Origin: Allochromatium vinosum DSM 180
Lineage (GTDB): Bacteria; Pseudomonadota; Gammaproteobacteria; Chromatiales; Chromatiaceae
NCBI RefSeq assembly: GCF_000025485.1
Contig: NC_013851.1
Coordinates: 2,709,501 to 2,773,500 of the forward strand
Reading direction: 5' to 3'
Length of the DNA stretch: 64,000 bases
Every line of letters begins with the position of its first letter. The stretch's first letter is position 1. This document shows positions 1 to 64,000 of this stretch, in pieces. The notes under the pieces were generated by a model, which saw nothing but the letters and a program-made list of their open reading frames with translations, was not told where the DNA came from and made no database searches. Position numbers and translations under genes: made by a program.

Positions 1-432
1 ATCAACTCCAACGATCTGCGAATCGACACCTATCGCTCATCCGGCGCCGGCGGTCAGCACGTCAACAAGACCGATTCGGCGATCCGCATCACGCATCTGC
101 CCAGTGGCATCGTCGTCGAGTGCCAGGAAGAGCGCTCGCAGCACAAGAACCGAGCCAAGGCGATGTCGCTGCTGCACGCCAAGCTGCTTGCCGGTGCGCG
201 CGAGACTCAGGCCAGCGAGCAGTCCGAGTCGCGCAAGCTCCAGGTCGGCAGCGGGGATCGTTCCGAGCGCATCCGCACCTACAACTTCCCGCAGAACCGG
301 CTGACCGATCATCGCATCAACCTCACGCTCTACAAGCTCGACGAGGTCATGACCGGACAGCTCGATCAGGTCATCGAACCGCTGCTGGCCGAGTACCGCG
401 CCGAGCAGTTGGCGGCGATGATGGATGCCTGA
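1..432 (+). CDS. prfA: Peptide chain release factor 1, C-terminal part (5' truncated)
   Basis: Class I release factor that recognises UAA/UAG in the ribosomal A site and triggers peptidyl-tRNA hydrolysis. The frame is open from base 1 and ends with TGA at 430-432, giving about 143 residues. The catalytic GGQ tripeptide is at bases 49-57, inside [20 protein letters not shown], the hallmark of RF1/RF2. The ending [12 protein letters not shown] resembles RF1 C-termini. The following prmC gene overlaps it by 8 bp; PrmC methylates this same GGQ glutamine, which supports RF1 over the RF-like hydrolase ArfB. The N-terminal codon-recognition domain lies outside the window. Confidence 0.95.
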
Positions 433-1306
433 GACAGCGTCAATCGGTGCGCGGCACCATCGCACTGACGCCCTCCTCGCCCGCGCAACAGCCGCGCTGG
501 CAGATCTGCCGGACGCAACGCCCAGGCTGGAGGCCGAGCTACTGCTCGCCGAGGCGACCGGCTGGACACGCACCTCGCTGCTCGCCTGGCCTGAGCGTGC
601 ACCGCCGGACGAAGCCGTCGCGACCTTCGAGGCGCTGCTCGCGCGCCGGCTGACCGGCGAACCGATCGCTTATATCCGTGGGCGGCAGGAGTTTTGGACG
701 CTCGAACTCCGGGTCACACCGGATACCCTGATCCCCCGACCCGAGACCGAGCAGCTGGTCGAACTGGCGCTCGATCGGCTCGATGCCCAGCGTCCATTGC
801 GGATCGCCGATCTCGGTACGGGCAGCGGGGCCATCGCGGCAGCGCTGGCGAGCGAACGGCCCGATTGGTCGCTGGTCGCCACCGACCGCTCGGCGGCGGC
901 GCTGGCGGTCGCCCGCGACAATTTCCGCACCCTGGGTCTGGAGCGGATCGGCTGCCTGCGGATGGACTGGCTCGCGGCCCTGGCATCCGGCAGTCTGGAC
1001 GCCATCCTCAGCAACCCACCCTATGTCGCCGGACAGGACCCGCATCTCGACCGGGGCGATCCGCGCTTCGAACCGCGCTCGGCGCTCACGCCCGGCGGCG
1101 ATGGGCTGGATGCCATTCGCACCATCGCCGCCGAGACCGGACGCTGCCTGCGTCCAGGCGGGCTGCTCGCCGTCGAGCATGGATTCGATCAGGGGGACGC
1201 GGTACGCCGTATCTTCGCGTCCGCCGGGCTGCATCGGGTCGAGACGTGCCGGGATCTGGCCGGACTGGATCGCGTCACGCTCGGCCATCTGCCAGATCGC
1301 GGCTGA
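425..1306 (+). CDS. prmC: Release factor glutamine methyltransferase
   Basis: SAM-dependent N5-methyltransferase of the GGQ glutamine of RF1 and RF2. The 293-residue product has an N-terminal helical domain, then a Rossmann methyltransferase fold with the SAM-binding motif [14 protein letters not shown] (about residues 126-139) and the catalytic NPPYVAG motif (about 197-203). Length matches the family (about 280-300). The start overlaps the end of prfA by 8 bp, so the two are probably translationally coupled, the classic prfA-prmC arrangement. It converges with the acyltransferase gene on the other strand, 31 bp away. Confidence 0.96.
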
Positions 1307-1337
1307 TGCCATGTCGATGCGTTCCCCAAACGTCACC

Positions 1338-2102
1338 TCAGGATCGCGACCCGGTACGCGCTGACTCAGCCATGAGCGAGGTCGCGGTCTCGCGAATCCA
1401 CTGCTCGACCCGCACCGTGAGTTCCTCGACTCCACCTGCACAGTCCATCGGCTCGCCGATCACCAGCCGTATGCGCCCCGGCTTGCGCAGCAACGAACGC
1501 GCCGGCCAGCAATCGCCGGCATTGTGGGCCATGGGCAGCACGCGCCGTCCGGCCTGACAGGCCAAACGCGCGCCACCGGCATTGAAACGTCCGACCTGCC
1601 CCGGTGGCTGGCGTGTCCCTTCCGGATAGATGACCACGCTCACCCCCTGGTCGAGCCGCTGCTTGCCCACGCGCAACAGCGTTTTGAGCGCATTGACCGG
1701 CTTGCCGCGATCGATGGCGATGGGTTCGAGCAGCGCCAGCGCCCAGCCGAAGAACGGCACCCACAGCAGTTCGCGCTTGAGCACCGTGGCCTGCGGCGAG
1801 ATCAGCAGTTGCAGATAGAAGGTCTCCCACTCGCTCTGATGATTGGCCATGATGACCACGGGCTCATCGCGCGGCAGGTTCTCGCGCCCCTCGACTTCGA
1901 TCTCGACGCCATTGAGGCGGCGCAGCAGCCACATGGTCGCGCGCGTCCAGTGATTGACGAAGCGATGGCGCTGTTCGCGCGTCTGGAACGGCGCCAGCGC
2001 CAGACTCACCAGACTGTGCACGATACCCATCAGATTGTAGAGGATGAAAAACAGCAGACTGCGCAGCCAGAGGGCCGGCGTAATATTGGTTTCTTTCATC
2101 AT
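1338..2102 (-). CDS. plsC: 1-acyl-sn-glycerol-3-phosphate acyltransferase (PlsC family)
   Basis: Membrane acyltransferase that makes phosphatidic acid from lysophosphatidic acid, or a related lysophospholipid acyltransferase. The 254-residue product begins with a hydrophobic segment (about residues 11-40). It carries motif I as NHQSEWETF, with Glu where the usual NHxxxxD has Asp, and motif III as YPEGTRQ. Two adjacent ATG codons make the start uncertain by one residue. It is divergent from the gene at 2179 across a 76-bp AT-rich intergenic region that must hold both promoters. The Glu-for-Asp change is seen in some family members, so activity is still likely. Confidence 0.88.
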   Translation of the reverse strand: MMKETNITPALWLRSLLFFILYNLMGIVHSLVSLALAPFQTREQRHRFVNHWTRATMWLLRRLNGVEIEVEGRENLPRDEPVVIMANHQSEWETFYLQLLISPQATVLKRELLWVPFFGWALALLEPIAIDRGKPVNALKTLLRVGKQRLDQGVSVVIYPEGTRQPPGQVGRFNAGGARLACQAGRRVLPMAHNAGDCWPARSLLRKPGRIRLVIGEPMDCAGGVEELTVRVEQWIRETATSLMAESARTGSRS

Positions 2103-2178
2103 TCACCCAAAGGATATAGATCTTCCAAGCTTTTAAAGCGCTTGATTATTTCGGGTTCCGTATTAGCATAAGGATACT

Positions 2179-2589
2179 ATGGACATTGACGACGACGAGC
2201 GCATCAAGCATCGCGAAATCGTGTTTCATCGGATTCACCCGAATCCGCATCAAGCGCGAACGGCGGCGCTTTTCCTGGCCGAGGTGGACGGCATCCTCCA
2301 TGCCGAGCCGGCCTCACCCTTTCTGCTGCATATCCGCTACGACGTCCTCAAGACCACCTTGGTCGAGATCGAGGACGCCCTGAGCGAGCTGGGCCTGCAT
2401 CTCGACACCAGTCTCTTCAATCGTCTGCGCCGCGCCCTGCATCACTACACCGAAGAGACACTGCGCGCCAACAGCGGTCTCGAACTCGACGAACTCAACT
2501 CCACCCAGAAGCTTTTCGCCAAGCGCTATGCGCTGATCGAGCACGGCTGCCGCGACGAGCGCCCCGAGCACTGGCGGCGTTATCTGTAG
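2179..2589 (+). CDS. Conserved hypothetical protein, 136 aa
   Basis: I do not recognise a domain. The product is soluble, charged, mostly helical in appearance, and has no signal peptide or membrane segment. A purine-rich AAGGAT lies just before the ATG at 2179. Codon use is GC-rich like its neighbours, so it looks native and not recently acquired. It is divergently transcribed from the acyltransferase and is followed by about 190 bp without a gene before the LytTR regulator. Confidence 0.75.
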   Translation: MDIDDDERIKHREIVFHRIHPNPHQARTAALFLAEVDGILHAEPASPFLLHIRYDVLKTTLVEIEDALSELGLHLDTSLFNRLRRALHHYTEETLRANSGLELDELNSTQKLFAKRYALIEHGCRDERPEHWRRYL

Positions 2590-2775
2590 CCGTCGACCCG
2601 CTCACTCCTCCCTTTCAAGCCAGTCTCCGCCGCTCGCCGTCCCCGGACGCGAGGCGCGTTTCATTCGCCCCTCGAAATCGCGAAAATCGGCAGTATTTCA
2701 CAGCTCGACGACTTCCGAAGGCTTAGACTCGAACGTACTGAATTGACGCCCCACATGGATTCAGAGGTCGGGACG

Positions 2776-3231
2776 ATGAATAGGCTAGACGCTGCACATG
2801 CTGGATCGGGAGACGCATCATGCTGTTCGGCCTCTGTGGGCGAGCCGGACAACTCGCGGGGGGGGCGACCCGAATACGCTTGCGGAGTACATGAGCGCGA
2901 TCTGGAGATTCGAGCCTACTATCGCGGCCGGCATCAACGGATCTCACTCATGGATGTCGTCTATCTGCGCGCGGATCAGAAATACGTGAGCGTCTGCCAT
3001 CCGGACGGCCTCCTGCTCATCGACGGCTCATTGCGGACCTTCGAGCGTGACTTCCCGGATCTGCTGCTGCGCATCCACCGCAACACCCTGGTCGCGCGTT
3101 CGCGTCTGCTTGGACTCGAACGGCGACCCGATGGCTCGACGTGCGCTGTCATGCTCGACTGCAGCGACACACCCGTCGTCAGCCGGCGTCACCTCGCCGA
3201 GGTTCGCCGCTGGCTGCGCGCGACACAGTGA
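2776..3231 (+). CDS. Stand-alone LytTR-type DNA-binding protein
   Basis: Probable transcription regulator. Residues about 45-145 match a LytTR domain (the AlgR/AgrA C-terminal fold): the core ISLMDVVYLRADQKYVSV, then LRTFERDFPDLLLRIHRNTLV, ending in VVSRRHLAEVRRWL. No receiver domain precedes it; the first 40 residues are low-complexity and Cys/Gly-rich. I chose ATG 2776 (151 aa) because AGAGGT lies 7 nt upstream; ATG 2755 is possible. In AlgR-type proteins the receiver is usually fused, so this one must take its input from elsewhere or be a truncated descendant. Confidence 0.8.
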   Translation: MNRLDAAHAGSGDASCCSASVGEPDNSRGGRPEYACGVHERDLEIRAYYRGRHQRISLMDVVYLRADQKYVSVCHPDGLLLIDGSLRTFERDFPDLLLRIHRNTLVARSRLLGLERRPDGSTCAVMLDCSDTPVVSRRHLAEVRRWLRATQ

Positions 3232-3266
3232 TCGAACGACGCCGAGCGAGCCTGCAACGTCCGATG

Positions 3267-4163
3267 TCAGGTGCGCGGCTGATCCGCTCGCGCGCGCCAG
3301 GCGCGGAGTCCGGTCGATCCCGCCCAGTAGAGTGCCGTCAGCAACCCGATCCAGAGCGCGGCGAGCCACCCGATGGTGCCGTCATAGTCGCCGACCAGGA
3401 ACGACAGCGGCGAGTCGTCGTTGCCATCGGTCAGCCGGCGGTTGACCTGGATCACCAGCACCCAGCCGGCGTGTAATCCGATACACCAGCCGATGTGTCC
3501 GGTCCGTTCGCGCACCAGAGCCAGCAACAGACCGACCGCGAACAGCGCCGCCAGTGAGTCCAGATGTTGCCACTGGAAAAGATCGATGAAGACATGGGCG
3601 AACATCCAGAGCGCCCCGGTCGTGTCGAATACCATCGACTCGGGCAAGGCACCGGGCTTCATGAAATGCAGCACGGCATAGAGCGCGGCGCTCCAGACCA
3701 TGGCCGAACGCACACCGTCGCGCCGACGGATCGCCGAATAGAGCGCGCCGCGAAAGAAGGTCTCCTCCAGCAGCCCGATCAGTAGCCCGCCGATCAGCGC
3801 CTGCACGACGCGCGCGGCGATCCGCATCCAGGATTCCGGATTCGGGTCCGGGAGGCGGATCTCCAATTCGAGCAGGGCGATCGCCAGTGCCAGCAGGATC
3901 AGCACACCCAACCCCCAGCCATCGACGATCGAGCGTCTGACGACCGGCCAGCCGGGACCGAATCCAAGCGCCTCGCGGTTGGTCAACCCCTGCCAGCGCA
4001 ACAGGGGCCAGAGCCCGAGCAGGATCAGCACCTGCGCCAAACGGCCCATGACTCTGTGCGGTTCGATCTCGATCCAGCCGGTGGTCATCAGCGGCGGCGT
4101 GAGCAAGGTCGCCAGAATCAGGCAGGTGAGCAAATAGAGGAAGAACAAGGCTGTGGAACGCAT
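3267..4163 (-). CDS. CPBP family intramembrane metalloprotease
   Basis: Membrane-embedded protease-like protein of the CAAX/CPBP (Abi) family. The 298 residues contain about eight hydrophobic segments. The family motif EEXXXR is present as LLEETFFRGALYSA (about residues 130-143), with later conserved His residues in FAHVFIDLFQW and WCIGLHAGW. In bacteria these proteins act in maturation or immunity of peptides and in membrane protein turnover; the substrate cannot be told here. It lies 31 bp downstream of the TRAP permease gene on the same strand and may be cotranscribed. Confidence 0.87.
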   Translation of the reverse strand: MRSTALFFLYLLTCLILATLLTPPLMTTGWIEIEPHRVMGRLAQVLILLGLWPLLRWQGLTNREALGFGPGWPVVRRSIVDGWGLGVLILLALAIALLELEIRLPDPNPESWMRIAARVVQALIGGLLIGLLEETFFRGALYSAIRRRDGVRSAMVWSAALYAVLHFMKPGALPESMVFDTTGALWMFAHVFIDLFQWQHLDSLAALFAVGLLLALVRERTGHIGWCIGLHAGWVLVIQVNRRLTDGNDDSPLSFLVGDYDGTIGWLAALWIGLLTALYWAGSTGLRAWRARADQPRT

Positions 4164-4194
4164 GGATTCGCTCTAAAACGCGTTGAACACTGAC

Positions 4195-5646
4195 TCAAGG
4201 TTCTGAGCCGACAGGCGGCGGCCCGAACAGTCCCTCGAAATCTCCGCTGTCGAGCAGACTGGAACCACCGCTCTCGGGCAGTACGATCTCGCCTGGATCG
4301 CTCAGCGTCGTGGCGCCGTCCAGACCCCAGTTCACCAGCTCGGGGAAGGCGATGATGAGGAACACCATGAACAACTGGATGCCCAGGAAGGGCACCGCAC
4401 CCCAATAGAGATCGGTCGTGCGCACACTCGGTGGGGCGACCGAGCGCAGATAGAAGAGCGCGAAGCCGAACGGCGGATGCATGAAACTGGTCTGCATGTT
4501 GACCCCGATCAGCACCCCGAACCACACCAGATCGATCCCGAGCTTTGCGGCCACGGGCGCCAGCAGCGGCAGGATGATGAAGGAGATCTCAAAGAAGTCG
4601 AGAAAGAAGGCCAGCAGGAACACCAGCAGGTTGACGAAGATCAGAAAACCGAGCACGCCGCCCGGCAGGGATGTCAGCAGATGCTCGACCCAGAGATCCC
4701 CGTCGACGGCGCGGAAGGTGAGACTGAAGACGCTCGCGCCGATCAGGATGAAGATGACGAAGCTGGTGATGCGCGCGGTCGAGGCCATGGACTCGGTGAG
4801 CATGTCTCGCTTGAGCCGTCCCTTGAGACCGGCCAGGATCAGGGCGCCGACCGCACCCATGGCTCCGCCCTCGGTCGGGGTCGCCCAGCCGATGAAGATC
4901 GTCCCGAGCACCAGGAAGATCAGTGCCAGCGGCGGGATGAGCGCCAGCACCACGCGCTTGGCCAGGGCACGACCGTGCAGGGTGCGCGCCTCGGGCGGCA
5001 AAGCCGGCGCACGCTCGGGCCAGATCTTGGTGTTGGCGAAGACATAGAGCGCATAGAGTCCGGTCAGGATCAGGCCCGGCAGGAGCGCGCCCTTGTACAT
5101 GTCGCCCACCGAGCGCCCAAGCACATCGGCCATCACGATCAGGACCAGCGAGGGCGGGATGATCTGCGCCAAGGTTCCACTGGCGGCGATGACGCCGGTG
5201 GCCAGTCGCGGGTGATAGCCGTAGCGCAGCATGATCGGCAGCGAGATCAGGCCCATGGCAATCACGGTCGCGGCGACGACGCCCGTGGTCGCCGCCAGCA
5301 GCGCGCCGACGAAGACCACGGCATAGGCCAGCCCGCCGCGCACCCCGCCGAAGATCTGACCCACGGTGTCGAGCAGCTCCTCGGCCAGCCCGCTGCGTTC
5401 CAGGATCAGCCCCATGAAGGTGAAGAAGGGCACCGCGAGCAGGATCTCGTTGCGCATGATGCCGAACACCCGGTCCGGCAGCGCTTGCAGCAGCGCCGGG
5501 GTGAGCATCCCGAATTCGATCCCGATCCAGCCGAACAGCATGCCGACGGCGGCGAGCGAGAAGGCGACCGGATAGCCGATCAGCAGAAACAGCACCAGTG
5601 CACTGAACATCACCGGCGCCATGTTGGCGGCGAGCCAGGCTGTCAT
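4195..5646 (-). CDS. TRAP transporter large permease (DctM type)
   Basis: The 12-segment translocation subunit of a tripartite ATP-independent periplasmic transporter, which uses ion gradients to import organic acids or similar solutes. The 483-residue product has DctM hallmarks: long alternating hydrophobic segments and the stretch SGTLAQIIPPSLVLIVMADV. The C-terminus (about the last 45 residues) is a polar Gly/Ser/Pro tail beyond the usual DctM end. It starts 1 bp after the stop of the small permease gene. No periplasmic binding protein gene (DctP/TAXI) is adjacent, so the substrate is unknown; the extended DctM resembles the mannitol/chloroaromatic-type group. Confidence 0.92.
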   Translation of the reverse strand: MTAWLAANMAPVMFSALVLFLLIGYPVAFSLAAVGMLFGWIGIEFGMLTPALLQALPDRVFGIMRNEILLAVPFFTFMGLILERSGLAEELLDTVGQIFGGVRGGLAYAVVFVGALLAATTGVVAATVIAMGLISLPIMLRYGYHPRLATGVIAASGTLAQIIPPSLVLIVMADVLGRSVGDMYKGALLPGLILTGLYALYVFANTKIWPERAPALPPEARTLHGRALAKRVVLALIPPLALIFLVLGTIFIGWATPTEGGAMGAVGALILAGLKGRLKRDMLTESMASTARITSFVIFILIGASVFSLTFRAVDGDLWVEHLLTSLPGGVLGFLIFVNLLVFLLAFFLDFFEISFIILPLLAPVAAKLGIDLVWFGVLIGVNMQTSFMHPPFGFALFYLRSVAPPSVRTTDLYWGAVPFLGIQLFMVFLIIAFPELVNWGLDGATTLSDPGEIVLPESGGSSLLDSGDFEGLFGPPPVGSEP

Positions 5647-5647
5647 C

Positions 5648-6184
5648 TCAGTATCCTCCGGTCGTCGGTGCCGGCAGCGGGCGGTGGCCGGTCAGGGCGG
5701 CGAGACCCTTGATGATCTCGGACACCCCTTGCAGGGCCAGCAGCGCGAAACCGATCGGAATGGCCAGCTTCATCGGCCACCAGATCAGCCCGCCCGGATT
5801 GACCGAGGACTCGTTCTGCTCGAAAGCGATGAGGAAATAGTCCCAGGCGTCGACCACGATCAGCAGCGAGACCGGCAGCAGGAACAGCAGCCCACCCAGA
5901 ATCTCGACCAGCACCTGACCGCGCGGTGGCAGCCGGTTGTAGAGGACGTCGACACGGACATGCCCACGCTCCTGGAGCGTCAGGGGCGCGTAGAGCAGAA
6001 AGATCAGCCCGAACATGAACCACTGCCCCTCGATCATGGCGTTCGAGCCCCAGTCGAGCAGGTAGCGCAGGGTGGCTGTCAGGGCGCTGAGCAGCACGCT
6101 CAGCAGTACCAGCCACAGGGTGAGCTGACCGACACGGCGATTGAGCCGGTCGATGAACCCTGAGAAACCAAGTAGGAACTCCAT
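5648..6184 (-). CDS. TRAP transporter small permease (DctQ type)
   Basis: Four-helix membrane subunit that pairs with DctM. The 178 residues show four hydrophobic segments and the DctQ-like element MLLYAPLTLQERGHVRVDV in variant form (residues about 73-92), where the HVRVD motif is typical. It directly precedes the large permease with essentially no gap, so the two are coupled. The upstream gene is a signalling protein, not a solute-binding protein, leaving this TRAP system without a local binding subunit. Confidence 0.9.
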   Translation of the reverse strand: MEFLLGFSGFIDRLNRRVGQLTLWLVLLSVLLSALTATLRYLLDWGSNAMIEGQWFMFGLIFLLYAPLTLQERGHVRVDVLYNRLPPRGQVLVEILGGLLFLLPVSLLIVVDAWDYFLIAFEQNESSVNPGGLIWWPMKLAIPIGFALLALQGVSEIIKGLAALTGHRPLPAPTTGGY

Positions 6185-6214
6185 GATTCGGTACGACTCC
6201 GGTGTTGGGGACGA

Positions 6215-7129
6215 TCAGACACAGACACGGTTGCGCCCTTCGGACTTGGCCCGATAGAGCGCCTCATCGGCGCGCGCCAGCAGCAGGCCCGAACCATCGC
6301 TCGGTGGCTGGGTGGCCGCCACGCCGATGCTGAGCGTCACATGGTCGGCGGCGGCCGAATAGGCATGCGGGATGTGCAGGGCACTGACGCCGACGCGGCA
6401 GGATTCGGCCAGGGCCAGAGCGCCGGCCGCGTCGGTGTCGGGCAGCAGCAGCACGAACTCCTCGCCGCCGTAGCGCGCCACCAGATCGGCCGGACGTTGC
6501 AGCCGTGCGCGCAGGGCATCGGCGACCCGTCGCAGACACTCGTCGCCACGGCCATGCCCATAGTGATCGTTGTAGGATTTGAAATAGTCGACGTCGAGCA
6601 TGGCCAAAGCCAGTGGCGCTCCCTCGCGGGCGGCACGCGCCCACTCCTGCTTCAGCGCCTCGTCGAAACGGCGACGATTGGGGATGTGGGTCAGGCCATC
6701 GAGCGAGGCGAGACTGTCGAGCAGGTCGGTCTTGCGCTTGAGATTGACATGGGTGCGCACGCGCGCGCGCACGATCGGCAGATGGAAGGGCTTGGTGATG
6801 TAGTCGACCGCGCCCAGCTCCAGACCGCGCGCCTCCTCCTCGGCCTCGTCCTTGGCGGTGACGAAGATGATCGGGATGGTACTGGTGCGCGGATCGTCCT
6901 TCAGGCGCCGGCAGACCTCGTAGCCGTCCATCTCGGGCATCATGACGTCGAGCAGGATCAGATCCGGCGGCGGATCGCCGGCGGCGACCTCGAGCGCCTT
7001 GAGACCGCTGGTGGCGACCCGAACGCGATAGTCGGACTTGAGCGTATCGGCCAGGACACGGATGTTGGCCGGCAGGTCGTCGACGATCAGGATCGATGGC
7101 AACAGGTCTTCGGGGTCGGGACTGGACAT
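6215..7129 (-). CDS. Response regulator with GGDEF diguanylate cyclase domain
   Basis: Two-component output protein making cyclic di-GMP. The 304 residues comprise a receiver domain (about 12-130) with acidic pocket VDD, phospho-acceptor in LILLDVMMPEMDG and conserved Lys in ITKPF, then a GGDEF domain (about 140-304) with catalytic RYGGEEF. RPAD lies five residues before GGEEF, matching the RxxD inhibitory I-site, so product feedback is likely. Its ATG overlaps the stop of the hybrid kinase by one base (ATGA), making an operon; the kinase is the likely phosphodonor. Confidence 0.95.
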   Translation of the reverse strand: MSSPDPEDLLPSILIVDDLPANIRVLADTLKSDYRVRVATSGLKALEVAAGDPPPDLILLDVMMPEMDGYEVCRRLKDDPRTSTIPIIFVTAKDEAEEEARGLELGAVDYITKPFHLPIVRARVRTHVNLKRKTDLLDSLASLDGLTHIPNRRRFDEALKQEWARAAREGAPLALAMLDVDYFKSYNDHYGHGRGDECLRRVADALRARLQRPADLVARYGGEEFVLLLPDTDAAGALALAESCRVGVSALHIPHAYSAAADHVTLSIGVAATQPPSDGSGLLLARADEALYRAKSEGRNRVCV

Positions 7130-9750
7130 CAGGATTCCGGCTCGCTCAACAGGCGTGACAGACAGTCGATCTCGACCAGGGCCGTATCATAGTCGAAAGA
7201 GTCGATCGCCACCCCGAGCCGAGACAGCGGATCGGCGACATAGGGCGTGTCACGGAGTGACTCACCGAGTCCATCGAGCCATGTCGAATCGACCAGATCA
7301 TTGCTCTCGATCAGCCGTCGCAGACGTTCGAGTCGCTCCAGGATCGGCTGAAGCGATTCAGGCGACAGTCGGCGCGCCACGCCGGGAGCGCTCGTCTCGG
7401 CGTGCGCGGGCACCACCCAGCGCCGCAGAACCTCGATCAGCGACTCGAAGACGATCGGTTTGCTCAGATGATCGTTCATCCCGGCCGCCAGACAGCGTTC
7501 GCGATCCTCGGACAGGGCGGCGGCCGTCAAGGCGATGATGGGCAATCGCGGATACCGGGCGCGGATCGCGCGCGCAGCGCTCAGACCATCCATGACCGGC
7601 ATCTGCACGTCCATCAGTACGCCATCGAAATCCAGACGCCCCACACGCTCGATCGCTTGCCGGCCATCGCCGGCGATCGTCACCAGACAGCCGATCCGCT
7701 CCAGCAGATCACGCGCCACCTGCTGATTGGTGGAATTGTCCTCGACCAGTAACAGGCGCGCGCCACGCAAGGGGGCGGCCTCGGCCACGAGATCGCGTGC
7801 CGGAGGCGCCGTGGGCAGCGTGTAATCGCCCATGAGATCGACGATGGCATCGAAGAGCGCGGAGGGCGTGACGGGCTTGGCGAGCAGACTTATCCCAGCA
7901 TTCGCCCCGGATTCGGCGAGCAGCCGCTCGCGCTCAGTGACCGTCACCATCCAGATGGCCGGACAGGGCGGATCACCGAAGGTCGGAGACGGCGGCTCGA
8001 CAGCGCGTTCGGGAGGCCGGTCGAGCACCACCCAGTCGAAGGATTCGCGCTGTCCTCCAGCCGTCGCCGACAGGATCGCACGCGCTTGGGCCAGAGAACG
8101 TGCCTCAGCGATCTCCATCCCCCAGGCTTCCAGGATCGCGCGCGGTGCGCGGCGCGCGAGACAGTCATCGGCAGCGATGAGCACGCGGCGGCGCCCCAGT
8201 ACGCGGGGCGGTGAACCGATGCGCCTCGGCTGGGATTCGGCGATCTGAAAATCGGCCTTGAATCGAAAGACGCTCCCGATCCCAAGCCGACTCCTGACAC
8301 GGATGTCGCCCCCCATGAGCTGTGCCAACTGACGCGAGATAGACAGTCCAAGTCCCGTGCCGCCATAGCGGCGCGTAATGGAACAATCGGCCTGGGTGAA
8401 GGATTGAAAGAGATGCTCGATACTGGCCTGATCCATGCCGATTCCAGTGTCGCGCACACTGAAGGCCAACTGGATCTGTCCCTGGTCCTCACGCAGCGCA
8501 CGAATCCGTAACTCGACGAACCCGCGCTCGGTGAACTTCACGGCATTGCCGACCAGATTGTTCAGCACCTGTCCCAGGCGCATGGGGTCGCCGCGCAGAA
8601 CCTGCGGGGTGCGCGGATCGAGATGATAGTAGAGCGCCAGCCCCTTGGACTCGGCCGCCAGCGAGAAGAGCGCCGTGAGCTGATCGAGTACCGCCTCGAT
8701 CCTGAAATCGACCGTGTCGAGCTGGATCTGACCGGCCTCGATCTTGGAATAGTCGAGCACGTCATTGAGGATGCGCAGCAGGGCGTCGGAGCCCTGGCGG
8801 ATCTTGTTCATGTAGTCGCGCTGGCGCGAGTCGAGCCCGGAGTCGAGCAGCAGTTGGCCCAGGCCGATGATGGCGTTGAGCGGGGTTCGGATCTCGTGGC
8901 TCATGTTGGCCAGGAACTCGCTTTTGGCTCGATTGGCGACCTCGGCGGTCTCCATGGCCTGACGCATGGCTTCCTCACTGGCCTTGCGCTCGGTCAGATC
9001 GAGGACGTGAGCCACCATGCGGGAGAGCCTGCCCCACTCGTCCCGGACGGCCGAGACGCTCAGCATCACCGGAATGGGCTGCCCCTGACGATGCAGATAG
9101 CGCTTTTCGAACTGTATCCGGTCGGTGGCGCCCGAGACGAGCTGCTCCAGATAGACCAGATCGGCGGCCAGATCCTCGGGATGCGAGATCGACTGGAAGT
9201 CACGAACCAGCAGCTCGGATTCGTCATAGCCGAGGATGCGGCAGAGTGCCTGATTGACTTGCAGCCAGTGTCCATCGGGCGCGATCAGCGCCATCCCGTG
9301 CGGGGCGATCTCGAAGGCCGCCCGAAATTTGGCCTCGCTACGTCTCAGGCGTTCCTCGGCCAGACGCGATTCGGTGATGTCGCGGTAGATGGCGTAGAAC
9401 ATGCGCCGTCCATCGACGGGCAGCACCTGCACCAGCACATTCACATGACGAAAGCTTCCGTCCCGGCAGCGATGACGGGTCTCGAAGTCATCGTATCCCT
9501 GCGTCAACAACGCCTGGACGTGACGCTGAACATCTTCCGGATCCTCGTTCGCTTCATAGTCGGCGATGCGCAGCCGCGCGAACTCCTCGGCGCTGTAGCC
9601 GAGCTGTTCGTGCGCCGCGCGATTGAACTCCAGGGGCAGCATGCTCTCGGGATCGATGATGACGATCCCGAGAGGGGCTAACTCGAAGAGCGTGCGCAGG
9701 CGTGCCTCCGAACTGGGTGTGTCACTGTTGCCACCAGAGTAGTCTTTCAC
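7129..9750 (-). CDS. PAS-PAS hybrid sensor histidine kinase with receiver domains
   Basis: Sensor kinase of 873 residues, without obvious membrane segments. Two PAS domains (about 16-135 and 140-265), a HisKA domain with phospho-acceptor His285 in [13 protein letters not shown], a HATPase_c domain with [13 protein letters not shown], a poorly conserved receiver-like domain (about 510-640, with WVVLDRPPE in place of the usual DxxMP), then a full receiver (about 660-785: [27 protein letters not shown]). The last 85 residues are helical but I see no clear HPt motif. It is translationally coupled to the diguanylate cyclase regulator, suggesting PAS-sensed (redox, light or ligand) control of c-di-GMP. 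Confidence 0.95.
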
Positions 9751-9784
9751 GGAGGACTGGCCTGAAAAGTCCCAGGTGTGTGAT

Positions 9785-10654
9785 CTAGGAATCCGTCAGC
9801 ACGGCCCGACAGGCAAAGGGCATTTCGGGTTCGGCGGCGCGCGTGGTCTTACCCTTGCTCCGTGCCCGACCGCTCAACACCTCGTCACTCAGCCACCAGG
9901 CCAGATCCTCGCCGCAGCCATCGCCGGGCGGCACGGGCGACTGGTCCTCGCAGCTCGGGCTGTCGGCGGGACAGGCCAGACGCACGTGGAAGTGGGCGTC
10001 GTGTCCCCACCAGGGCCGGACCTTGCGCAACCAGGCGCGATCACCGCGCGCGCTCTGGCAGAGTTCCTGTTTGATCGCCGCGTTGACGAAGATACGATCG
10101 ACGCGCGGATGTCGTGCCGCCGACTCGATCAGAGCGAATTGACTCGCCCCCCAATGCCGGCTGACCGTGCGTCCGCCCGGTGCGACCATGCTCGCCGGAT
10201 CGGCACGATCGTCCATCAACTGCCGCGCCGCTGTCGGCGAGTTGGCCAGCGTGAACCAGACATCCACGTCCAGTCCGTTCTGATGACTGCGATGCGAGGA
10301 CGACATGCGCCCACCGCGCGGCTGGCTGAGATCGCCGATCATGACGAACTGGCTACCGCGCTGCTGCTGGCCGCGCCCCAGGTCGTGGACGAACCGGATC
10401 AGATCCGGATGGCCGTAATAGCGGTTGCGATAGCGGCGGATGCTGACATAACCGGGTCCGGTCTCGGGCAGGGCGTCGGCCCCGCCGATACAGCCATTGG
10501 CCGCGCCGCCGAAGACTTCGGTCAGGCCGGACGACGGGCGTTGAACATCGCCCCAGGGTGTGGCCAGAACAGTGAGGGTCGGCAGACACAGACTCAAGGC
10601 CAGCACGACACGGCGCCCCAACGAGCGAGCGAGCCTGGTACGCGCAATAGACAT
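9785..10654 (-). CDS. mepA: Penicillin-insensitive murein endopeptidase
   Basis: Periplasmic LAS-family zinc peptidase that cuts D-Ala-meso-DAP cross-links in peptidoglycan. An N-terminal Sec signal peptide (hydrophobic [16 protein letters not shown]) precedes a mature domain with zinc ligands in [13 protein letters not shown] and HFHVRLACP, the family signature. I place the start at ATG 10654 (289 aa), preceded by a G-rich GGGGGAG; an upstream in-frame ATG at 10675 overlaps the ffh stop. It follows ffh on the same strand. Confidence 0.93.
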
Positions 10655-10671
10655 CTCAGCGCTCTCCCCCA

Positions 10672-12066
10672 TCACATCGGAAAGCCGCCGCCCGGAGGGA
10701 ATCCGCCCGGCGGCAGCATCCCCGGCGGCAGTCGCCCTTGGAGCGAGCGCATCATCTTGGCCATGCCGCCGCCCTTCATCTTCTTCATCATCTTCTGCAT
10801 CTGCATGAACTGCTTGAGCAGTTGATTGACGTCCTGCACCTGGGTGCCCGAGCCGGCCGCGATACGACGCTTGCGCGATCCCTTGATGACGGCCGGAAAC
10901 TGGCGCTCGTGTGGCGTCATCGAATTGATGATGGCCACCAGCTTGCCCATTTCCTTGTCGCTGGCCTTGTTCTTGACGTGATCCGGGATCTGGTTCATGC
11001 CGGGGAGCTTCTCCATCAGGCTCATCATGCCCCCCATCTTGTTCATCTGCTCCAGTTGCTCCTTGAAGTCGGCCAGATCGAAGTCCTTGCCCTTCTTGAG
11101 CTTCTTGACCAGCTTCTCGGCCTGATCCTTGTCGACCTTGGCCTGGACCTCCTCGACCAGCGACACCACGTCGCCCATGCCGAGGATACGCGAGGCCACG
11201 CGGTCGGGATGGAAGGGTTCGAGCGCCGTGGTGCGCTCGCCGGTGCCGAGGAACTTGATCGGCTTGCCGGTGATCTGGCGGATCGAGAGCGCCGCACCGC
11301 CGCGCGCGTCACCATCGGTCTTGGTGAGGATGACGCCGGTCAGGGGCAGGGCTTCGTCGAACGCCTTGGCGGTGTTGGCCGCGTCCTGGCCGGTCATGGA
11401 GTCGACCACGAACAGGGTCTCGACCGGCTTGATCGCTTTATGGATGAGCTTGATCTCATCCATCATCTCGGCGTCGACGTGCAGCCGACCGGCGGTGTCG
11501 ACGATCAGCACGTCCTTGAAGCGCTTGCGGGCGCTTTCGAGCGCGCGCTGGGCGATGTGGACCGGATCCTCGTCGCCCTGGCTGGGACAGAACTCGGCCC
11601 CGACCTCGCCGGCGACGGTGCGCAGCTGTTCGATGGCCGCCGGACGATAGACGTCGCAACTGACCACCATCACGGATTTCTTCTGCTTCTCCTGCAACCA
11701 GCGTGCGAGCTTGGCGACACTGGTGGTCTTGCCCGAGCCTTGCAGACCGGCCATGAGGATGACCGCCGGCGGCTGGGCGGCCAGATCCAGGCGCTCGTTG
11801 GCCGCACCCATGATCTTGACCAGCTCGTCGTTGACGATCTTGATCAGCACCTGGCCGGGTGTAAGGCTCTTGGTGACGGCCTCGCCGAGCGCCTGCTCGC
11901 GGATGTCCTCGATGAACTGGCGCACCACCGGCAGCGCGACATCGGCCTCCAGGAGGGCCATGCGCACTTCGCGCAGGGTGTCCTTGATGTTGTCCTCGGT
12001 CAGACGGCCCTGACCGCGCAGATTGGTCAGGACCGTTTCGAAGCGATCCTGGAGATTTTCGAACAT
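10672..12066 (-). CDS. ffh: Signal recognition particle protein Ffh (SRP54 GTPase)
   Basis: Binds 4.5S RNA and signal sequences of nascent membrane proteins and delivers ribosomes to FtsY. The 464 residues show the N domain starting MFENLQDRFETVL, a GTPase with P-loop GLQGSGKTT, DTAGRL and TKTDGDARGG, and a methionine-rich M domain ending in Gly/Pro/Met-rich repeats. The true start is ATG 12066, since the MFENL beginning is conserved; longer readings are spurious. It is divergent from the cytochrome c assembly-like gene. Confidence 0.98.
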   Translation of the reverse strand: MFENLQDRFETVLTNLRGQGRLTEDNIKDTLREVRMALLEADVALPVVRQFIEDIREQALGEAVTKSLTPGQVLIKIVNDELVKIMGAANERLDLAAQPPAVILMAGLQGSGKTTSVAKLARWLQEKQKKSVMVVSCDVYRPAAIEQLRTVAGEVGAEFCPSQGDEDPVHIAQRALESARKRFKDVLIVDTAGRLHVDAEMMDEIKLIHKAIKPVETLFVVDSMTGQDAANTAKAFDEALPLTGVILTKTDGDARGGAALSIRQITGKPIKFLGTGERTTALEPFHPDRVASRILGMGDVVSLVEEVQAKVDKDQAEKLVKKLKKGKDFDLADFKEQLEQMNKMGGMMSLMEKLPGMNQIPDHVKNKASDKEMGKLVAIINSMTPHERQFPAVIKGSRKRRIAAGSGTQVQDVNQLLKQFMQMQKMMKKMKGGGMAKMMRSLQGRLPPGMLPPGGFPPGGGFPM

Positions 12067-12150
12067 GATCGAACCTCGATCCGGGCGTCCCGCGCGAGAC
12101 ACCCTGGGCTAGCGTGAGTGTGGATGGTCGACGGCGAATGTTGCCATCGG

Positions 12151-12177
12151 TTTACGACAGGACTTTGTGAGTATAAT
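12151..12177 (+). promoter_or_regulatory. Sigma70-type promoter of the gene at 12251
   Basis: A perfect TATAAT at 12172-12177 with a weak -35 TTTACG at 12151-12156 (15-bp spacer), about 70 bp before the ATG at 12251. It lies in the divergent region shared with ffh. Confidence 0.55.
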
Positions 12178-12250
12178 GCAGGGCCATCATCGCCCGATAC
12201 GACTAGGGACGACTTCCAGCCACCGTCATTCGAGCTTCAAGAACTCACCC

Positions 12251-13063
12251 ATGATCCATATCCTCCTTGCCTACGTCGCCACGCTCTGCTACCTGGCCTC
12301 GGCCGCCTTCATCGGCATCCGTCTGTTCCGCAAGGAGGGATGGATTCCGCCCCGCGCGCTCGCGATCGCCGTCGGTTTCGGCGGTCTGGTGCTGCATAGC
12401 TGGATACTCTGGCACAGCATCTTCAGCAGTGCCGGCATCAATCTTGGCTTCTATCACGCCCTGGCGCTCACCTCCTGGACCATCGTCGCGCTACTGCTGG
12501 TCTCCAGCCTGAACAAGCCTGTCGACAACCTGGGGCTGATCCTGCTGCCGGCGGCGGCGCTGAGTCTGCTGCTGGAGGCGCACATGGCCGATGTCGGCTT
12601 CATGCGCGAATCGGCCAGCATGGCGCTCAAGGTCCATGTGCTGCTTTCAATGCTGGCCTATAGTCTGCTGACGCTTGCGGCGGTGCAGGCGATATTGCTG
12701 GCGGTACAGGATCATCACCTGCGCAATCGGCATCCGACCGGCTTCGTGCGCACCCTGCCCCCGCTCCAGACCATGGAGAGCCTGCTGTTCGAGATGATCA
12801 CGGCCGGCTTCGTGCTGCTGACGCTGGCGCTGTTGAGCGGCTTTGCGTTCCTGGAGAATATGTTTGCACAGCATCTGGTGCACAAGACGGTGCTATCGGT
12901 GCTGGCCTGGCTGGTGTTCGGCGGCTTGCTGATCGGGCGTTTCCGCAAGGGGTGGCGCGGGCGCACGGCCATCGTCTGGACGCTCGGCGGTTTTGCGATC
13001 CTGATCCTGGCCTACTTCGGCAGCAAGGCCGTGCTGCAATTTGCCTTGCAGAATGCGGGCTGA
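12251..13063 (+). CDS. Cytochrome c assembly (CcsA/YpjD-like) membrane protein
   Basis: The 270-residue product has about eight hydrophobic segments and matches the CcsA/HemX-like family of inner membrane proteins often encoded divergently from ffh in gammaproteobacteria (YpjD/CorE-like). His-containing stretches such as HSWILWHSIF and KVHVLLSMLAYSLLTLA fit haem-binding positions. The start is ATG 12251 (MIHILLAYVA); the longer upstream reading has no ribosome site. The exact role in c-type cytochrome maturation is inferred from the family. The stop is immediately before the tRNA-Lys promoter. Confidence 0.82.
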   Translation: MIHILLAYVATLCYLASAAFIGIRLFRKEGWIPPRALAIAVGFGGLVLHSWILWHSIFSSAGINLGFYHALALTSWTIVALLLVSSLNKPVDNLGLILLPAAALSLLLEAHMADVGFMRESASMALKVHVLLSMLAYSLLTLAAVQAILLAVQDHHLRNRHPTGFVRTLPPLQTMESLLFEMITAGFVLLTLALLSGFAFLENMFAQHLVHKTVLSVLAWLVFGGLLIGRFRKGWRGRTAIVWTLGGFAILILAYFGSKAVLQFALQNAG

Positions 13064-13075
13064 GGGCATTATAAT
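13046..13075 (+). promoter_or_regulatory. tRNA-Lys promoter with palindromic -10 region
   Basis: TTGCAG (13046-13051), an 18-bp spacer, and a perfect TATAAT (13070-13075), ending 12 bp before the tRNA. The -10 lies inside a perfect 16-bp palindrome GGGCATTATAATGCCC at 13064-13079. The GC-rich stretch after the -10 resembles a stringent-control discriminator. Confidence 0.65.
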
Positions 13076-13087
13076 GCCCGGCTTTAA

Positions 13088-13163
13088 GCGCCCTTAGCTC
13101 AGTTGGTAGAGCATCTGACTTTTAATCAGGTGGTCGCTGGTTCGAGTCCAGCAGGGCGCACCA
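13088..13163 (+). tRNA. tRNA-Lys (anticodon UUU)
   Basis: A 76-nt cloverleaf: 7-bp acceptor stem GCGCCCU/AGGGCGC, D arm GCTCAGTTGGTAGAGC, anticodon loop CTTTTAA with TTT, T arm GGTTCGAGTCC, encoded CCA. It is the integration target of the element to its right. The last 49 nt (13115-13163) recur at 22662-22710. Confidence 0.97.
13115..13163 (+). repeat. Attachment site (left, within tRNA-Lys)
   Basis: The 49-bp segment from the anticodon stem to CCA is identical to 22662-22710. The intact tRNA copy is retained here, so this is the tRNA-proximal junction of the element. Confidence 0.92.
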
Positions 13164-13170
13164 TAAAAAC

Positions 13171-13205
13171 AACGGCTTAGACGATCTCCCGTCTAGGCCG
13201 TTTTT
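13171..13205 (+). terminator. Rho-independent terminator after tRNA-Lys (element-borne)
   Basis: A 12-bp stem AACGGCTTAGAC / GTCTAGGCCGTT (one G-T pair), 8-nt loop and T-run. It resembles but is not identical to the terminator at 22717-22753, which lies past the right attachment site and is the probable original. Confidence 0.85.
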
Positions 13206-13210
13206 CTTGT

Positions 13211-13230
13211 GCCCCAGTTTTGCCCCAGTT
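13211..13230. repeat. Left arm-type repeat of the element
   Basis: GCCCCAGTTTTGCCCCAGTT, a 20-bp sequence with two GCCCCAGTT units, is repeated exactly at 22515-22534 near the other end. Placement near both attachment sites suggests integrase arm binding. Confidence 0.6.
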
Positions 13231-13245
13231 CAGCGACCAACTCGG

Positions 13246-13280
13246 GGTTTTCGGGGGATCAAATTGATACCCCCAAAACC
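13246..13280. repeat. Large imperfect inverted repeat at the left end of the element
   Basis: 17-nt arms at 13246-13262 (GGTTTTCGGGGGATCAA) and 13264-13280 (TTGATACCCCCAAAACC) pair with small bulges. No T-run follows on either side. It lies downstream of the minus-strand gene run; it could end transcription or bind protein. The rest of 13281-13425 shows no gene. Confidence 0.5.
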
Positions 13281-13425
13281 GCCGACCCTAGCCGGAACCT
13301 CAGCATGACTGTGGCCAGGGTGCCAGCATGGTCTATGCTTGGATCGCCCCCAGCGGAGCGGGTTGAAGTCAGGCCGATCCATCAGGCTCGGCAGATGCGG
13401 CAACCCACATGAGCCGCTGGGGGTG

Positions 13426-13653
13426 CTACCTCTCCTTTTCAGGCTTTCGCGGCCTGCTGAAGTAGAACTCCATGCAACGCACGACCTCGCCGTCCCGAAC
13501 CTCGTAGACGGCGGACGAGCTGAATTCGCGTCCGAGATCATCAGACTGGTTTCCCAAGCGCCTATTGACTCGCTTCGACCGCTTCCAGCGACGATACAGC
13601 AAGAGGCCAAGAATCAGGGCGGCGACAGCGGCGGCATAGACGGCGTATTCCAT
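13426..13653 (-). CDS. Small single-pass membrane protein, 75 aa
   Basis: An N-terminal hydrophobic segment (AVYAAAVAALILGLLLY) followed by a basic RRWKRSKR stretch indicates a membrane anchor with a cytoplasmic basic flank. The rest is polar with an arginine-rich end. AGAGGA lies 9 nt before ATG 13653. I do not recognise the family. It is the last gene of the element at its left end and is separated from the next gene by 228 bp. Confidence 0.65.
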   Translation of the reverse strand: MEYAVYAAAVAALILGLLLYRRWKRSKRVNRRLGNQSDDLGREFSSSAVYEVRDGEVVRCMEFYFSRPRKPEKER

Positions 13654-13790
13654 GAATAGTGTCCTCTATCTGGTGGGGGCGCGCACGAGTGCGAGCGCGC
13701 GAATCGATCTCAGGTTTTCTCAGGTTCGCGTGCAGTGTTTTGCAGTACCGGCAGTCCGTCGCCGGACCTGTAGTTTTCTGTAGTAGCGCC

Positions 13791-13863
13791 AGCCCCACGC
13801 GCGCGGGCGTTCCCGTTTTGAGCGGTGCACGTCCGCGTGCACTGACCCTAGCCCCACGCGCGC
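13791..13863. repeat. Repeat-rich non-coding region of the element
   Basis: Within the 228-bp gap 13654-13881, AGCCCCACGCGCGC occurs at 13791-13804 and 13850-13863. Between them is a perfect 7-bp inverted repeat with 4-nt loop, GTGCACGtccgCGTGCAC (13825-13842). No supported gene is seen in the gap. Confidence 0.55.
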
Positions 13864-13881
13864 ACGACCCTTGCCAAAACC

Positions 13882-14199
13882 TTACCATCGCCGCGCCAGC
13901 CACTCAGCCGCCAGGGCATTGGGCCTGGACCTGCGGCAGCCGGGCGGATCAGGTGGTATCTGCTTGCCGGTCCAGCGGTAGAGCGTGGCCCGATAGGGGC
14001 GCTGGCAACAGTCGAGCCGACGCACCCCGCCGACAGCGTGCAGGATGCGCGCATGGACCAGCCAGCCCAGCGCGCCCCGGACCTGTGGCTCGGTCACACC
14101 CAGCGCCTCGGCCAGCTCGCGGGTGCTGAAGTCCGAGTGACCGAAGCGATCGGCGATGACTTCGAGCACACGCTCGCGGCTCAGGTGTTCGGTGGTCAC
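13882..14199 (-). CDS. Putative winged-helix DNA-binding protein, 105 aa
   Basis: Residues about 8-60 look like a winged-helix domain: VLEVIADRFGHSDFSTREL, then EALGVTEPQVRGALGWLVHARILHAVGG. It uses a GTG start at 14199, 4 nt after the stop of the preceding gene, suggesting coupling. The C-terminal half is arginine/proline-rich. No close family recognised; its place after ssb and small element genes suggests a copy-control or accessory regulator, which is inference. Confidence 0.65.
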   Translation of the reverse strand: MTTEHLSRERVLEVIADRFGHSDFSTRELAEALGVTEPQVRGALGWLVHARILHAVGGVRRLDCCQRPYRATLYRWTGKQIPPDPPGCRRSRPNALAAEWLARRW

Positions 14200-14202
14200 G
14201 GG

Positions 14203-14502
14203 TCAGCTCGCCCGCACGACCTGAGCGTTGGCGGCGAACCGGCCATCGAGCACCACCTCGAAGCACACGGCCAGCAGGCCATGCAGCATGGCGGCATCCT
14301 CGGGTCGGTCGAAGTGGATGCGCCCGGCGTCCAGGGCGCGAACAACCTCCAGCGCCGACGTGCTCAGTCCGGTCTTGATGTCCTCCATCTTCGTGCAGTC
14401 GAGCGGCATCGATTTGGCCATCATCCCGAGCAGGCCGATTGTCGGCGACATCATCAGGTCTTGAACGGCTTGGCGCTGCTCGGCGGTCAGGGTCTCCATC
14501 AT
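14203..14502 (-). CDS. Hypothetical element protein, 99 aa
   Basis: Begins MMETLTAEQRQAVQDLM and is predicted helical and soluble. The start overlaps the previous stop as ATGA, so it is translationally coupled. No recognisable domain. It is part of the small-gene run between ssb and the left end. Confidence 0.65.
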   Translation of the reverse strand: MMETLTAEQRQAVQDLMMSPTIGLLGMMAKSMPLDCTKMEDIKTGLSTSALEVVRALDAGRIHFDRPEDAAMLHGLLAVCFEVVLDGRFAANAQVVRAS

Positions 14503-14708
14503 CGGCGTGTTCTCCGGTCACTGGGTCGGGAATGGTTGGGATCGGGCGCCAGCCCATAGGCGGCTCGCGCGCGTCGCTCAGCTTCGGTGCGGGTCAGTCC
14601 GGCGTCGAACTCCAGGATCGCGGCGCGTTCCTCGAACGCTTCCAGCCGCGCATCGTGATTTGTCGCCTCGGTGCCCGGCTCAGAATGGGATGGAGTCATG
14701 GAAGTCAT
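14499..14708 (-). CDS. Small helical element protein, 69 aa
   Basis: The core AFEERAAILEFDAGLTRTEA is a pattern I associate with small ORFs next to primase/replication genes of mobile elements, whose function is unknown. The start is uncertain (ATG 14708 or 14699); both overlap the end of ssb by about 20-30 bp. The stop overlaps the next start. Confidence 0.6.
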   Translation of the reverse strand: MTSMTPSHSEPGTEATNHDARLEAFEERAAILEFDAGLTRTEAERRARAAYGLAPDPNHSRPSDRRTRR

Positions 14709-15105
14709 GGGCCGGTGGCTGGCGCTGGGTCGGTGCCTGATCGCGTTGGCGGTCATCCCCATTCGGACGCTGGCGACCGCCACCAGGGCGCGCGCTCTTG
14801 GCGGTCACGACTGATTCGGCCAGCAGCGTCCAGGACTCGCGCTCGGTGCCGTCCTTGCCGGTGTACCGGCCTCGGGTCAGCTTGCCGATGGCGGCGACCA
14901 TCTGCCCTTTCTCGGCTCTCAGCAGCGCCTCGCACTGGTGCCCGAAGGCCATCAGCGAGACCCACAGCGTTTCGGCGTCGCCATCCTCGGTGCGCTGGCC
15001 CGTGACATCCACAGCTACGGACGCCAACGCCATCGGCTTCCCGGTGCGCGTGGTCTTCTCGGTCGGATCGGCAGACAACCTGCCGTAGATGTTGCCGATC
15101 AGCAT
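14680..15105 (-). CDS. ssb: Single-stranded DNA-binding protein of the element
   Basis: OB-fold SSB of 141 residues starting MLIGNIYGRLSADPTEKTT. The disordered Gly/Arg/Gln-rich tail ends in DFHDSIPF, the acidic tip that recruits replication partners. It is shorter than chromosomal SSBs and lies directly after the primase operon, so it probably coats single-stranded DNA during element replication. The start at 15105 is set by homology of the N-terminus; it overlaps the preceding gene by 7 bp. Confidence 0.88.
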   Translation of the reverse strand: MLIGNIYGRLSADPTEKTTRTGKPMALASVAVDVTGQRTEDGDAETLWVSLMAFGHQCEALLRAEKGQMVAAIGKLTRGRYTGKDGTERESWTLLAESVVTAKSARPGGGRQRPNGDDRQRDQAPTQRQPPAHDFHDSIPF

Positions 15106-15899
15106 GGGGTGATCTCCTGAAATCGCGTGCAGTGAATTTCGGCATCGGGCCACGGCCACAGCGAGCCGGGGCGCTTGGAGGCAGGCGCGGCGATGGTGCA
15201 GTGTCCGAGACCACCAGGGGGATTGATCCGGTCTGGCGTCCAGTGGGCACAGCGGGCACAGACAGCCTTGACGGTGGTCTCGATGCCGGTGTCCGGCTGC
15301 GTGGCCTGATCGTCCGGCCAGTCGGCCAGTCCCATCTTCACCACGTCCTCATAGAGTCCGCGCAGTTGCTCCGGGTCGCGCGCCAGTCCCTCGACGAACT
15401 CGCGCCGGGCCTGCGCGTCGTCTTCGCCGATGTGGTCGAGCCATGCGTGGATGACAGCCAGCGTCGTCGGGGCGATCGGGCGGGCCGGTCGATCCGGCCT
15501 GGGTGTGAGGCGGGCGCCGGGATAGCGGGCCTGGACCTCGGCGAGCGAGAGCGGCGGGCAGAACATCGAACTGAACCGCTCGCCGGTCGGTAGGGTTATC
15601 AGCCAAGTGTGATGGCGCTCGACTCCTGCATTGGCGGTTACGCCAGTTACACCAGAAACCTCGATTTCAATAGTCCGCCGTTGGCGGTTTTCGTCAACGG
15701 ATAGGCGACCCATGGCGCTTGGCGCGCAAGCCTTCAGCGGTGCATCGTCGGTTTTCGTCTCCCCTTTGCTGTTTTCGGCGTAACCGACGTAACCGGCGTA
15801 ACCTTCAGCAACGGCGCGGCCTGGAGCGGTTACGTCAGTCGATATGCTCGACGTAACCGGCGTAACCGCGCGGCGTTGGAGCAGTGCAGCCAGACTCAT
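15099..15899 (-). CDS. Element protein of unknown function, 266 aa, with VTxVT repeats
   Basis: N-terminal 60 residues are low complexity with VTPVTSS and GYAGYVGYAE stretches encoded by iterated GTAACC/GGTTAC units. The C-terminus holds a possible zinc site CARCAHWTPDRINPPGGLGHC, given here as CxxC...C spacing, and a further Cys near the end (HCTRF). The start overlaps the primase stop as ATGA. I do not recognise the family; position and coupling suggest a role in replication. Confidence 0.65.
   Translation of the reverse strand: MSLAALLQRRAVTPVTSSISTDVTAPGRAVAEGYAGYVGYAENSKGETKTDDAPLKACAPSAMGRLSVDENRQRRTIEIEVSGVTGVTANAGVERHHTWLITLPTGERFSSMFCPPLSLAEVQARYPGARLTPRPDRPARPIAPTTLAVIHAWLDHIGEDDAQARREFVEGLARDPEQLRGLYEDVVKMGLADWPDDQATQPDTGIETTVKAVCARCAHWTPDRINPPGGLGHCTIAAPASKRPGSLWPWPDAEIHCTRFQEITPC
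15635..15868. repeat. Iterated GTTACG units, cluster 1
   Basis: GGTTAC or its complement GTAACC recurs at 15635, 15778-15803 (three tandem 9-bp units), 15828 and 15851-15868 (two units), in both orientations, inside the 5' half of the 266-aa gene. A second cluster is at 17602-17694. Confidence 0.7.
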
Positions 15900-18800
15900 A
15901 GCAAGTCATCCTCCCGGGGTGCGATGGCATAGAGCCGCTGACTTCGCCCTTGGGCGTTCGTCACCTTGGATCGCTCGCCGGGGTCGCGCTCGGCGATCCA
16001 GCCGCTTGAGTCCAGCGCCTCCAGGATGCGCCGCTGATCGAAACCGCCTGCCGCCTCCTTCAGTCCGGCCGGGGTGAACAGATAGATGCGCTCGTCCTCT
16101 CGCTCTCGCCACCAGCCCGCCCGGTCGCGCACGCTGATTTCGAGGCCGTCATCCCGCAGCGGGTGCAGCGGCGAGAACCGGGCGTCTCCGTGGCGCGCGA
16201 TGAAATCAGCGACGGCGCGCAGGATTTGCCGGGTCTCGGTCTGGCCCTTGCCGCGATGGTCGCGCCAGAGCCGGAACGCCAGGGCGGCGGCGTCCAGGGC
16301 TTCGCCTTCCGACCAGGGCACGAGGCCCCACTCGATCGCCAGCTCTCCGGCCATCGCGATCAGGGCAAACGCATTGGCCGCGCGCCCCTCGATGCCGGTC
16401 TCGGCGGCGAACTCCGGCAGCGCGGCGACTCGGGCCAGGGTCTCGCCAAGATCACGGTCATCGGCAATCAGCCGCTCGACGAACGCCGGTCCGGCGTGGC
16501 CATGATGGCGATTGACCGCCGTCTTGAGTGTGTCGGTCAGGGCGCGGCCGCCGTCAAACCCATGCAGCGCATCGAATACGCCGTGCTGGCGCGTGCAGGG
16601 GATGTCGAGCAACCGGGCCTCCTGTCCGGCCTTGGCGCGCTTGCCGCCTTCCTCCATCGTGGCAATCAAGGTGCGCTCGCCGGATGACAGCAGCACCACG
16701 CGCCAGCGTTTGACCGCGCGCGCTCCACCTGTCCGGGCCGCGCGGCTCTTGCCGGTGCCGTTGCCCACGCTGTAGACGATCGCGCCCACTTCGCGCGGAT
16801 CGGCCTCGCTGATCTCGTCGAGAATGAGCGCGGTGTCATTGAGCATGGCGGCGGTGCCCTCGATGCCGTTGGACGTGGCCCTCCAGGTGCGGATAAAGCC
16901 CGATCCGCCCCAGCAGGACGCGGCCAGCGCCAGCAACGTCGATTTGCCGATGCTCGAATCTCCCCAGAAATGCAGCCCGCAGCCGGTGCGGTGAACACGC
17001 GCCAGCAGGGGACCGGCTAGCGCCGCAGCGACGGCCAGGATGAGCATGGGATTCCCAGCGCAGCGCGCGGCGATCTCAGCGCGCCAGCCGTCGAAGGTGC
17101 CGGCCTGGACGAACTCATCATGGTCGGCGGTCTCGGACTGATAGCGGACGTTGCCCTCGCCGATGATGCGATGCGGCAGGACGAAGACCTTGCCCTCTCC
17201 GTGCCAGCCGGTGCAGGTGGCCGCCATCACGCGCACCTTCGGGTAGCGGCTCATGAGGTACTGATTGAGCAGCCGGTGTGAAGTTGGATCGATGCGCACA
17301 CCCAGCGCCAGCAATTCCCCGCGCAGCTCTTCGCCCGACCCGCGCAGCAGGTGCATCGGCATCGCCCACTCGCGTTCGCGTCCAAGTGCGTTCTTGAACC
17401 GCAGCAGCAATCCGAAGTCCGCGTCTCGATCGCCATGCGTGATGGCCTCGGCATAGAGCGGGGTGCAGATCCATTGATCGATGTCGGTCAGCTCGTCGCC
17501 TTTCTCCTTGGTCGAGTGCCACCAGACGCCCGGCTTACCGTAGCCCGTCCAGTCCTCGTGAACCGCGAAGCCAGGACGCTTGACCGCCGGTTTCGGGAGT
17601 CGGGTTACGTCGGTTACGTCAGCTTTTTCGGTGGCGTAACCGCTGGAAGCCGCGTCGTTACTGGGGGTTACGTCAGTTACGCCAGTTACGTCGAATTCGG
17701 TAAGGGGCGAAACAAAATCGGCGATGGCGCCCGTGATGACAGTCCGCGCAACCTCGATACCGGCCGTCTGGTGCAGGTCGTTGAAGTCGGTCAGGTCAGC
17801 CGGTGCGGACGGCTCGATCAGGGGGAAGATCAGCGGCAACGGCGGACGGAACTTCCATGCCGCCTTCACAGCCGCCTCGATCGGTTCGACCGGATCGGTT
17901 GGAGCGGTGCGCTTCCTGAGATCGGCGGCGAGGATGACGGCCTTCTCGGGATGCGCGGTCTTCAGTTGGGCGGCGGTCTTGTCGAAGTTGCCGACCGAAC
18001 CGGACGCGGCCACGGGGTAGCCCGTCGCCTCCAGGATCGATAGCGCCGTCGCGACACCCTCGGCGACGAGGATGGTGTGGTCATCCTCGGCGACAGGACG
18101 CGCCAGCCAGAATGCGCGCTGCTTCGTGCCCCTGCCAGGGAGCGAATACTTGAGGCTGGCGCCGTCGATCAGCTCGACCGTGGTCAGCTCGCCATCACGC
18201 CGGTAGGGGACCACCAGGACGACGCCTTGCAGCTGTTGGCGGGTGCCGTCTTTCTCGGCTGTCGGGTGACGGCCGGTGATGCGGGTCACGGCCTCGACCG
18301 CGATTTGCCGCAGGGTGTCCGTGGCCTGGACGCCTTTTCGACTGAGGTACGGATTCGGCGCCTCGGCGGTGATGATCTCAGCGGCTTCCCATATCTGCGA
18401 GGCATGGCGCGCGGTCTGTTGCTGTTGCTCCTGCTCGCGCTGGCGCTCGGCGGCGGCTTCCTGCTCGCGCTTGGCCATCAGGGCCGGGTCAGGCGGCGGA
18501 AGGCCGGATAGCTCGTCGATGCCGAAATAGCTGGCGACCTTGAGGAACGCCTCGCCAGCCGACCAGCCGTAGACGTGCGACAGCAGCGCGAAGCCGTCGC
18601 CAGCCTGGGTGTCGCCACCACCGCCACAGACCCATGTTCCCCGGTCCTTGTCGTTGTCGAAGCGGAACCGATCGGTGCCGCCACAGCCAGGGCAAGGGCC
18701 GTGATGGTCGCGCAGGTGGTCGCGCTCGATCCCGAAGTGAACCAGGATCTCCGGCCAGTGACCGCGTGCGCGCTCGGCCAACCCATCCAGGTCGCGCTTG

Positions 18801-19474
18801 CGCTGCTCATAGCAGTCCCGGCAGAGAACCGCCGTGGGTGCGGCCTTGGGCGGATGGAAGGATGCGCCGCAGGTGGTGCAGGCGCGCTTGCCCTCGTCGG
18901 GTGAGAAGCACGCCAACTCGACCGGCTCTTGCTGGTGCTCATATTCGGCCAGCCGTTCGAGATCGGTCTGAAGATCCGAATCGGCCTCCAGCTCGGCAGC
19001 CCGCGCGGTGATCTCGGCGCCCTGGGCGATGGCCTCGGCGAGGTCGAACGGGGCCGGATCGGCGACGGAGTTATCCACAGACGCCTCGAACATATCCGCC
19101 GTCTCCCTGCAACGGCGCGGATCGGTGACGGTCTCACGCTCCGACTGTGGATAACTTTCACCCTCAGCGAGATCCTGGAGCGCGCGCCATTGCTCGGCGC
19201 TGAGCGTCTTCCCCCGGTATCCGGTCTTGGCGTGCGAGAAGTTTTGCTTCTTCATGCCGATGGCGTCTGCAATTGCAGCCTCGGACAGGGCGTCGCGGGC
19301 CTTGATGGTCTCGACCAAGGCACGGATGGCCTCGGGTGTGGGCGGCGCGATCGGCTCAGGCGGCTCCAGCTCGAACGCGGGCGCCTGGGCCTGGATCGAA
19401 GCACGGACCTCGGCTGGCAGCCGATCAGGATCGACAACGGGAGCCGTGGCCCCCTGGGGAGTTGGGGCGTTCAT
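15896..19474 (-). CDS. Multidomain primase-helicase (zinc fingers, TOPRIM, DUF927)
   Basis: Replication protein of 1192 residues. In order: a helix-turn-helix-like start (AIADAIGMKKQNFSHAK, about 67-83), a zinc ribbon (CTTCGASF...CRDC, about 198-222), a P4-primase-type zinc finger (CPGCGGTDRFRF ... WVCGGGG, about 262-290), a TOPRIM domain (ILVAEGVATALS, about 463 on), a linker with DVTxVT repeats, then a DUF927 ATPase domain with Walker A GDSSIGKST (about 836) and Walker B LILDEIS (about 880). The fourth Cys of the CHC2-like finger is Gly (CGGGG). It heads the coupled block primase-266aa-ssb and likely replicates the excised element. Confidence 0.88.
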   Translation of the reverse strand: MNAPTPQGATAPVVDPDRLPAEVRASIQAQAPAFELEPPEPIAPPTPEAIRALVETIKARDALSEAAIADAIGMKKQNFSHAKTGYRGKTLSAEQWRALQDLAEGESYPQSERETVTDPRRCRETADMFEASVDNSVADPAPFDLAEAIAQGAEITARAAELEADSDLQTDLERLAEYEHQQEPVELACFSPDEGKRACTTCGASFHPPKAAPTAVLCRDCYEQRKRDLDGLAERARGHWPEILVHFGIERDHLRDHHGPCPGCGGTDRFRFDNDKDRGTWVCGGGGDTQAGDGFALLSHVYGWSAGEAFLKVASYFGIDELSGLPPPDPALMAKREQEAAAERQREQEQQQQTARHASQIWEAAEIITAEAPNPYLSRKGVQATDTLRQIAVEAVTRITGRHPTAEKDGTRQQLQGVVLVVPYRRDGELTTVELIDGASLKYSLPGRGTKQRAFWLARPVAEDDHTILVAEGVATALSILEATGYPVAASGSVGNFDKTAAQLKTAHPEKAVILAADLRKRTAPTDPVEPIEAAVKAAWKFRPPLPLIFPLIEPSAPADLTDFNDLHQTAGIEVARTVITGAIADFVSPLTEFDVTGVTDVTPSNDAASSGYATEKADVTDVTRLPKPAVKRPGFAVHEDWTGYGKPGVWWHSTKEKGDELTDIDQWICTPLYAEAITHGDRDADFGLLLRFKNALGREREWAMPMHLLRGSGEELRGELLALGVRIDPTSHRLLNQYLMSRYPKVRVMAATCTGWHGEGKVFVLPHRIIGEGNVRYQSETADHDEFVQAGTFDGWRAEIAARCAGNPMLILAVAAALAGPLLARVHRTGCGLHFWGDSSIGKSTLLALAASCWGGSGFIRTWRATSNGIEGTAAMLNDTALILDEISEADPREVGAIVYSVGNGTGKSRAARTGGARAVKRWRVVLLSSGERTLIATMEEGGKRAKAGQEARLLDIPCTRQHGVFDALHGFDGGRALTDTLKTAVNRHHGHAGPAFVERLIADDRDLGETLARVAALPEFAAETGIEGRAANAFALIAMAGELAIEWGLVPWSEGEALDAAALAFRLWRDHRGKGQTETRQILRAVADFIARHGDARFSPLHPLRDDGLEISVRDRAGWWREREDERIYLFTPAGLKEAAGGFDQRRILEALDSSGWIAERDPGERSKVTNAQGRSQRLYAIAPREDDLL
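17602..17694. repeat. Iterated GTTACG units, cluster 2
   Basis: GGTTACGTCGGTTACGTCAG at 17602-17621, a reverse unit GCGTAACC near 17633, and three tandem units at 17666-17694. They encode the DVTDVT/DVTGVTDVT linker of the primase between its TOPRIM and DUF927 domains. Confidence 0.7.
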
Positions 19475-19689
19475 CGGACCTCCCGAACAAGCTCAAGATG
19501 GATGCGGTAGACAGCCGCCCGACCATCGTCGAACCGGACGCGGAACTCACCAGAGCGCGTGCGGCCTGGAATGGTCCCGGTCTGGACGTTGGTCTTGCGG
19601 ACGGCTTGAGCAGCGGCAGACGCCAGACGGGACGCGAGATCGGCAGCAGGAGCGGCGGGAACCGCCCCCTCCTTGGGGCGTGCTCTCAT
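19471..19689 (-). CDS. Small hypothetical element protein, 72 aa
   Basis: Ala-rich helical N-terminus, then a short beta-like stretch (FRVRFDDGRAAVYRIHLEL). Both ends overlap neighbours as ATGA, placing it in a coupled run ahead of the primase. No recognised family. Confidence 0.6.
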   Translation of the reverse strand: MRARPKEGAVPAAPAADLASRLASAAAQAVRKTNVQTGTIPGRTRSGEFRVRFDDGRAAVYRIHLELVREVR

Positions 19690-20039
19690 TGCCCTTCCCC
19701 CCGCCGAATCCCGGCCAGATCGCCGATCTCAAGGGCTTCGTCCAGGATGCGCTGTATGGCGTGGCTGGACGCCTGGATGCTGACCAGGAGCGCGCCAAGC
19801 GTCCCGCTGTTGATGTGGGCCGGGCAGTCGGCCGATTGCATGGCGTCGTTGAAGGCGCCGCCCAGCTCGGCCAGCTCAGCGATGGACCACGCGAAGTTGG
19901 TCAGGCGGTCGCCGTTGAAGGAGAGCATCCCGCCCATGCGGACCATCGCCAGCACTTCAGCCGGTGTGCCGTAGGGCTTCAGGAGGGTTTCGTAGCTGGT
20001 GCTGGGCTGTTCGCCAGCGGTGAAAGTTTCAGGCTTCAT
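19686..20039 (-). CDS. Hypothetical element protein, 117 aa
   Basis: Starts MKPETFTAGEQPSTSYETLL at ATG 20039; longer readings run through the promoter region. Helical and soluble, with no recognised domain. It is the first gene of the coupled primase operon, so it may be an early or regulatory product (inference). A perfect 7-bp inverted repeat lies 7 bp upstream of its start. Confidence 0.65.
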   Translation of the reverse strand: MKPETFTAGEQPSTSYETLLKPYGTPAEVLAMVRMGGMLSFNGDRLTNFAWSIAELAELGGAFNDAMQSADCPAHINSGTLGALLVSIQASSHAIQRILDEALEIGDLAGIRRGEGQ

Positions 20040-20045
20040 GGTTTT

Positions 20046-20069
20046 GGTTCTCGTTTCAAGTTGAGAACC
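20046..20069. promoter_or_regulatory. Inverted repeat before the primase operon
   Basis: GGTTCTC (20046-20052) and GAGAACC (20063-20069), 10-bp spacer, directly before the ATG at 20039. It could be an operator or an RNA hairpin over the ribosome site. A separate palindrome CACAGgtataCTGTG is at 20124-20138. Confidence 0.5.
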
Positions 20070-20163
20070 GACCATCACGGGCGGGATGGCACGCACAAGC
20101 GGACAGGTGCAGGCGCACCTTGCCACAGGTATACTGTGCGGGCCGTCGTCCGGTCTGATCGGA

Positions 20164-20346
20164 CTAATCGCGCGGTGCCTTTCTTGGCAGTGAGGCACCG
20201 CGCGAACGGCAACACTCTAAGCTGATTTCAGATCCCTTTGCAATGCCCGAGCGACTGGTCCCCGCTCGGGCGTTGTCGTTTCTGGCCCACTTCCGGGCCA
20301 TCTTCTCGCGCCGTTCGGCGCGGATCTGTCGCGAACGTGTGGACAT
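20164..20346 (-). CDS. Small basic protein, 60 aa
   Basis: An arginine/lysine-rich peptide beginning MSTRSRQIRAERREKMARKW. A strong AGGAGG lies 7 nt before ATG 20346, which is the main support. It follows the AlpA-like gene by 16 bp on the same strand. Function unknown; nucleic acid binding is possible from its charge. Confidence 0.5.
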   Translation of the reverse strand: MSTRSRQIRAERREKMARKWARNDNARAGTSRSGIAKGSEISLECCRSRGASLPRKAPRD

Positions 20347-20362
20347 CTTCCGAACCTCCTTG

Positions 20363-20569
20363 TTACGCGGCCTGCTCGCGGACTGGGTGCTCTTCGCGCT
20401 TGGCGACCCAATCGACCAGGGCCGCCTTGCGGTAGAGCACGAGCTTTCCAATCTTGGTTCTCGGGGGGCCGATACGCTCGGCAAACCAACGGTCGAGCGT
20501 GCGGGCGGTGACGCCCAGCTCTTCAGCGGCTTCGTCTTTGGTGAGGTAGTTTTCGCGGATCGCGGGCAT
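20363..20569 (-). CDS. AlpA/excisionase-like helix-turn-helix protein, 68 aa
   Basis: Compact DNA-binding protein with YLTKDEAAEELGVTARTLDRW, typical of the AlpA/MerR-like HTH_17 family that includes phage and satellite excisionases and activators of integrase expression. GAGG lies a suitable distance before ATG 20569. Located between the integrase side and the primase operon, it is the likely regulator or recombination directionality factor of the element. Confidence 0.82.
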   Translation of the reverse strand: MPAIRENYLTKDEAAEELGVTARTLDRWFAERIGPPRTKIGKLVLYRKAALVDWVAKREEHPVREQAA

Positions 20570-20636
20570 GTGGTTATCGCCTCTGTCGTGTTGTTTCGCG
20601 CAGAGACGATATACAAAAGGCTAGCTTTTCCGCTCC

Positions 20637-20678
20637 TCAGAAAACTCAGAATTCTGAGCTTTCTGAGTTTTCTGAATT
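20637..20678. repeat. Perfect 15-bp inverted repeat built of 9-bp TTCTGA units
   Basis: TCAGAAAACTCAGAA (20637-20651) and TTCTGAGTTTTCTGA (20661-20675), 9-bp spacer. TTCTGA starts at 20652, 20661 and 20670, and TCAGAA at 20637 and 20646, all 9 bp apart. It covers the stop codon of the 186-aa gene and lies about 70 bp upstream of the AlpA-like gene. Confidence 0.8.
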
Positions 20679-21206
20679 CGCCTGATCCCTCAGTGCGCTC
20701 CAGGCTTTATCGAAGCTTCCACCCGCATTCAGTGACGATGGGCCGAATAGCCTGGGGTGCTGTTCAGCCACCTGATACCCAACCCGCTGCTTGAGTCCGC
20801 GCGGTGCGGTCAGTGCGGTAACGCCATGCTCGGCGAGCGCCGCGCGAATCAGATCCACGCGCGCTTGGTGCGGTGTCACCCCGGCTGGTCGAATGACAGG
20901 CCGCTCCCCTGGATCGAACTCCACCCCCAGCACAGCGCCAGCCCACAGCCGCGCCTGCTCAATGGTGCATGGGAATGACAGCGCGCAGTCATTTACGAAC
21001 TCAAGCAGCGCGTCCTGCTCGGCTGGCCAGAGTGAATCGACCTCTTCGGGCGAGAGTCTTTCCGGCTCGATGCGCGGATTCTTTGGGTCTTCCAATTCGG
21101 TGATGATTCGGAACTCGCCGTTATCGCCGGGCGCCAGGTGTTCATCACCTATCCACTCATTCACCAGTCGAATGAATGCCCGTGCTGACAGTGACTCACT
21201 CACCAC
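20646..21206 (-). CDS. Hypothetical element protein, 186 aa
   Basis: Soluble, acidic protein beginning MVSESLSARAFIRLVNEWIG, with no domain I recognise. The C-terminus SENSESSEF is encoded by the 9-bp repeat array. The start overlaps the integrase stop by 11 bp, so it is cotranscribed with int. Confidence 0.65.
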   Translation of the reverse strand: MVSESLSARAFIRLVNEWIGDEHLAPGDNGEFRIITELEDPKNPRIEPERLSPEEVDSLWPAEQDALLEFVNDCALSFPCTIEQARLWAGAVLGVEFDPGERPVIRPAGVTPHQARVDLIRAALAEHGVTALTAPRGLKQRVGYQVAEQHPRLFGPSSLNAGGSFDKAWSALRDQANSENSESSEF

Positions 21207-22473
21207 CGGCCACCTTGGCGAAGGCCACCACGTTATCCGTGGTCGGGTTGACGATGGCCAGCAAGCGCCGCTCCCATGCCTCCAGGGCCGCGCGGATCTC
21301 CAGTGAATAGCGGTGCTGGTTGTAGATGGCGACCACCCCGAGCTTGGTGTGACCGATGACGCGCTCGGCGACCTCCTCGCTGATCCCGATCTCGGACAAC
21401 CGGGTCCGGCAGGTGCGCCGCAGGTCGTGCGGATGCCAGCGTCCCCAGTCCGGGTGATCCTTGGCTCCGAGCTGATCGGCGTAGCGATCCAGGGCGCGTG
21501 AGAGTCCCGCCGTGGTCGCGGGCTTGCCCTCCCGATGCTCGAACACGTACCCGCTTGGCTCCCAGCGGCGACGCTCAGACAGCCGGGCCACTTCTGCGCG
21601 CGCCTGCTCCAGAATCACGCGCGCCGTCTCGGTCAGGTAGACACTGTGGGCGGTGCTGGTCTTGCCTCGTCGGCTCGCCGGTATCGTCCAGGTCTCGCCC
21701 TCGACCTCATCCCAGCGCATCCCGACCACCTCACCGGGGCGCTGGCCAGTGACCAGGATCAGCTTGAGCGCCAGGGCGGTGAGGCGATGCACGCCGACCG
21801 CATCGGCACCGATCCAGAAATCACGGATCTCGGCCTCATCCAGCACGCGCCCACGCTTGACCGACTTCATCGCCGACGAAATTCGTCCAGGCTTGATCCC
21901 GGTGGCGGGGGACACCTCGATCAGCTCGCGATCCTCGGCGTAGGAGAACAGCAGTTTGGTATAGGCCAGCAGCAGCGCCGCTGCGCGTGGCGCCGACTCG
22001 GCTTTGTCTTCGATCAGAGCAATGATCTCCGACCGCTTCACGCTCTTGAGCTGGCGCCGACCGAGCACGGGCAACAGATCGCGCTCGAAGTAGCGCCGCA
22101 CCTCAGCCCCGCGTGCCATCCCATCCACACGAGCCTTGCAGAACCGCTCGACGGCATCGGCCACCGTCAGCTCTTGCCGGACCTCCCGGCGTCGCTGCAA
22201 CGGATCGGTTCCGGCGTCCACGTTGGCGCGGATCTTCGCAGCCTCCAGACGCGCAGCGGTCAGGCTCCAGGGCGTGGGGTACTCGCCGATCGTCTGGATT
22301 CGCTCCGTGCCGGTCTTGGCGCGATACCGCAGGACAAAGGACTTTGTACCGCTGGCCAGCACCCGCAGCCCAAAGCCCTTGGGCGAGTCCCGGTGATCGT
22401 CCCAATAGATCCGCTTGCCCTTTTCGGGCGGCTCGACGCTCTTGATGAATCGATCGGTCAGCGTGGTCGGCAT
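21196..22473 (-). CDS. int: P4-type tyrosine integrase
   Basis: Site-specific recombinase of 425 residues. The N-terminal DUF4102-like arm-binding domain (LTDRFIKSVEPPEKGKRIYW) is followed by a core-binding domain and a catalytic domain with Arg245 (TGQRPGE), HDLRRT (His349/Arg352), His375 (VIGHTKLG) and nucleophile Tyr384 (AIYNQH). All catalytic residues are intact. It lies next to the right attachment site and reads away from it, typical of tRNA-targeting islands, and its product should recombine the 49-bp tRNA-Lys repeat. Confidence 0.96.
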   Translation of the reverse strand: MPTTLTDRFIKSVEPPEKGKRIYWDDHRDSPKGFGLRVLASGTKSFVLRYRAKTGTERIQTIGEYPTPWSLTAARLEAAKIRANVDAGTDPLQRRREVRQELTVADAVERFCKARVDGMARGAEVRRYFERDLLPVLGRRQLKSVKRSEIIALIEDKAESAPRAAALLLAYTKLLFSYAEDRELIEVSPATGIKPGRISSAMKSVKRGRVLDEAEIRDFWIGADAVGVHRLTALALKLILVTGQRPGEVVGMRWDEVEGETWTIPASRRGKTSTAHSVYLTETARVILEQARAEVARLSERRRWEPSGYVFEHREGKPATTAGLSRALDRYADQLGAKDHPDWGRWHPHDLRRTCRTRLSEIGISEEVAERVIGHTKLGVVAIYNQHRYSLEIRAALEAWERRLLAIVNPTTDNVVAFAKVAGGE

Positions 22474-22514
22474 GGCCCCTGCTCCAGTCAGTTAGTCGGG
22501 GGTCTGGAAGCTTT

Positions 22515-22598
22515 GCCCCAGTTTTGCCCCAGTTGGAAACTGTACTCAGTGTCCGCGAATGTCTCAGAGCCGTCAGTTTACTTCGGCGACTGTCTCAG
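22515..22598. repeat. Right arm-type repeats of the element
   Basis: The 20-bp GCCCCAGTTTTGCCCCAGTT at 22515-22534 matches the left end. GCGAATGTCTCAG (22555-22567) and GCGACTGTCTCAG (22586-22598) are near-identical 13-mers 31 bp apart, about three helical turns. Likely integrase/excisionase sites, also upstream of int. Confidence 0.55.
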
Positions 22599-22661
22599 TC
22601 AATACGGGGGTTTTGCTGGTGGGGTCTAGAAACGGCGGGGGATAGAAAAAGGTGGCTGGAA

Positions 22662-22710
22662 CTGACTTTTAATCAGGTGGTCGCTGGTTCGAGTCCAGCA
22701 GGGCGCACCA
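22662..22710 (+). repeat. Attachment site (right): partial tRNA-Lys copy
   Basis: 49 bp identical to 13115-13163, from the anticodon stem through CCA. No 5' tRNA half precedes it, so it is not a functional tRNA gene. Confidence 0.93.
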
Positions 22711-22716
22711 CATAAG

Positions 22717-22753
22717 AAAACGGCTTAGGCGAGCAATCGCCTAAGCCGTTTTT
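22717..22753 (+). terminator. Rho-independent terminator, original tRNA-Lys terminator
   Basis: A perfect 16-bp stem (22717-22732 with 22737-22752), GCAA loop and T-run. It lies 7 bp past the right attachment site and was probably the chromosomal tRNA-Lys terminator before insertion. Confidence 0.88.
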
Positions 22754-22776
22754 CTTTGGGTCACCATGGAGTCATC

Positions 22777-23181
22777 TCAGGGTAAAGTTTCCGGCTTCTC
22801 GCTTAACCAGCGCTGCGCCTTGGCGAGATCGCCGAAGAATCTTGCGTTAAAGCCGACATTCAAACTCGTTGTCTCATAAAACGAGAAATAGTTTTTGTTC
22901 TCTAAGTTATCGAAGACAGCCACTCTGGACGGACGGTGCCTGCCAGGTTTGATCTCCCTCACATGCGTGTAGGTATCACTGACTCCGAGCCGGCCGACAA
23001 ACCGAGTGCAGTCGATCAATACCTTGTTTGGCGTGTATCGGTCGAAGATCTCATAGACGGCTTGAGCAATATCGAATGCCTCTTTCTTCACCAGCGAACC
23101 TGAAATAACAATCTTCAACACGTCATCGTCTAATGAAACAAAAATTTCGTAGCTTTTATTTTTCATCAGACCACCGGGCAT
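22777..23181 (-). CDS. STAS-like hypothetical protein, 134 aa
   Basis: Resembles SpoIIAA/STAS-fold proteins by alternating strand-helix pattern: YEIFVSLDDDVLKIVISGSL, then a helix, then KVLIDCTRFVGRLG. No kinase or transporter is adjacent. The start may be ATG 23181 or 23166. It is more AT-rich than its neighbours and abuts the integrated element, so it may be part of the variable tRNA-Lys locus. Function unknown. Confidence 0.65.
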   Translation of the reverse strand: MPGGLMKNKSYEIFVSLDDDVLKIVISGSLVKKEAFDIAQAVYEIFDRYTPNKVLIDCTRFVGRLGVSDTYTHVREIKPGRHRPSRVAVFDNLENKNYFSFYETTSLNVGFNARFFGDLAKAQRWLSEKPETLP

Positions 23182-23188
23182 AGCACAT

Positions 23189-23206
23189 CCGCCCTTTTCA
23201 GGGCGG
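23189..23206. repeat. Hairpin between bamC and the STAS-like gene
   Basis: Perfect 7-bp arms CCGCCCT/AGGGCGG with a 4-nt loop, directly upstream of the STAS-like start and about 100 bp past the bamC stop. Without a T-run it is not a standard terminator. Confidence 0.45.
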
Positions 23207-23305
23207 AGCTATTGGCGCATCACATCCTGCACGGCTCGCCGCAGCCACTGCCAAGATCCCAAGGATCTGAAACAGTGATTCTTCGCGTGTGATCAGATGC
23301 TACTG

Positions 23306-24529
23306 TCAGCGCATCTGTTCCTGGATCAAGCCCAGAATACGCTGACCGTTCGCACTGCCATCCGGCGTGCCATCCGCATTGAGCACGGTCACGCGCGACT
23401 CGGTCTCGTTACCACTGACCTTGATCTGATACTGCTTGACGCTGTCGACCTCGTCCTTGCGCCAGAAGGCCATGCGCGACATGAATCCGGGCTTCTTGCC
23501 ATCGGGTGGCGGACCACCATCCGGACCGCCATAGCGGACATAGTAGACACCCTGAGTCTGGTCGCGATCCTCGACGGCGAAACCGGCGCGATCGAGCGCG
23601 GTTCCAGTCAGCCGCCACGCGGAACGGAACTCCTGCGGAACCAGGATGACAGGCACGCCCCCATTGGCGGCAAGACGTGAGTTGGCGCCAACCGGCTGCC
23701 CCGTGGCGGCGACCTCGGTCCCCGGACCCGCCGCCCTGGACTGAGAGGCGCCCAGATAGACCATGAGACGCCGCAGCATCTCGGCTTCCTTCTCGCTGTC
23801 AGAGCCGCTCGGCTCCCAGATGGTGCGGCTGTTGTCGCCGATGCCGTCCGTGACCAGACGCTCGGCCATGCCGCGATGGGTCATGCGGATGTCGGTGGTG
23901 CCCGACTTGAGTCCTTCTTCGATACGCAGACTGTACTGATCGCGGGTCGAGGTCGAATAGACGCCCTCCATGACCTTGCTCACCATGCGCGTGACGAAGT
24001 CCTTGCGGATCTCGGCGCGATTGTCGAGCCAGTCGGTGCGCATCACGCCAAGGGTCGGATTCTGCTCGGTCAGCAGGATGCCCTGCTCGCGCCAGAAGGC
24101 GACGAGTCGCGGCCAGACGGCCTGGGGCGCAGCCTGGACCTCGAGCCAGCGCTCGTTGCCGCGCCGCTTGAGTTCGACGTTCTGAACCTCGGGCAGCACG
24201 TCGCCACGACTGGCGACCCGCTGGCGTTGCTCGCGGCTGCCGGCATATTCGGAGAAGGTCGTCGGCTGTTCGACACCGCCCGGAATATCGAGCGCGTCGT
24301 CGAAGCTGCCGGCCGTCAGGTCCGGCGGGATCTCGAGATTCTCGGACGCCTCGCGCTGTTTTTTGTAGACGAGACGCTGATCGGGCAGGTTGTCCTGGAT
24401 CTTGCTCATACTACAACCCGCCAGCGTCAGCAGCGGCATGAAGAGAACGAGCGCCAAGACGCGCTTGAAACCTGGACTCACAGTCAAGAACCTCTCAACC
24501 TGGAAATCATTCGATCGGACTCGGGTCAT
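23306..24529 (-). CDS. bamC: Outer membrane assembly lipoprotein BamC
   Basis: Lipoprotein of the BAM complex that inserts beta-barrel proteins into the outer membrane. The 407-residue product has a signal sequence and lipobox LLTLAGC with the lipidated Cys at about residue 39, the conserved unstructured N-terminal segment (LPDQRLVYKKQREASENLEIPPDLT in shortened form: KIQDNLPDQRLVYKKQ), and two helix-grip domains. ATG 24529 overlaps the dapA stop by one base. dapA-bamC is the standard gammaproteobacterial order. Confidence 0.93.
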   Translation of the reverse strand: MTRVRSNDFQVERFLTVSPGFKRVLALVLFMPLLTLAGCSMSKIQDNLPDQRLVYKKQREASENLEIPPDLTAGSFDDALDIPGGVEQPTTFSEYAGSREQRQRVASRGDVLPEVQNVELKRRGNERWLEVQAAPQAVWPRLVAFWREQGILLTEQNPTLGVMRTDWLDNRAEIRKDFVTRMVSKVMEGVYSTSTRDQYSLRIEEGLKSGTTDIRMTHRGMAERLVTDGIGDNSRTIWEPSGSDSEKEAEMLRRLMVYLGASQSRAAGPGTEVAATGQPVGANSRLAANGGVPVILVPQEFRSAWRLTGTALDRAGFAVEDRDQTQGVYYVRYGGPDGGPPPDGKKPGFMSRMAFWRKDEVDSVKQYQIKVSGNETESRVTVLNADGTPDGSANGQRILGLIQEQMR

Positions 24530-25404
24530 CACAGCAGTCCGGCCTGGACCATGGCCTGACGCACGCGCGCCTCGCACTCCTCAGTCAGCCAGGTCAGCGG
24601 CAGGCGGATACCGGGATGGCAGAGTCCCATCTCAGCGATGGCCCACTTGACCGGAATCGGGTTGGACTGGACGAAGAGATCGCGATGGAGAGCCGCAAGC
24701 TGAGCGTCGAGCGACTCGGCGCGTTCGCGATCGCCGGCGAGCGCGGCCTCGCACATGGCCTGCATCAGACGCGGCGCGACATTGGCCGTGACCGAGATGA
24801 CGCCGTCGCCGCCGCGCAGCATGAACTCGCAGGCCGTGGCGTCGTCGCCGCTGTAGAGCGCGAAGTCCGGGCCGCAGTCGGCACGCAGACGCTCGACGCG
24901 CGCCAGATCGCCGGTGGCCTCCTTGACTCCGATAATATTGTCGATCTCGGCGAGCCGGGAGACGGTCTCGGGGAGCATGTCGCAGGCGGTGCGACCGGGG
25001 ACGTTGTAGAGGATCTGCGGGATGTCGACCGCCTCGGCGACGGCCTTGTGATGCAGATAGAGTCCCTGCTGGGTGGGCTTGTTGTAGTAGGGCGTCACCA
25101 GCAGCGCGGCATCGGCCCCGGCCTCGCGGGCGCAGCGCGTGAGCGTGATCGCCTCGCGGGTCGAATTGGCGCCGGTGCCGGCGATGACCGGAAGACGCCC
25201 GGCAGCCAGTTCGACCGTGCGCCGGATGACGGCGCAGTGTTCATCCTCGTCGAGCGTGGCCGACTCGCCCGTGGTGCCGACCGAAACGATGGCCGAGGTG
25301 CCTTGCGCGACATGGAAATCGACGAGTCGTTGCAGGCTCGCGTCATCGATCTCCCCATCGGCGTGCATGGGCGTGACGAGTGCCACGATGCTGCCGCGAA
25401 ACAT
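24529..25404 (-). CDS. dapA: 4-hydroxy-tetrahydrodipicolinate synthase
   Basis: Condenses pyruvate with aspartate semialdehyde in lysine/DAP synthesis. The 291-residue TIM barrel begins [13 protein letters not shown], has GTTGESATL, the Tyr in [11 protein letters not shown] and the Schiff-base Lys in [11 protein letters not shown] 25404 is chosen by family N-terminus. It is coupled to bamC downstream. Confidence 0.97.
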
Positions 25405-25490
25405 GCTCCAACTCCACTCAAGCAATGCCTAAAAATAAGGCGACATAGTAGCTTGCGCGGCTTGTCGGATACAACCGCCGCCACCGACCG

Positions 25491-26939
25491 CTAGAACGCG
25501 GCCTGGCAGACCGAGAGCAGCGCGGCCGGGAAGAGTCCCAGCGCCAGCAGTGCCAGGCCGTTGAGCGACATGGCGAAGCGCACCCCGCTACTCGTGACCA
25601 GCGCCGGCGCATCCTCGGCGGGCTTGTCGAAGTAGATGAACTTGATCACCCGCAGATAGTAGAAGGCGCCGATGATCGAGAAGAACACCGCAACCAGCGC
25701 CAGCCACACCATATCGATCCGGACCACGGCTTCCAGCACCAGCAGTTTGGCCATGAAGCCGACCGTCGGCGGCACGCCGGCCATGGAGAACATGATCAGC
25801 GCCATCATGGCCGCGTACCAGGCATCGCGGTCGTTCAGGCCCTTGACCTTGAGATCCTCCAGCCGCTCGGCGTCGAAGCCCTGACGGCTCAGGATCAGCA
25901 GGATGCCGAAGGCGCCCGCCGACATCACCGCATAGACGATGGTGTAGAACATGGCGGCGGCATAGCCCTGCGCGGAGCCGGCCAGCAGCCCGAGGAAGAT
26001 GAAGCCGACATGCGAGATGGTCGAATAGGCCAGCATCCGCTTGATGTTGGACTGGGCGATGGCGACCAGATTGCCAAGCCCCATCGAGAGTACGGCCAGG
26101 ATCACCAGCATGCCCTGCCAGTCCGGGTGCAATGTGTGCAGACCGTCGACCAGCATCCGCACCGCCAGTGCGAAGGCGGCGATCTTGGGCGCGCTACTCA
26201 GGATCAGCACGGCCGGGGTTGGCCCTCCCTCATAGACGTCAGGCACCCACATATGGAAGGGCACGGCGCCGAACTTGAAGCCGATGCCGATCACCAGGAA
26301 GGCGATGCCGAAGACCAGCACCTTGTTCGACATGCCCTGCTCGGCGACCGCCGCCGCGACTGGTGCGAACTCGATCGAGCCGGTCGCGCCATAGATCATC
26401 GAGACGCCATAGAGCAGCAGACCCGAGCCGAGTGCGCCGAGCACGAAGTATTTCATCGCGGCCTCGGCGCCCTTGCTGGAATCGCGGTCGAAGGCGACCA
26501 GGGCATAGAGGGCGAGCGCCTGGAGTTCGAGACCCAGATAGAGGGTCAGGAAGCCGTTGGCCGAGACCATGATCAGCATTCCGAGCACGGCCAGCAGTCC
26601 GAGGACATAGAACTCGCCGACCAGCATCCCGCGATCCTGGAGCCAGGGGCGCGCGTAGACGAAGGTCAGGATGCTGACGATGAGGATCGCGCCCCGCAGC
26701 AGGTCGGTCATGGCGTCGCGGATCAGGTTGCCGTCGAAGAACACCTGAGCTTCGCCGCCGCCGACGAGGCCGGTCAGCGCGATGGCGACCACCAGACCGA
26801 GCAGGGTCAGGCTGTGGTTGAGGCCCTTGTCCTGGTCCTTGAGATAGAGATCCAGGATCAGCACCACGCTCGCGGTCACGAGGATGGCGATCTCGGGCAG
26901 GATGGGGAGTAGATTGGCGGCGTCGAATGTCATGGGCAT
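25491..26939 (-). CDS. nuoN: NADH-quinone oxidoreductase subunit N
   Basis: Antiporter-like proton-pumping subunit of complex I in the membrane arm. The 482 residues contain about 14 membrane segments with the conserved Glu in LGLELQALALYAL and Lys in GFKFGAVPFHMWVPD. It is the last nuo gene but is separated from nuoM by about 2.5 kb of inserted genes on the same strand, so its expression must come from read-through or from a promoter inside the insert. Confidence 0.97.
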   Translation of the reverse strand: MPMTFDAANLLPILPEIAILVTASVVLILDLYLKDQDKGLNHSLTLLGLVVAIALTGLVGGGEAQVFFDGNLIRDAMTDLLRGAILIVSILTFVYARPWLQDRGMLVGEFYVLGLLAVLGMLIMVSANGFLTLYLGLELQALALYALVAFDRDSSKGAEAAMKYFVLGALGSGLLLYGVSMIYGATGSIEFAPVAAAVAEQGMSNKVLVFGIAFLVIGIGFKFGAVPFHMWVPDVYEGGPTPAVLILSSAPKIAAFALAVRMLVDGLHTLHPDWQGMLVILAVLSMGLGNLVAIAQSNIKRMLAYSTISHVGFIFLGLLAGSAQGYAAAMFYTIVYAVMSAGAFGILLILSRQGFDAERLEDLKVKGLNDRDAWYAAMMALIMFSMAGVPPTVGFMAKLLVLEAVVRIDMVWLALVAVFFSIIGAFYYLRVIKFIYFDKPAEDAPALVTSSGVRFAMSLNGLALLALGLFPAALLSVCQAAF

Positions 26940-27023
26940 TCCAACTTTTCAGTGAATCCGGACGGTTTTTTAAACCGCAAAAGGCGCAAAGGCCACGAAG
27001 AATTTCGATTTTTAGCTTTTTGA

Positions 27024-27200
27024 TTAGGATTGCTTCAAGGTTTCGGCATCGATCTTATCTTTGGCGCGCCCTGTGAACTCTTTATCGCCCGTAGCCCGTG
27101 GAAATCCATGTACAGCAAGCGCATAAGACCCGACTAATACGAATTCAACTTTTTTTTCTATCAACAAAGACAACATTTCTTTGTAGTCTTGATTGAGCAT
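27024..27200 (-). pseudogene. Nucleotidyltransferase remnant with internal deletion
   Basis: Conceptual 58-residue product: the N-terminus of an MNT-like nucleotidyltransferase (EFVLVGSYALAVHGFPRATG) runs straight into what looks like the family C-terminus (FTGRAKDKIDAETL). The usual GD-x-D catalytic strand after PRATGD is missing, as are roughly 60-100 residues, and the frame stays open. It overlaps the preceding small gene by 56 bp. Inactive as a transferase by motif; it is a decayed toxin-antitoxin-like pair. Confidence 0.75.
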
Positions 27201-27348
27201 CGTAAGTGCCGGTAAGCGAATATATTTCTTCAGTCAATTCCCATACGCTGGCAAGAAGCTCTTCATGCGAAAGAACTGACGCTGAGTCTTCAATGTCATG
27301 CGACCTTGCCAGCTTTACTTGATCGCGCGCAACTCTTAAGCTTGACAT
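27145..27348 (-). CDS. Partner protein of nucleotidyltransferase, 67 aa
   Basis: Starts MSSLRVARDQVKLARSHDIE and ends SRLQRNVVFVDRKKS, a layout I associate with small proteins encoded just ahead of MNT-like nucleotidyltransferases. GGAGCAA lies about 7 nt before ATG 27348. It appears intact although its partner downstream is deleted. Role unknown; a toxin-antitoxin-like module is inferred. Confidence 0.6.
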   Translation of the reverse strand: MSSLRVARDQVKLARSHDIEDSASVLSHEELLASVWELTEEIYSLTGTYDAQSRLQRNVVFVDRKKS

Positions 27349-27426
27349 TTTAAAGTTGCTCCAACGTGAGCGCGGCAATTTTTCACTATAACGCCATGAT
27401 CAAGCTGAGCCAGTTGAGCGAGAGCG

Positions 27427-27630
27427 CTACTTTCGCTGGGCTTTAATCTCACTAATAATATCTTTCACAGACAAGCCCACAAACAACTTGTCACGATCTA
27501 TCGTATAATTTCCGGAACCCGCTCGAAACTGATTGAGGAACCGAATTGTATCCACAACCCCGATTTCTTTGATCAATGCGTTAGTTCCGCGCTGCGTGAC
27601 TTCAGAAATTGGTTGGACCTGTGTTGTCAT
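27427..27630 (-). CDS. Small protein paired with PIN protein, 67 aa (putative antitoxin)
   Basis: Product begins MTTQVQPISEVTQRGTNALI and is helical. GGAGG lies 8 nt before ATG 27630, and the start overlaps the PIN gene stop as ATGA, so the two are coupled. Such proteins are commonly found with PIN-domain genes. Here the PIN gene comes first, the reverse of the usual antitoxin-first order. Confidence 0.65.
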   Translation of the reverse strand: MTTQVQPISEVTQRGTNALIKEIGVVDTIRFLNQFRAGSGNYTIDRDKLFVGLSVKDIISEIKAQRK

Positions 27631-28067
27631 TGCAAAACCTCCGATACGAGCGCAAGCGCGGAGACGACCTTGCAGTCAAGCCCGGATTCTGCTTTGGCTT
27701 TTCGCAAGAGGCGATCATCGCATGTCGTGAAGAAGTCCACTTTTGCTGTTGATGCAAGCGCAAGATGCACGGCATCCATCGGATGTATGCCGCGATTCTC
27801 AAAAGATTCAGCCAATTTCTCTGCCTCATCCGTAACTTCAGCATACTCCTTGGACAAAGCTAAAATGGCGGCTACCTCATTACGACGTTGGTCATCTGGA
27901 ATACGCCTCATCTCGTATTCGAGCGCCTCGGAATTCACAAGGACAATATCGCCGACTTGGACAGCTGCGAGGATTGCCAGAACGGCCTCGGTTTCTACTC
28001 GAATCCTTGGCTGTGTTTGATCGTCCAGCGGGCGCTGAAGGGAGCAGCTATCGAGGTAGACTCTCAT
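27627..28067 (-). CDS. PIN domain protein (putative toxin ribonuclease)
   Basis: The 146-residue product matches the PIN fold: the N-terminal acidic residue in MRVYLDSCSLQRPLDD, a central Glu in NSEALEYEMRRI, and the C-terminal catalytic cluster in DAVHLALA and FFTTCDDRLLRKA. PIN proteins are metal-dependent RNases, often toxins. It is AT-richer than flanking nuo genes and is coupled to the downstream 67-aa gene. Confidence 0.82.
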   Translation of the reverse strand: MRVYLDSCSLQRPLDDQTQPRIRVETEAVLAILAAVQVGDIVLVNSEALEYEMRRIPDDQRRNEVAAILALSKEYAEVTDEAEKLAESFENRGIHPMDAVHLALASTAKVDFFTTCDDRLLRKAKAESGLDCKVVSALALVSEVLQ

Positions 28068-28183
28068 AATGTAATCTTACTCCGTGCTTGCTATGCTTTC
28101 GCGCATAAAATTTGCAATCAGTCGCATAGAGCTACGAAAATTGGCTCGGCGGCCAAGTAAATTTGAGTACGTCTCTGGAAAAC

Positions 28184-28309
28184 AATTCGATCCTGGCCCC
28201 TTTTCTTCCTGTGTTAGGCGATTTGGCCGATTCGATTTGTTGGGTGAAAATCAAATCGAACCTGACCCTTTTTCTTCAAGAATGTCCGACTTTGGCCCAT
28301 TTTTTCTGC
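28184..28309. repeat. Three degenerate 25-bp repeats
   Basis: Related units at 28184-28208 (AATTCGATCCTGGCCCCTTT...), 28253-28277 (AAATCGAACCTGACCCTTTT...) and about 28282-28306 (ATGTCCGACTTTGGCCCATT...). All share YCGAHYHTGRCCC-like cores followed by T-rich DNA. They lie in the 245-bp gap between the PIN gene and the acidic protein gene, which holds no gene. Confidence 0.6.
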
Positions 28310-28312
28310 TCG

Positions 28313-28645
28313 TTAATCCCTTGGCTCAAAATCCTCATGGTCTTCAAATTCATCTACGGTTTCATCTGGATGAATATCAGAATAATCATAATCACGATCC
28401 CCGTCATAATCATCCGCATCTTCATCCTCATCTAAATACAAATCATCTTCATCAGGCCTTGCCTCATAAACGATTTTTTGCTTGCCTTTGTATTCGCCTT
28501 TTTCACCTGTATTCCAAATTGATAGCGTTCCTGACACACTGCACAGCAATAAAGATCTTGCACCTATTCTTTTTGCGGATTCATCTGTAAGCCGTGAAAA
28601 TACTTCAAATGCCTTGTCAGAATATTCACCGTATGGCAAAGCCAT
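28313..28645 (-). CDS. Acidic hypothetical protein, 110 aa
   Basis: N-terminal half is ordinary (MALPYGEYSDKAFEVFSRLT), and the C-terminal half is extremely Asp/Glu/Tyr-rich (DEDEDADDYDGDRDYDYSD). A strong GGGAGGT precedes ATG 28645. No family recognised. The acidic tail could mimic DNA or bind cations, but this is not shown. AT-rich codon use marks it as part of the nuoM-nuoN insertion. Confidence 0.65.
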   Translation of the reverse strand: MALPYGEYSDKAFEVFSRLTDESAKRIGARSLLLCSVSGTLSIWNTGEKGEYKGKQKIVYEARPDEDDLYLDEDEDADDYDGDRDYDYSDIHPDETVDEFEDHEDFEPRD

Positions 28646-28760
28646 TTATAACCTCCCTTGCCAAAATTGGCATTGACAGGTTGCACATTACTTTTACAAG
28701 TTCATTTTTCGTCATGTACTGCAACACAAATAGCGTAGATATATTTATCTATACATTTTG

Positions 28761-28987
28761 ATTGCAGCACAATTTTCACATCTAAACTGACTGCAATCTA
28801 AACCTTGCGTACTGCACAACAAAAGCCTCAAAGCAAAATCGAAGCCACAGTCTCAGGTCGTGGCAAAACACACTCCCCAAGCTCAGCCTCAGGTAGCTTG
28901 CTTGCACACGCCAGCCTGTTCGACCAGGTTCTCGACCGTCACATGCATGACGTTGACCAGCGGCGCTGGACACAGACCGAAAACAAC
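28761..28987 (-). pseudogene. Decayed second copy of the nuoM 3' end
   Basis: Matches the true nuoM tail and its 3' flank (29395-29612) over about 225 bp at roughly 80% identity. Translation gives PAPLVNVMHVTVENLVEQ, as in NuoM, then AGVCK. A tandem CAAG (4-bp insertion) shifts the frame; in the other frame LPEAELGECVLPRPETVASI follows to a TGA at 28828-28830, matching NuoM's terminus. The 387-bp gap 28646-29033 otherwise shows nothing. Confidence 0.88.
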
Positions 28988-29033
28988 TTAACCCCAGACT
29001 CTTTTACTATTGAAAAATTATTTGTTACAGGCT

Positions 29034-29360
29034 TTAGATAATTTCCAGTTCAACCATAGTCTTTGCAATCTCGAAAATGCTGGCAAAATCGTTTTCATCC
29101 ACCCAATTTTTCTCTGTTACATGTTCGATCCAGTTAGATTCATCGAATCTTTCTTTAGCAATATAGTAGTTACTGTGTAAGCAATAGATTCCATCGCGAC
29201 AAACAACCCAGACACCACGTCGAACGAAGAGAGGCGGAAGATCGAAATACGTTGCTGCCTCAATGATTGACCAATTTTCATTGGGTGTCCCTTTGCGAGG
29301 TAAGGTGCCTCGATAGGGTTCCGGCATAATTAATGCGCATTTTGCGTGATTTGTGCTCAT
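29034..29360 (-). CDS. Hypothetical protein, 108 aa
   Basis: Soluble protein with YFDLPPLFVRRGVWVVCRDG and an acidic C-terminus. No recognised domain. The ribosome site before ATG 29360 is weak (A-rich), and an internal ATG at residue 12 is possible. It lies between the true nuoM end and its decayed copy and is AT-rich, so it arrived with the insertion. Confidence 0.55.
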   Translation of the reverse strand: MSTNHAKCALIMPEPYRGTLPRKGTPNENWSIIEAATYFDLPPLFVRRGVWVVCRDGIYCLHSNYYIAKERFDESNWIEHVTEKNWVDENDFASIFEIAKTMVELEII

Positions 29361-29456
29361 ATTTTTCTTTTTGTATTACCTAAAAGTGTATGCAAGTTGC
29401 AGCACAGTTTTCCTACTCTAAACCGACTGCAATTTAAACTCTGCGTAACGAGCGCC

Positions 29457-31031
29457 TCAACGCACAATCGAGGCCACCGCCTCAGGCCGAGCCAAAACGC
29501 ACTCCCCACGCTCCGCCTCAGGCAGCTTGCAGACGCCAACCTGTTCGACCAGATTCTCGATCGTCACATGCATGACATTGACCAGCGGCGCGGGCCACAG
29601 CCCAAACAGCAACACCACCGCCGCCAACACCCCCAGATTGATCCGCTCGCGCAAATCCAAATCTGCCAAAGCCGCGACCTTCTCGTTCTTGACCTCGCCG
29701 AAGACGACCCGCTTGACCATCCACAGCGTAAAAGCCGCCGCCAGAATCAGCGTCGTCGCTGCCAACAGCGCCCACCAGAAACTCGCCTTGAAGGTCGCCA
29801 GAATCACCATGAACTCGCCGACAAACCCCGAAGTCCCCGGCAATCCAGCATTGGCCATCGCAAAATAGACCATGAACGCCCCAAACCAGGGCATTGTGTT
29901 GATCACACCGCCATAATCCGCAATCTCACGCGAATGGACTCGATCATAGAGCACACCGACACACAGAAAAAGCGCCCCCGAGATGAACCCATGTGAGATC
30001 ATCTGCACCATGCCGCCCTCGATGCCCATCACCGCCCCACCCGTCACGCTCGGATTGAGCGCCAGACTAAAGACGATAAAAAAGCCCAGCGTCACAAACC
30101 CCATGTGCGCAATCGACGAATACGCAATGAGCTTCTTCATATCCTGCTGCACCAGTGCCACGAAGCCGATATAAACGATCGCGATCAGCGACAGCGCAAT
30201 GATGACCCAAGCCAGATCCGCGCTCGCATCCGGCGTGATCGGCAGCGAAAACCGCAGGAAACCGTACCCGCCGATCTTGAGCATGATCGCCGCCAGAATC
30301 ACCGACCCCCCCGTCGGAGCTTCAACGTGCGCATCCGGCAACCAGGTATGCACCGGAAACATCGGCACCTTGACCGCGAACGCCAGGAAGAAGGCGATGA
30401 AGATCAGCGTCTGCGCCGTCATGCCCAGTTCCAGCGCATGGAAATCCAGAATGCTGAAACTGCCCGACTGGAAGTACATATAGATCAGCGCGACCAGCAT
30501 GAACACCGACCCGAGGAAGGTGTAAATAAAGAACTTGATAGTCGCATAAACCCGATTCGGCCCGCCCCAGACCCCGATGATGATGAACATCGGGATCAGC
30601 ATCGCCTCCCAGAACACATAGAACAGCACCGCGTCGAGCGCCGAGAACACGCCGACCATGATGCCTTCCATGATCAGGAAGGCGGCCATGTACTGGCTCG
30701 GCTTGTAGCGGATGACATCCCAGCCGGCGATGATGACGAAGATCGAGATAAAGGTCGTCAGCACGATCAGCGGCATCGACAGCCCATCGACACCGAGGAA
30801 GTATTCGACGTTGAAGGTCGGAATCCAGGGCGCGCGTTCGACGAACTGCATCTCAGCCGTGGTCGAATCGAAGCCGATCCACAGCCCCAGACTGACCATG
30901 AAGGTCAGCACCGCAAAGGCCAGCGCCGTCCATTTCGACAGCGTCTTTTCCTGATCGCCGCTCGCCAGCACCACCAACCCGCCGATGATCGGCAGCCAGA
31001 TGGTCAGCGTGAGTAAGGGTAAAGCGTTCAT
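29457..31031 (-). CDS. nuoM: NADH-quinone oxidoreductase subunit M
   Basis: Antiporter-like membrane subunit of complex I, 524 residues, about 14 membrane segments. Conserved Glu is in FYVFWEAMLIPMF and the pumping Lys in FAVKVPMFPVHTWLPDAH. The last 60 residues form a C-terminal extension (ECVLARPEAVASIVR) whose coding end is duplicated at 28828-28987. It follows nuoL by 27 bp. Confidence 0.98.
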   Translation of the reverse strand: MNALPLLTLTIWLPIIGGLVVLASGDQEKTLSKWTALAFAVLTFMVSLGLWIGFDSTTAEMQFVERAPWIPTFNVEYFLGVDGLSMPLIVLTTFISIFVIIAGWDVIRYKPSQYMAAFLIMEGIMVGVFSALDAVLFYVFWEAMLIPMFIIIGVWGGPNRVYATIKFFIYTFLGSVFMLVALIYMYFQSGSFSILDFHALELGMTAQTLIFIAFFLAFAVKVPMFPVHTWLPDAHVEAPTGGSVILAAIMLKIGGYGFLRFSLPITPDASADLAWVIIALSLIAIVYIGFVALVQQDMKKLIAYSSIAHMGFVTLGFFIVFSLALNPSVTGGAVMGIEGGMVQMISHGFISGALFLCVGVLYDRVHSREIADYGGVINTMPWFGAFMVYFAMANAGLPGTSGFVGEFMVILATFKASFWWALLAATTLILAAAFTLWMVKRVVFGEVKNEKVAALADLDLRERINLGVLAAVVLLFGLWPAPLVNVMHVTIENLVEQVGVCKLPEAERGECVLARPEAVASIVR

Positions 31032-31058
31032 GACTACAGTCTTCTCCCTTAATCGGCG

Positions 31059-33065
31059 TCAGAGCGTCACGAAGACCGTCAACAGGCCAACCAGCCCGAC
31101 GATCATCGCAATGGCGTAGTGATAGAGATATCCGGTCTGGAGATGCCGGAAGCGCAGCGCCAGCCGCCCGACGGTACGCGCCGAGCCGTTGACCATGGCG
31201 CCGTCGATGACGGTGCGGTCACCCGTGATCCAGAGCGCACGGCCCAGACCGCGACTGCCGCCTGCAAAGAAACGCTGGTTGAAGTCGTCAAAGCCGTACT
31301 TGTCCTGGAGCACGCGCGTCACCGGCCCGCCGAACACCTGGAGCAGCTCGTCGATACGCGGATTCCAGGCATGCAGCACCCACCAGATGAGCGCCGCCAG
31401 CGCCAGACCCGCCATCGCCAGATAGAAGGGCAAGGCGTGCGTCCCATGCTCGACGAAGGCCGCCTGACCGTGCCAATGCTCGCGCAACGGCTGGAGCGTG
31501 TCATGCGACGCGGCGACGACGATCGGACTCCAGTCGCCGGTCGTCCACCAGTCGCCGATCAGCATCGGCTCAATGGCAAACCAGCCGATGAACACCGACG
31601 GAATCGCCAGCAGCACCAGCGGCGCCGTCACCACCCAGGGCGACTCGTGCAGATGATGCTTGGTGTGCTCATCCATCCGCTCACGGCCGTGGAAGACCAG
31701 GAAGTACATTCGGAAGCTGTAGAGCGCCGTGACGAAGACGCCCGCCGTCAGCAGCAGCGAGGCATAGCCCGAACCGAAGAGCTCGGAATGCCCGACCGCC
31801 TCGATGATGGCGTCCTTGGAGAAGAAGCCCGAGAAGCCGGGGAAGCCGATCAGCGCCAGCGAGCCGATCAGGGCGGTCAGCCAGGTGATCGGCATGTACT
31901 TGCGCAGACCGCCCATGTGGCTGATGTCCTGCTTGTGGTGCATGGCGATGATGACCGAGCCGGCGGCCAGGAACAGCAGCGCCTTGAAGAAGGCATGGGT
32001 CATCAGATGGAAGATGCCCGCCGCATAGGCCGAGGCGCCGAGCGCCGTCACCATGTAGCCGAGCTGAGACAGGGTCGAATAGGCGACCACGCGCTTGATG
32101 TCGTTCTGCACCAGACCGATCAGGCCCATGAAGAACGCCGTGCTCGCGCCGACGATGAGGATGAAGCTCAGCGCCGTCTCCGACAGTTCATAGAGCGGCG
32201 ACATGCGCGCCACCATGAACACGCCCGCCGTGACCATGGTCGCGGCATGGATCAGGGCCGAGATCGGGGTCGGGCCTTCCATCGAGTCCGGCAGCCAGAC
32301 ATGCAGCGGCACCTGCGCCGATTTGCCCATGGCGCCGATGAAGAGCAGGATGCCGATCAGGGTCATCAGCGACACGCCGCCGAGGATCGCGACCTGGGTG
32401 TCGGCCAGCTCGGGCGCCTTGGCGAAGACCTCGGCATAGTCCATCGAGCCGAAATACATGCCGATCGCGGCGATGCCGAGGATGAAGCCGAAGTCGCCCA
32501 CGCGGTTGACCAGAAACGCCTTGAGGTTGGCGAACACCGCACTCTCGCGCGTCGACCAGAAGCCGATCAGCAGATAGGACACCAGACCCACCGCCTCCCA
32601 GCCGAAGAACAACTGCATGAAGTTGTTCGACATCACCAACATCAGCATCGAGAAGGTGAACAGCGAGATATAGCTGAAGAAACGCTGATAGCTGTTCTTG
32701 CCCGACAGCGCCCCGTGCGGCCAGTTGTGTTCGTCGTCGGCCATGTAGCCGATGGTGTAGAGATGCACCATGAGCGAGACGAAGGTGACGGTGGCCATCA
32801 TCACCGCCGTCAGCTTGTCGACCAGGAAGCCGACTTCGAAATGCATCCCGTCCGAGACCAGCCAGGTGTAGACCGGGCCGTTGAAGACCGTCGCCTCACC
32901 CCAGATGAAGCGCGCCAGCACCCACAGCGACAGCACGGCCGAGACGGCCACGCCCGCGATGGTGGCGCGATGCGCACCCCGGCGTCCGATCCGCTCGCCG
33001 AAGAAGCCGGCGACGATAGCGCCGAGCAGCGGCGCGAGCACAATGGTCAGATAGACGTTTTCCAT
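31059..33065 (-). CDS. nuoL: NADH-quinone oxidoreductase subunit L
   Basis: Distal antiporter-like subunit with the long lateral helix, 668 residues. Motifs: FGWEAVGLVSYLLIGFW with the conserved Glu, GAMGKSAQVPLHVWLPDSM with the Lys, and the C-terminal helix region. It starts 3 bp after nuoK. Length is slightly above the Escherichia coli protein (613). Confidence 0.98.
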   Translation of the reverse strand: MENVYLTIVLAPLLGAIVAGFFGERIGRRGAHRATIAGVAVSAVLSLWVLARFIWGEATVFNGPVYTWLVSDGMHFEVGFLVDKLTAVMMATVTFVSLMVHLYTIGYMADDEHNWPHGALSGKNSYQRFFSYISLFTFSMLMLVMSNNFMQLFFGWEAVGLVSYLLIGFWSTRESAVFANLKAFLVNRVGDFGFILGIAAIGMYFGSMDYAEVFAKAPELADTQVAILGGVSLMTLIGILLFIGAMGKSAQVPLHVWLPDSMEGPTPISALIHAATMVTAGVFMVARMSPLYELSETALSFILIVGASTAFFMGLIGLVQNDIKRVVAYSTLSQLGYMVTALGASAYAAGIFHLMTHAFFKALLFLAAGSVIIAMHHKQDISHMGGLRKYMPITWLTALIGSLALIGFPGFSGFFSKDAIIEAVGHSELFGSGYASLLLTAGVFVTALYSFRMYFLVFHGRERMDEHTKHHLHESPWVVTAPLVLLAIPSVFIGWFAIEPMLIGDWWTTGDWSPIVVAASHDTLQPLREHWHGQAAFVEHGTHALPFYLAMAGLALAALIWWVLHAWNPRIDELLQVFGGPVTRVLQDKYGFDDFNQRFFAGGSRGLGRALWITGDRTVIDGAMVNGSARTVGRLALRFRHLQTGYLYHYAIAMIVGLVGLLTVFVTL

Positions 33066-33068
33066 CGT

Positions 33069-33374
33069 TTAACCCTTGAGCGCGTCGAGATCCTCGACGT
33101 TGATGGTGCGGCGGTTGCGGAACAGCACCACCAGGATGGCCAGCCCGATGGCCGCCTCGGCGGCGGCGACGGTGAGGATGAAGAAGACGAAGACCTGCCC
33201 CGTCATGTCGCCCAGGAAGTGCGAGAAGGCGACGAAGTTCATGTTCACCGCGAGCAGCATCAGCTCGACGCACATCAACAGCAGGATCAGGTTCTTGCGG
33301 TTGAGGAAGATCCCGGCCACGGCGATGGCGAACAGCAGTCCGCCGAGGATCAGATAGTCCGACAGCGCGATCAT
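33069..33374 (-). CDS. nuoK: NADH-quinone oxidoreductase subunit K
   Basis: Three-helix subunit of 101 residues with conserved membrane Glu in [17 protein letters not shown], a proton-channel residue. Its ATG overlaps the nuoJ stop (ATGA), so the pair is coupled. Confidence 0.98.
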
Positions 33375-34009
33375 TGGCTCTCTCCCTTCTCGGCGGCAGC
33401 GACCGGGGCGACGTCCTCGGCGGCCATCTTGACCAGCCGCACCCGGTCCGGTCCCTTGCGCACCCGCACCTGTCGGGCCGGATCGACGTATTTGTTGTCG
33501 GGACGCCGGCGCAGCGTGAGCCGGATGGCGGCGACGATGGCCAGCAGCAGGATCACGGCAGCGATCTCGACCGGATAGATGTAGACCGAATAGAGCAGCA
33601 GACCCAGTTCACGGGTATTGCTGACCTCGGCGCCCAGCGGCTCGGGCTTGGGGAAGGCGTCCAGTCCGAAATTGCCCGGCCCGACGATGAGCAGGATCTC
33701 GACCGCCATGATTGCTGCGATCAGCCCCGCCAGCGGCAGATTCTGCACGAACCCGGCGCGGATGGTCGCCAGATCGATGTCGAGCATCATGACGACGAAC
33801 AGGAACAGCACCATCACCGCGCCGACATAGACCAGGATCAGCACGATGCCGAGGAATTCGGCTTCCAGCAGCACCCAGAGCGCCGCACTGCTGACGAAGG
33901 CCAGCACCAGGAACAGCACCGAGTGCACCGGATTCTTGCGCGTGATGACCATCACCGCCGCCCAGACCGTGATGAGCGCGAAGACATAGAAGATCAATTT
34001 TTCAGCCAT
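33371..34009 (-). CDS. nuoJ: NADH-quinone oxidoreductase subunit J
   Basis: Membrane subunit of 212 residues with five hydrophobic segments, including [17 protein letters not shown], the NuoJ signature. A 45-residue charged C-terminal tail ([20 protein letters not shown]) extends past the last helix. Located between nuoI and nuoK, coupled to nuoK. Confidence 0.97.
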
Positions 34010-34024
34010 GAGGTGTCATCCCGC

Positions 34025-34516
34025 TCAGCGATAGGGCGCGTCGGCCGCGCGTGCGGCGGCGATCTCGGCTTCGTACTTGTCGCCGATCTCGAGCAGCTTG
34101 TCCTTGGTCAGGATGTGCTCGCCGCGCGTCTCGAAGTGGTATTCATAGATGCCGGTCTCCACGATCGAATCGACCGGACAGGACTCCTCGCAGAAGCCGC
34201 AGTAGATGCACTTGAACAGATCGATCTCGTAGCGCGTGGTGCGGCGCGAGCCGTCTTCGCGCGGTTCGCATTCGATGGTGATGGCCAGCGCCGGACAGAC
34301 CGCCTCGCACAGCTTACAGGCGATGCAGCGTTCCTCGCCGTTTGGGTAGCGGCGCAGGGCATGGAGTCCGCGGAAGCGCGGCGAGATCGGCGCTTTTTCT
34401 TCCGGATACTGGACAGTGAACTTGCGCTTGAAGAAGTACCGGCCCGTCACCGACAGCCCCTTGAAGAGCTCGGACAGGGTCAGGCTATGCAAATAGTCGC
34501 GCGCGGCTTTCAACAT
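34025..34516 (-). CDS. nuoI: NADH-quinone oxidoreductase subunit I
   Basis: Peripheral subunit carrying two [4Fe-4S] clusters (N6a, N6b), 163 residues. The ligands are in [12 protein letters not shown] and [15 protein letters not shown] 34516 ([14 protein letters not shown]) is the conserved start; longer readings overlap nuoH and are spurious. Confidence 0.98.
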
Positions 34517-34530
34517 CTCGGGCCTCCAGA

Positions 34531-35565
34531 TCATGCCGACCACCAGGGCGGCAACCGATAGACCACCGCGAGCGCCACGACCAGGATCCAGACGATCGTG
34601 ATCGGAATGAAGACCTTCCAGCCCAGGCGCATGATCTGGTCGTAGCGGTAGCGCGGGAAGGTCGCCCGCAGCCACAGAAACAGGAACATGAAGACGAAGG
34701 TCTTGGCGAGCAGCCAGTGGAAGCCGTCGCCCAGGAGCCAGTTGCCCGCCGTCCAGTCCGCCGGCAACGGTGAGAGCCAGCCGCCCAGGAACATGAGCGC
34801 CGTCAGGGCCGAGATCAGCACCATGTTGGCGTATTCGGCGAGGAAGAAGACCGCGAACGCCATGCCCGAATACTCGACATGGAAACCGGCGACGATCTCG
34901 GACTCGCCCTCGGCGACGTCGAAGGGGGCGCGGTTGGTCTCGGCGACGCCCGAGATCAGATAGACCCCGAACAGCGGCAGCAGCGGCAGCCAGAACCAGG
35001 TGAACAGGCTCCCCTCCTGGGCCGCGACGATGTCGCCCAGATTGAGACTTCCGGCGGCGACCAGCACCCCGACCAGCGCGAAGCCCATCGCGATTTCATA
35101 GGCGACCATCTGCGCCGCTGAGCGCATGGCGCCGAGCAGGGCATATTTCGAGTTCGAGGCCCAGCCGGCGATGATGATGCCGTAGACCCCGAGCGAGCTG
35201 AGCGCCAGGATGTAGAGCAGCCCGGCATTGATGTCGGCCAGCACCAGTCCTTCGTCGAAGGGGAAGACCGCCCAGACCGCGAGCGCCGGGGCGATGGCGA
35301 TCATGGGCGCGAGCAGGAAGAGCGTCTTGTCCGCCTTGGTGGGGATGACGATCTCCTTCATCAGCAGCTTGACCGCGTCGGCGATCGGCTGGAGGAGTCC
35401 CCGCCAGCCGACCCGGTTGGGTCCGATGCGCACCTGCATGTAGCCGATGACCTTGCGCTCGGCATAGGTGTAATAGGCCACCAGTCCGAGCAGCGGCAGG
35501 ATGATGGCGGTGATCTTGAGCAGGAGCTGGATCAAGACCGGCAGGCTGTTCCATAGTTCGATCAT
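34531..35565 (-). CDS. nuoH: NADH-quinone oxidoreductase subunit H
   Basis: Membrane subunit forming the quinone-binding chamber entrance, 344 residues, eight segments. Signature [19 protein letters not shown] and the Glu-rich loop [19 protein letters not shown] are intact. It is 14 bp upstream of nuoI and 7 bp downstream of nuoG. Confidence 0.98.
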
Positions 35566-35572
35566 GACTGCC

Positions 35573-37972
35573 TCATCCTCTCTCGCCGTGGGCCGAGCGG
35601 CCGCTGAGACGTTCGAGTCCGACCGGACCCATCATGGCTCCCAGCCCTTCGCTGCCGGGGACGGCGGCGGGGATGAGCGCCGCGCCGACCGCGACTCGGG
35701 CATCCAGGAACAGATGGGTCTCGGCCTGGGCTTCGCCCTGGGTGAGGCGAACGCAATCGCCGTCGGCCAGACCCAGCTCGGCGGCCTGATCCGGATGCAG
35801 CCGGACAGCAAACTCAGCGCCGGGCATCCGGGCGAGTGCCGGAGCGCGACGCACCAGCGGGTCGAGCGAGTAGCAGGGCACGGCACCAATGCGCGTCAAG
35901 CCGGACTCGGCGGTGAGTATCGGGCCGGCGACGGCCTGGGTTGCGCGCGGCGTATTGTCGGGCGCGGCCTCGGCGCAGAGCGCGGCCAGTTCCTCGCGGA
36001 TCTCGGTTGTGTCGCGATACTCGAAGCCGGACAGATCCAGCAGGTTGCCCAGCACACGCAGCACCTTCCAGCCCGGACGTCCCTCGCCCGGCGGGGCGAC
36101 TGCGCCCTGGAACGACTGCCAGACGCCGCTGGCATTGACGAAGGTGCCGGAGGTCTCGGCAAAGGCGCCGATCGGCAGCAGCACATCAGCCGCCGCGCGC
36201 AGTGACGGCGAATCGAAGGCCGAGCAGGCGACGACGAGCTTGGCCTGTTCGCAGGCGGCCATGGCTCGGGCCGGGTCGATCAGATCGTGATCCGGCTCCA
36301 GGCCCCAGAGCACCAGGGCACCGAGCGGCTGGTCGAGCATGGCACCGACGGCCATTCCGGGTGTCTCGGCTGGATGCGCGCCGGGCAGGATCGCCGGATG
36401 GGCGCCGGCCAGATGCGCGCCGATGCTGTTGGCGGTCGCCGGCAGATAACCGAGACGCACACCAGCCGCTTCAGCGATCACGCCCGCCAGCGCCTTGAGC
36501 AGACTGTAATCGGGATGCGCTTCAGCCAGCGCGCCGAGCAGCACCACGCCCTGCCCTTCCGCCTGTTTCAGCGTCTGGGCGACGGCTTCATGCGCGTCGG
36601 TCGGTTCGCTTGCGCCGATCAGGTCGGCCAGCACGCCCGAACCGCGCGCGTCGAGTGCTTTGGCAATCGCGGCGAGATCGGAAGCCATCCGCGCCGGTGC
36701 GCTGAGGATCTGGGTCGAGCGATGGTTGAGTTCCAGCTCCAGCGGATTGACGCACAGCACCTCGGCCCCATCCAGCGCGGCCTGACGAACGCGGTGCGCA
36801 AGCAGCGGCTGTTCCTGGCGGATGTGCGAGCCGATCAGCAGGATCGCCTTCTGTCGCGGCAGTTCGGCGACCGGCAGCCCCAGCCAGGGGAACAGCGGGT
36901 CGGCGGCATCGGCGCGGAAATCCTGTTGACGCAGACGATGGTCGATGTTGTCGCAACCCAGACCGCGTGCGATCCGCGCCGCCAGATAGAGTTCTTCCAG
37001 CGTCGTATTGGGCGCCATCAGCCAGCCCATGTCGGCGCTGTCCGCCGCCTTGAGCCGCTCGGCGACATGGGTCAGGGCTTCGGTCCACTCGACCTGATGC
37101 CACTCACCGTCGCGCTTGACCATCGGCGCTTTCAGACGATCCGTGCCATTGAGACCGGCATAGCTGAAGCGGTCGCGATCCGAGATCCAGGTCTCGTTGA
37201 CGGCTTCGTTGTCGTTGGGATGCACGCGCATCACCTGACCGCGCCGTACATGCAGCCGCAGGTTGGAGCCGAGTCCGTCGTGCGGAGCGATGCTGTCGCG
37301 TCCGGTCAGCTCCCAGGGCCGCGCGGTGAAGCGATAGGGCTTTGAGGTCAGCGCCCCGACCGGACAGAGATCAATGACGTTGCCCGCCAGCTCGTGCGTG
37401 ACCGCGTGGGCGATATAGGTGCCGATGCGCATGTCCTCGCCGCGTCCGGTTGCGCCCAGCTCTCGCACACCGGCGATCTCGGCACAGAAACGCACGCAGC
37501 GGGTGCAATGGATGCAGCGCGTCATGTCGGTGGCGATCAGCGGACCCAGATCCTCGTCCAGCACCACGCGCTTGCGCTCACTGAAGCGCGAGACATCGCC
37601 GCCATAGCCCATGGCCACGTCCTGCAACTCGCACTCGCCGCCCTGATCGCAGATCGGGCAGTCGAGCGGATGGTTGATGAGCAGGAACTCCATGGTGGCG
37701 CGCTGGGCCTCGATCGCCTTGGGCGAGCGGGTCCAGACCTTCAGGCCCTCACCGACCGGGGTCGCGCAGGCCGGCACCGGCTTGGGGAAGGGACGCCCCC
37801 CTTGCTCGGCCTCGACCAGGCACATCCGGCAGTTCGCCGCGATGGACAGCTTTTTGTGATAGCAGAACCGGGGGATCGAAATGCCCTCGCGATCGGCGAC
37901 CGCGATGATCATCTCGCCCGGCGCCGCCTCGCAGACGCGGCCATCGATCTCGATGTTGATCTTGTCCGTCAT
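35573..37972 (-). CDS. nuoG: NADH-quinone oxidoreductase subunit G
   Basis: Large Fe-S subunit, 799 residues. N-terminal [2Fe-2S] domain ([15 protein letters not shown]), a His/Cys [4Fe-4S] site ([18 protein letters not shown]), a ferredoxin-like cluster ([11 protein letters not shown] and CPVGAL), then a molybdopterin-oxidoreductase-like C-terminal domain that is structural in complex I. It is separated from nuoF by 142 bp in which I see no gene or clear signal. Confidence 0.97.
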
Positions 37973-38114
37973 GTAGGTCTCTCGATCGGCTTTCTTCGGA
38001 CAGACACGCGGAATGCGCGCCCGGTGTCAGCCGTGGCGAACTATCGGATTACAAACCAAGTCGGCGGACGCCAGACCAGCGGGCGCCCGCCTTGGATCGA
38101 CTGTCGAGCCGGTT

Positions 38115-39398
38115 TCAGGCCGCGAGACGGTGCCCGTGCTCGATCATGTACGCAAATTCGTGCCGGTAATGCTTGAGGAAACTCTGCACCGGCATAGCCG
38201 CCGCATCGCCCAGCGCGCAGATGGTCTTGCCGCCGATGCGTCCGGCGACGCTATCAAGTAGCTCCAAGTCCTCGGCACGGCCCTGACCATCGAGGATGCG
38301 CTTGATGACCCGCGCCAGCCAGCCGGTGCCCTCACGACACGGCGTACACTGCCCGCAAGACTCGTGCATGTAGAAGTGCGACAGGTTGTAGAGCACCTTG
38401 ACCATGCAGGTTCCCTCGGCGATCACGATGACCGCCCCCGAACCGAGCATCGACCCGGCCTTGGCGATGGAGTCGTAATCCATGTCGACGTCCATCATGA
38501 TCTCACCCGGCACCACGGGCACCGAGGAACCGCCCGGAATCACGGCCTTGAGCTTGCGCCCGTCCTTGACGCCCCCCGCCATCTCCAGCAACGCCCTGAA
38601 CGGCGTCCCCAGCGGCACCTCGAAATTGTTCGGCGCATTCACATGCCCCGACACCGAGAACAGCTTCGGCCCGCCATTGTTCGGCCGCCCCTGCTCCAGG
38701 AACCACTGCCCGCCCTTCTCCAGAATCACCGGAATCGACGCCAGCGACTCGGTATTGTTGATCGTCGTCGGCCGCCCATAGAGACCGACCTGAGCCGGAA
38801 ACGGCGGCTTGTAACGCGGCTGGCCCTTCTTGCCCTCGATGGATTCGAGTAGCGCCGTCTCCTCGCCGCAGATATAGGCCCCCGCCCCCATATGCGCATA
38901 GAGATCGAAGTCCACCCCCGACCCCTGAATGTCGCGCCCGAGCAAGCCGGCGGCATAGGCCTCACGCACCGCGTCCTCGAACCGCTCGATCGGCTCGTAG
39001 AACTCGCCGCGAATATAGTTGTAACCCACGGTCGCGCCGATGCAATACCCGGCGATCGCCATCCCCTCGATCAACTGATGCGGGTTGTAGCGCAGGATGT
39101 CGCGATCCTTGCAAGTGCCCGGCTCGCCCTCGTCGGAGTTGCAGACGATATATTTCTGCCCCGGTGCCTGGCGCGGCATGAAGCTCCACTTCAACCCGGT
39201 CGGAAAGCCCGCACCGCCGCGCCCACGCAGGGCCGAGCGCTTGACCTCCTCGATCAAATCGGCCGGATCGGGACGCTCGCGCAAAATGCGCTCCCACTGC
39301 GCATAGCCGCCGAGATCGCGATAGGCCGCCAGCGTGTGCCGGATGGCTGGATCGAGATGCTGATTGCGGAAGCAAACGGTGTTCTGACGTTCGACCAT
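38115..39398 (-). CDS. nuoF: NADH-quinone oxidoreductase subunit F
   Basis: NADH- and FMN-binding subunit with [4Fe-4S] cluster N3, 427 residues. Motifs: [17 protein letters not shown] (NADH/FMN), [14 protein letters not shown] (FMN) and [11 protein letters not shown] (Fe-S). Starts 4 bp after nuoE. Confidence 0.98.
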
Positions 39399-39402
39399 GC
39401 CC

Positions 39403-39930
39403 TTACTCCAGCCCGTCGATCAGCTTGTCGAGCGACTCGGGCGTCAGCTTCTCGTGATAGACCTTGTCGAGCAGCACCGCCGGTGCATCGCGACAGGCAC
39501 CCAGACACTCGACTTCCTTGAGCGTGAAGCGCCCATCGGACGTGGTCTCGCCCACCTTGACGCCGTACTTGTGCTCGACGTGTTCGATGAGTTCCTCCGA
39601 CCCATTGAGCATGCACGAGATGCTGTTGCAGACACAGACCTTGTGCCGACCCTGCGGCGTCAGGTCATACATGCCATAGAAGGTCGCGACCTCATAGACC
39701 GAAACCGCCGGCATATCGAGATAGGCCGCCACGTCATCCATCAGCTCGGTCGTCAGCCAGCCGCCGTTGGCATCCTGGACGATGGACAGCGCCGGCATCA
39801 CCGCCGACTGCTTCCACTCGGGCGGATACTTGGCGATGTGGGCGTCGATGGCCTCGCGGATCTCGGGCGAGAACAGCGCGGATTTGTCGACGTCATGTTC
39901 GACGGCCTGGGGTGCGTTGCGAAAGCTCAT
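39403..39930 (-). CDS. nuoE: NADH-quinone oxidoreductase subunit E
   Basis: Thioredoxin-like [2Fe-2S] (N1a) subunit, 175 residues. Cluster ligands are in CVCNSISC and [11 protein letters not shown]. The start abuts the nuoD stop, giving a coupled NuoE-NuoF pair in the NADH dehydrogenase module. Confidence 0.98.
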
Positions 39931-41186
39931 CAGCGGTCGATCTCCCCGAACACGATATCCAGTGTGCCGATGATGGCCACCACGTCGGCCAGCATGTGGC
40001 CCCTGGACATCTCATCGAGCGCGGCCAGATGCGGAAAACCAGGCGCACGCACTTTCAACCGATAAGGCTTGTTGGCCCCATCCGAGACGATGTAGCAGCC
40101 GAACTCGCCCTTGGGCGCCTCGACCGCGGCATACACCTCGCCCGGCGGCGGACAATAGCCCTCGGTGAAGAGTTTGAAGTGATGGATCAAGGCTTCCATG
40201 TTCTCCTTGACCTCGGCGCGCTTGGGTGGCACCACCTTGTGATCCTCGATCGACACCGGCCCCGGATTGGCGCGCAGCCAGTCGACGCACTGGCGGATGA
40301 TGCGGTTGGACTGGCGCATCTCTTCCATGCGCACCAGGTAGCGGTCATAGCAGTCGCCGTTCACGCCGACCGGAATATCGAAATCGACCTGATGATAGGC
40401 CGCATAGGGCTGCTTCTTGCGCAGATCCCACTCGATGCCCGAGCCGCGCAACATGGGGCCGGTGAAACCGAGCTGCAACGCCCGCTCCGGCGAGACCACG
40501 CCGATGTCGACCGTGCGCTGCTTCCAGATGCGATTGTCGGTGAGCAGCGTCTCGTACTCGTCGACATGACCGGGGAAGCGGTCGGTGAAGTCCTGGATGA
40601 AGTCGAGCAGCGAGCCGTCGCGGGCACTGTTGCGCTGGGCGATCTCGCGCGCGCTGTGCCACTTGGACTTGCCCTCGTAGCGCGGCATGGTGTCGGGCAG
40701 ATCGCGATGCACGCCGCCCGGACGATAATAGGTCGCGTGCATACGCGCGCCCGAGACCGCCTCGTAGCAGTCGAGCAGATCCTCGCGCTCGCGGAAGCAG
40801 TAGAGGAAGACGCTCATGGCGCCGATGTCGAGCGCATGGGCCGCGAGCCACATCAGATGGTTCAGGATGCGCGTGATCTCGTCGAACAGCGTCCGGATGT
40901 ACTGCGCCCGCTCCGGCGCCTGGACGCCGAGCAGCTTCTCGATCGCGCGCACATAGCCGTGCTCGTTGCACATCATGGACACATAGTCCAGACGGTCCAT
41001 GTAGCCGATCGACTGGTTGTACGGCTTGTATTCGGCCAGCTTTTCGGTGCCGCGATGCAGCAACCCGATATGCGGATCAGCGCGTTCGATGACTTCGCCG
41101 TCCATCTCCAGCACCAGACGCAGCACGCCGTGCGCCGACGGATGCTGGGGGCCGAAGTTCAGGGTGTAATTGCGGATCTCAGGCAT
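39930..41186 (-). CDS. nuoD: NADH-quinone oxidoreductase subunit D
   Basis: Quinone-pocket subunit related to NiFe hydrogenase large subunits, 418 residues. Conserved [21 protein letters not shown] contains the quinone-binding His; it is given here as [14 protein letters not shown]. nuoC and nuoD are separate genes, unlike the E. coli fusion, and overlap by 8 bp. Confidence 0.98.
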
Positions 41187-41886
41187 GACGGGCTTCCTCG
41201 CCGGGACCGACGTAACGGCTGTCCTCGCGGATCACGCGGGGCACCAGCACGCGCGGTTCGATGGAGACCGGCTCGTAGACGACGCGCTTGAGCTCGGGGT
41301 CGTAACGCATCTCGACCTGACCGCTGAGCGGGAAGTCCTTGCGGAACGGATGGCCGACGAACCCATAGTCGGTGAGGATGCGGCGCAGATCCGGATGCCC
41401 CCGGAAGAGAATGCCGTAGAGATCGAAGGCTTCGCGCTCGAACCAGTTGGCCGAGTCCCAGACCGGGATCAGCGAATCGACGATGGGCGCAGCCGCACCG
41501 ACATGCACGCGTAGCCGCAACCGATGATTGTGGGCGAGCGAGAGCAGATGGACCACCACGCCGAAACGCTTGGGATCATCCGCCTCGATCCGGAGGTCAC
41601 GATCGACACCGCGCCCGAAGCCCGTCGTCGATGCCTCGTCGGTCTCCCACTCCGAGCAACCATAGGCGGCATAGTCGACGCCGCAGAGATCGATCAACTG
41701 CTCGAAGCGGAAGTCGTCGTGATCGCGCAGGGTCCGGGCCACGTCGAGCAGCCGTTCAGCGGGCACGACCAGAGTCAGCTCGTCGAATGCGTCGATCAGC
41801 TCGAAGTCCGACTCGGCGAAATGCGCGCGAATGGCCGCGACAAGCGCGTCCACCCTGGCGGTGCGGGTCAGGATGTGTGTCACCAT
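41179..41886 (-). CDS. nuoC: NADH-quinone oxidoreductase subunit C
   Basis: 30-kDa hydrophilic subunit linking B and D, 235 residues. Signature [19 protein letters not shown] and [15 protein letters not shown] are intact. Follows nuoB by 15 bp and overlaps nuoD. Confidence 0.97.
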
Positions 41887-41901
41887 GATCTCTGAAGGAA
41901 C

Positions 41902-42368
<467 letters not shown>

Positions 42369-42378
<10 letters not shown>

Positions 42379-42725
42379 TCCAGGGCCCCCTTCTTCCACT
42401 CATAGATGAAGCCAACGACCAGGATTCCGAGAAACACGACCATGGCCCAGAAGGCGAAGAGGCCCAGCTCACCGAGCGCAACGGCCCAGGGGAAGAGGAA
42501 CGCGATCTCCAGATCGAAGATGATGAACAGGATGGCGACCAGATAGTACCGGACGTCGAATTTCATGCGGGCGCTCTCGAACGCCTCGAAGCCGCATTCG
42601 TAAGGGGAATCCTTTTCGCTATCGGGGCGCCGGGGGCCAAGCAGATAGCCCATGACCAGCGGACCCACGCCAACCAGAATCCCGACCAGGATGAAGATCA
42701 GGATCGGCAGATAGTTGTCGAGCAC
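42369..42725 (-). CDS. nuoA: NADH-quinone oxidoreductase subunit A
   Basis: First gene of the nuo operon; a 118-residue, three-helix subunit with the conserved YECGFEAF loop and [19 protein letters not shown]. It starts with GTG at 42725, preceded by AGAGGGG. The promoter is about 50 bp upstream. Confidence 0.97.
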
Positions 42726-42771
42726 TCTGTCCCCTCTCTGACGTTTTTCTAATATTCGCGGCCGAACCGGG

Positions 42772-42801
42772 AGTCTAGTGCAGGGGTTGGCGCGCTGTCA
42801 A
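42772..42801 (-). promoter_or_regulatory. Sigma70 promoter of the nuo operon
   Basis: On the minus strand a perfect TTGACA (42796-42801), 18-bp spacer and TAGACT (42772-42777), giving a leader of about 40 nt before the GTG start of nuoA. Confidence 0.75.
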
Positions 42802-42867
42802 CCCTGCCATCAATCCAAATTATTTGATTTTTCAAAGCATTAGATAATTATCAATGACACAAAGAAA

Positions 42868-42898
42868 AACGGCATACCGCGTGGGCGATATGCCGTTT
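42868..42898 (-). terminator. Terminator of the secG/tRNA-Leu unit
   Basis: Stem AAACGGCATA/TATGCCGTTT around a 12-nt loop; on the minus strand it is followed by TTTCTTTG. It lies just past the CCA of tRNA-Leu. Confidence 0.8.
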
Positions 42899-42903
42899 AT
42901 TGT

Positions 42904-42988
42904 TGGTGCCGACGGCCAGACTCGAACTGGCACGGCTTGCGCCACTACCCCCTCAAGATAGCGTGTCTACCAATTTCACCACGTCGGC
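42904..42988 (-). tRNA. tRNA-Leu (anticodon GAG)
   Basis: 85 nt with acceptor GCCGACG/CGTCGGC, long class II variable arm, anticodon loop CTTGAGG (GAG), T arm GTTCGAGTC and encoded CCA. It lies just after secG, the common secG-leu order. Confidence 0.96.
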
Positions 42989-42999
42989 TAAAACTGAAA

Positions 43000-43458
43000 T
43001 CATTGTTTATCGGCTGCCTGATCACCGGATGATTCGGCATCCGCATTCGGCTCGACAGAATCCTGTAACGGCGCTGTCGGAACATCGGAAGCGGTCGATT
43101 CGGAGGGCATCGCCGCTCCTGGAATCGCAGGCACATCCGAACTCGCCGGGCGCGGAATCGACTCGGCCGGCACGCTCGGGACGACGACTGCGTCGCCCAT
43201 TTTATCCATCAATCCGGCCGGTCCGCTAGTCTGAGTTGCATAATAGGCCAAGGCCATGCTCGTCAGAAAGAACAGCGTCGCCAGGATCGCCGTGAGCCGC
43301 GTCAGAAACGAACCCGAACCCTGGGCGCCGAAGACGGTCGCCGAAGCACCGCTACCGAAGGCCGCGCCCGCATCCGCACCCTTGCCATGCTGGATCAGCA
43401 CCAGACCGATCAGACCCAGCGACAGAAAGACTTGGAGGACTGTCAGAATCGTTTGCAT
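43000..43458 (-). CDS. secG: Protein translocase subunit SecG
   Basis: Two-helix SecYEG accessory subunit. The 152 residues include VFLSLGLIGLVLIQHGKGAD and GSGASATVFGAQGSGSFLTR, both typical. The C-terminal 70 residues are a Pro/Ser/Asp-rich tail, longer than in E. coli (110 aa). Located between tpiA and tRNA-Leu. Confidence 0.96.
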   Translation of the reverse strand: MQTILTVLQVFLSLGLIGLVLIQHGKGADAGAAFGSGASATVFGAQGSGSFLTRLTAILATLFFLTSMALAYYATQTSGPAGLMDKMGDAVVVPSVPAESIPRPASSDVPAIPGAAMPSESTASDVPTAPLQDSVEPNADAESSGDQAADKQ

Positions 43459-43480
43459 GCGTTACTCAACAAAGGGCGTC

Positions 43481-44242
43481 TCAAACTGCCGTCTCTCCAG
43501 CCTGGCAGATCGCCAGAAAATCTTCGGCCACCAGCGAGGCGCCGCCGATCAGACCACCGTCGATGTCCGGCATTGCCAGCAATTCAGCGGCGTTCGACGG
43601 CTTCATGCTGCCGCCGTAGAGAATCCGAACCTTCTCGGCGATCGCGGCGTCATGCGCGGCGACACGGCGACGAATGAAGGCATGGACTTCCTGCGCCTGT
43701 TCGGGCGTGGCCGTCTTGCCGGTCCCGATCGCCCAGACCGGCTCATATGCGATCGCAACCTGACCGAACGATTCGATGCCATTGGCTTCGATGATCGCGT
43801 CGATCTGCCCTGCAATCACAGCTTCCATGAAGCCCTGCTCGCGTTGTTCGAGCGTCTCGCCAACGCAGAGAATGGGCGTCATGCCGGTGGACGCGACCAT
43901 CGCCAGCTTTTTGGCAACGATGGCGTCGGTCTCACCATAGTATTCGCGACGCTCGGAGTGCCCGCAGATCACATAGCGGCATCCGAACTCGTTCAGCATC
44001 TCAGCCGATGTTTCGCCTGTATAGGCGCCACTCGCTTCAGTGCAGACGTTTTGCGCGCCGAGCCGGATCGAACGACCAGACAGTAAACGCTGAGCAAGCT
44101 CTAGAAAGACGAAGGGCACGCAGACCGCTATTTCGGCTTTTGCTATCCCACTCGAACCTTCGAGGACACCCTGAATCAGCGACTCGGCGCTGGAACGGGT
44201 GCCGTTCATCTTCCAGTTACCTGCAATCAGAGGCTGACGCAT
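43481..44242 (-). CDS. tpiA: Triosephosphate isomerase
   Basis: Glycolytic TIM-barrel enzyme interconverting GAP and DHAP, 253 residues. Catalytic Lys in NWKMNGT, His in CGHSERR, Glu in [11 protein letters not shown], and phosphate loop LYGGSM are all present. ATG 44242 gives the conserved [11 protein letters not shown] start. Divergent from smpB. Confidence 0.98.
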
Positions 44243-44387
44243 GGCGATACGGCTCCATGTTTTGCTCAAACTAGCAAGCTCGAAGCGAGCCGGCGATTAT
44301 AGACACTTTCGCGCATTCCGCAAGCCCCCTGTGAATGTGAAATCGCGAGGCTTAATCCGGCGCGCGCTTTCGGCTACACTCGCGCGC

Positions 44388-44867
44388 ATGGCAAAAGGTA
44401 CCAAGAAAACTTCCGACGGCAGCTCGACCATCGCCCTCAACAAGAAGGCCGGGCACGACTATTTCATCGAGCAGCGCCTCGAGACCGGACTCGTGCTCGA
44501 AGGCTGGGAGGTCAAAAGCCTGCGCGCCGGGCGCGTGCAGCTCAAGGAGAGCTATGTCAAGATCCTCCATGCCGAGGCCTTCCTCATCGGCGCGCACATC
44601 TCGGCGCTGGCGACCGCCTCGACCCATATCAGCCCCGACCCGACCCGTAGCCGCAAGCTGCTGCTCAAGCGCTCGGAACTCAACCGGCTGATCGGGTTGA
44701 CTGAGCGTGCAGGCTATACCCTGATCCCGACCGCGATGTATTGGAAGCGCGGACGCGCCAAGCTCGAGATCGGTCTGGCCAAGGGCAAGAAGCAGCACGA
44801 CAAGCGCGCCACCGAGCGCGACCGCGACTGGCAGCGCGAGAAGGAGCGCATCTTCAAGACCGGTTGA
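44388..44867 (+). CDS. smpB: SsrA-binding protein SmpB
   Basis: tmRNA partner for ribosome rescue, 159 residues. Hallmarks: [30 protein letters not shown], and a basic C-terminal tail ([19 protein letters not shown]). ATG 44388 gives the normal length; the long upstream extension is not conserved. It lies 67 bp before ssrA. Confidence 0.98.
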
Positions 44868-44889
44868 GGTCGGGCGGCGACTTTTTCGG

Positions 44890-44918
44890 TTGCCCTGGAA
44901 CCAAAGCTTCCCTATATT
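44890..44918 (+). promoter_or_regulatory. ssrA promoter
   Basis: TTGCCC (44890-44895), 17-bp spacer, TATATT (44913-44918), about 16 bp before the mature 5' end of tmRNA. Confidence 0.65.
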
Positions 44919-44934
44919 GACCAACTTCTCACCT

Positions 44935-45292
44935 GGGGGCGACATGGCTTCGACGTGGGTCGCAAAACCTGAGGTGCATGCCGAGGTGCGGGAAACCTCG
45001 TAAAACCATCCGCAAACCAATAGTTGCCAACGACGACAACTACGCTCTCGCTGCTTAATCCCAGCGGGCCTCAGACCGCTGCCTGCCTATGGACGGCGGA
45101 TTCCTGGGGTAAAAACACATAGGATCGCGGTGACGGGCGTCCGGACCTGATCTGCTAAAACCTAACGGAATCGCCGACTGATCGCCCTGCCCCTTGGGCG
45201 GCGGGAGGCTAAAAACAATAAAGCGGGCTAAGCATGTAGGACCAATGGCAGAGGGCTTGCGGACGCGGGTTCGATTCCCGCCGCCTCCACCA
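44935..45292 (+). ncRNA. ssrA: Transfer-messenger RNA
   Basis: 358 nt from GGGGGCGACATGGC to GCCTCCACCA. The ends form the tRNA-like acceptor (GGGGGCG/CGCCTCC with one G-U) and T arm GGGTTCGATTCCC. The tag reading frame at 45026-45058 encodes ANDDNYALAA followed by TAA. Co-located with smpB. Confidence 0.97.
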
Positions 45293-45315
45293 AATACTCG
45301 TCCACAGACGCCCAC

Positions 45316-45340
45316 AAACCCGCTTAAGTGCGGGTTTTTC
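45316..45340 (+). terminator. ssrA terminator
   Basis: AACCCGC / GCGGGTT stem with TTAAGT loop and T-run, 24 bp after tmRNA. Confidence 0.85.
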
Positions 45341-45391
45341 ATGCCTATACGCTCCTCATGCGGGCATGTCCGTCCATCGACATCATCCAAA

Positions 45392-45449
45392 CTGGGGCAA
45401 CATTGGCGGCAAGCGATCCGCTACTGCATGGAGTTACCCCGTGCCCCAG
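45392..45449. repeat. Inverted CTGGGGCA / TGCCCCAG pair between ssrA and jetA
   Basis: CTGGGGCA at 45392-45399 and its complement TGCCCCAG at 45442-45449. The same GCCCCAG core forms the end repeats of the tRNA-Lys element. The 197-bp gap between tmRNA and jetA otherwise shows only the terminator. Confidence 0.5.
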
Positions 45450-45489
45450 CACAGACCATGGAAAGTGAGTTTTTGGGGATCGAGGCACG

Positions 45490-46950
45490 ATGAAAGCAGA
45501 CAAGGCTATCGCGACCTACCGACGCATGCGGACTCAGCCCCTGTGGCGTCTGCTGGCCTCGGACAACGGCCCCACTGTCATTGGCCTGCTTCAAATCCAT
45601 CTCTATGAGAGCGAGCAAAGCCTTCCCGCCTCCACTTTTCATGAGCGGATCGGGAGGAGTTTGGAAGTGCTTCGCGCTCAAGGTGAGGATTTCCCCCAAA
45701 CCGCCCAGGCCTATGTCGCCAACTGGCTCGCCGATGGCTATCTGGAGCGCCGCTTTCCGGCCGGCGCTTCCGAGGAGGAATATGAACTCTCCACGGCAGC
45801 CATCGAGGCTATTCGCTTTGTCTCTGGGCTGACGCAGCCCCACTCCGCTGCGACCGAGAGCCGTCTGACACTCGTCATCGAAGCGCTGACCCGGCTTGCC
45901 GAGGACACCGACACCGACAAGTTCCGCCGCATCGATCGGCTCATGGCCGAGCAGGCGCGTATCGACAAGGAGATAGACGCCATCCAGAAGGGGCAGATGC
46001 GCGTGCTTCCTCATGCAGCGGCGCTGGAACGCACGCGGGAGATCATCACGCTGGCCGACGATCTTGCGGGCGACTTCCGGCGCGTGCGTAATCAGTTCGA
46101 GCAACTGAATCGAGATCTCCGTGAGCGCCTCATGGACAATGATGGCAATCGGGGCGAGGTGCTGGATTCGCTGTTTGCCGGAATCGACCTGATTTCAGAG
46201 AGCGAAGCGGGGCGCACCTTTTCCGCTTTCTGGCGCTTGCTAACGGACCCGGAACAGGCGGCCACCCTCGACCAGGCCCTTGATAGCGTGCTGTCGCGGG
46301 AATTCGTGACTCAACTCGACGCCAAGGAGCGACGCTTCCTTCTCCGGCTGACGCGAACCCTTCTTGAGCAAGGCGGAATGGTTCATGAGGTGCTCCAGAC
46401 TTTCGCTCGCAGCCTGAAGCATTTCGTTCAGAGTCGTGAGTACCTTGAGCAGCGCCGACTCAATCACCTTTTGAAGGATGCCCAGCGTGCCGCCCTCGCC
46501 CTGAAGGATGAGGTCAGGGCCACGGAAACCCTCCAGTACACGCTCGAACTCTCAAGCAGCCGTTTGCGCTCCCTATCCCAGTGGGTGCTGTACGATCCCT
46601 CCCTACAAGCCTTGCCTGGTCAGATGGCCGAAGGGGACGCGCTGCCCATCGACCTGGAGTCTGTCGGCGAACTGATCGCTCAATCCGAGATCGATTTCCG
46701 CACGCTGAAGGCCAACGTGCTGGCCGTCCTGGAACACCGATCCCAGGCTTCCATTGCCGACGTTCTGGAGCGGTTCCCCGCCGCACAGGGACTCGGCAGC
46801 GTGGTCGGCCTTCTGGCGTTAGGCAGTCGGCATGGTTTCCGGTCCGATCACAGCGAAACCGTGGGCTGGATTGGAGGCGACGACCAGAGTCGTAGCGCCC
46901 GAATTCCAAAGATCTTGTTTTTGAGGGAGCGGGCCAATGAGCTGGTCTGA
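45490..46950 (+). CDS. jetA: Wadjet system protein JetA (DUF3375)
   Basis: Kleisin-like (MukF-like) subunit of a Wadjet SMC complex that recognises and helps cleave small circular plasmid DNA. The 486-residue, helix-rich product starts MKADKAIATYRRMRTQPLW and carries the typical winged-helix N-terminus and long central helices; LLASDNGPTVIGLLQIHLY is characteristic of DUF3375. It is first in a four-gene coupled operon and overlaps jetB by 14 bp. Identity rests on family pattern plus the complete neighbour set. Confidence 0.92.
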   Translation: MKADKAIATYRRMRTQPLWRLLASDNGPTVIGLLQIHLYESEQSLPASTFHERIGRSLEVLRAQGEDFPQTAQAYVANWLADGYLERRFPAGASEEEYELSTAAIEAIRFVSGLTQPHSAATESRLTLVIEALTRLAEDTDTDKFRRIDRLMAEQARIDKEIDAIQKGQMRVLPHAAALERTREIITLADDLAGDFRRVRNQFEQLNRDLRERLMDNDGNRGEVLDSLFAGIDLISESEAGRTFSAFWRLLTDPEQAATLDQALDSVLSREFVTQLDAKERRFLLRLTRTLLEQGGMVHEVLQTFARSLKHFVQSREYLEQRRLNHLLKDAQRAALALKDEVRATETLQYTLELSSSRLRSLSQWVLYDPSLQALPGQMAEGDALPIDLESVGELIAQSEIDFRTLKANVLAVLEHRSQASIADVLERFPAAQGLGSVVGLLALGSRHGFRSDHSETVGWIGGDDQSRSARIPKILFLRERANELV

Positions 46951-47647
46951 GATTGACGAAGCGGCGTTGCCGGACGAAGAACGAGCGCCGGATGCAGTGC
47001 CGGCCTCCGCCAACACGCTGTTCATAGGCGATAGCGGCGAATTGCCCCTGGACACCCGGCGCGCCCTGGTACAGCTCCTGGCGGGGCCGTCACTCGATGG
47101 ATACCGACACCCCAAACTCTGGCCGATCCTGATCAGAGACGAAGTGCCGATACGTCGCCGCCTCGCCGAACTGTTCCTGGAGCTGGTCATCGACCGGGAC
47201 ATGCAAGTCGCCTTCACCCGTCAGGCGGATACCGGTGAACTGGAGGTTCCGACCCTGCTGCGTCGCGCCCAGTTGACCTTCATCGACTCTATTCTGCTGC
47301 TCCATCTTCGCCAACGCTTGACCCAGGCAGATTCGCGGGGCGACCGCGCCGTGGTGTCGACGGATGAGATCATGGAGTTCCTCAACCTCTATGAGCGAGC
47401 GTCCAACACCGACCGCGCCGGGTTCGTGAAACGGATCCATGCCTCCATCGAGAAGATCAAGAAGCACAGCATCCTCCAGAAAATTCGTTCCAGTGAGGAT
47501 CGATTCGAGATCTCGCCGACACTGAAGCTCCTCTTCTCGGCCGAGGAAATACAAGCCCTGACGCACCTGTATCAACGCATGGCCGCCGATGAGACGCCGG
47601 CGCCTGTGACTCGGACCGAATCTGATGATGAAGAGGCCGACCCATGA
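46937..47647 (+). CDS. jetB: Wadjet system protein JetB (DUF4194)
   Basis: KITE-like (MukE-like) subunit that binds the kleisin. The 236-residue product has the DUF4194 region with EIMEFLNLYERASNTDRAGF and the conserved end of the winged helices (RFEISPTLKLLFSAEEIQAL), then an acidic tail. ATG overlaps the end of jetA and its stop overlaps the jetC start as ATGA. Confidence 0.92.
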   Translation: MSWSEIDEAALPDEERAPDAVPASANTLFIGDSGELPLDTRRALVQLLAGPSLDGYRHPKLWPILIRDEVPIRRRLAELFLELVIDRDMQVAFTRQADTGELEVPTLLRRAQLTFIDSILLLHLRQRLTQADSRGDRAVVSTDEIMEFLNLYERASNTDRAGFVKRIHASIEKIKKHSILQKIRSSEDRFEISPTLKLLFSAEEIQALTHLYQRMAADETPAPVTRTESDDEEADP

Positions 47648-50600
47648 TCCTGGAACCACAAACCGCCTCCTTGTTCGCCCGGGAACAATTCCGGATGGCT
47701 CGCTTGCAGGTTTTCAACTGGGGAACATTCTCTGGCCTGCATGACATCCCGATCAGCGAGCGCGGCTTTCTGTTCGTAGGCCGATCCGGAGCGGGTAAAT
47801 CGACTCTGCTCGATGCCATTTCGGCCCTGCTGGTGCCGCCTCAGTGGATCGACTTCAATGCCGCCGCTCGCGAGGCCGATCGCAGCGGCCGCGATCGGAA
47901 TCTCGTCACCTACGTCCGCGGCGCATGGGCCGAGCAGAAGGATGGCGAGTCGGGTGAAATCGCCACCCGTTATCTGCGCCCAGGGACCACATGGTCAGCC
48001 TTGGCGCTGACATACCAGAACACATTGGGTCAGACCGTGGTGCTGGTCCGGGTGTTCTGGCTGCGAGGCAGCGCCAATGGCAGTGCCGATGTCAAACGCC
48101 ACTACCTCATCCTGGAGCGGCCTTTCGATCTGCGCGAACTGGAGGACTTCGGACAATCCAACTTTGACGTTCGCAAGCTCAAGCAATCGTTCCCGAATGC
48201 CTTCGCCCGCGACGAGTTCCGCCCGTATTGCGAGCGATTCAGTCGCTTGCTCGGCATCGAGAGCGAGATGGCGCTGCGCTTGCTGCACAAGACCCAGTCG
48301 GCCAAGAATCTGGGCGACCTCAATACCTTCCTGCGCGACTTCATGCTCGACAAGCCCGAAACCTTTGAGGTGGCGAATCGCTTGGTCAGCGAATTCGACG
48401 AACTCAACGCGGCGCACCAAGCGGTCGTGACGGCGCGCGAGCAGGTGGAAACCCTGCTGCCTGCGCGAGAGCAGGATCAACATCGCGAGTCGCTGTTATC
48501 ACGGCGCAATGGACTGGAGGAACTTCGGCTGGGGGTGGATGGCTACCGGGAAACCCGCCGCATTGAACTACTGAAGCAGCAGGTGGCATCTCTGGAGGTG
48601 CAAGCCGGCGGCACAGAGGGTGAGATCAGCCGGTGCAAAAGTACACTAGACAACCATAAAACGACGTTGCGAGACCTGGAGAGGCAGCATCGCGAGGCTG
48701 GTGGTGACCGGATCGAGCAGTGGGAGTCCGAGAAATCGGGCTTGGAAACCCAACGTACGGACCGCCTTCGCAAACGCAGTCAGGCAGAAGAGGCTTGCAA
48801 AAAGCTTGGCTGGAGCCTCCCGGATTCACCCCAAGCCTTTGCCGAATCATTGGGTAACGCGCGGCAGGAGATCGAAAACCGGGAGCAGTTCAGCAACGAA
48901 AATCGGGAAGAACAATTTCGTCTCGCCGGTCGGAAGAAGGACGCCGAGACGGCGTTTTCGCAAGCGGTGAAAGAGGTGCAGGCACTCCAGCGCCAGCCGT
49001 CGAATGTGCCTGCCGATATGCTCGAAATGCGCCGCGATATTGCCGCAGCCATTGGGATCTCAGAGTCGGCCCTGCCCTTCGTCGGCGAACTCATCGAGGT
49101 GAAGGCCGATGAGGCCGAGTGGCGCGGCGCCATCGAGCGCGTATTGCATGGATTTGCACTCTCTCTTCTGGTGGACGAGCGTCATTATTCCGCGCTGGCC
49201 AATCACATCAACGACACCCATCTTGGGCAGCGCCTGGTGTACTACCGAACCGGCCGCCCTGAGACCTGGCAGGTCAGACCCATCGGGCCCAACTCGCTGG
49301 TCCTCAAACTGAACGTCAAGGAAGGGGCCTATTCCGATTGGTTACAGGCTGAGCTGCGACAGCGTTTCGATTATGTGTGCGTCGACGGAATGACGTCTTT
49401 CAGGACCGCTGATCGGGCCATCACGCGAGAGGGTCAGGTCAAGCACAACAAAATCCGACATGAGAAAGACGACCGTCGAAATGTCGGTGATCGACGAAGC
49501 TGGGTGCTTGGGTTCGACAACCGCGAGAAGCTCGCGCTCTTTCAGGCACAGGCTCAGGAACTGGCAGCCACGATCAGCCGCCTCGCAAGAGAGATCGACG
49601 CCCTGGCCTCCCAGGACAAGGACCGTGCGGACCGAGCCATGCAGTGCCAGACTCTGGTGAGTCTCCAGTGGCAGGAAATCGACGTCGTTCCGTTGCTGGA
49701 CCGTATTGCCGCCATCGAGCGGCAGATCCGCGAAGCGCGTGAAGGCAATACAGCCCTGCTGCACCTTAGTGAGCGGATCGAGCAGCAACAGAAGCGGGTT
49801 GCGGAAGCCGAACAAGGCCTCCAAGACGCCAGGGTGACGCACGAGTCGGTTCTGAAAAAAATTCGGGAAAGCACTCAAGAGCTGGAGTCTCTCCTCCAGG
49901 ACGCCTCCAGGGTTCCACTGACTCCGCATCAGATTACCGGACTCGACGAACGCTTCGACAAACAGGCGGATGTACTCAGCCTGAACAACCTCGGCAAGGT
50001 AGCGACCACTGTCGAGCGAGCGCTCAACACAGAGATCACGGACATCGACCACGCGATCCGCGATTGCGAGAAGATCATCGAAGCGCGCTTTACCGATTTC
50101 AAACGGCAGTGGCCCATGGATGCCGGCGACATGGATACGAGTCTCTCCAGCGCGCCGGACTTTTTTGCCCGGCTGGTTCGGCTGGAGACGGATGGTCTGC
50201 CGGCGCATGAACACCGCTTCTTCGAGTTGCTGCAGAACCAGAGCCACCAGAATCTGGCCGCACTCGCCTCCTACTTGCGCGATGAGCGAAAGGCCATCCT
50301 TGAACGAATGGACCTGGTGAACGACAGTCTCAGCCAAGTGCCGTTCAATCAGAGCGCCAACCAACGCACCTATCTCCACATCGACACCAGCGACCGGCAA
50401 CTTGCCGACGTCAAGGAATTCCAGCAGAACATTCAGCGGGCACTCAGCCACGCCTGGAGTGAGGACCGCGAGTTTGCCGAGGCACGGTTCTCGGTCTTGC
50501 GCCAACTTGTCGAACAGCTCGCCAGTCAGGAGCCCGAGCACAGACGCTGGCGCGAGTCCGTGCTGGACGTCCGGCAGCATGTCGAGTTCATCGGGCGGGA

Positions 50601-51018
50601 AATCGATGAGTGCGGCGTCGAGGTCGAGATCTACCGCAGCGGTGCGGGCAAATCGGGAGGCCAGCGCCAGAAGCTGGCCACCACCTGTCTGGCCGCCGCC
50701 CTGCGTTACCAATTGGGCGGAAACGATCATGGCGTGCCGATGTACGCACCGGTCGTGCTCGACGAGGCGTTCGACAAGGCAGACAACGAATTCACCGCCT
50801 TGGCGATGCATATCTTTGCCAATTTCGGATTTCAGATGATCGTCGCCACGCCGCTGAAGTCCGTCATGACTCTGGAACCGTTCATCGGAGGCGCGTGCTT
50901 CATCGATATCAGCGACCGGCGCGTATCGGGTGTCCTGATGATTGAATACGACAATGATCGTCAGCGGTTGAGACTGCCTGAGCACGCCCAAGAGGAGGCC
51001 GACGTTGAAGCTTCCTGA
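47644..51018 (+). CDS. jetC: Wadjet system SMC-like ATPase JetC
   Basis: MukB/SMC-like motor of 1124 residues. Walker A GRSGAGKST at residues 46-54, a long N-terminal coiled coil (about 210-470), a hinge-like globular segment (about 455-640), a second coiled coil (about 640-960), then the ABC signature SGGQRQK (about 1004) and Walker B VVLDEAFDKAD (about 1037). All ATPase motifs are intact. In Wadjet the complex extrudes DNA loops and senses small closed circles. It is coupled to jetB and overlaps jetD by 14 bp. Confidence 0.95.
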   Translation: MILEPQTASLFAREQFRMARLQVFNWGTFSGLHDIPISERGFLFVGRSGAGKSTLLDAISALLVPPQWIDFNAAAREADRSGRDRNLVTYVRGAWAEQKDGESGEIATRYLRPGTTWSALALTYQNTLGQTVVLVRVFWLRGSANGSADVKRHYLILERPFDLRELEDFGQSNFDVRKLKQSFPNAFARDEFRPYCERFSRLLGIESEMALRLLHKTQSAKNLGDLNTFLRDFMLDKPETFEVANRLVSEFDELNAAHQAVVTAREQVETLLPAREQDQHRESLLSRRNGLEELRLGVDGYRETRRIELLKQQVASLEVQAGGTEGEISRCKSTLDNHKTTLRDLERQHREAGGDRIEQWESEKSGLETQRTDRLRKRSQAEEACKKLGWSLPDSPQAFAESLGNARQEIENREQFSNENREEQFRLAGRKKDAETAFSQAVKEVQALQRQPSNVPADMLEMRRDIAAAIGISESALPFVGELIEVKADEAEWRGAIERVLHGFALSLLVDERHYSALANHINDTHLGQRLVYYRTGRPETWQVRPIGPNSLVLKLNVKEGAYSDWLQAELRQRFDYVCVDGMTSFRTADRAITREGQVKHNKIRHEKDDRRNVGDRRSWVLGFDNREKLALFQAQAQELAATISRLAREIDALASQDKDRADRAMQCQTLVSLQWQEIDVVPLLDRIAAIERQIREAREGNTALLHLSERIEQQQKRVAEAEQGLQDARVTHESVLKKIRESTQELESLLQDASRVPLTPHQITGLDERFDKQADVLSLNNLGKVATTVERALNTEITDIDHAIRDCEKIIEARFTDFKRQWPMDAGDMDTSLSSAPDFFARLVRLETDGLPAHEHRFFELLQNQSHQNLAALASYLRDERKAILERMDLVNDSLSQVPFNQSANQRTYLHIDTSDRQLADVKEFQQNIQRALSHAWSEDREFAEARFSVLRQLVEQLASQEPEHRRWRESVLDVRQHVEFIGREIDECGVEVEIYRSGAGKSGGQRQKLATTCLAAALRYQLGGNDHGVPMYAPVVLDEAFDKADNEFTALAMHIFANFGFQMIVATPLKSVMTLEPFIGGACFIDISDRRVSGVLMIEYDNDRQRLRLPEHAQEEADVEAS

Positions 51019-52174
51019 AGATGTCCGGCAGCTTCTCGCCCGCCGCTTTCAGAGCAAACACCGCTCGTGGCTGGCCGGTGAGTCCGGCGAAAACCAATGG
51101 CCACTGAAAATCGCGCTCGGTGTACCCACGGAGCAGGCCGCTCTGCGGCAAGTCGAAGGCGTTCGCGTCTGGGTGAGCGCATGGCAGCACTGGCATGGAC
51201 CAGGTGCGCTGTCCTGGTGCGAGCGGCGTTGGAAGACGCTTGGCGTTCAACGAGTGCCCGACACGCTGATACTGAACGGCCCCGATGAGGTGGCTCAGTG
51301 GATCGGTGAAGGCACTCGCTGGAAGCAGGCTCAATCGCGTTATCAGACACTCATTGCACGTTGGCCGCTGCTGGCTCGGCCGTTGCGGAAATACTTCGAT
51401 GTTCTCGCCGACTACGGCGACGCCGATTTTCGGCGCATGGCGGACATGCTGGCCTGGATCGCAAGCCACCCGAACTCCGGTCTCTACCCCCGCCAGTTGC
51501 CCGTGTCGGGTCTGGACAGCAAATGGCTCGACGGACGCACAGGCCTGCTGAAGGATCTGATGGCCGCGATACAGGGAGACGCCGCCAACGACCTGGATTT
51601 CTACGAACGATGCGGTCTGAAAGCACCACCGCTTCTGGTGCGGATGAGGATCCTCGATCAGGGGCTGCGAACCTGGATCGGCGGTATGGGAGACATCACC
51701 GCGCCGGTGGAAGACCTGGCGCGTATCCATTTACCGGCCTCGCATGTGTTCATTGTCGAGAACCTTCAAACCGGATTGGCCATGTCCGACATGCCGGGCG
51801 CTGTCGTCTTCATGCGGCTTGGCTACAACGTGAACGTGCTGGCCGGACTGCCTTGGCTCACCCACGCCCAGTGCATCTACTGGGGCGATCTGGATACCCA
51901 TGGATTTGCGATCTTGCACCGGGCCCGTTCCTATCTTCCAGGCCTGCGGTCCGTCCTTATGGACGAAGACACCTTGCTCCGTCACAAAGCCTTGTGGGTG
52001 GATGAGAAGGAACAACATGCAGCGGCGGAACTGACGCTTCTGAACGAGACTGAGCGGGAGGTCTACCAGGGACTCAAACAGCAGCGATGGGGGCAGAACG
52101 TCCGCCTGGAGCAAGAGCGGATCGCTTGGGATACGGCTTGGCCTACCTTGCAGCGGCTCGTCGGCACCCTGTAG
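51005..52174 (+). CDS. jetD: Wadjet system nuclease JetD (DUF3322/DUF2220, TOPRIM)
   Basis: Nuclease subunit that cleaves DNA once the SMC stalls. The 389 residues comprise an N-terminal DUF3322 arm (about 1-180) and a C-terminal DUF2220 domain with TOPRIM-type acidic residues: Glu in FIVENLQT and the DxD of YWGDLDTHGFAIL. The start is TTG at 51005, supported by GAGGAGG 6-7 nt upstream and by overlap with jetC. It ends the operon, 51 bp before the cation ATPase. Confidence 0.93.
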   Translation: MKLPEDVRQLLARRFQSKHRSWLAGESGENQWPLKIALGVPTEQAALRQVEGVRVWVSAWQHWHGPGALSWCERRWKTLGVQRVPDTLILNGPDEVAQWIGEGTRWKQAQSRYQTLIARWPLLARPLRKYFDVLADYGDADFRRMADMLAWIASHPNSGLYPRQLPVSGLDSKWLDGRTGLLKDLMAAIQGDAANDLDFYERCGLKAPPLLVRMRILDQGLRTWIGGMGDITAPVEDLARIHLPASHVFIVENLQTGLAMSDMPGAVVFMRLGYNVNVLAGLPWLTHAQCIYWGDLDTHGFAILHRARSYLPGLRSVLMDEDTLLRHKALWVDEKEQHAAAELTLLNETEREVYQGLKQQRWGQNVRLEQERIAWDTAWPTLQRLVGTL

Positions 52175-52225
52175 CGCTGTGTCGCATCCCCGGAGACGAT
52201 AACGGGTTTTCTTGCGGAGAAATCG

Positions 52226-54940
52226 ATGAAACCGAACTGGTACGGCCTGAGTGTCGACGAGGCACTCGATACCCTGAACGCCTCGCACGAGCGCGGCCTG
52301 TCGCGCACCGAGGTCGAGGCCCGCCGCCCAGAGGCCGGCTGGAACGAACTCGCCTTCAAGAAGACGCCCGCGTGGGTGCGTTTCCTGCGGCAGTTCAAGG
52401 ACTCGATGGTCGTCATCCTGCTGGTGACGGCGGCCATCACCGGTCTGCTGACCGCGCTCGGCAGTCACATGCTGCCCGACACCCTGGTCATCCTCGGCGT
52501 GGTGCTGCTCAATGCCATCCTCGGCTTCGTGCAGGAGGGCAAGGCCGAGGGCGCGCTCGATGCTCTGCGCAGCCTGATGGTGCCCGAGTGTCTGGTGATG
52601 CGCGACGGCGAGCTGCAACGCCTGCCCTCGCGCGAGCTGGTGCCGGGCGATCTGGTGATCCTGGAAGGCGGCGACAAGATCCCGGCCGACATCCGCTTCA
52701 TCGACACCAGCAGCGCCTATGTCGACGAGTCCTCGCTGACCGGCGAATCGGTGCCGGTGCAGAAGTCCACCCAGCCCATCGCCGGCGACAATCTGGTTCC
52801 GGGCGACCAGCGCAACATGGGTTTTTCCGGCACCTATCTGACCCAGGGCACGGCGCGCGGTCTGGTGGTCGAAACCGGCGCCAACACCGTCTTCGGCCGG
52901 ATCGCCGACATGGTCAAGAGCGCCGACGCGGGTCAGACGCCCTTGCAGCGCAAGATGAGCGAGTTCGTCCATACGCTCATCAAGGCCATTCTCGCCGTCG
53001 GCGCCTTCAACTTCGTCTATGGACTCTATCTCGGCTATGACCTGGGCTACAGCTTCCTCGGTGCCGTGTCGCTGGTGGTGGCCGCCATCCCCGAGATGCT
53101 GCCGGCGCTGGTGACGGCCATCCTCGCCGTCTCCGGCACCCTCATGGCCGCGCGCAAGGCGCTCATCCGCAAGTTGCCTGCCGCCGAGACCCTGGGCGCA
53201 ACCTCGGTCATCTGTTCGGACAAGACCGGCACCCTGACCGAGAACCGCATGACAGTCACACGCGTCCAGAGCGGCGCCCAGACCCTGGAGGTCACGGGCG
53301 TCGGCTATGACGTGAGCGGACACTATGCGCGCGACGGCGAACGGCTCGACGCGGAGGGACACCCCGCCCTGCGCGCGCTGCTGGAAGTCGGCGCCGTCTG
53401 CAACAACGCCCATCTGAAGGATGAAGGCGGCGGTGTCGGTGACCCGACCGAACTGGCGTTGCTGGTCAGTGCCGCCAAGGCCGGTATCACCAAGGCCGAC
53501 GCGCACCGGCTGGCCGAGATCCCGTTCGACTCGGCCACCAAATACATGGCGGTGCTGACTGAGCATGGCGGGCGGCGCTTCATCGCGGTCAAGGGCGCAC
53601 CCGAGACCGTGCTTGGCCTGTGCGCGACCCAGTTGGACGCCGACGGCCGGACGGTCTCGCTCGACGCCGCATCCTACCTGAGCGCCGCCCAGGGCTTCGC
53701 GCGCCAGGCGCTACGCACCCTCGGTTTCGCTTTCAAGGAAGTCGACGCCGATCATGTCGACCTGCTGCACGCCGACCTGAGCGGTCTGACCTTCGCCGGA
53801 CTCCAGGGCATGATCGATCCGCCCAAGCCCTCGGCAATCGAAGCGGTCGCCAAGTGCAAGAGTGCCGGAATCCGCACCGTCATGGTCACGGGCGACCATC
53901 CCGACACGGCGCAGGCGGTGGCGGCGCAACTCGGCATCACCGCCGACCAGGTGATCACGGGCGCGCAGCTCGCCGAGATGTCGCCCGAATCACTGCGCGA
54001 GTGCGTCAAGGCCGTCTCAGTGTTCGCGCGCGTGGCTCCCGAGCACAAGAAATCCATCGCCGAGGCGTTCCAAGCCAATGGTCTGGTGGTCGCCATGACC
54101 GGCGACGGCGTCAACGATGCCCCGGCACTCAAGCAGGCCGACATCGGCGTGGCCATGGGCATCGCTGGCACCGAGGTCGCGCGCGAGGCCGCCGACATGG
54201 TGCTGGCCGACGACAACTTCGCCACCATCGTCAACGCGGTCGAGGAAGGCCGCCATGCCTGGACCAACCTCCAGAAAGCCATCCTCTACACCCTGCCGAC
54301 CAATGCCGCTCAGGCACTGCTCATCATGGGCGCGATCTTCATGGCCGCCTTCGTGCCGGTGTTCGCCGAGCGCTTCGTGCTCGAACCCATCCAGATTCTC
54401 TGGATCAATCTGATCGACTCGGTGCTGCTGACGCTGCCGCTGATGATGGAGCCGAAGGAGAAGGACCTGCTGTCGCGCCCGCCGCGCGATCCGGGCGTGC
54501 GCGTCATCGACGCGCTTTTCCTCCAGCGCGTGGTGCTCATGGGGCTGATGATCGCGGTGCCGAGCTTCCTCATCTATCACCACTTCGGTGCGGCGGCGGT
54601 GGTCGAGGGCGAGCTGGTCGATCCGCTGCTGTTGACCCAGGCGCAGACGGCGGCGTTCTGGGTGATCCTCATGACCCAGATCGGCTATCTGATCTCGGCG
54701 CGCTCGCTGTTCGACTCGGCCTTCCGGCTCGACCCGCTCGGCAATCCCTGGCTGCTCGGCGGCATCGGTCTGAGTGTGCTGCTGCATCTGATGGGAACCT
54801 TCGTGACGCCCGTGGCCGACGCCTTCCGGCTCGCGGCCTTCCCGATCGAATGGTGGCCATTGATCTTGGCGACACTGCTCCCGAGCTTCCTGGCGATCGA
54901 GACCGATAAGCTCATCCGCGCGCGTCTGGCTCGGCGTTAG
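52226..54940 (+). CDS. Type II cation-transporting P-type ATPase (Ca2+-ATPase-like)
   Basis: Ten-segment pump of 904 residues. N-terminal cation-ATPase domain, TGES phosphatase loop (SSLTGESVPVQ), phosphorylation site ICSDKTGTLT with Asp332, TGDHP and GDGVNDAPALKQADIG. Helix M4 reads AAIPEMLPALVT, like the PEG/LP of Ca2+ pumps but PEM, and M6 reads LWINLIDSVLLTLPL with the acidic residue one position earlier than in SERCA. Ion is therefore uncertain (Ca2+, or another cation). It follows jetD by 51 bp but has no evident tie to defence. It converges with tcdA. Confidence 0.9.
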   Translation: MKPNWYGLSVDEALDTLNASHERGLSRTEVEARRPEAGWNELAFKKTPAWVRFLRQFKDSMVVILLVTAAITGLLTALGSHMLPDTLVILGVVLLNAILGFVQEGKAEGALDALRSLMVPECLVMRDGELQRLPSRELVPGDLVILEGGDKIPADIRFIDTSSAYVDESSLTGESVPVQKSTQPIAGDNLVPGDQRNMGFSGTYLTQGTARGLVVETGANTVFGRIADMVKSADAGQTPLQRKMSEFVHTLIKAILAVGAFNFVYGLYLGYDLGYSFLGAVSLVVAAIPEMLPALVTAILAVSGTLMAARKALIRKLPAAETLGATSVICSDKTGTLTENRMTVTRVQSGAQTLEVTGVGYDVSGHYARDGERLDAEGHPALRALLEVGAVCNNAHLKDEGGGVGDPTELALLVSAAKAGITKADAHRLAEIPFDSATKYMAVLTEHGGRRFIAVKGAPETVLGLCATQLDADGRTVSLDAASYLSAAQGFARQALRTLGFAFKEVDADHVDLLHADLSGLTFAGLQGMIDPPKPSAIEAVAKCKSAGIRTVMVTGDHPDTAQAVAAQLGITADQVITGAQLAEMSPESLRECVKAVSVFARVAPEHKKSIAEAFQANGLVVAMTGDGVNDAPALKQADIGVAMGIAGTEVAREAADMVLADDNFATIVNAVEEGRHAWTNLQKAILYTLPTNAAQALLIMGAIFMAAFVPVFAERFVLEPIQILWINLIDSVLLTLPLMMEPKEKDLLSRPPRDPGVRVIDALFLQRVVLMGLMIAVPSFLIYHHFGAAAVVEGELVDPLLLTQAQTAAFWVILMTQIGYLISARSLFDSAFRLDPLGNPWLLGGIGLSVLLHLMGTFVTPVADAFRLAAFPIEWWPLILATLLPSFLAIETDKLIRARLARR

Positions 54941-54947
54941 CGCATCG

Positions 54948-55742
54948 CTAGCGCGGCTTCGACACGGTATCGAGCGCGCGGGCGGCCGCGAACAGCCCCA
55001 GGCTGGCGGTGACTGTGACCACCGAACCGAAGCCCGCGCAGTTGAGTCCGGTCGGTCCCGGACGGCTCGGGTCGCAGACTGCCCCGGGCGGCGGTTGGCG
55101 TAACGGCTCGACGGAATAGACCGCCTCGATGCCGAAGCGCTTGTTCGGCACGCGCGTGAAGCCGTGTGACTTGCGCAACTGGGCGCGCACCCGCGACAGC
55201 AGCGGATCCTGGATGGTGCGCGCGAGATCGTCGACCCGGATGCGGGTCGGATCGGCCTTGCCGCCGGCTGCGCCGCAGGTCACGAGCGGGATGCCGGCCC
55301 GATGACAGACGGCGATCATGGCTACCTTGGCGCGCACCGAATCGATGGCGTCGATCACATGATCGAAACCGGCGCCGACGAGTTCGGCAGCATTCTCCGG
55401 GGTCAGGAAATCCTCGATCAGGTTCAGGTCGCAATCCGGGGCATAGCTGGCGATGCGCGCGCGCATGGCCTCGACCTTGGCCTGACCGAGCGTGGGGTCG
55501 GTGGCCTGGATCTGGCGATTGATATTGGATTCGGCGACATGATCCAGGTCGATCAGGGTGAGACGGCCGACCCCACTGCGCGCCAGCGCCTCGGCCGCCC
55601 AGGAACCCACACCGCCGATGCCCACGACACAGACATGCGCCGCCGTCAGCCGGGCCTGTCCCTCCTCACCATAGAGTCGCGCTAGGCCGCTGAAACGGCG
55701 GCGGTCGTTGATCGTTCGTTCAGGGATCGGCAGGTTCGGCAT
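54948..55742 (-). CDS. tcdA: tRNA threonylcarbamoyladenosine dehydratase
   Basis: E1-like ATP-dependent enzyme that cyclises t6A at tRNA position 37 to ct6A. The 264 residues have the nucleotide motif GIGGVGSWAAEALARSGVG, the dipeptide-type IDLDHVAESNINRQ and a C-terminal region with PTGLNCAGFGSVV. It starts MPNLPIPERTIND at 55742. Previously called CsdL/YgdL. Followed by about 160 bp without a gene before cysB. Confidence 0.93.
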   Translation of the reverse strand: MPNLPIPERTINDRRRFSGLARLYGEEGQARLTAAHVCVVGIGGVGSWAAEALARSGVGRLTLIDLDHVAESNINRQIQATDPTLGQAKVEAMRARIASYAPDCDLNLIEDFLTPENAAELVGAGFDHVIDAIDSVRAKVAMIAVCHRAGIPLVTCGAAGGKADPTRIRVDDLARTIQDPLLSRVRAQLRKSHGFTRVPNKRFGIEAVYSVEPLRQPPPGAVCDPSRPGPTGLNCAGFGSVVTVTASLGLFAAARALDTVSKPR

Positions 55743-55908
55743 GAGTCGCAAGACGGATGAAGCGCGAGCATGACGTGCTCAGGGACAGGACAGTTGAACC
55801 AATGATGCCGTATCGGGCCGTTTCCGGTCCAAGGATATTCAAGGCAGGCTGGTGAACCGATCGATCGGCGTCTGCTCGCCGAGCATCGAGACCCTGGAGC
55901 CTGCCGTG

Positions 55909-56841
55909 TCAGACCGCCGTCTTGGGAAAGACCGCCTCCCTGATCCGGTCCGCCGTCAGTTCCGGCGCGCACGCACGGATGAAGCTCAGGGCATAGTCGC
56001 GCAGATAGCGCCCGCGTCTCAGGCCCAGCCGGGCGGTGTTGGTCTCAAAGAGGTCAGGCAGTTCGATCAGCCGCAGTCCGGCGTCGCGGGCGGGGTGCCA
56101 GGCCATCGCCGCGATGAGTCCGACCCCAAGCCCCAGTTCGACATAGGCTTTGATGACATCGGCGTCGAGCGCCGACATGACGATCTCCGGCACCAGTCCG
56201 GCGCGCGCGAAGGCAGCGTCGATGCGCGCCCGCCCGGTGTAGCCGGGATGGTAGGTGATGAGCGGATACTCGGCGATCGTCTCCAGCGTCAGCGGACCGG
56301 CCACCGTCAGCGGATGCCCCTCCGGGACAATCAGCGCATGGCGCCATTCATAGAAGGGAAAGCTCACCAGATCCGGTTCGTCGGCCAGCGCCTCGGTGGC
56401 GATGCCGATGTCGGCCTCGCCCGAGCGCAGACGCTCGACGATCTCGCCCGGACCGCACTGATGCAGTTCCAGATGCACCCTGGGAAAGTGTGACTTGAAG
56501 CGTGTCACCACCGGCGGCAGGGCATAACGGGCCTGGGTGTGGGTGGTGGCGATGGCCAGATGTCCGGTGTCCTGTTGCGCGAACTGCTCGCCCAGCCGCT
56601 TGATGTTCTGGAGATCGAGCAGGATACGCTCGACAATCGGCAGCAGTTCCCGTCCGGGCGCGGTCAGTCCCAGCAGACGCTTGCCGCGGCGCGCGAACAG
56701 CTCCACGCCCAGTTCGTCCTCCAGATCCTTGATATGCTTGGAGACGCCCGACTGGGCGGTGAAGAGCGCGTTGGCCACTTCGGTCAGATTGAACTGACGG
56801 CGCGCGGTCTCGCGCACGATGCGCAATTGCTGGAGGTTCAT
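55909..56841 (-). CDS. cysB: LysR-type regulator CysB (copy 1)
   Basis: Activator of sulfate assimilation; N-acetylserine and sulfide/thiosulfate adjust its activity in enterics. The 310 residues begin MNLQQLRIVRETARRQFNL with HTH ANALFTAQSGVSKHIKDLED, then a substrate-binding domain with TTHTQARYALPPV, typical of CysB/Cbl. ATG 56841 lies 1 bp after the cysA stop, so it is the last gene of the cysT-W-A operon and may control its own transport operon. A second paralogue is at 61038-61979. Confidence 0.92.
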   Translation of the reverse strand: MNLQQLRIVRETARRQFNLTEVANALFTAQSGVSKHIKDLEDELGVELFARRGKRLLGLTAPGRELLPIVERILLDLQNIKRLGEQFAQQDTGHLAIATTHTQARYALPPVVTRFKSHFPRVHLELHQCGPGEIVERLRSGEADIGIATEALADEPDLVSFPFYEWRHALIVPEGHPLTVAGPLTLETIAEYPLITYHPGYTGRARIDAAFARAGLVPEIVMSALDADVIKAYVELGLGVGLIAAMAWHPARDAGLRLIELPDLFETNTARLGLRRGRYLRDYALSFIRACAPELTADRIREAVFPKTAV

Positions 56842-56842
56842 C

Positions 56843-57928
56843 TCAGGCCGCTCGGTGCTCGAAGACGCGGAGGCGCGAAGGCACCAGCCGCACGCGCTGT
56901 CCAGCGACCAGTCCGAGCGCCTGCACCTGATCGCGCGGCAGCACGACCTCGTAGTGCACCGGTCTGCCGCTGTCCGCGGTCGACGCCGGACTGTCGAGCT
57001 CGACCGTGGCATTGGCGCCGAAGTTCAGCAGACGCGACACCGTAGCGGCGATGCCCTCGGCACTGTCCGGGTCGGTGAGGATCTCCAGTTCGTGTGGACG
57101 GGCGAAGGCGATGGCCTCGGCACCCGGTGCCAGTGCCGCCGCCTCATGTACAAGTGTCGCCTCGCCCACGCGCAGCCTCCCGCCCTCGATGCGGCCGTGG
57201 AAGGTATTGACGGCTCCGAGGAAGCCATAGACGAAGGGCGTGGCCGGCTGTTCGTAGACCTCGATCGGCGTGCCCTGCTGCTCGACCCGACCGCGATTCA
57301 TCAGCACCACCCGGTCGGCCACTTCCAGCGCCTCTTCCTGGTCATGCGTGACGAAGACCGAGGTGATATGCAGCTCGTCGTGCAGCCGGCGCAGCCAGCG
57401 GCGCAGTTCCTTGCGCACCTGAGCGTCGAGCGCGCCGAAAGGCTCGTCGAGCAGCAGAACCTTGGGTTCAACCGCCAGGGCGCGCGCAAGCGCGATGCGC
57501 TGACGCTGGCCGCCGGACAACTGACTCGGGAAGCGGTCGGCGAGCGGCGCGAGCTGGACCAGTTCGAGCAGACGCCTCACCCGCGCACGGATCTCGGCCT
57601 CTTTCGGACGTTCGCGTCGGGGCTTGACCCGCAGTCCGAAGGCGACGTTCTCGAACACCGTCATGTGCCGGAACAGCGCATAGTGCTGGAAGACGAAACC
57701 GACCCGGCGCTGACGCACATGGGTGTCGGAGGCATCCTCGCCGGCGAGGACGACCCGCCCGCCGTCGGCGCGTTCCAGTCCGGCGATGACCCGCAGCAGC
57801 GTGGTCTTGCCGCAGCCCGAGGGGCCGAGCAGCGCGGTCAGGGCGCCGGTCGGGAAGTCGAGCGAGACATCGTCGAGCGCGACGAAGGAACCGAAGGTCT
57901 TGTGGATGTGTTCGACCTGGATGCTCAT
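56843..57928 (-). CDS. cysA: Sulfate/thiosulfate ABC transporter ATPase CysA
   Basis: Inner-membrane-associated ATPase powering sulfate import, 361 residues. Walker [10 protein letters not shown] (about 35-43), signature [15 protein letters not shown], Walker [13 protein letters not shown] and switch His in [10 protein letters not shown], with a C-terminal TOBE-like domain. ATG 57928 gives the family start [13 protein letters not shown]; longer readings run into cysW. Confidence 0.97.
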
Positions 57929-57962
57929 GCTGAAATCCTGAATGCTGATGGCGGTGTTCGGG

Positions 57963-58847
57963 TCAGGCGTCCACCGGGGCGTGTTGACGGGCCTTCCATT
58001 CGACGAGCGACTTGAGCCCCAGCGTGACGAGCGCCAACAGCGCCAGCAGCGAGGCCACGGCGAAGGCGGCGGCAAACTGATATTCGTTGTAGAGGATCTC
58101 GACGTGCAGCGGCAGGGTGTTGGTCTGGCCACGGATGTGGCCGGAGACCACGCTCACCGCGCCGAACTCGCCCATCGCCCGCGCGTTGCAGAGAATGACG
58201 CCATAGAGCAGACCCCACTTGATGTTGGGCAGAGTGACGCGCCAGAAGACCTGGAACCCGTTCGCGCCCAGCACCACGGCGGCCTCCTCCTCCTCGCGGC
58301 CCTGCGCCTCCATCAGCGGGATCAGCTCGCGGGCGACGAAGGGAAAGGTGACGAACACCGTCGCCAGCACCAGTCCGGGCACGGCAAAGACGATCTGGAT
58401 ATCGTGCTCAAACAGCCAGGCGCCGAACCAGCCGTGCGCGCCGAACAGCAACACGAAGATCAGACCCGCAATCACCGGCGAGACCGAGAACGGCAGGTCG
58501 ATGAGCGTGGTCAGAAAGCGTTTGCCGCGAAACTCGAACTTGGCGATCGACCAGGCCGCCGCCACGCCGAACACCAGGTTGAGCGGCACCGCAATCGCCG
58601 CGATCAGCAGTGTCAGGCGTACCGCCGCCAGCGCGTCCGGGTCGGAGAGCGCGGTGACATAGGTGAACCAGCCTTTGCGCAGCGCCTCGGCGAAGACCGC
58701 GATCAGCGGCATCAGCAGAAAGAGCGCGAAGAAGCTCAGGGCCGTACCGAGGATCAGACGCCGGACCCAGGGTGACTCACAGGTCGCGGCATTGGCTTCA
58801 TAGCGGCAGGCATCGATACGCCCATGCAGGACTCCGGCGACGGCCAT
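57963..58847 (-). CDS. cysW: Sulfate ABC transporter permease CysW
   Basis: Six-segment permease, 294 residues, with the EAA-type loop [23 protein letters not shown] overlaps the cysT stop (ATGA). Pairs with CysT around the CysA dimer. Confidence 0.95.
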
Positions 58848-59725
58848 CAGCGATTCCTCCCGGTGCGCTTGGCGCTCCACGCCTGCAACAGATTGATGGC
58901 GAGCAGCATGATGAACGAAAAGACCAGCATCACCACCGCCACGGCGGTCGCGCCGACATAGTCGTACTGTTCGAGCTTGGTGATGATGATCAGCGGCGTG
59001 ATCTCCGAGACCATCGGGATGTTGCCGGCGATGAAGATGACCGAGCCGTATTCACCCACGGCGCGGGCAAAGGCCAGCGCGAATCCGGTCAGGAGCGCCG
59101 GCAGCAGTACCGGCAGCAGGACGCGGGTGAAGGTCTGACGGCGGTTCGCGCCGAGACTCGCGGCGGCCTCCTCCAGCTCGGTCTCCAGGTCTTCGAGGAT
59201 CGGCTGCACGGTGCGCACCACGAAGGGCACGCCGATGAAGACCAGCGCCACCAGCACCCCGAGCGAGGTGAAGGCGACCTTGATCCCGAGCGGCTCCAGC
59301 CACGCGCCGATCCAGCCGTTGCCGGCATAGAGCGCCGTGAGCGCGATACCGGCCACCGCCGTCGGCAGGGCGAAGGGCAGATCGACCAGGGCGTCGATCA
59401 GCTTCTTGCCCGGAAACTCGTACCGCACCAGGGCCCAGGCCAGCATGAGTCCGAAGACGGCGTTGATCGCCGCCGCCAGCAGCGCGGCGCCGAAGGAGAG
59501 TCGGTACGTCGCCGCCACGCGCGGCTCCGAGACCACGGCCCAGAACTCCGGCCACGACAGGCTCGCGCTCTTGATGAAGACCGCCGACAGCGGAATCAGC
59601 ACCATCAGCGACAGATAGACCAGGGTGTAGCCGAGCGCCAGCGGGAAGCCCGGCAGCACCCGCGTCTGGCGGATCGGAGTGAAGACTGGCGCGGCGCCGA
59701 ACGGTAGCGGCATCCGGTGTGTCAT
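58847..59725 (-). CDS. cysT: Sulfate ABC transporter permease CysT (CysU)
   Basis: Permease partner, 292 residues, six segments, EAA-like loop [20 protein letters not shown]. First gene of the cysT-cysW-cysA-cysB operon, reading left from the divergent promoter shared with sbp. Confidence 0.95.
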
Positions 59726-59774
59726 GGTGATGGCCTCGGTGGCGGACGATGAGGCCCAGGAGAGTAGTGCAACT

Positions 59775-59807
59775 CCGAAATAACCAAAACGAACGAAAGG
59801 TTATTTC
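59775..59807. promoter_or_regulatory. Putative CysB operator in the cysT/sbp divergent promoter
   Basis: Perfect 10-bp inverted repeat CGAAATAACC (59775-59784) and GGTTATTTCG (59798-59807) with a 13-bp AT-rich spacer. It sits between the two divergent sulfate-transport units. A related half-site (CCAAATAACCC) recurs near 61993 ahead of cysI and the second cysB. Confidence 0.65.
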
Positions 59808-59951
59808 GTTATTCGATATGACTATATCTCGCCATGTCGGCGGCCAGCCGCGCGCAGATAAGTTTTGCAATTTTTGTTGGTTGGTGTGGGACGACGCCGG
59901 CTTTCAAATAGCCGCCACTATCGATCCATGCCCACCAACCCCGAGGAATCC

Positions 59952-60968
59952 ATGATGAAGTCGCCTCTTCCACTGAAATCACTGCTCGCCGGCGCTGTGC
60001 TGGGTCTCTCCAGCCTTGCCCCAACCCAAGCCGCCACCACCCTGCTCAACGTCTCCTATGATCCGACCCGCGAGTTCTATCAGGAACTCAACCCGATCTT
60101 CATCCGGCATTGGGCGGACAAGACCGGCGAGAAGCTCCAGATCCAGCAGTCGCACGGCGGCGCCGGCAAGCAGGCGCGCGCGGTGATCGACGGCCTGGAG
60201 GCCGATGTCGTGACGCTGGCCCTGGCCTATGACATCGACGCCATCGCCGAGACCGGCCTTCTGGCCAAGGACTGGCCGTCGCGCCTGCCGCTCAACAGCG
60301 CGCCCTACACCTCGACCATCGTGTTCCTGGTGCGCAAGGGCAATCCGAAAGGCATCAAAGACTGGGGCGATCTGGTCCAGGACGGCGTCTCCGTCATCAC
60401 GCCCAACCCCAAGACCTCGGGCGGGGCGCGCTGGAACTATCTGGCCGGCTGGGCCTGGGCGGAGAAGCAATACGGCGGCGACGAAGCCAAGGTGAAGGAC
60501 TACATCACCCGGCTCTACAAGAACGTCCCGGTGCTGGATTCCGGCGCGCGCGGCTCGACCACGACCTTCGCCCAGCGCGGCATCGGCGATGTGTTTCTGT
60601 CCTGGGAGAACGAAGCCTTCCTGGCCCTCAAGGAATTCGGCGCCGACCAGTTCGAGATCGTGGTGCCCTCGCTGTCGATCCTGGCCGAACCGCCGGTCAC
60701 GGTCGTCGATCGCACGGTGGACAAGAAGGGGACGCGCGCGGTCGCGACCGCCTATCTGGAATTTCTCTACACCAAGGAGGGGCAGGAGCTGGCCGCCAAG
60801 CATTTCTATCGCCCGACCGACCCCGAGGTAGCGGCCCAGCACAAGGGCCAGTTCGTCGAGGTCGATCTGGTGCGGATCGATGATCTCGGCGGCTGGCAGG
60901 CCGCGCAGCAGAAGCACTTCGCCGATGGCGGGGTGTTCGATCAGATCTACAGTCCCTCGGCACGCTGA
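59952..60968 (+). CDS. sbp: Periplasmic sulfate-binding protein
   Basis: Captures sulfate for CysTWA. The 338 residues start with a signal peptide cleaved after about residue 27 (APTQA), and the mature part has [17 protein letters not shown] and [13 protein letters not shown], the PF01547/SBP sulfate motifs, with [15 protein letters not shown] precedes ATG 59952 (or 59955). Divergent from cysT. Confidence 0.95.
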
Positions 60969-61037
60969 TCCCTGGAGCCCCGGACGATTCCTGGCCGCGC
61001 CGGGGATCGACAGAATCGAGGCGCCGGAGCGATCGGC

Positions 61038-61979
61038 TCAGATCTCATAGTCGCTGCCCCCTTCGCTCAGGGCGCGCTCGATCACCCGGCGCGTCAGGTG
61101 GGGGGCGAAGCCCTCGATGAAGGCATAGACATAGCCCCGCAGCCAGGATTTGCGGCGGATTCCCAAGTGGGTGACGCTGGCGTCGAACAGATGGCTCGCG
61201 TCGACCACACCCAGCCCCGCATCGGTCTGGGGATCGTGGGCCATTTGAGCGATGAGTCCGATCCCCAGCCCCATGCGCACATAAGTCTTGATGACATCGG
61301 CATCGAGCGCCGTCAGCACGATGCGCGGCTCCAGTCCATGCGTATGGAAGGCGCGATTCATCAGCCCGCGTCCGGTGAAGGCGCCGTCATAGGTCACGAT
61401 CGGCCAGCGGGCGATGGCTTCCAGCGACAGCGGGTCGCTCTCCAGGATCGGATGACCCAGCGGAGCGATGACACAGCGGTTCCAGGCATAGCAAGGCAGG
61501 CTCAGGAGTTCGGGCGCCTCGGCCACGGCCTCGGTGGCGATGACCAGATCGGCCTCGCCGGCGATCACCAGATCGCACACCTGGGTCGGATTGCCCTGAC
61601 GCAACGACAGCCGGACATCCGGGTAGCGCGCTATGAAGTCACGGATCGCCGGCGGCAGCACATAGCGCGCCTGGGTGTGAGTGGTGGCGATGGTCAGACA
61701 GCCCGCCGTCTCCTGACCGAACTCGGCGCCGATCTGGCGCAGGTTGTCCAGCTCGCCGAGCAGCCGCGCGGCGATGGCCAGGACATGGCGCCCCGGCTCG
61801 GTGACGGCCACCAGACGCTTGCCCTGGCGGCGGAAGATCTCGATCCCGAGTTCGTCCTCAAGCTGGCGGATCTGCTTGGAAACGCCCGGCTGGGAGGTGA
61901 AGAGCGCCTCGGCCGCCGCCGAGACATTGAGTCCCTGACGCGCGACCTCCTGGACATAGCGCAGTTGTTGCAGATTCAT
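61038..61979 (-). CDS. LysR-type regulator CysB-like (copy 2)
   Basis: Second CysB/Cbl-family protein, 313 residues, starting MNLQQLRYVQEVARQGLNV, HTH AAEALFTSQPGVSKQIRQLE, and TTHTQARYVLPPA in the effector domain. Clearly paralogous to the gene at 55909 but divergent in sequence. Divergent from cysI across a 122-bp region, so it most likely regulates sulfite reduction and cysH, whereas copy 1 sits in the transport operon. Confidence 0.9.
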   Translation of the reverse strand: MNLQQLRYVQEVARQGLNVSAAAEALFTSQPGVSKQIRQLEDELGIEIFRRQGKRLVAVTEPGRHVLAIAARLLGELDNLRQIGAEFGQETAGCLTIATTHTQARYVLPPAIRDFIARYPDVRLSLRQGNPTQVCDLVIAGEADLVIATEAVAEAPELLSLPCYAWNRCVIAPLGHPILESDPLSLEAIARWPIVTYDGAFTGRGLMNRAFHTHGLEPRIVLTALDADVIKTYVRMGLGIGLIAQMAHDPQTDAGLGVVDASHLFDASVTHLGIRRKSWLRGYVYAFIEGFAPHLTRRVIERALSEGGSDYEI

Positions 61980-62101
61980 CGCGCTCGAACTCCAAATAAC
62001 CCAAAGTCATATCAATCTAACTCGAAATTCCTTCTGCGTCCTAACGGCGCTCGCTAGCATGGCCCGCATTCCTCATCCCCGAGACGAATCGCGAGTATCC
62101 C

Positions 62102-63790
62102 ATGCACCTGAACGACGCCGATGAGCCGCTCCGCCTCCTGGAGCACATCACCCGCTTCCGCGATCAGACCCAGGCCTATCTGAACGGCGATCTGAGCGAG
62201 GAAGCGTTCCGCCCACTGCGCCTGCTGCACGGACTCTACCGACTGCGCGAGACCACCATGCTGCGCGTGGCCGTGCCCCAGGGTCGGCTCTCCAGCGAGC
62301 CGTTGCGTCGGCTGGCGCGTATCGCCCGCGAGTATGCGTTGGGCGAGGTGCATCTCACCACACGCCAGACCATCCAGTTCACCGGCCCGGCGATCGGCGC
62401 CGTGCCGCAGATCCTCGCCGAGCTGGCCGAGGTCGGACTGTCGAGCTTTCTGACCTCGGGCAACGGCATTCGCGGCATCGTCGTCGATCCGCTCGCCGGG
62501 CTGGCCGCCGACGAGCTGGAAGACCCGCGCCCCTGGCACGCGATCCTCGACCAATGGCGTCTGACACATCCACTCATGGGCCAACTGCCGCGCAAGTTCA
62601 AGATCGGCATCCACGGGGCGCGCACCGATCGCGTCACCCTGGCGGCGCAGGATCTGGGGCTGGAACTGGTGCGCGATGCGCGCGGTGAGCTGGGCTTCCG
62701 GGTGCTGGTCGGCGGCGGACTGGGACGCGGACCGCGATTGGCCCAGGAGCTGACGCCCTTCGTTCACTGGCCGCATCTGCTGACCTGGATCGAGGCGATC
62801 CTGCGCGTCTATGCGCGCGACGGGCGGCAGCCCGATCCCTACAAGTCCAGGCTCAAGAATCTGGTCCAGCGGCTGGGTCTGGTCGAGTTCCGCGCTCAGG
62901 TCGAATCCGAATGGGCACACCTGCGCGATGGACCGGCCACGTTGACCAAAGCCCAGGTCGAGCGCGCCGCGCGCCCGTTCGTCGAAGCCCCAACGGACGA
63001 TACGGTATTCGCCGCAACGACGGTTCCGGCCCCCGCGCCCAATGAACCACCTGAATATCTGCTGTGGCGGCATCAGAACGTGCAGCCCCACAAGCGCGCC
63101 GGTCACGCCATCGTCACCCTCTCGACCAAGCGCCTCGGCACGGCGCCCGGCAATCTGAGTCCGGAACAGCTGGAGCGGATCGCCGACTGGGCGGCGACCG
63201 AGAGCCGCGACGCGGTGCGTCTGACGCCCAATCAGAACCTGGTGCTGACACAGGTGCGTGAGGACCGTCTGTTCGCCCTCTGGGAGGACGTGCGCGCCTT
63301 CGGTCTGGACGGTCCCAATCGCGGTCTGCTCACCGATCTGGTCGCCTGCCCCGGCGCGCGCGAGTGCGATCTGGCGCACGGCGATTCGCTGGGACTGGCC
63401 GCCGCCATCCAGGCCCGCTTCGCCGACGCCGATGACGTGCGCGATATCGGCCCGCTCGATCTGCGGATCTCGGGCTGCGTGAACGCCTGCGCCCATCACA
63501 ACCTCGCCGCCATCGGCATCCGGGGGCTGCGCAAGCAGGGCGAATCCCGCTACCAGATCCTCATCGGCGGGCGCTCGGGCCGCGAAGCACGGCTGGCCGA
63601 GCCGCTCGGCCCCTCGTTCGCCGCAGACGAGGTGCCCGAGGCGGTCGCAGGTCTGATCGCGCTCTATCGCCGACACCGGCAGACGGGTGAGACCTTCGAC
63701 GCCGCCGTGCAGCGACTGGGCGCCGAACCCTTCAGAACCATCGTGACCAGGGCGGCGGACGCCGCCCCTCAGGAGACACCCCATGACTGA
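62102..63790 (+). CDS. cysI: Sulfite/nitrite reductase hemoprotein subunit (CysI-like)
   Basis: Siroheme- and [4Fe-4S]-containing enzyme reducing sulfite to sulfide, 562 residues. Two ferredoxin-like half domains with TTRQTIQFTG and SNP-like active-site arginines, and the cluster/siroheme ligands in ACPGARECDLAHG and SGCVNACAHHN. Placed with cysH, so sulfite is the likely substrate; nitrite reduction is less likely from context. Stop overlaps the cysH start by 8 bp. Confidence 0.92.
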   Translation: MHLNDADEPLRLLEHITRFRDQTQAYLNGDLSEEAFRPLRLLHGLYRLRETTMLRVAVPQGRLSSEPLRRLARIAREYALGEVHLTTRQTIQFTGPAIGAVPQILAELAEVGLSSFLTSGNGIRGIVVDPLAGLAADELEDPRPWHAILDQWRLTHPLMGQLPRKFKIGIHGARTDRVTLAAQDLGLELVRDARGELGFRVLVGGGLGRGPRLAQELTPFVHWPHLLTWIEAILRVYARDGRQPDPYKSRLKNLVQRLGLVEFRAQVESEWAHLRDGPATLTKAQVERAARPFVEAPTDDTVFAATTVPAPAPNEPPEYLLWRHQNVQPHKRAGHAIVTLSTKRLGTAPGNLSPEQLERIADWAATESRDAVRLTPNQNLVLTQVREDRLFALWEDVRAFGLDGPNRGLLTDLVACPGARECDLAHGDSLGLAAAIQARFADADDVRDIGPLDLRISGCVNACAHHNLAAIGIRGLRKQGESRYQILIGGRSGREARLAEPLGPSFAADEVPEAVAGLIALYRRHRQTGETFDAAVQRLGAEPFRTIVTRAADAAPQETPHD

Positions 63791-64000
63791 ACGACGTCAG
63801 CCTTCCCTATCGACCGACACCCTGCCGACCCGTGAAGCCGCCGCGATCGAACTCCTGTCCCAGGTCTGCCGCGAGCTGGATTCCATCGTGTTCGCCACCA
63901 GCCTCGGCGCCGAAGACATGGTGCTGACCGAGATCATCCGGCGCGAACGCCTGCCGATCCGCATCTTCACTCTCGACACCGGACGGCTGCCGACCGAGAC
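63783..64000 (+). CDS. cysH: Adenylylsulfate/PAPS reductase, N-terminal part (3' truncated by window)
   Basis: Thioredoxin- or glutathione-linked reduction of activated sulfate to sulfite. The 72 visible residues begin MTERRQPSLSTDTL and include FATSLGAEDMVLTEI (nucleotide loop) and FTLDTGRLPTET, the diagnostic motif of the family. Whether it uses APS or PAPS depends on cysteine motifs beyond the window. It overlaps cysI and continues past base 64000. Confidence 0.9.
   Translation, partial: MTERRQPSLSTDTLPTREAAAIELLSQVCRELDSIVFATSLGAEDMVLTEIIRRERLPIRIFTLDTGRLPTE

Follow-up and report, generated by a model that had tools for sequence, protein, structure and literature searches.

Iteron-like repeats within coding sequence on both sides of a DUF927 helicase region in Allochromatium vinosum: a candidate split origin

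Results

An integrated element with a DUF927 primase-helicase

The window analysed here is a stretch of 64,000 nucleotides from Allochromatium vinosum DSM 180. It contains an integrated element of 9.55 kb, bounded by 49-bp copies of the 3' end of tRNA-Lys (Table 1). The start of P0002 overlaps the stop of the primase-helicase gene P0001 (ATGA). P0002 gave no match in Pfam, PHROGs or NCBIfam, and tblastn (E<=0.01) matched it in nine of 105 other helicase loci, including two duplicate pairs. Scans against PHROGs and NCBIfam revealed little in the further ORFs of the element beyond the SSB, the integrase and the helicase. Gram-negative PICIs have an integrase and AlpA beside the replication genes. 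Here an integrase is present, and no AlpA match was found among the window ORFs scanned, which covered the small ORFs in part. The PICI label is therefore withheld for the element as a whole.

Table 1. Features of the element, in window coordinates
Feature	Start	End	Strand	Basis or remark
tRNA-Lys	13088	13163		
att repeat, left copy (3' 49 bp of tRNA-Lys)	13115	13163	+	Exact direct repeat with 22662-22710
Single-strand DNA binding protein (SSB) gene	14680	15159	-	Pfam SSB E=8.9e-11; PHROG SSB
P0002, 266 aa	15099	15899	-	N-terminal linker carries downstream module
Outlying unit pair beyond downstream module	15636	15653	+	Second unit degenerate (GTTACA)
T-rich tract, outer edge of downstream module	15750	15776	.	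Candidate melting site, inferred; read from sequence
Downstream iteron module	15777	15867	.	Three units, 24-bp spacer, one inverted unit, two units
P0001, 1192-aa Zn-ribbon / Toprim / DUF927 primase-helicase	15896	19474	-	Pfam
C-terminal winged-helix wing, P0001 residues 1154-1175	15950	16015	-	Unit-tracking scan and model secondary structure
DUF927 match, P0001 residues 647-923	16706	17536	-	Pfam E=5e-89
Upstream iteron module in primase-helicase linker	17603	17692	.	Inverted copy of downstream module (inverted repeat I1)
Tyrosine integrase	21196	22473	-	Pfam Phage_integrase E=6.8e-23, Arm-DNA-bind_3
att repeat, right copy	22662	22710	+	49-bp exact direct repeat

At E<=0.001, Pfam assigned DUF927, Toprim_3 and Zn_Ribbon_Prim to P0001, and none of D5_N, Pox_D5 and DUF5906. 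The helicase part (residues 640-1192, the last 553) was modelled with an alignment of 68 sequences at a mean pLDDT of 92.8. The closest solved structures were 5dgk, which is SCCmec Cch (Z=30.0), and 8tch, which is SaPIBov1 Rep (Z=28.9), matched over model residues 4-548 and 2-552, respectively, and phmmer also linked the P0001 helicase to 8tch (E=5.3e-21). With these Z scores and its Pfam match, P0001 belongs to the DUF927 helicases with the fold of Cch and SaPIBov1 Rep. The C-terminus of P0001 appears winged-helix-like in the model by our own reading of the secondary structure.

GTTACG repeats in two clusters

The initial annotation had described GGTTACGYC units clustered in both orientations, and the counts bear this out. 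There are 13 GTTACG cores, seven at 15637-15866 and six at 17604-17690, starting at 15637, 15829, 17604, 17613, 17667, 17676 and 17685 on the plus strand and at 15779, 15788, 15797, 15852, 15861 and 17635 on the minus strand. As the 9-mer, the two clusters together hold 11 exact copies and two with one mismatch (AGTTACGCC and AGTTACGTC). The downstream module, at about +31 to +120 from the helicase stop and inside P0002, puts iterons just past the 3' end of the helicase gene. The spacer between the third and the inverted unit (15804-15827 and 17642-17665) looks alike in many loci, about CCAGYAACGGCGCGGGYTTC by eye, with a weaker consensus across loci when counted.

GTTACG occurs 14 times in the whole element, whereas 300 dinucleotide shuffles averaged 1.4 copies and never exceeded 5. 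The densest 95 nt hold six copies, a stretch in which these shuffles reached at most two. When any 6-mer is allowed, six non-overlapping copies per 95 nt barely exceed the best of 60 shuffles (five), hence the case against chance lies mainly in the two-cluster design and in the relatives described below.

It had also been proposed that the repeats encode VT linkers. This holds for both proteins, though VT is not all that they encode. On translation of the minus strand, the units become VTGVTDVT and DVTDVT in P0001, with the inverted unit as GYA; in P0002 they become VTPVT, DVT and GVTGVT, along with GYAGYVGYA in another frame.

The exact window unit is rare, as three GTTACG units with a 9-bp period were found in one of 369 genomes of the class, namely the window's own. 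Of 47 viral contigs, some also carry GTTACG arrays in collagen-like GVTGVTG proteins. Such proteins are encoded by GTTACG-rich DNA at L043:462-2177, at L023:5502-7412 and in similar viral contigs. The arrays at L026:97-295, L033:654-796 and L048:2337-2535 begin in DNA without any ORF of 80 aa and enter the start of a 185-aa ORF (MTKTDVTDVTDVTGDVTTK). As the collagen-like proteins of viral contigs carry such arrays, a GTTACG array alone is not diagnostic, and we rejected it as the sole marker.

Split layout in related loci

Related loci were picked by similarity to the window helicase. Among 108 loci, window included, 106 had a helicase match (L133 and L134 did not), and removal of six near-copies and seven loci with too little flank left 93. 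To learn the unit of each locus, only the stretch from 30 nt ahead of the helicase stop to 300 nt past it was used. The unit threshold was passed by 67 of the 93 in the density comparison and by 68 in the layout counts, the difference being due to rounding, and the other 25, which gave no downstream unit at that threshold, are outside the layout counts. It should be noted that exact 6-mer calling misses degenerate units, and that unit or layout calls may err there; L146, L148, L191 and L195 fall under the threshold yet have five to seven upstream units.

The unit learned downstream was found at 6.93 per kb in the upstream window versus 0.38 elsewhere (67 loci), an 18-fold higher density. Out of 68 loci, window included, 39 were split, with at least three upstream units, while 26 had at most one and three had two. 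The inverted fit of the upstream to the downstream module was better than the direct fit in all 39 split loci. The repeats, their layout and inversion, the matching of units within a locus and the homology of the helicase were computed directly.

The upstream module lies within the open frame of the helicase in 37 of the 39 split loci, and in 38 the downstream module falls inside an ORF of 80 aa or more that runs on the same strand as the helicase. Openness alone proves little, as the opposite strand is also open in 25 of the 39 downstream modules. Many of the downstream ORFs, read by eye, start at or near the helicase stop with a MGLDALL- or MSLAALL-like sequence, which makes them more credible as genes. 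Across the 39 split loci, the AT content of the first 10 bp outside the modules was on average 19-21 points above that of the locus, at the outer edges of both modules.

A quick helicase tree, in which several long branches were flagged, calls for 11 changes between the two layouts, of which eight or more fall on well-supported branches. Hence the layout has shifted repeatedly, keeping in mind that wrong layout calls would inflate the count.

Units and linker peptides change together

The unit core varies by locus (GTAAC, GTATC, GTTCC, GGAAC, GCTAC and others) and is common to both modules within a locus, and the linker peptide follows it (VT, GT, VS or VP). Matches in the upstream window came to 5.82 for the own unit and 0.234 for the different units of other loci, the own unit being strictly highest in 33 of 39. 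The own-unit value is partly selected, since the 39 split loci were defined by at least three own matches, and the 18-fold density above is therefore the fairer measure.

Codon usage agrees with this picture. Repeated linker dipeptides, chosen by peptide, use identical codons in 477 of 616 pairs versus 232 expected (35 loci), and GTA, which makes up 17 of the 609 valine codons of 13 window genes (P0001 included), is used for all five VT valines in the P0001 linker. Both tests are partly circular and hence weaker evidence, since DNA repeats were what the stretches had been selected by. A pooled count of 399 identical pairs out of 399 was discarded as fully circular, the units having been chosen as exact 6-mers.

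The joint recoding of both halves in relatives points to the DNA, rather than the protein, as what has been preserved, which supports the earlier proposal that selection acts on the DNA, unit and peptide having changed together in both clusters. That proposal would not fit relatives that keep the VT peptide and lose the DNA array; what we found in relatives was the opposite, a layout that is kept and a peptide that varies.

Elements with a DUF3987 helicase

The same genome carries a second element (L218:7844-11987; G000:C1:1957844-1961987) with a DUF3987 helicase and the unit GGGCGAA, of which one cluster lies in the linker and another downstream. Its P0003 has its first 41 residues in common with P0001, and the C-terminal end of its P0004 is identical to that of P0002. 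An element from the same genus (L217:7555-11668) also has a DUF3987 helicase, with a 94% identical primase N-terminus and the unit AACTGAC/GTCAGTT. Of 31 DUF3987-type loci sampled, L217 had no query match and L227 was too short, leaving 29; a strong downstream unit was present in 20 of these, and a clear linker cluster as well in L218 and L223 only.

Which part of the protein tracks the unit

To find residues that follow the unit we scanned 46 related helicases, which form 62 same-unit pairs among 759, in windows of 10 residues. The effect of sharing a unit peaks at residues 1162-1171 (4.2 sd); the top six windows, which overlap each other, all fall within the wing (1154-1175), and the next is at 712-721 (2.4 sd). 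The label shuffles behind these values were run at a coarser window step than the scan itself and ignore ancestry, which is controlled by the comparison with the rest of the protein alone. Further, the windowed test was not the sole test, as it came after two rankings that failed to isolate the wing: by mutual information, four of the top six columns are in residues 1167-1189 and 20 of the top 30 in the helicase core, and by z-score three of the top 25 are in residues 1140-1185. A test on same-unit pairs gave p=7e-11, but as its pairs are not independent we place no weight on it. The wing of the C-terminal winged helix tracks the unit best and is a candidate reader of it.

The initial annotation had instead named the N-terminal HTH of the primase as the binder. 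The N-terminal 198 residues of P0001 are 94% identical in L217 and 60% identical in L218, where the units are AACTGAC and GGGCGAA. As these elements share the N-terminus and use other units, binding of the unit by the N-terminal HTH is disfavoured.

Discussion

Known counterparts

We file the layout as a putative variant of the SaPI/PICI-type iteron origin. SaPI Rep and SCCmec Cch share the helicase fold of P0001 over nearly its full length, and in SaPIs the iterons lie directly 3' of the helicase gene, as does the downstream module of the window. PMC10111431 places the origin downstream of pri. P0001 is nonetheless distant from both, with 19-20% identity in the structural alignments and 59 bits against NCBIfam Cch1 versus a cut-off of 700. 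Compared with SaPI and Cch, the window adds an inverted module upstream of the helicase domain, and both of its modules are within coding sequence. Gram-negative PICI origins, according to PMC6092414, have two iteron sets around an AT-rich region, adjoining the primase/helicase genes. The window likewise has two sets, but they flank the helicase coding region instead of an AT-rich one. Among the relatives that show the split layout, L143 and L156 have an integrase together with AlpA and are in this respect PICI-like.

Phage P4 also has two separate iteron arrays, ori1 and crr, with crr just downstream of the alpha gene, and ori1 shows the same three-one-two orientation pattern as the window modules. 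P4 alpha and P0001 have the Zn-ribbon and Toprim_3 families in common. The helicase part of alpha, however, matches D5_N, Pox_D5 and DUF5906 whereas that of P0001 matches DUF927, hence P0001 is not of the alpha type; further, ori1 and crr are thousands of bp apart, and the spacings differ. P4p05, annotated in the P4 record (L216:4096-4431) as a small predicted ORF, overlaps the first crr repeat and may be a parallel to P0002.

The O protein of phage lambda we take to be of a family unrelated to the P0001 helicase. The lambda origin consists of a single array within one gene and next to an AT-rich region, while the window has two inverted modules in two genes. The lambda iterons lie within the initiator gene O, and additional iterons lengthen the protein by further amino acids, as described in PMC7466680.

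A candidate split origin

We consider it probable that the units are the iterons of an origin of the SaPI/PICI kind, split around the helicase, placed inside coding sequence and bound by the C-terminal winged helix. We infer binding of the units, origin activity, a melting site and joint action of the modules. In this reading the DUF927 helicase would bind the units through its C-terminal winged-helix domain, and the origin would comprise two mirror-image modules, each of three units, a spacer, one inverted unit and two units, on either side of the helicase coding region. The modules are read through as protein linkers, at the primase-helicase joint in P0001 and near the start of P0002. Helicases on both modules would come together and melt adjacent DNA, perhaps at the T-rich outer edges, and load for replication after excision of the element.

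An unlikely yet still serious alternative is that the downstream module alone is the origin and that the upstream copy is a control site, for handcuffing, copy number or autoregulation of the helicase. According to PMC7581432 and PMC6092414, such origins are placed downstream of the helicase gene, which would fit a downstream-only origin, as would the 26 of 68 loci with at most one upstream unit. Against it, downstream units are more numerous where the upstream module is absent (median 8 versus 6; Mann-Whitney p=0.0003, with related loci not independent), as if two modules were wanted somewhere, although this difference cannot separate an origin from a control role.

We find it very improbable that the inverted modules are recombination sites for exchange of the helicase cassette. 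The element at L218 shares DNA with the window on both flanks, in blocks at 14782-15324 (91.5%), 18875-19125 (85%) and 19352-20053 (98.6%), and differs in between, with its DUF3987 helicase and other units. As the shared DNA stops on either side of the helicase and its modules, the cassette seems to have been exchanged as a unit. The blocks nevertheless end outside the modules, at window positions 15324 and 18875, and each of the two elements has units of its own; both points argue against the modules as the sites of exchange.

Most improbable of all, and rejected, is selection at the peptide level, with VT-rich linkers that matter and DNA repeats that follow: read by eye, the linkers for the most part stay in a single reading phase and show a recurring spacer peptide (such as SNDAAS or SNDGLS), and peptide-driven GVTGVTG repeats do exist in viral contigs, but mainly the change of peptide with unit and the prediction of the upstream array by the unit learned downstream of the helicase speak against it, along with the units that P0002 reads in another frame and, in agreement although partly circular, the codon counts.

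The split origin bound by the winged helix is the reading we retain. More tentatively, and short of calling it probable, we suggest that these are widespread elements in which the helicase is nested in a bipartite origin, with both halves translated and both needed, and in which some ten sites in two genes are repeatedly retargeted together with the wing.

Conclusions

Iterons inside coding sequence are already known from lambda, and SaPIs and PICIs are known to have iteron origins next to DUF927 helicases. Mirror-image modules that flank the helicase, lie in two genes and have units that vary between elements but agree within each were not described in the accessible portions of the literature searched, which was mostly without subscription papers. 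If the split origin is real, recognition of the origin by the helicase could be read from sequence, many unit codes and their cognate wings being already present in public genomes, and the loci would illustrate coding sequence evolving under a DNA-binding constraint. Candidate orthogonal replicons would also become available, and, if the helicase is indeed nested in its origin, these elements would make up a natural set of mutually orthogonal helicase-origin pairs.
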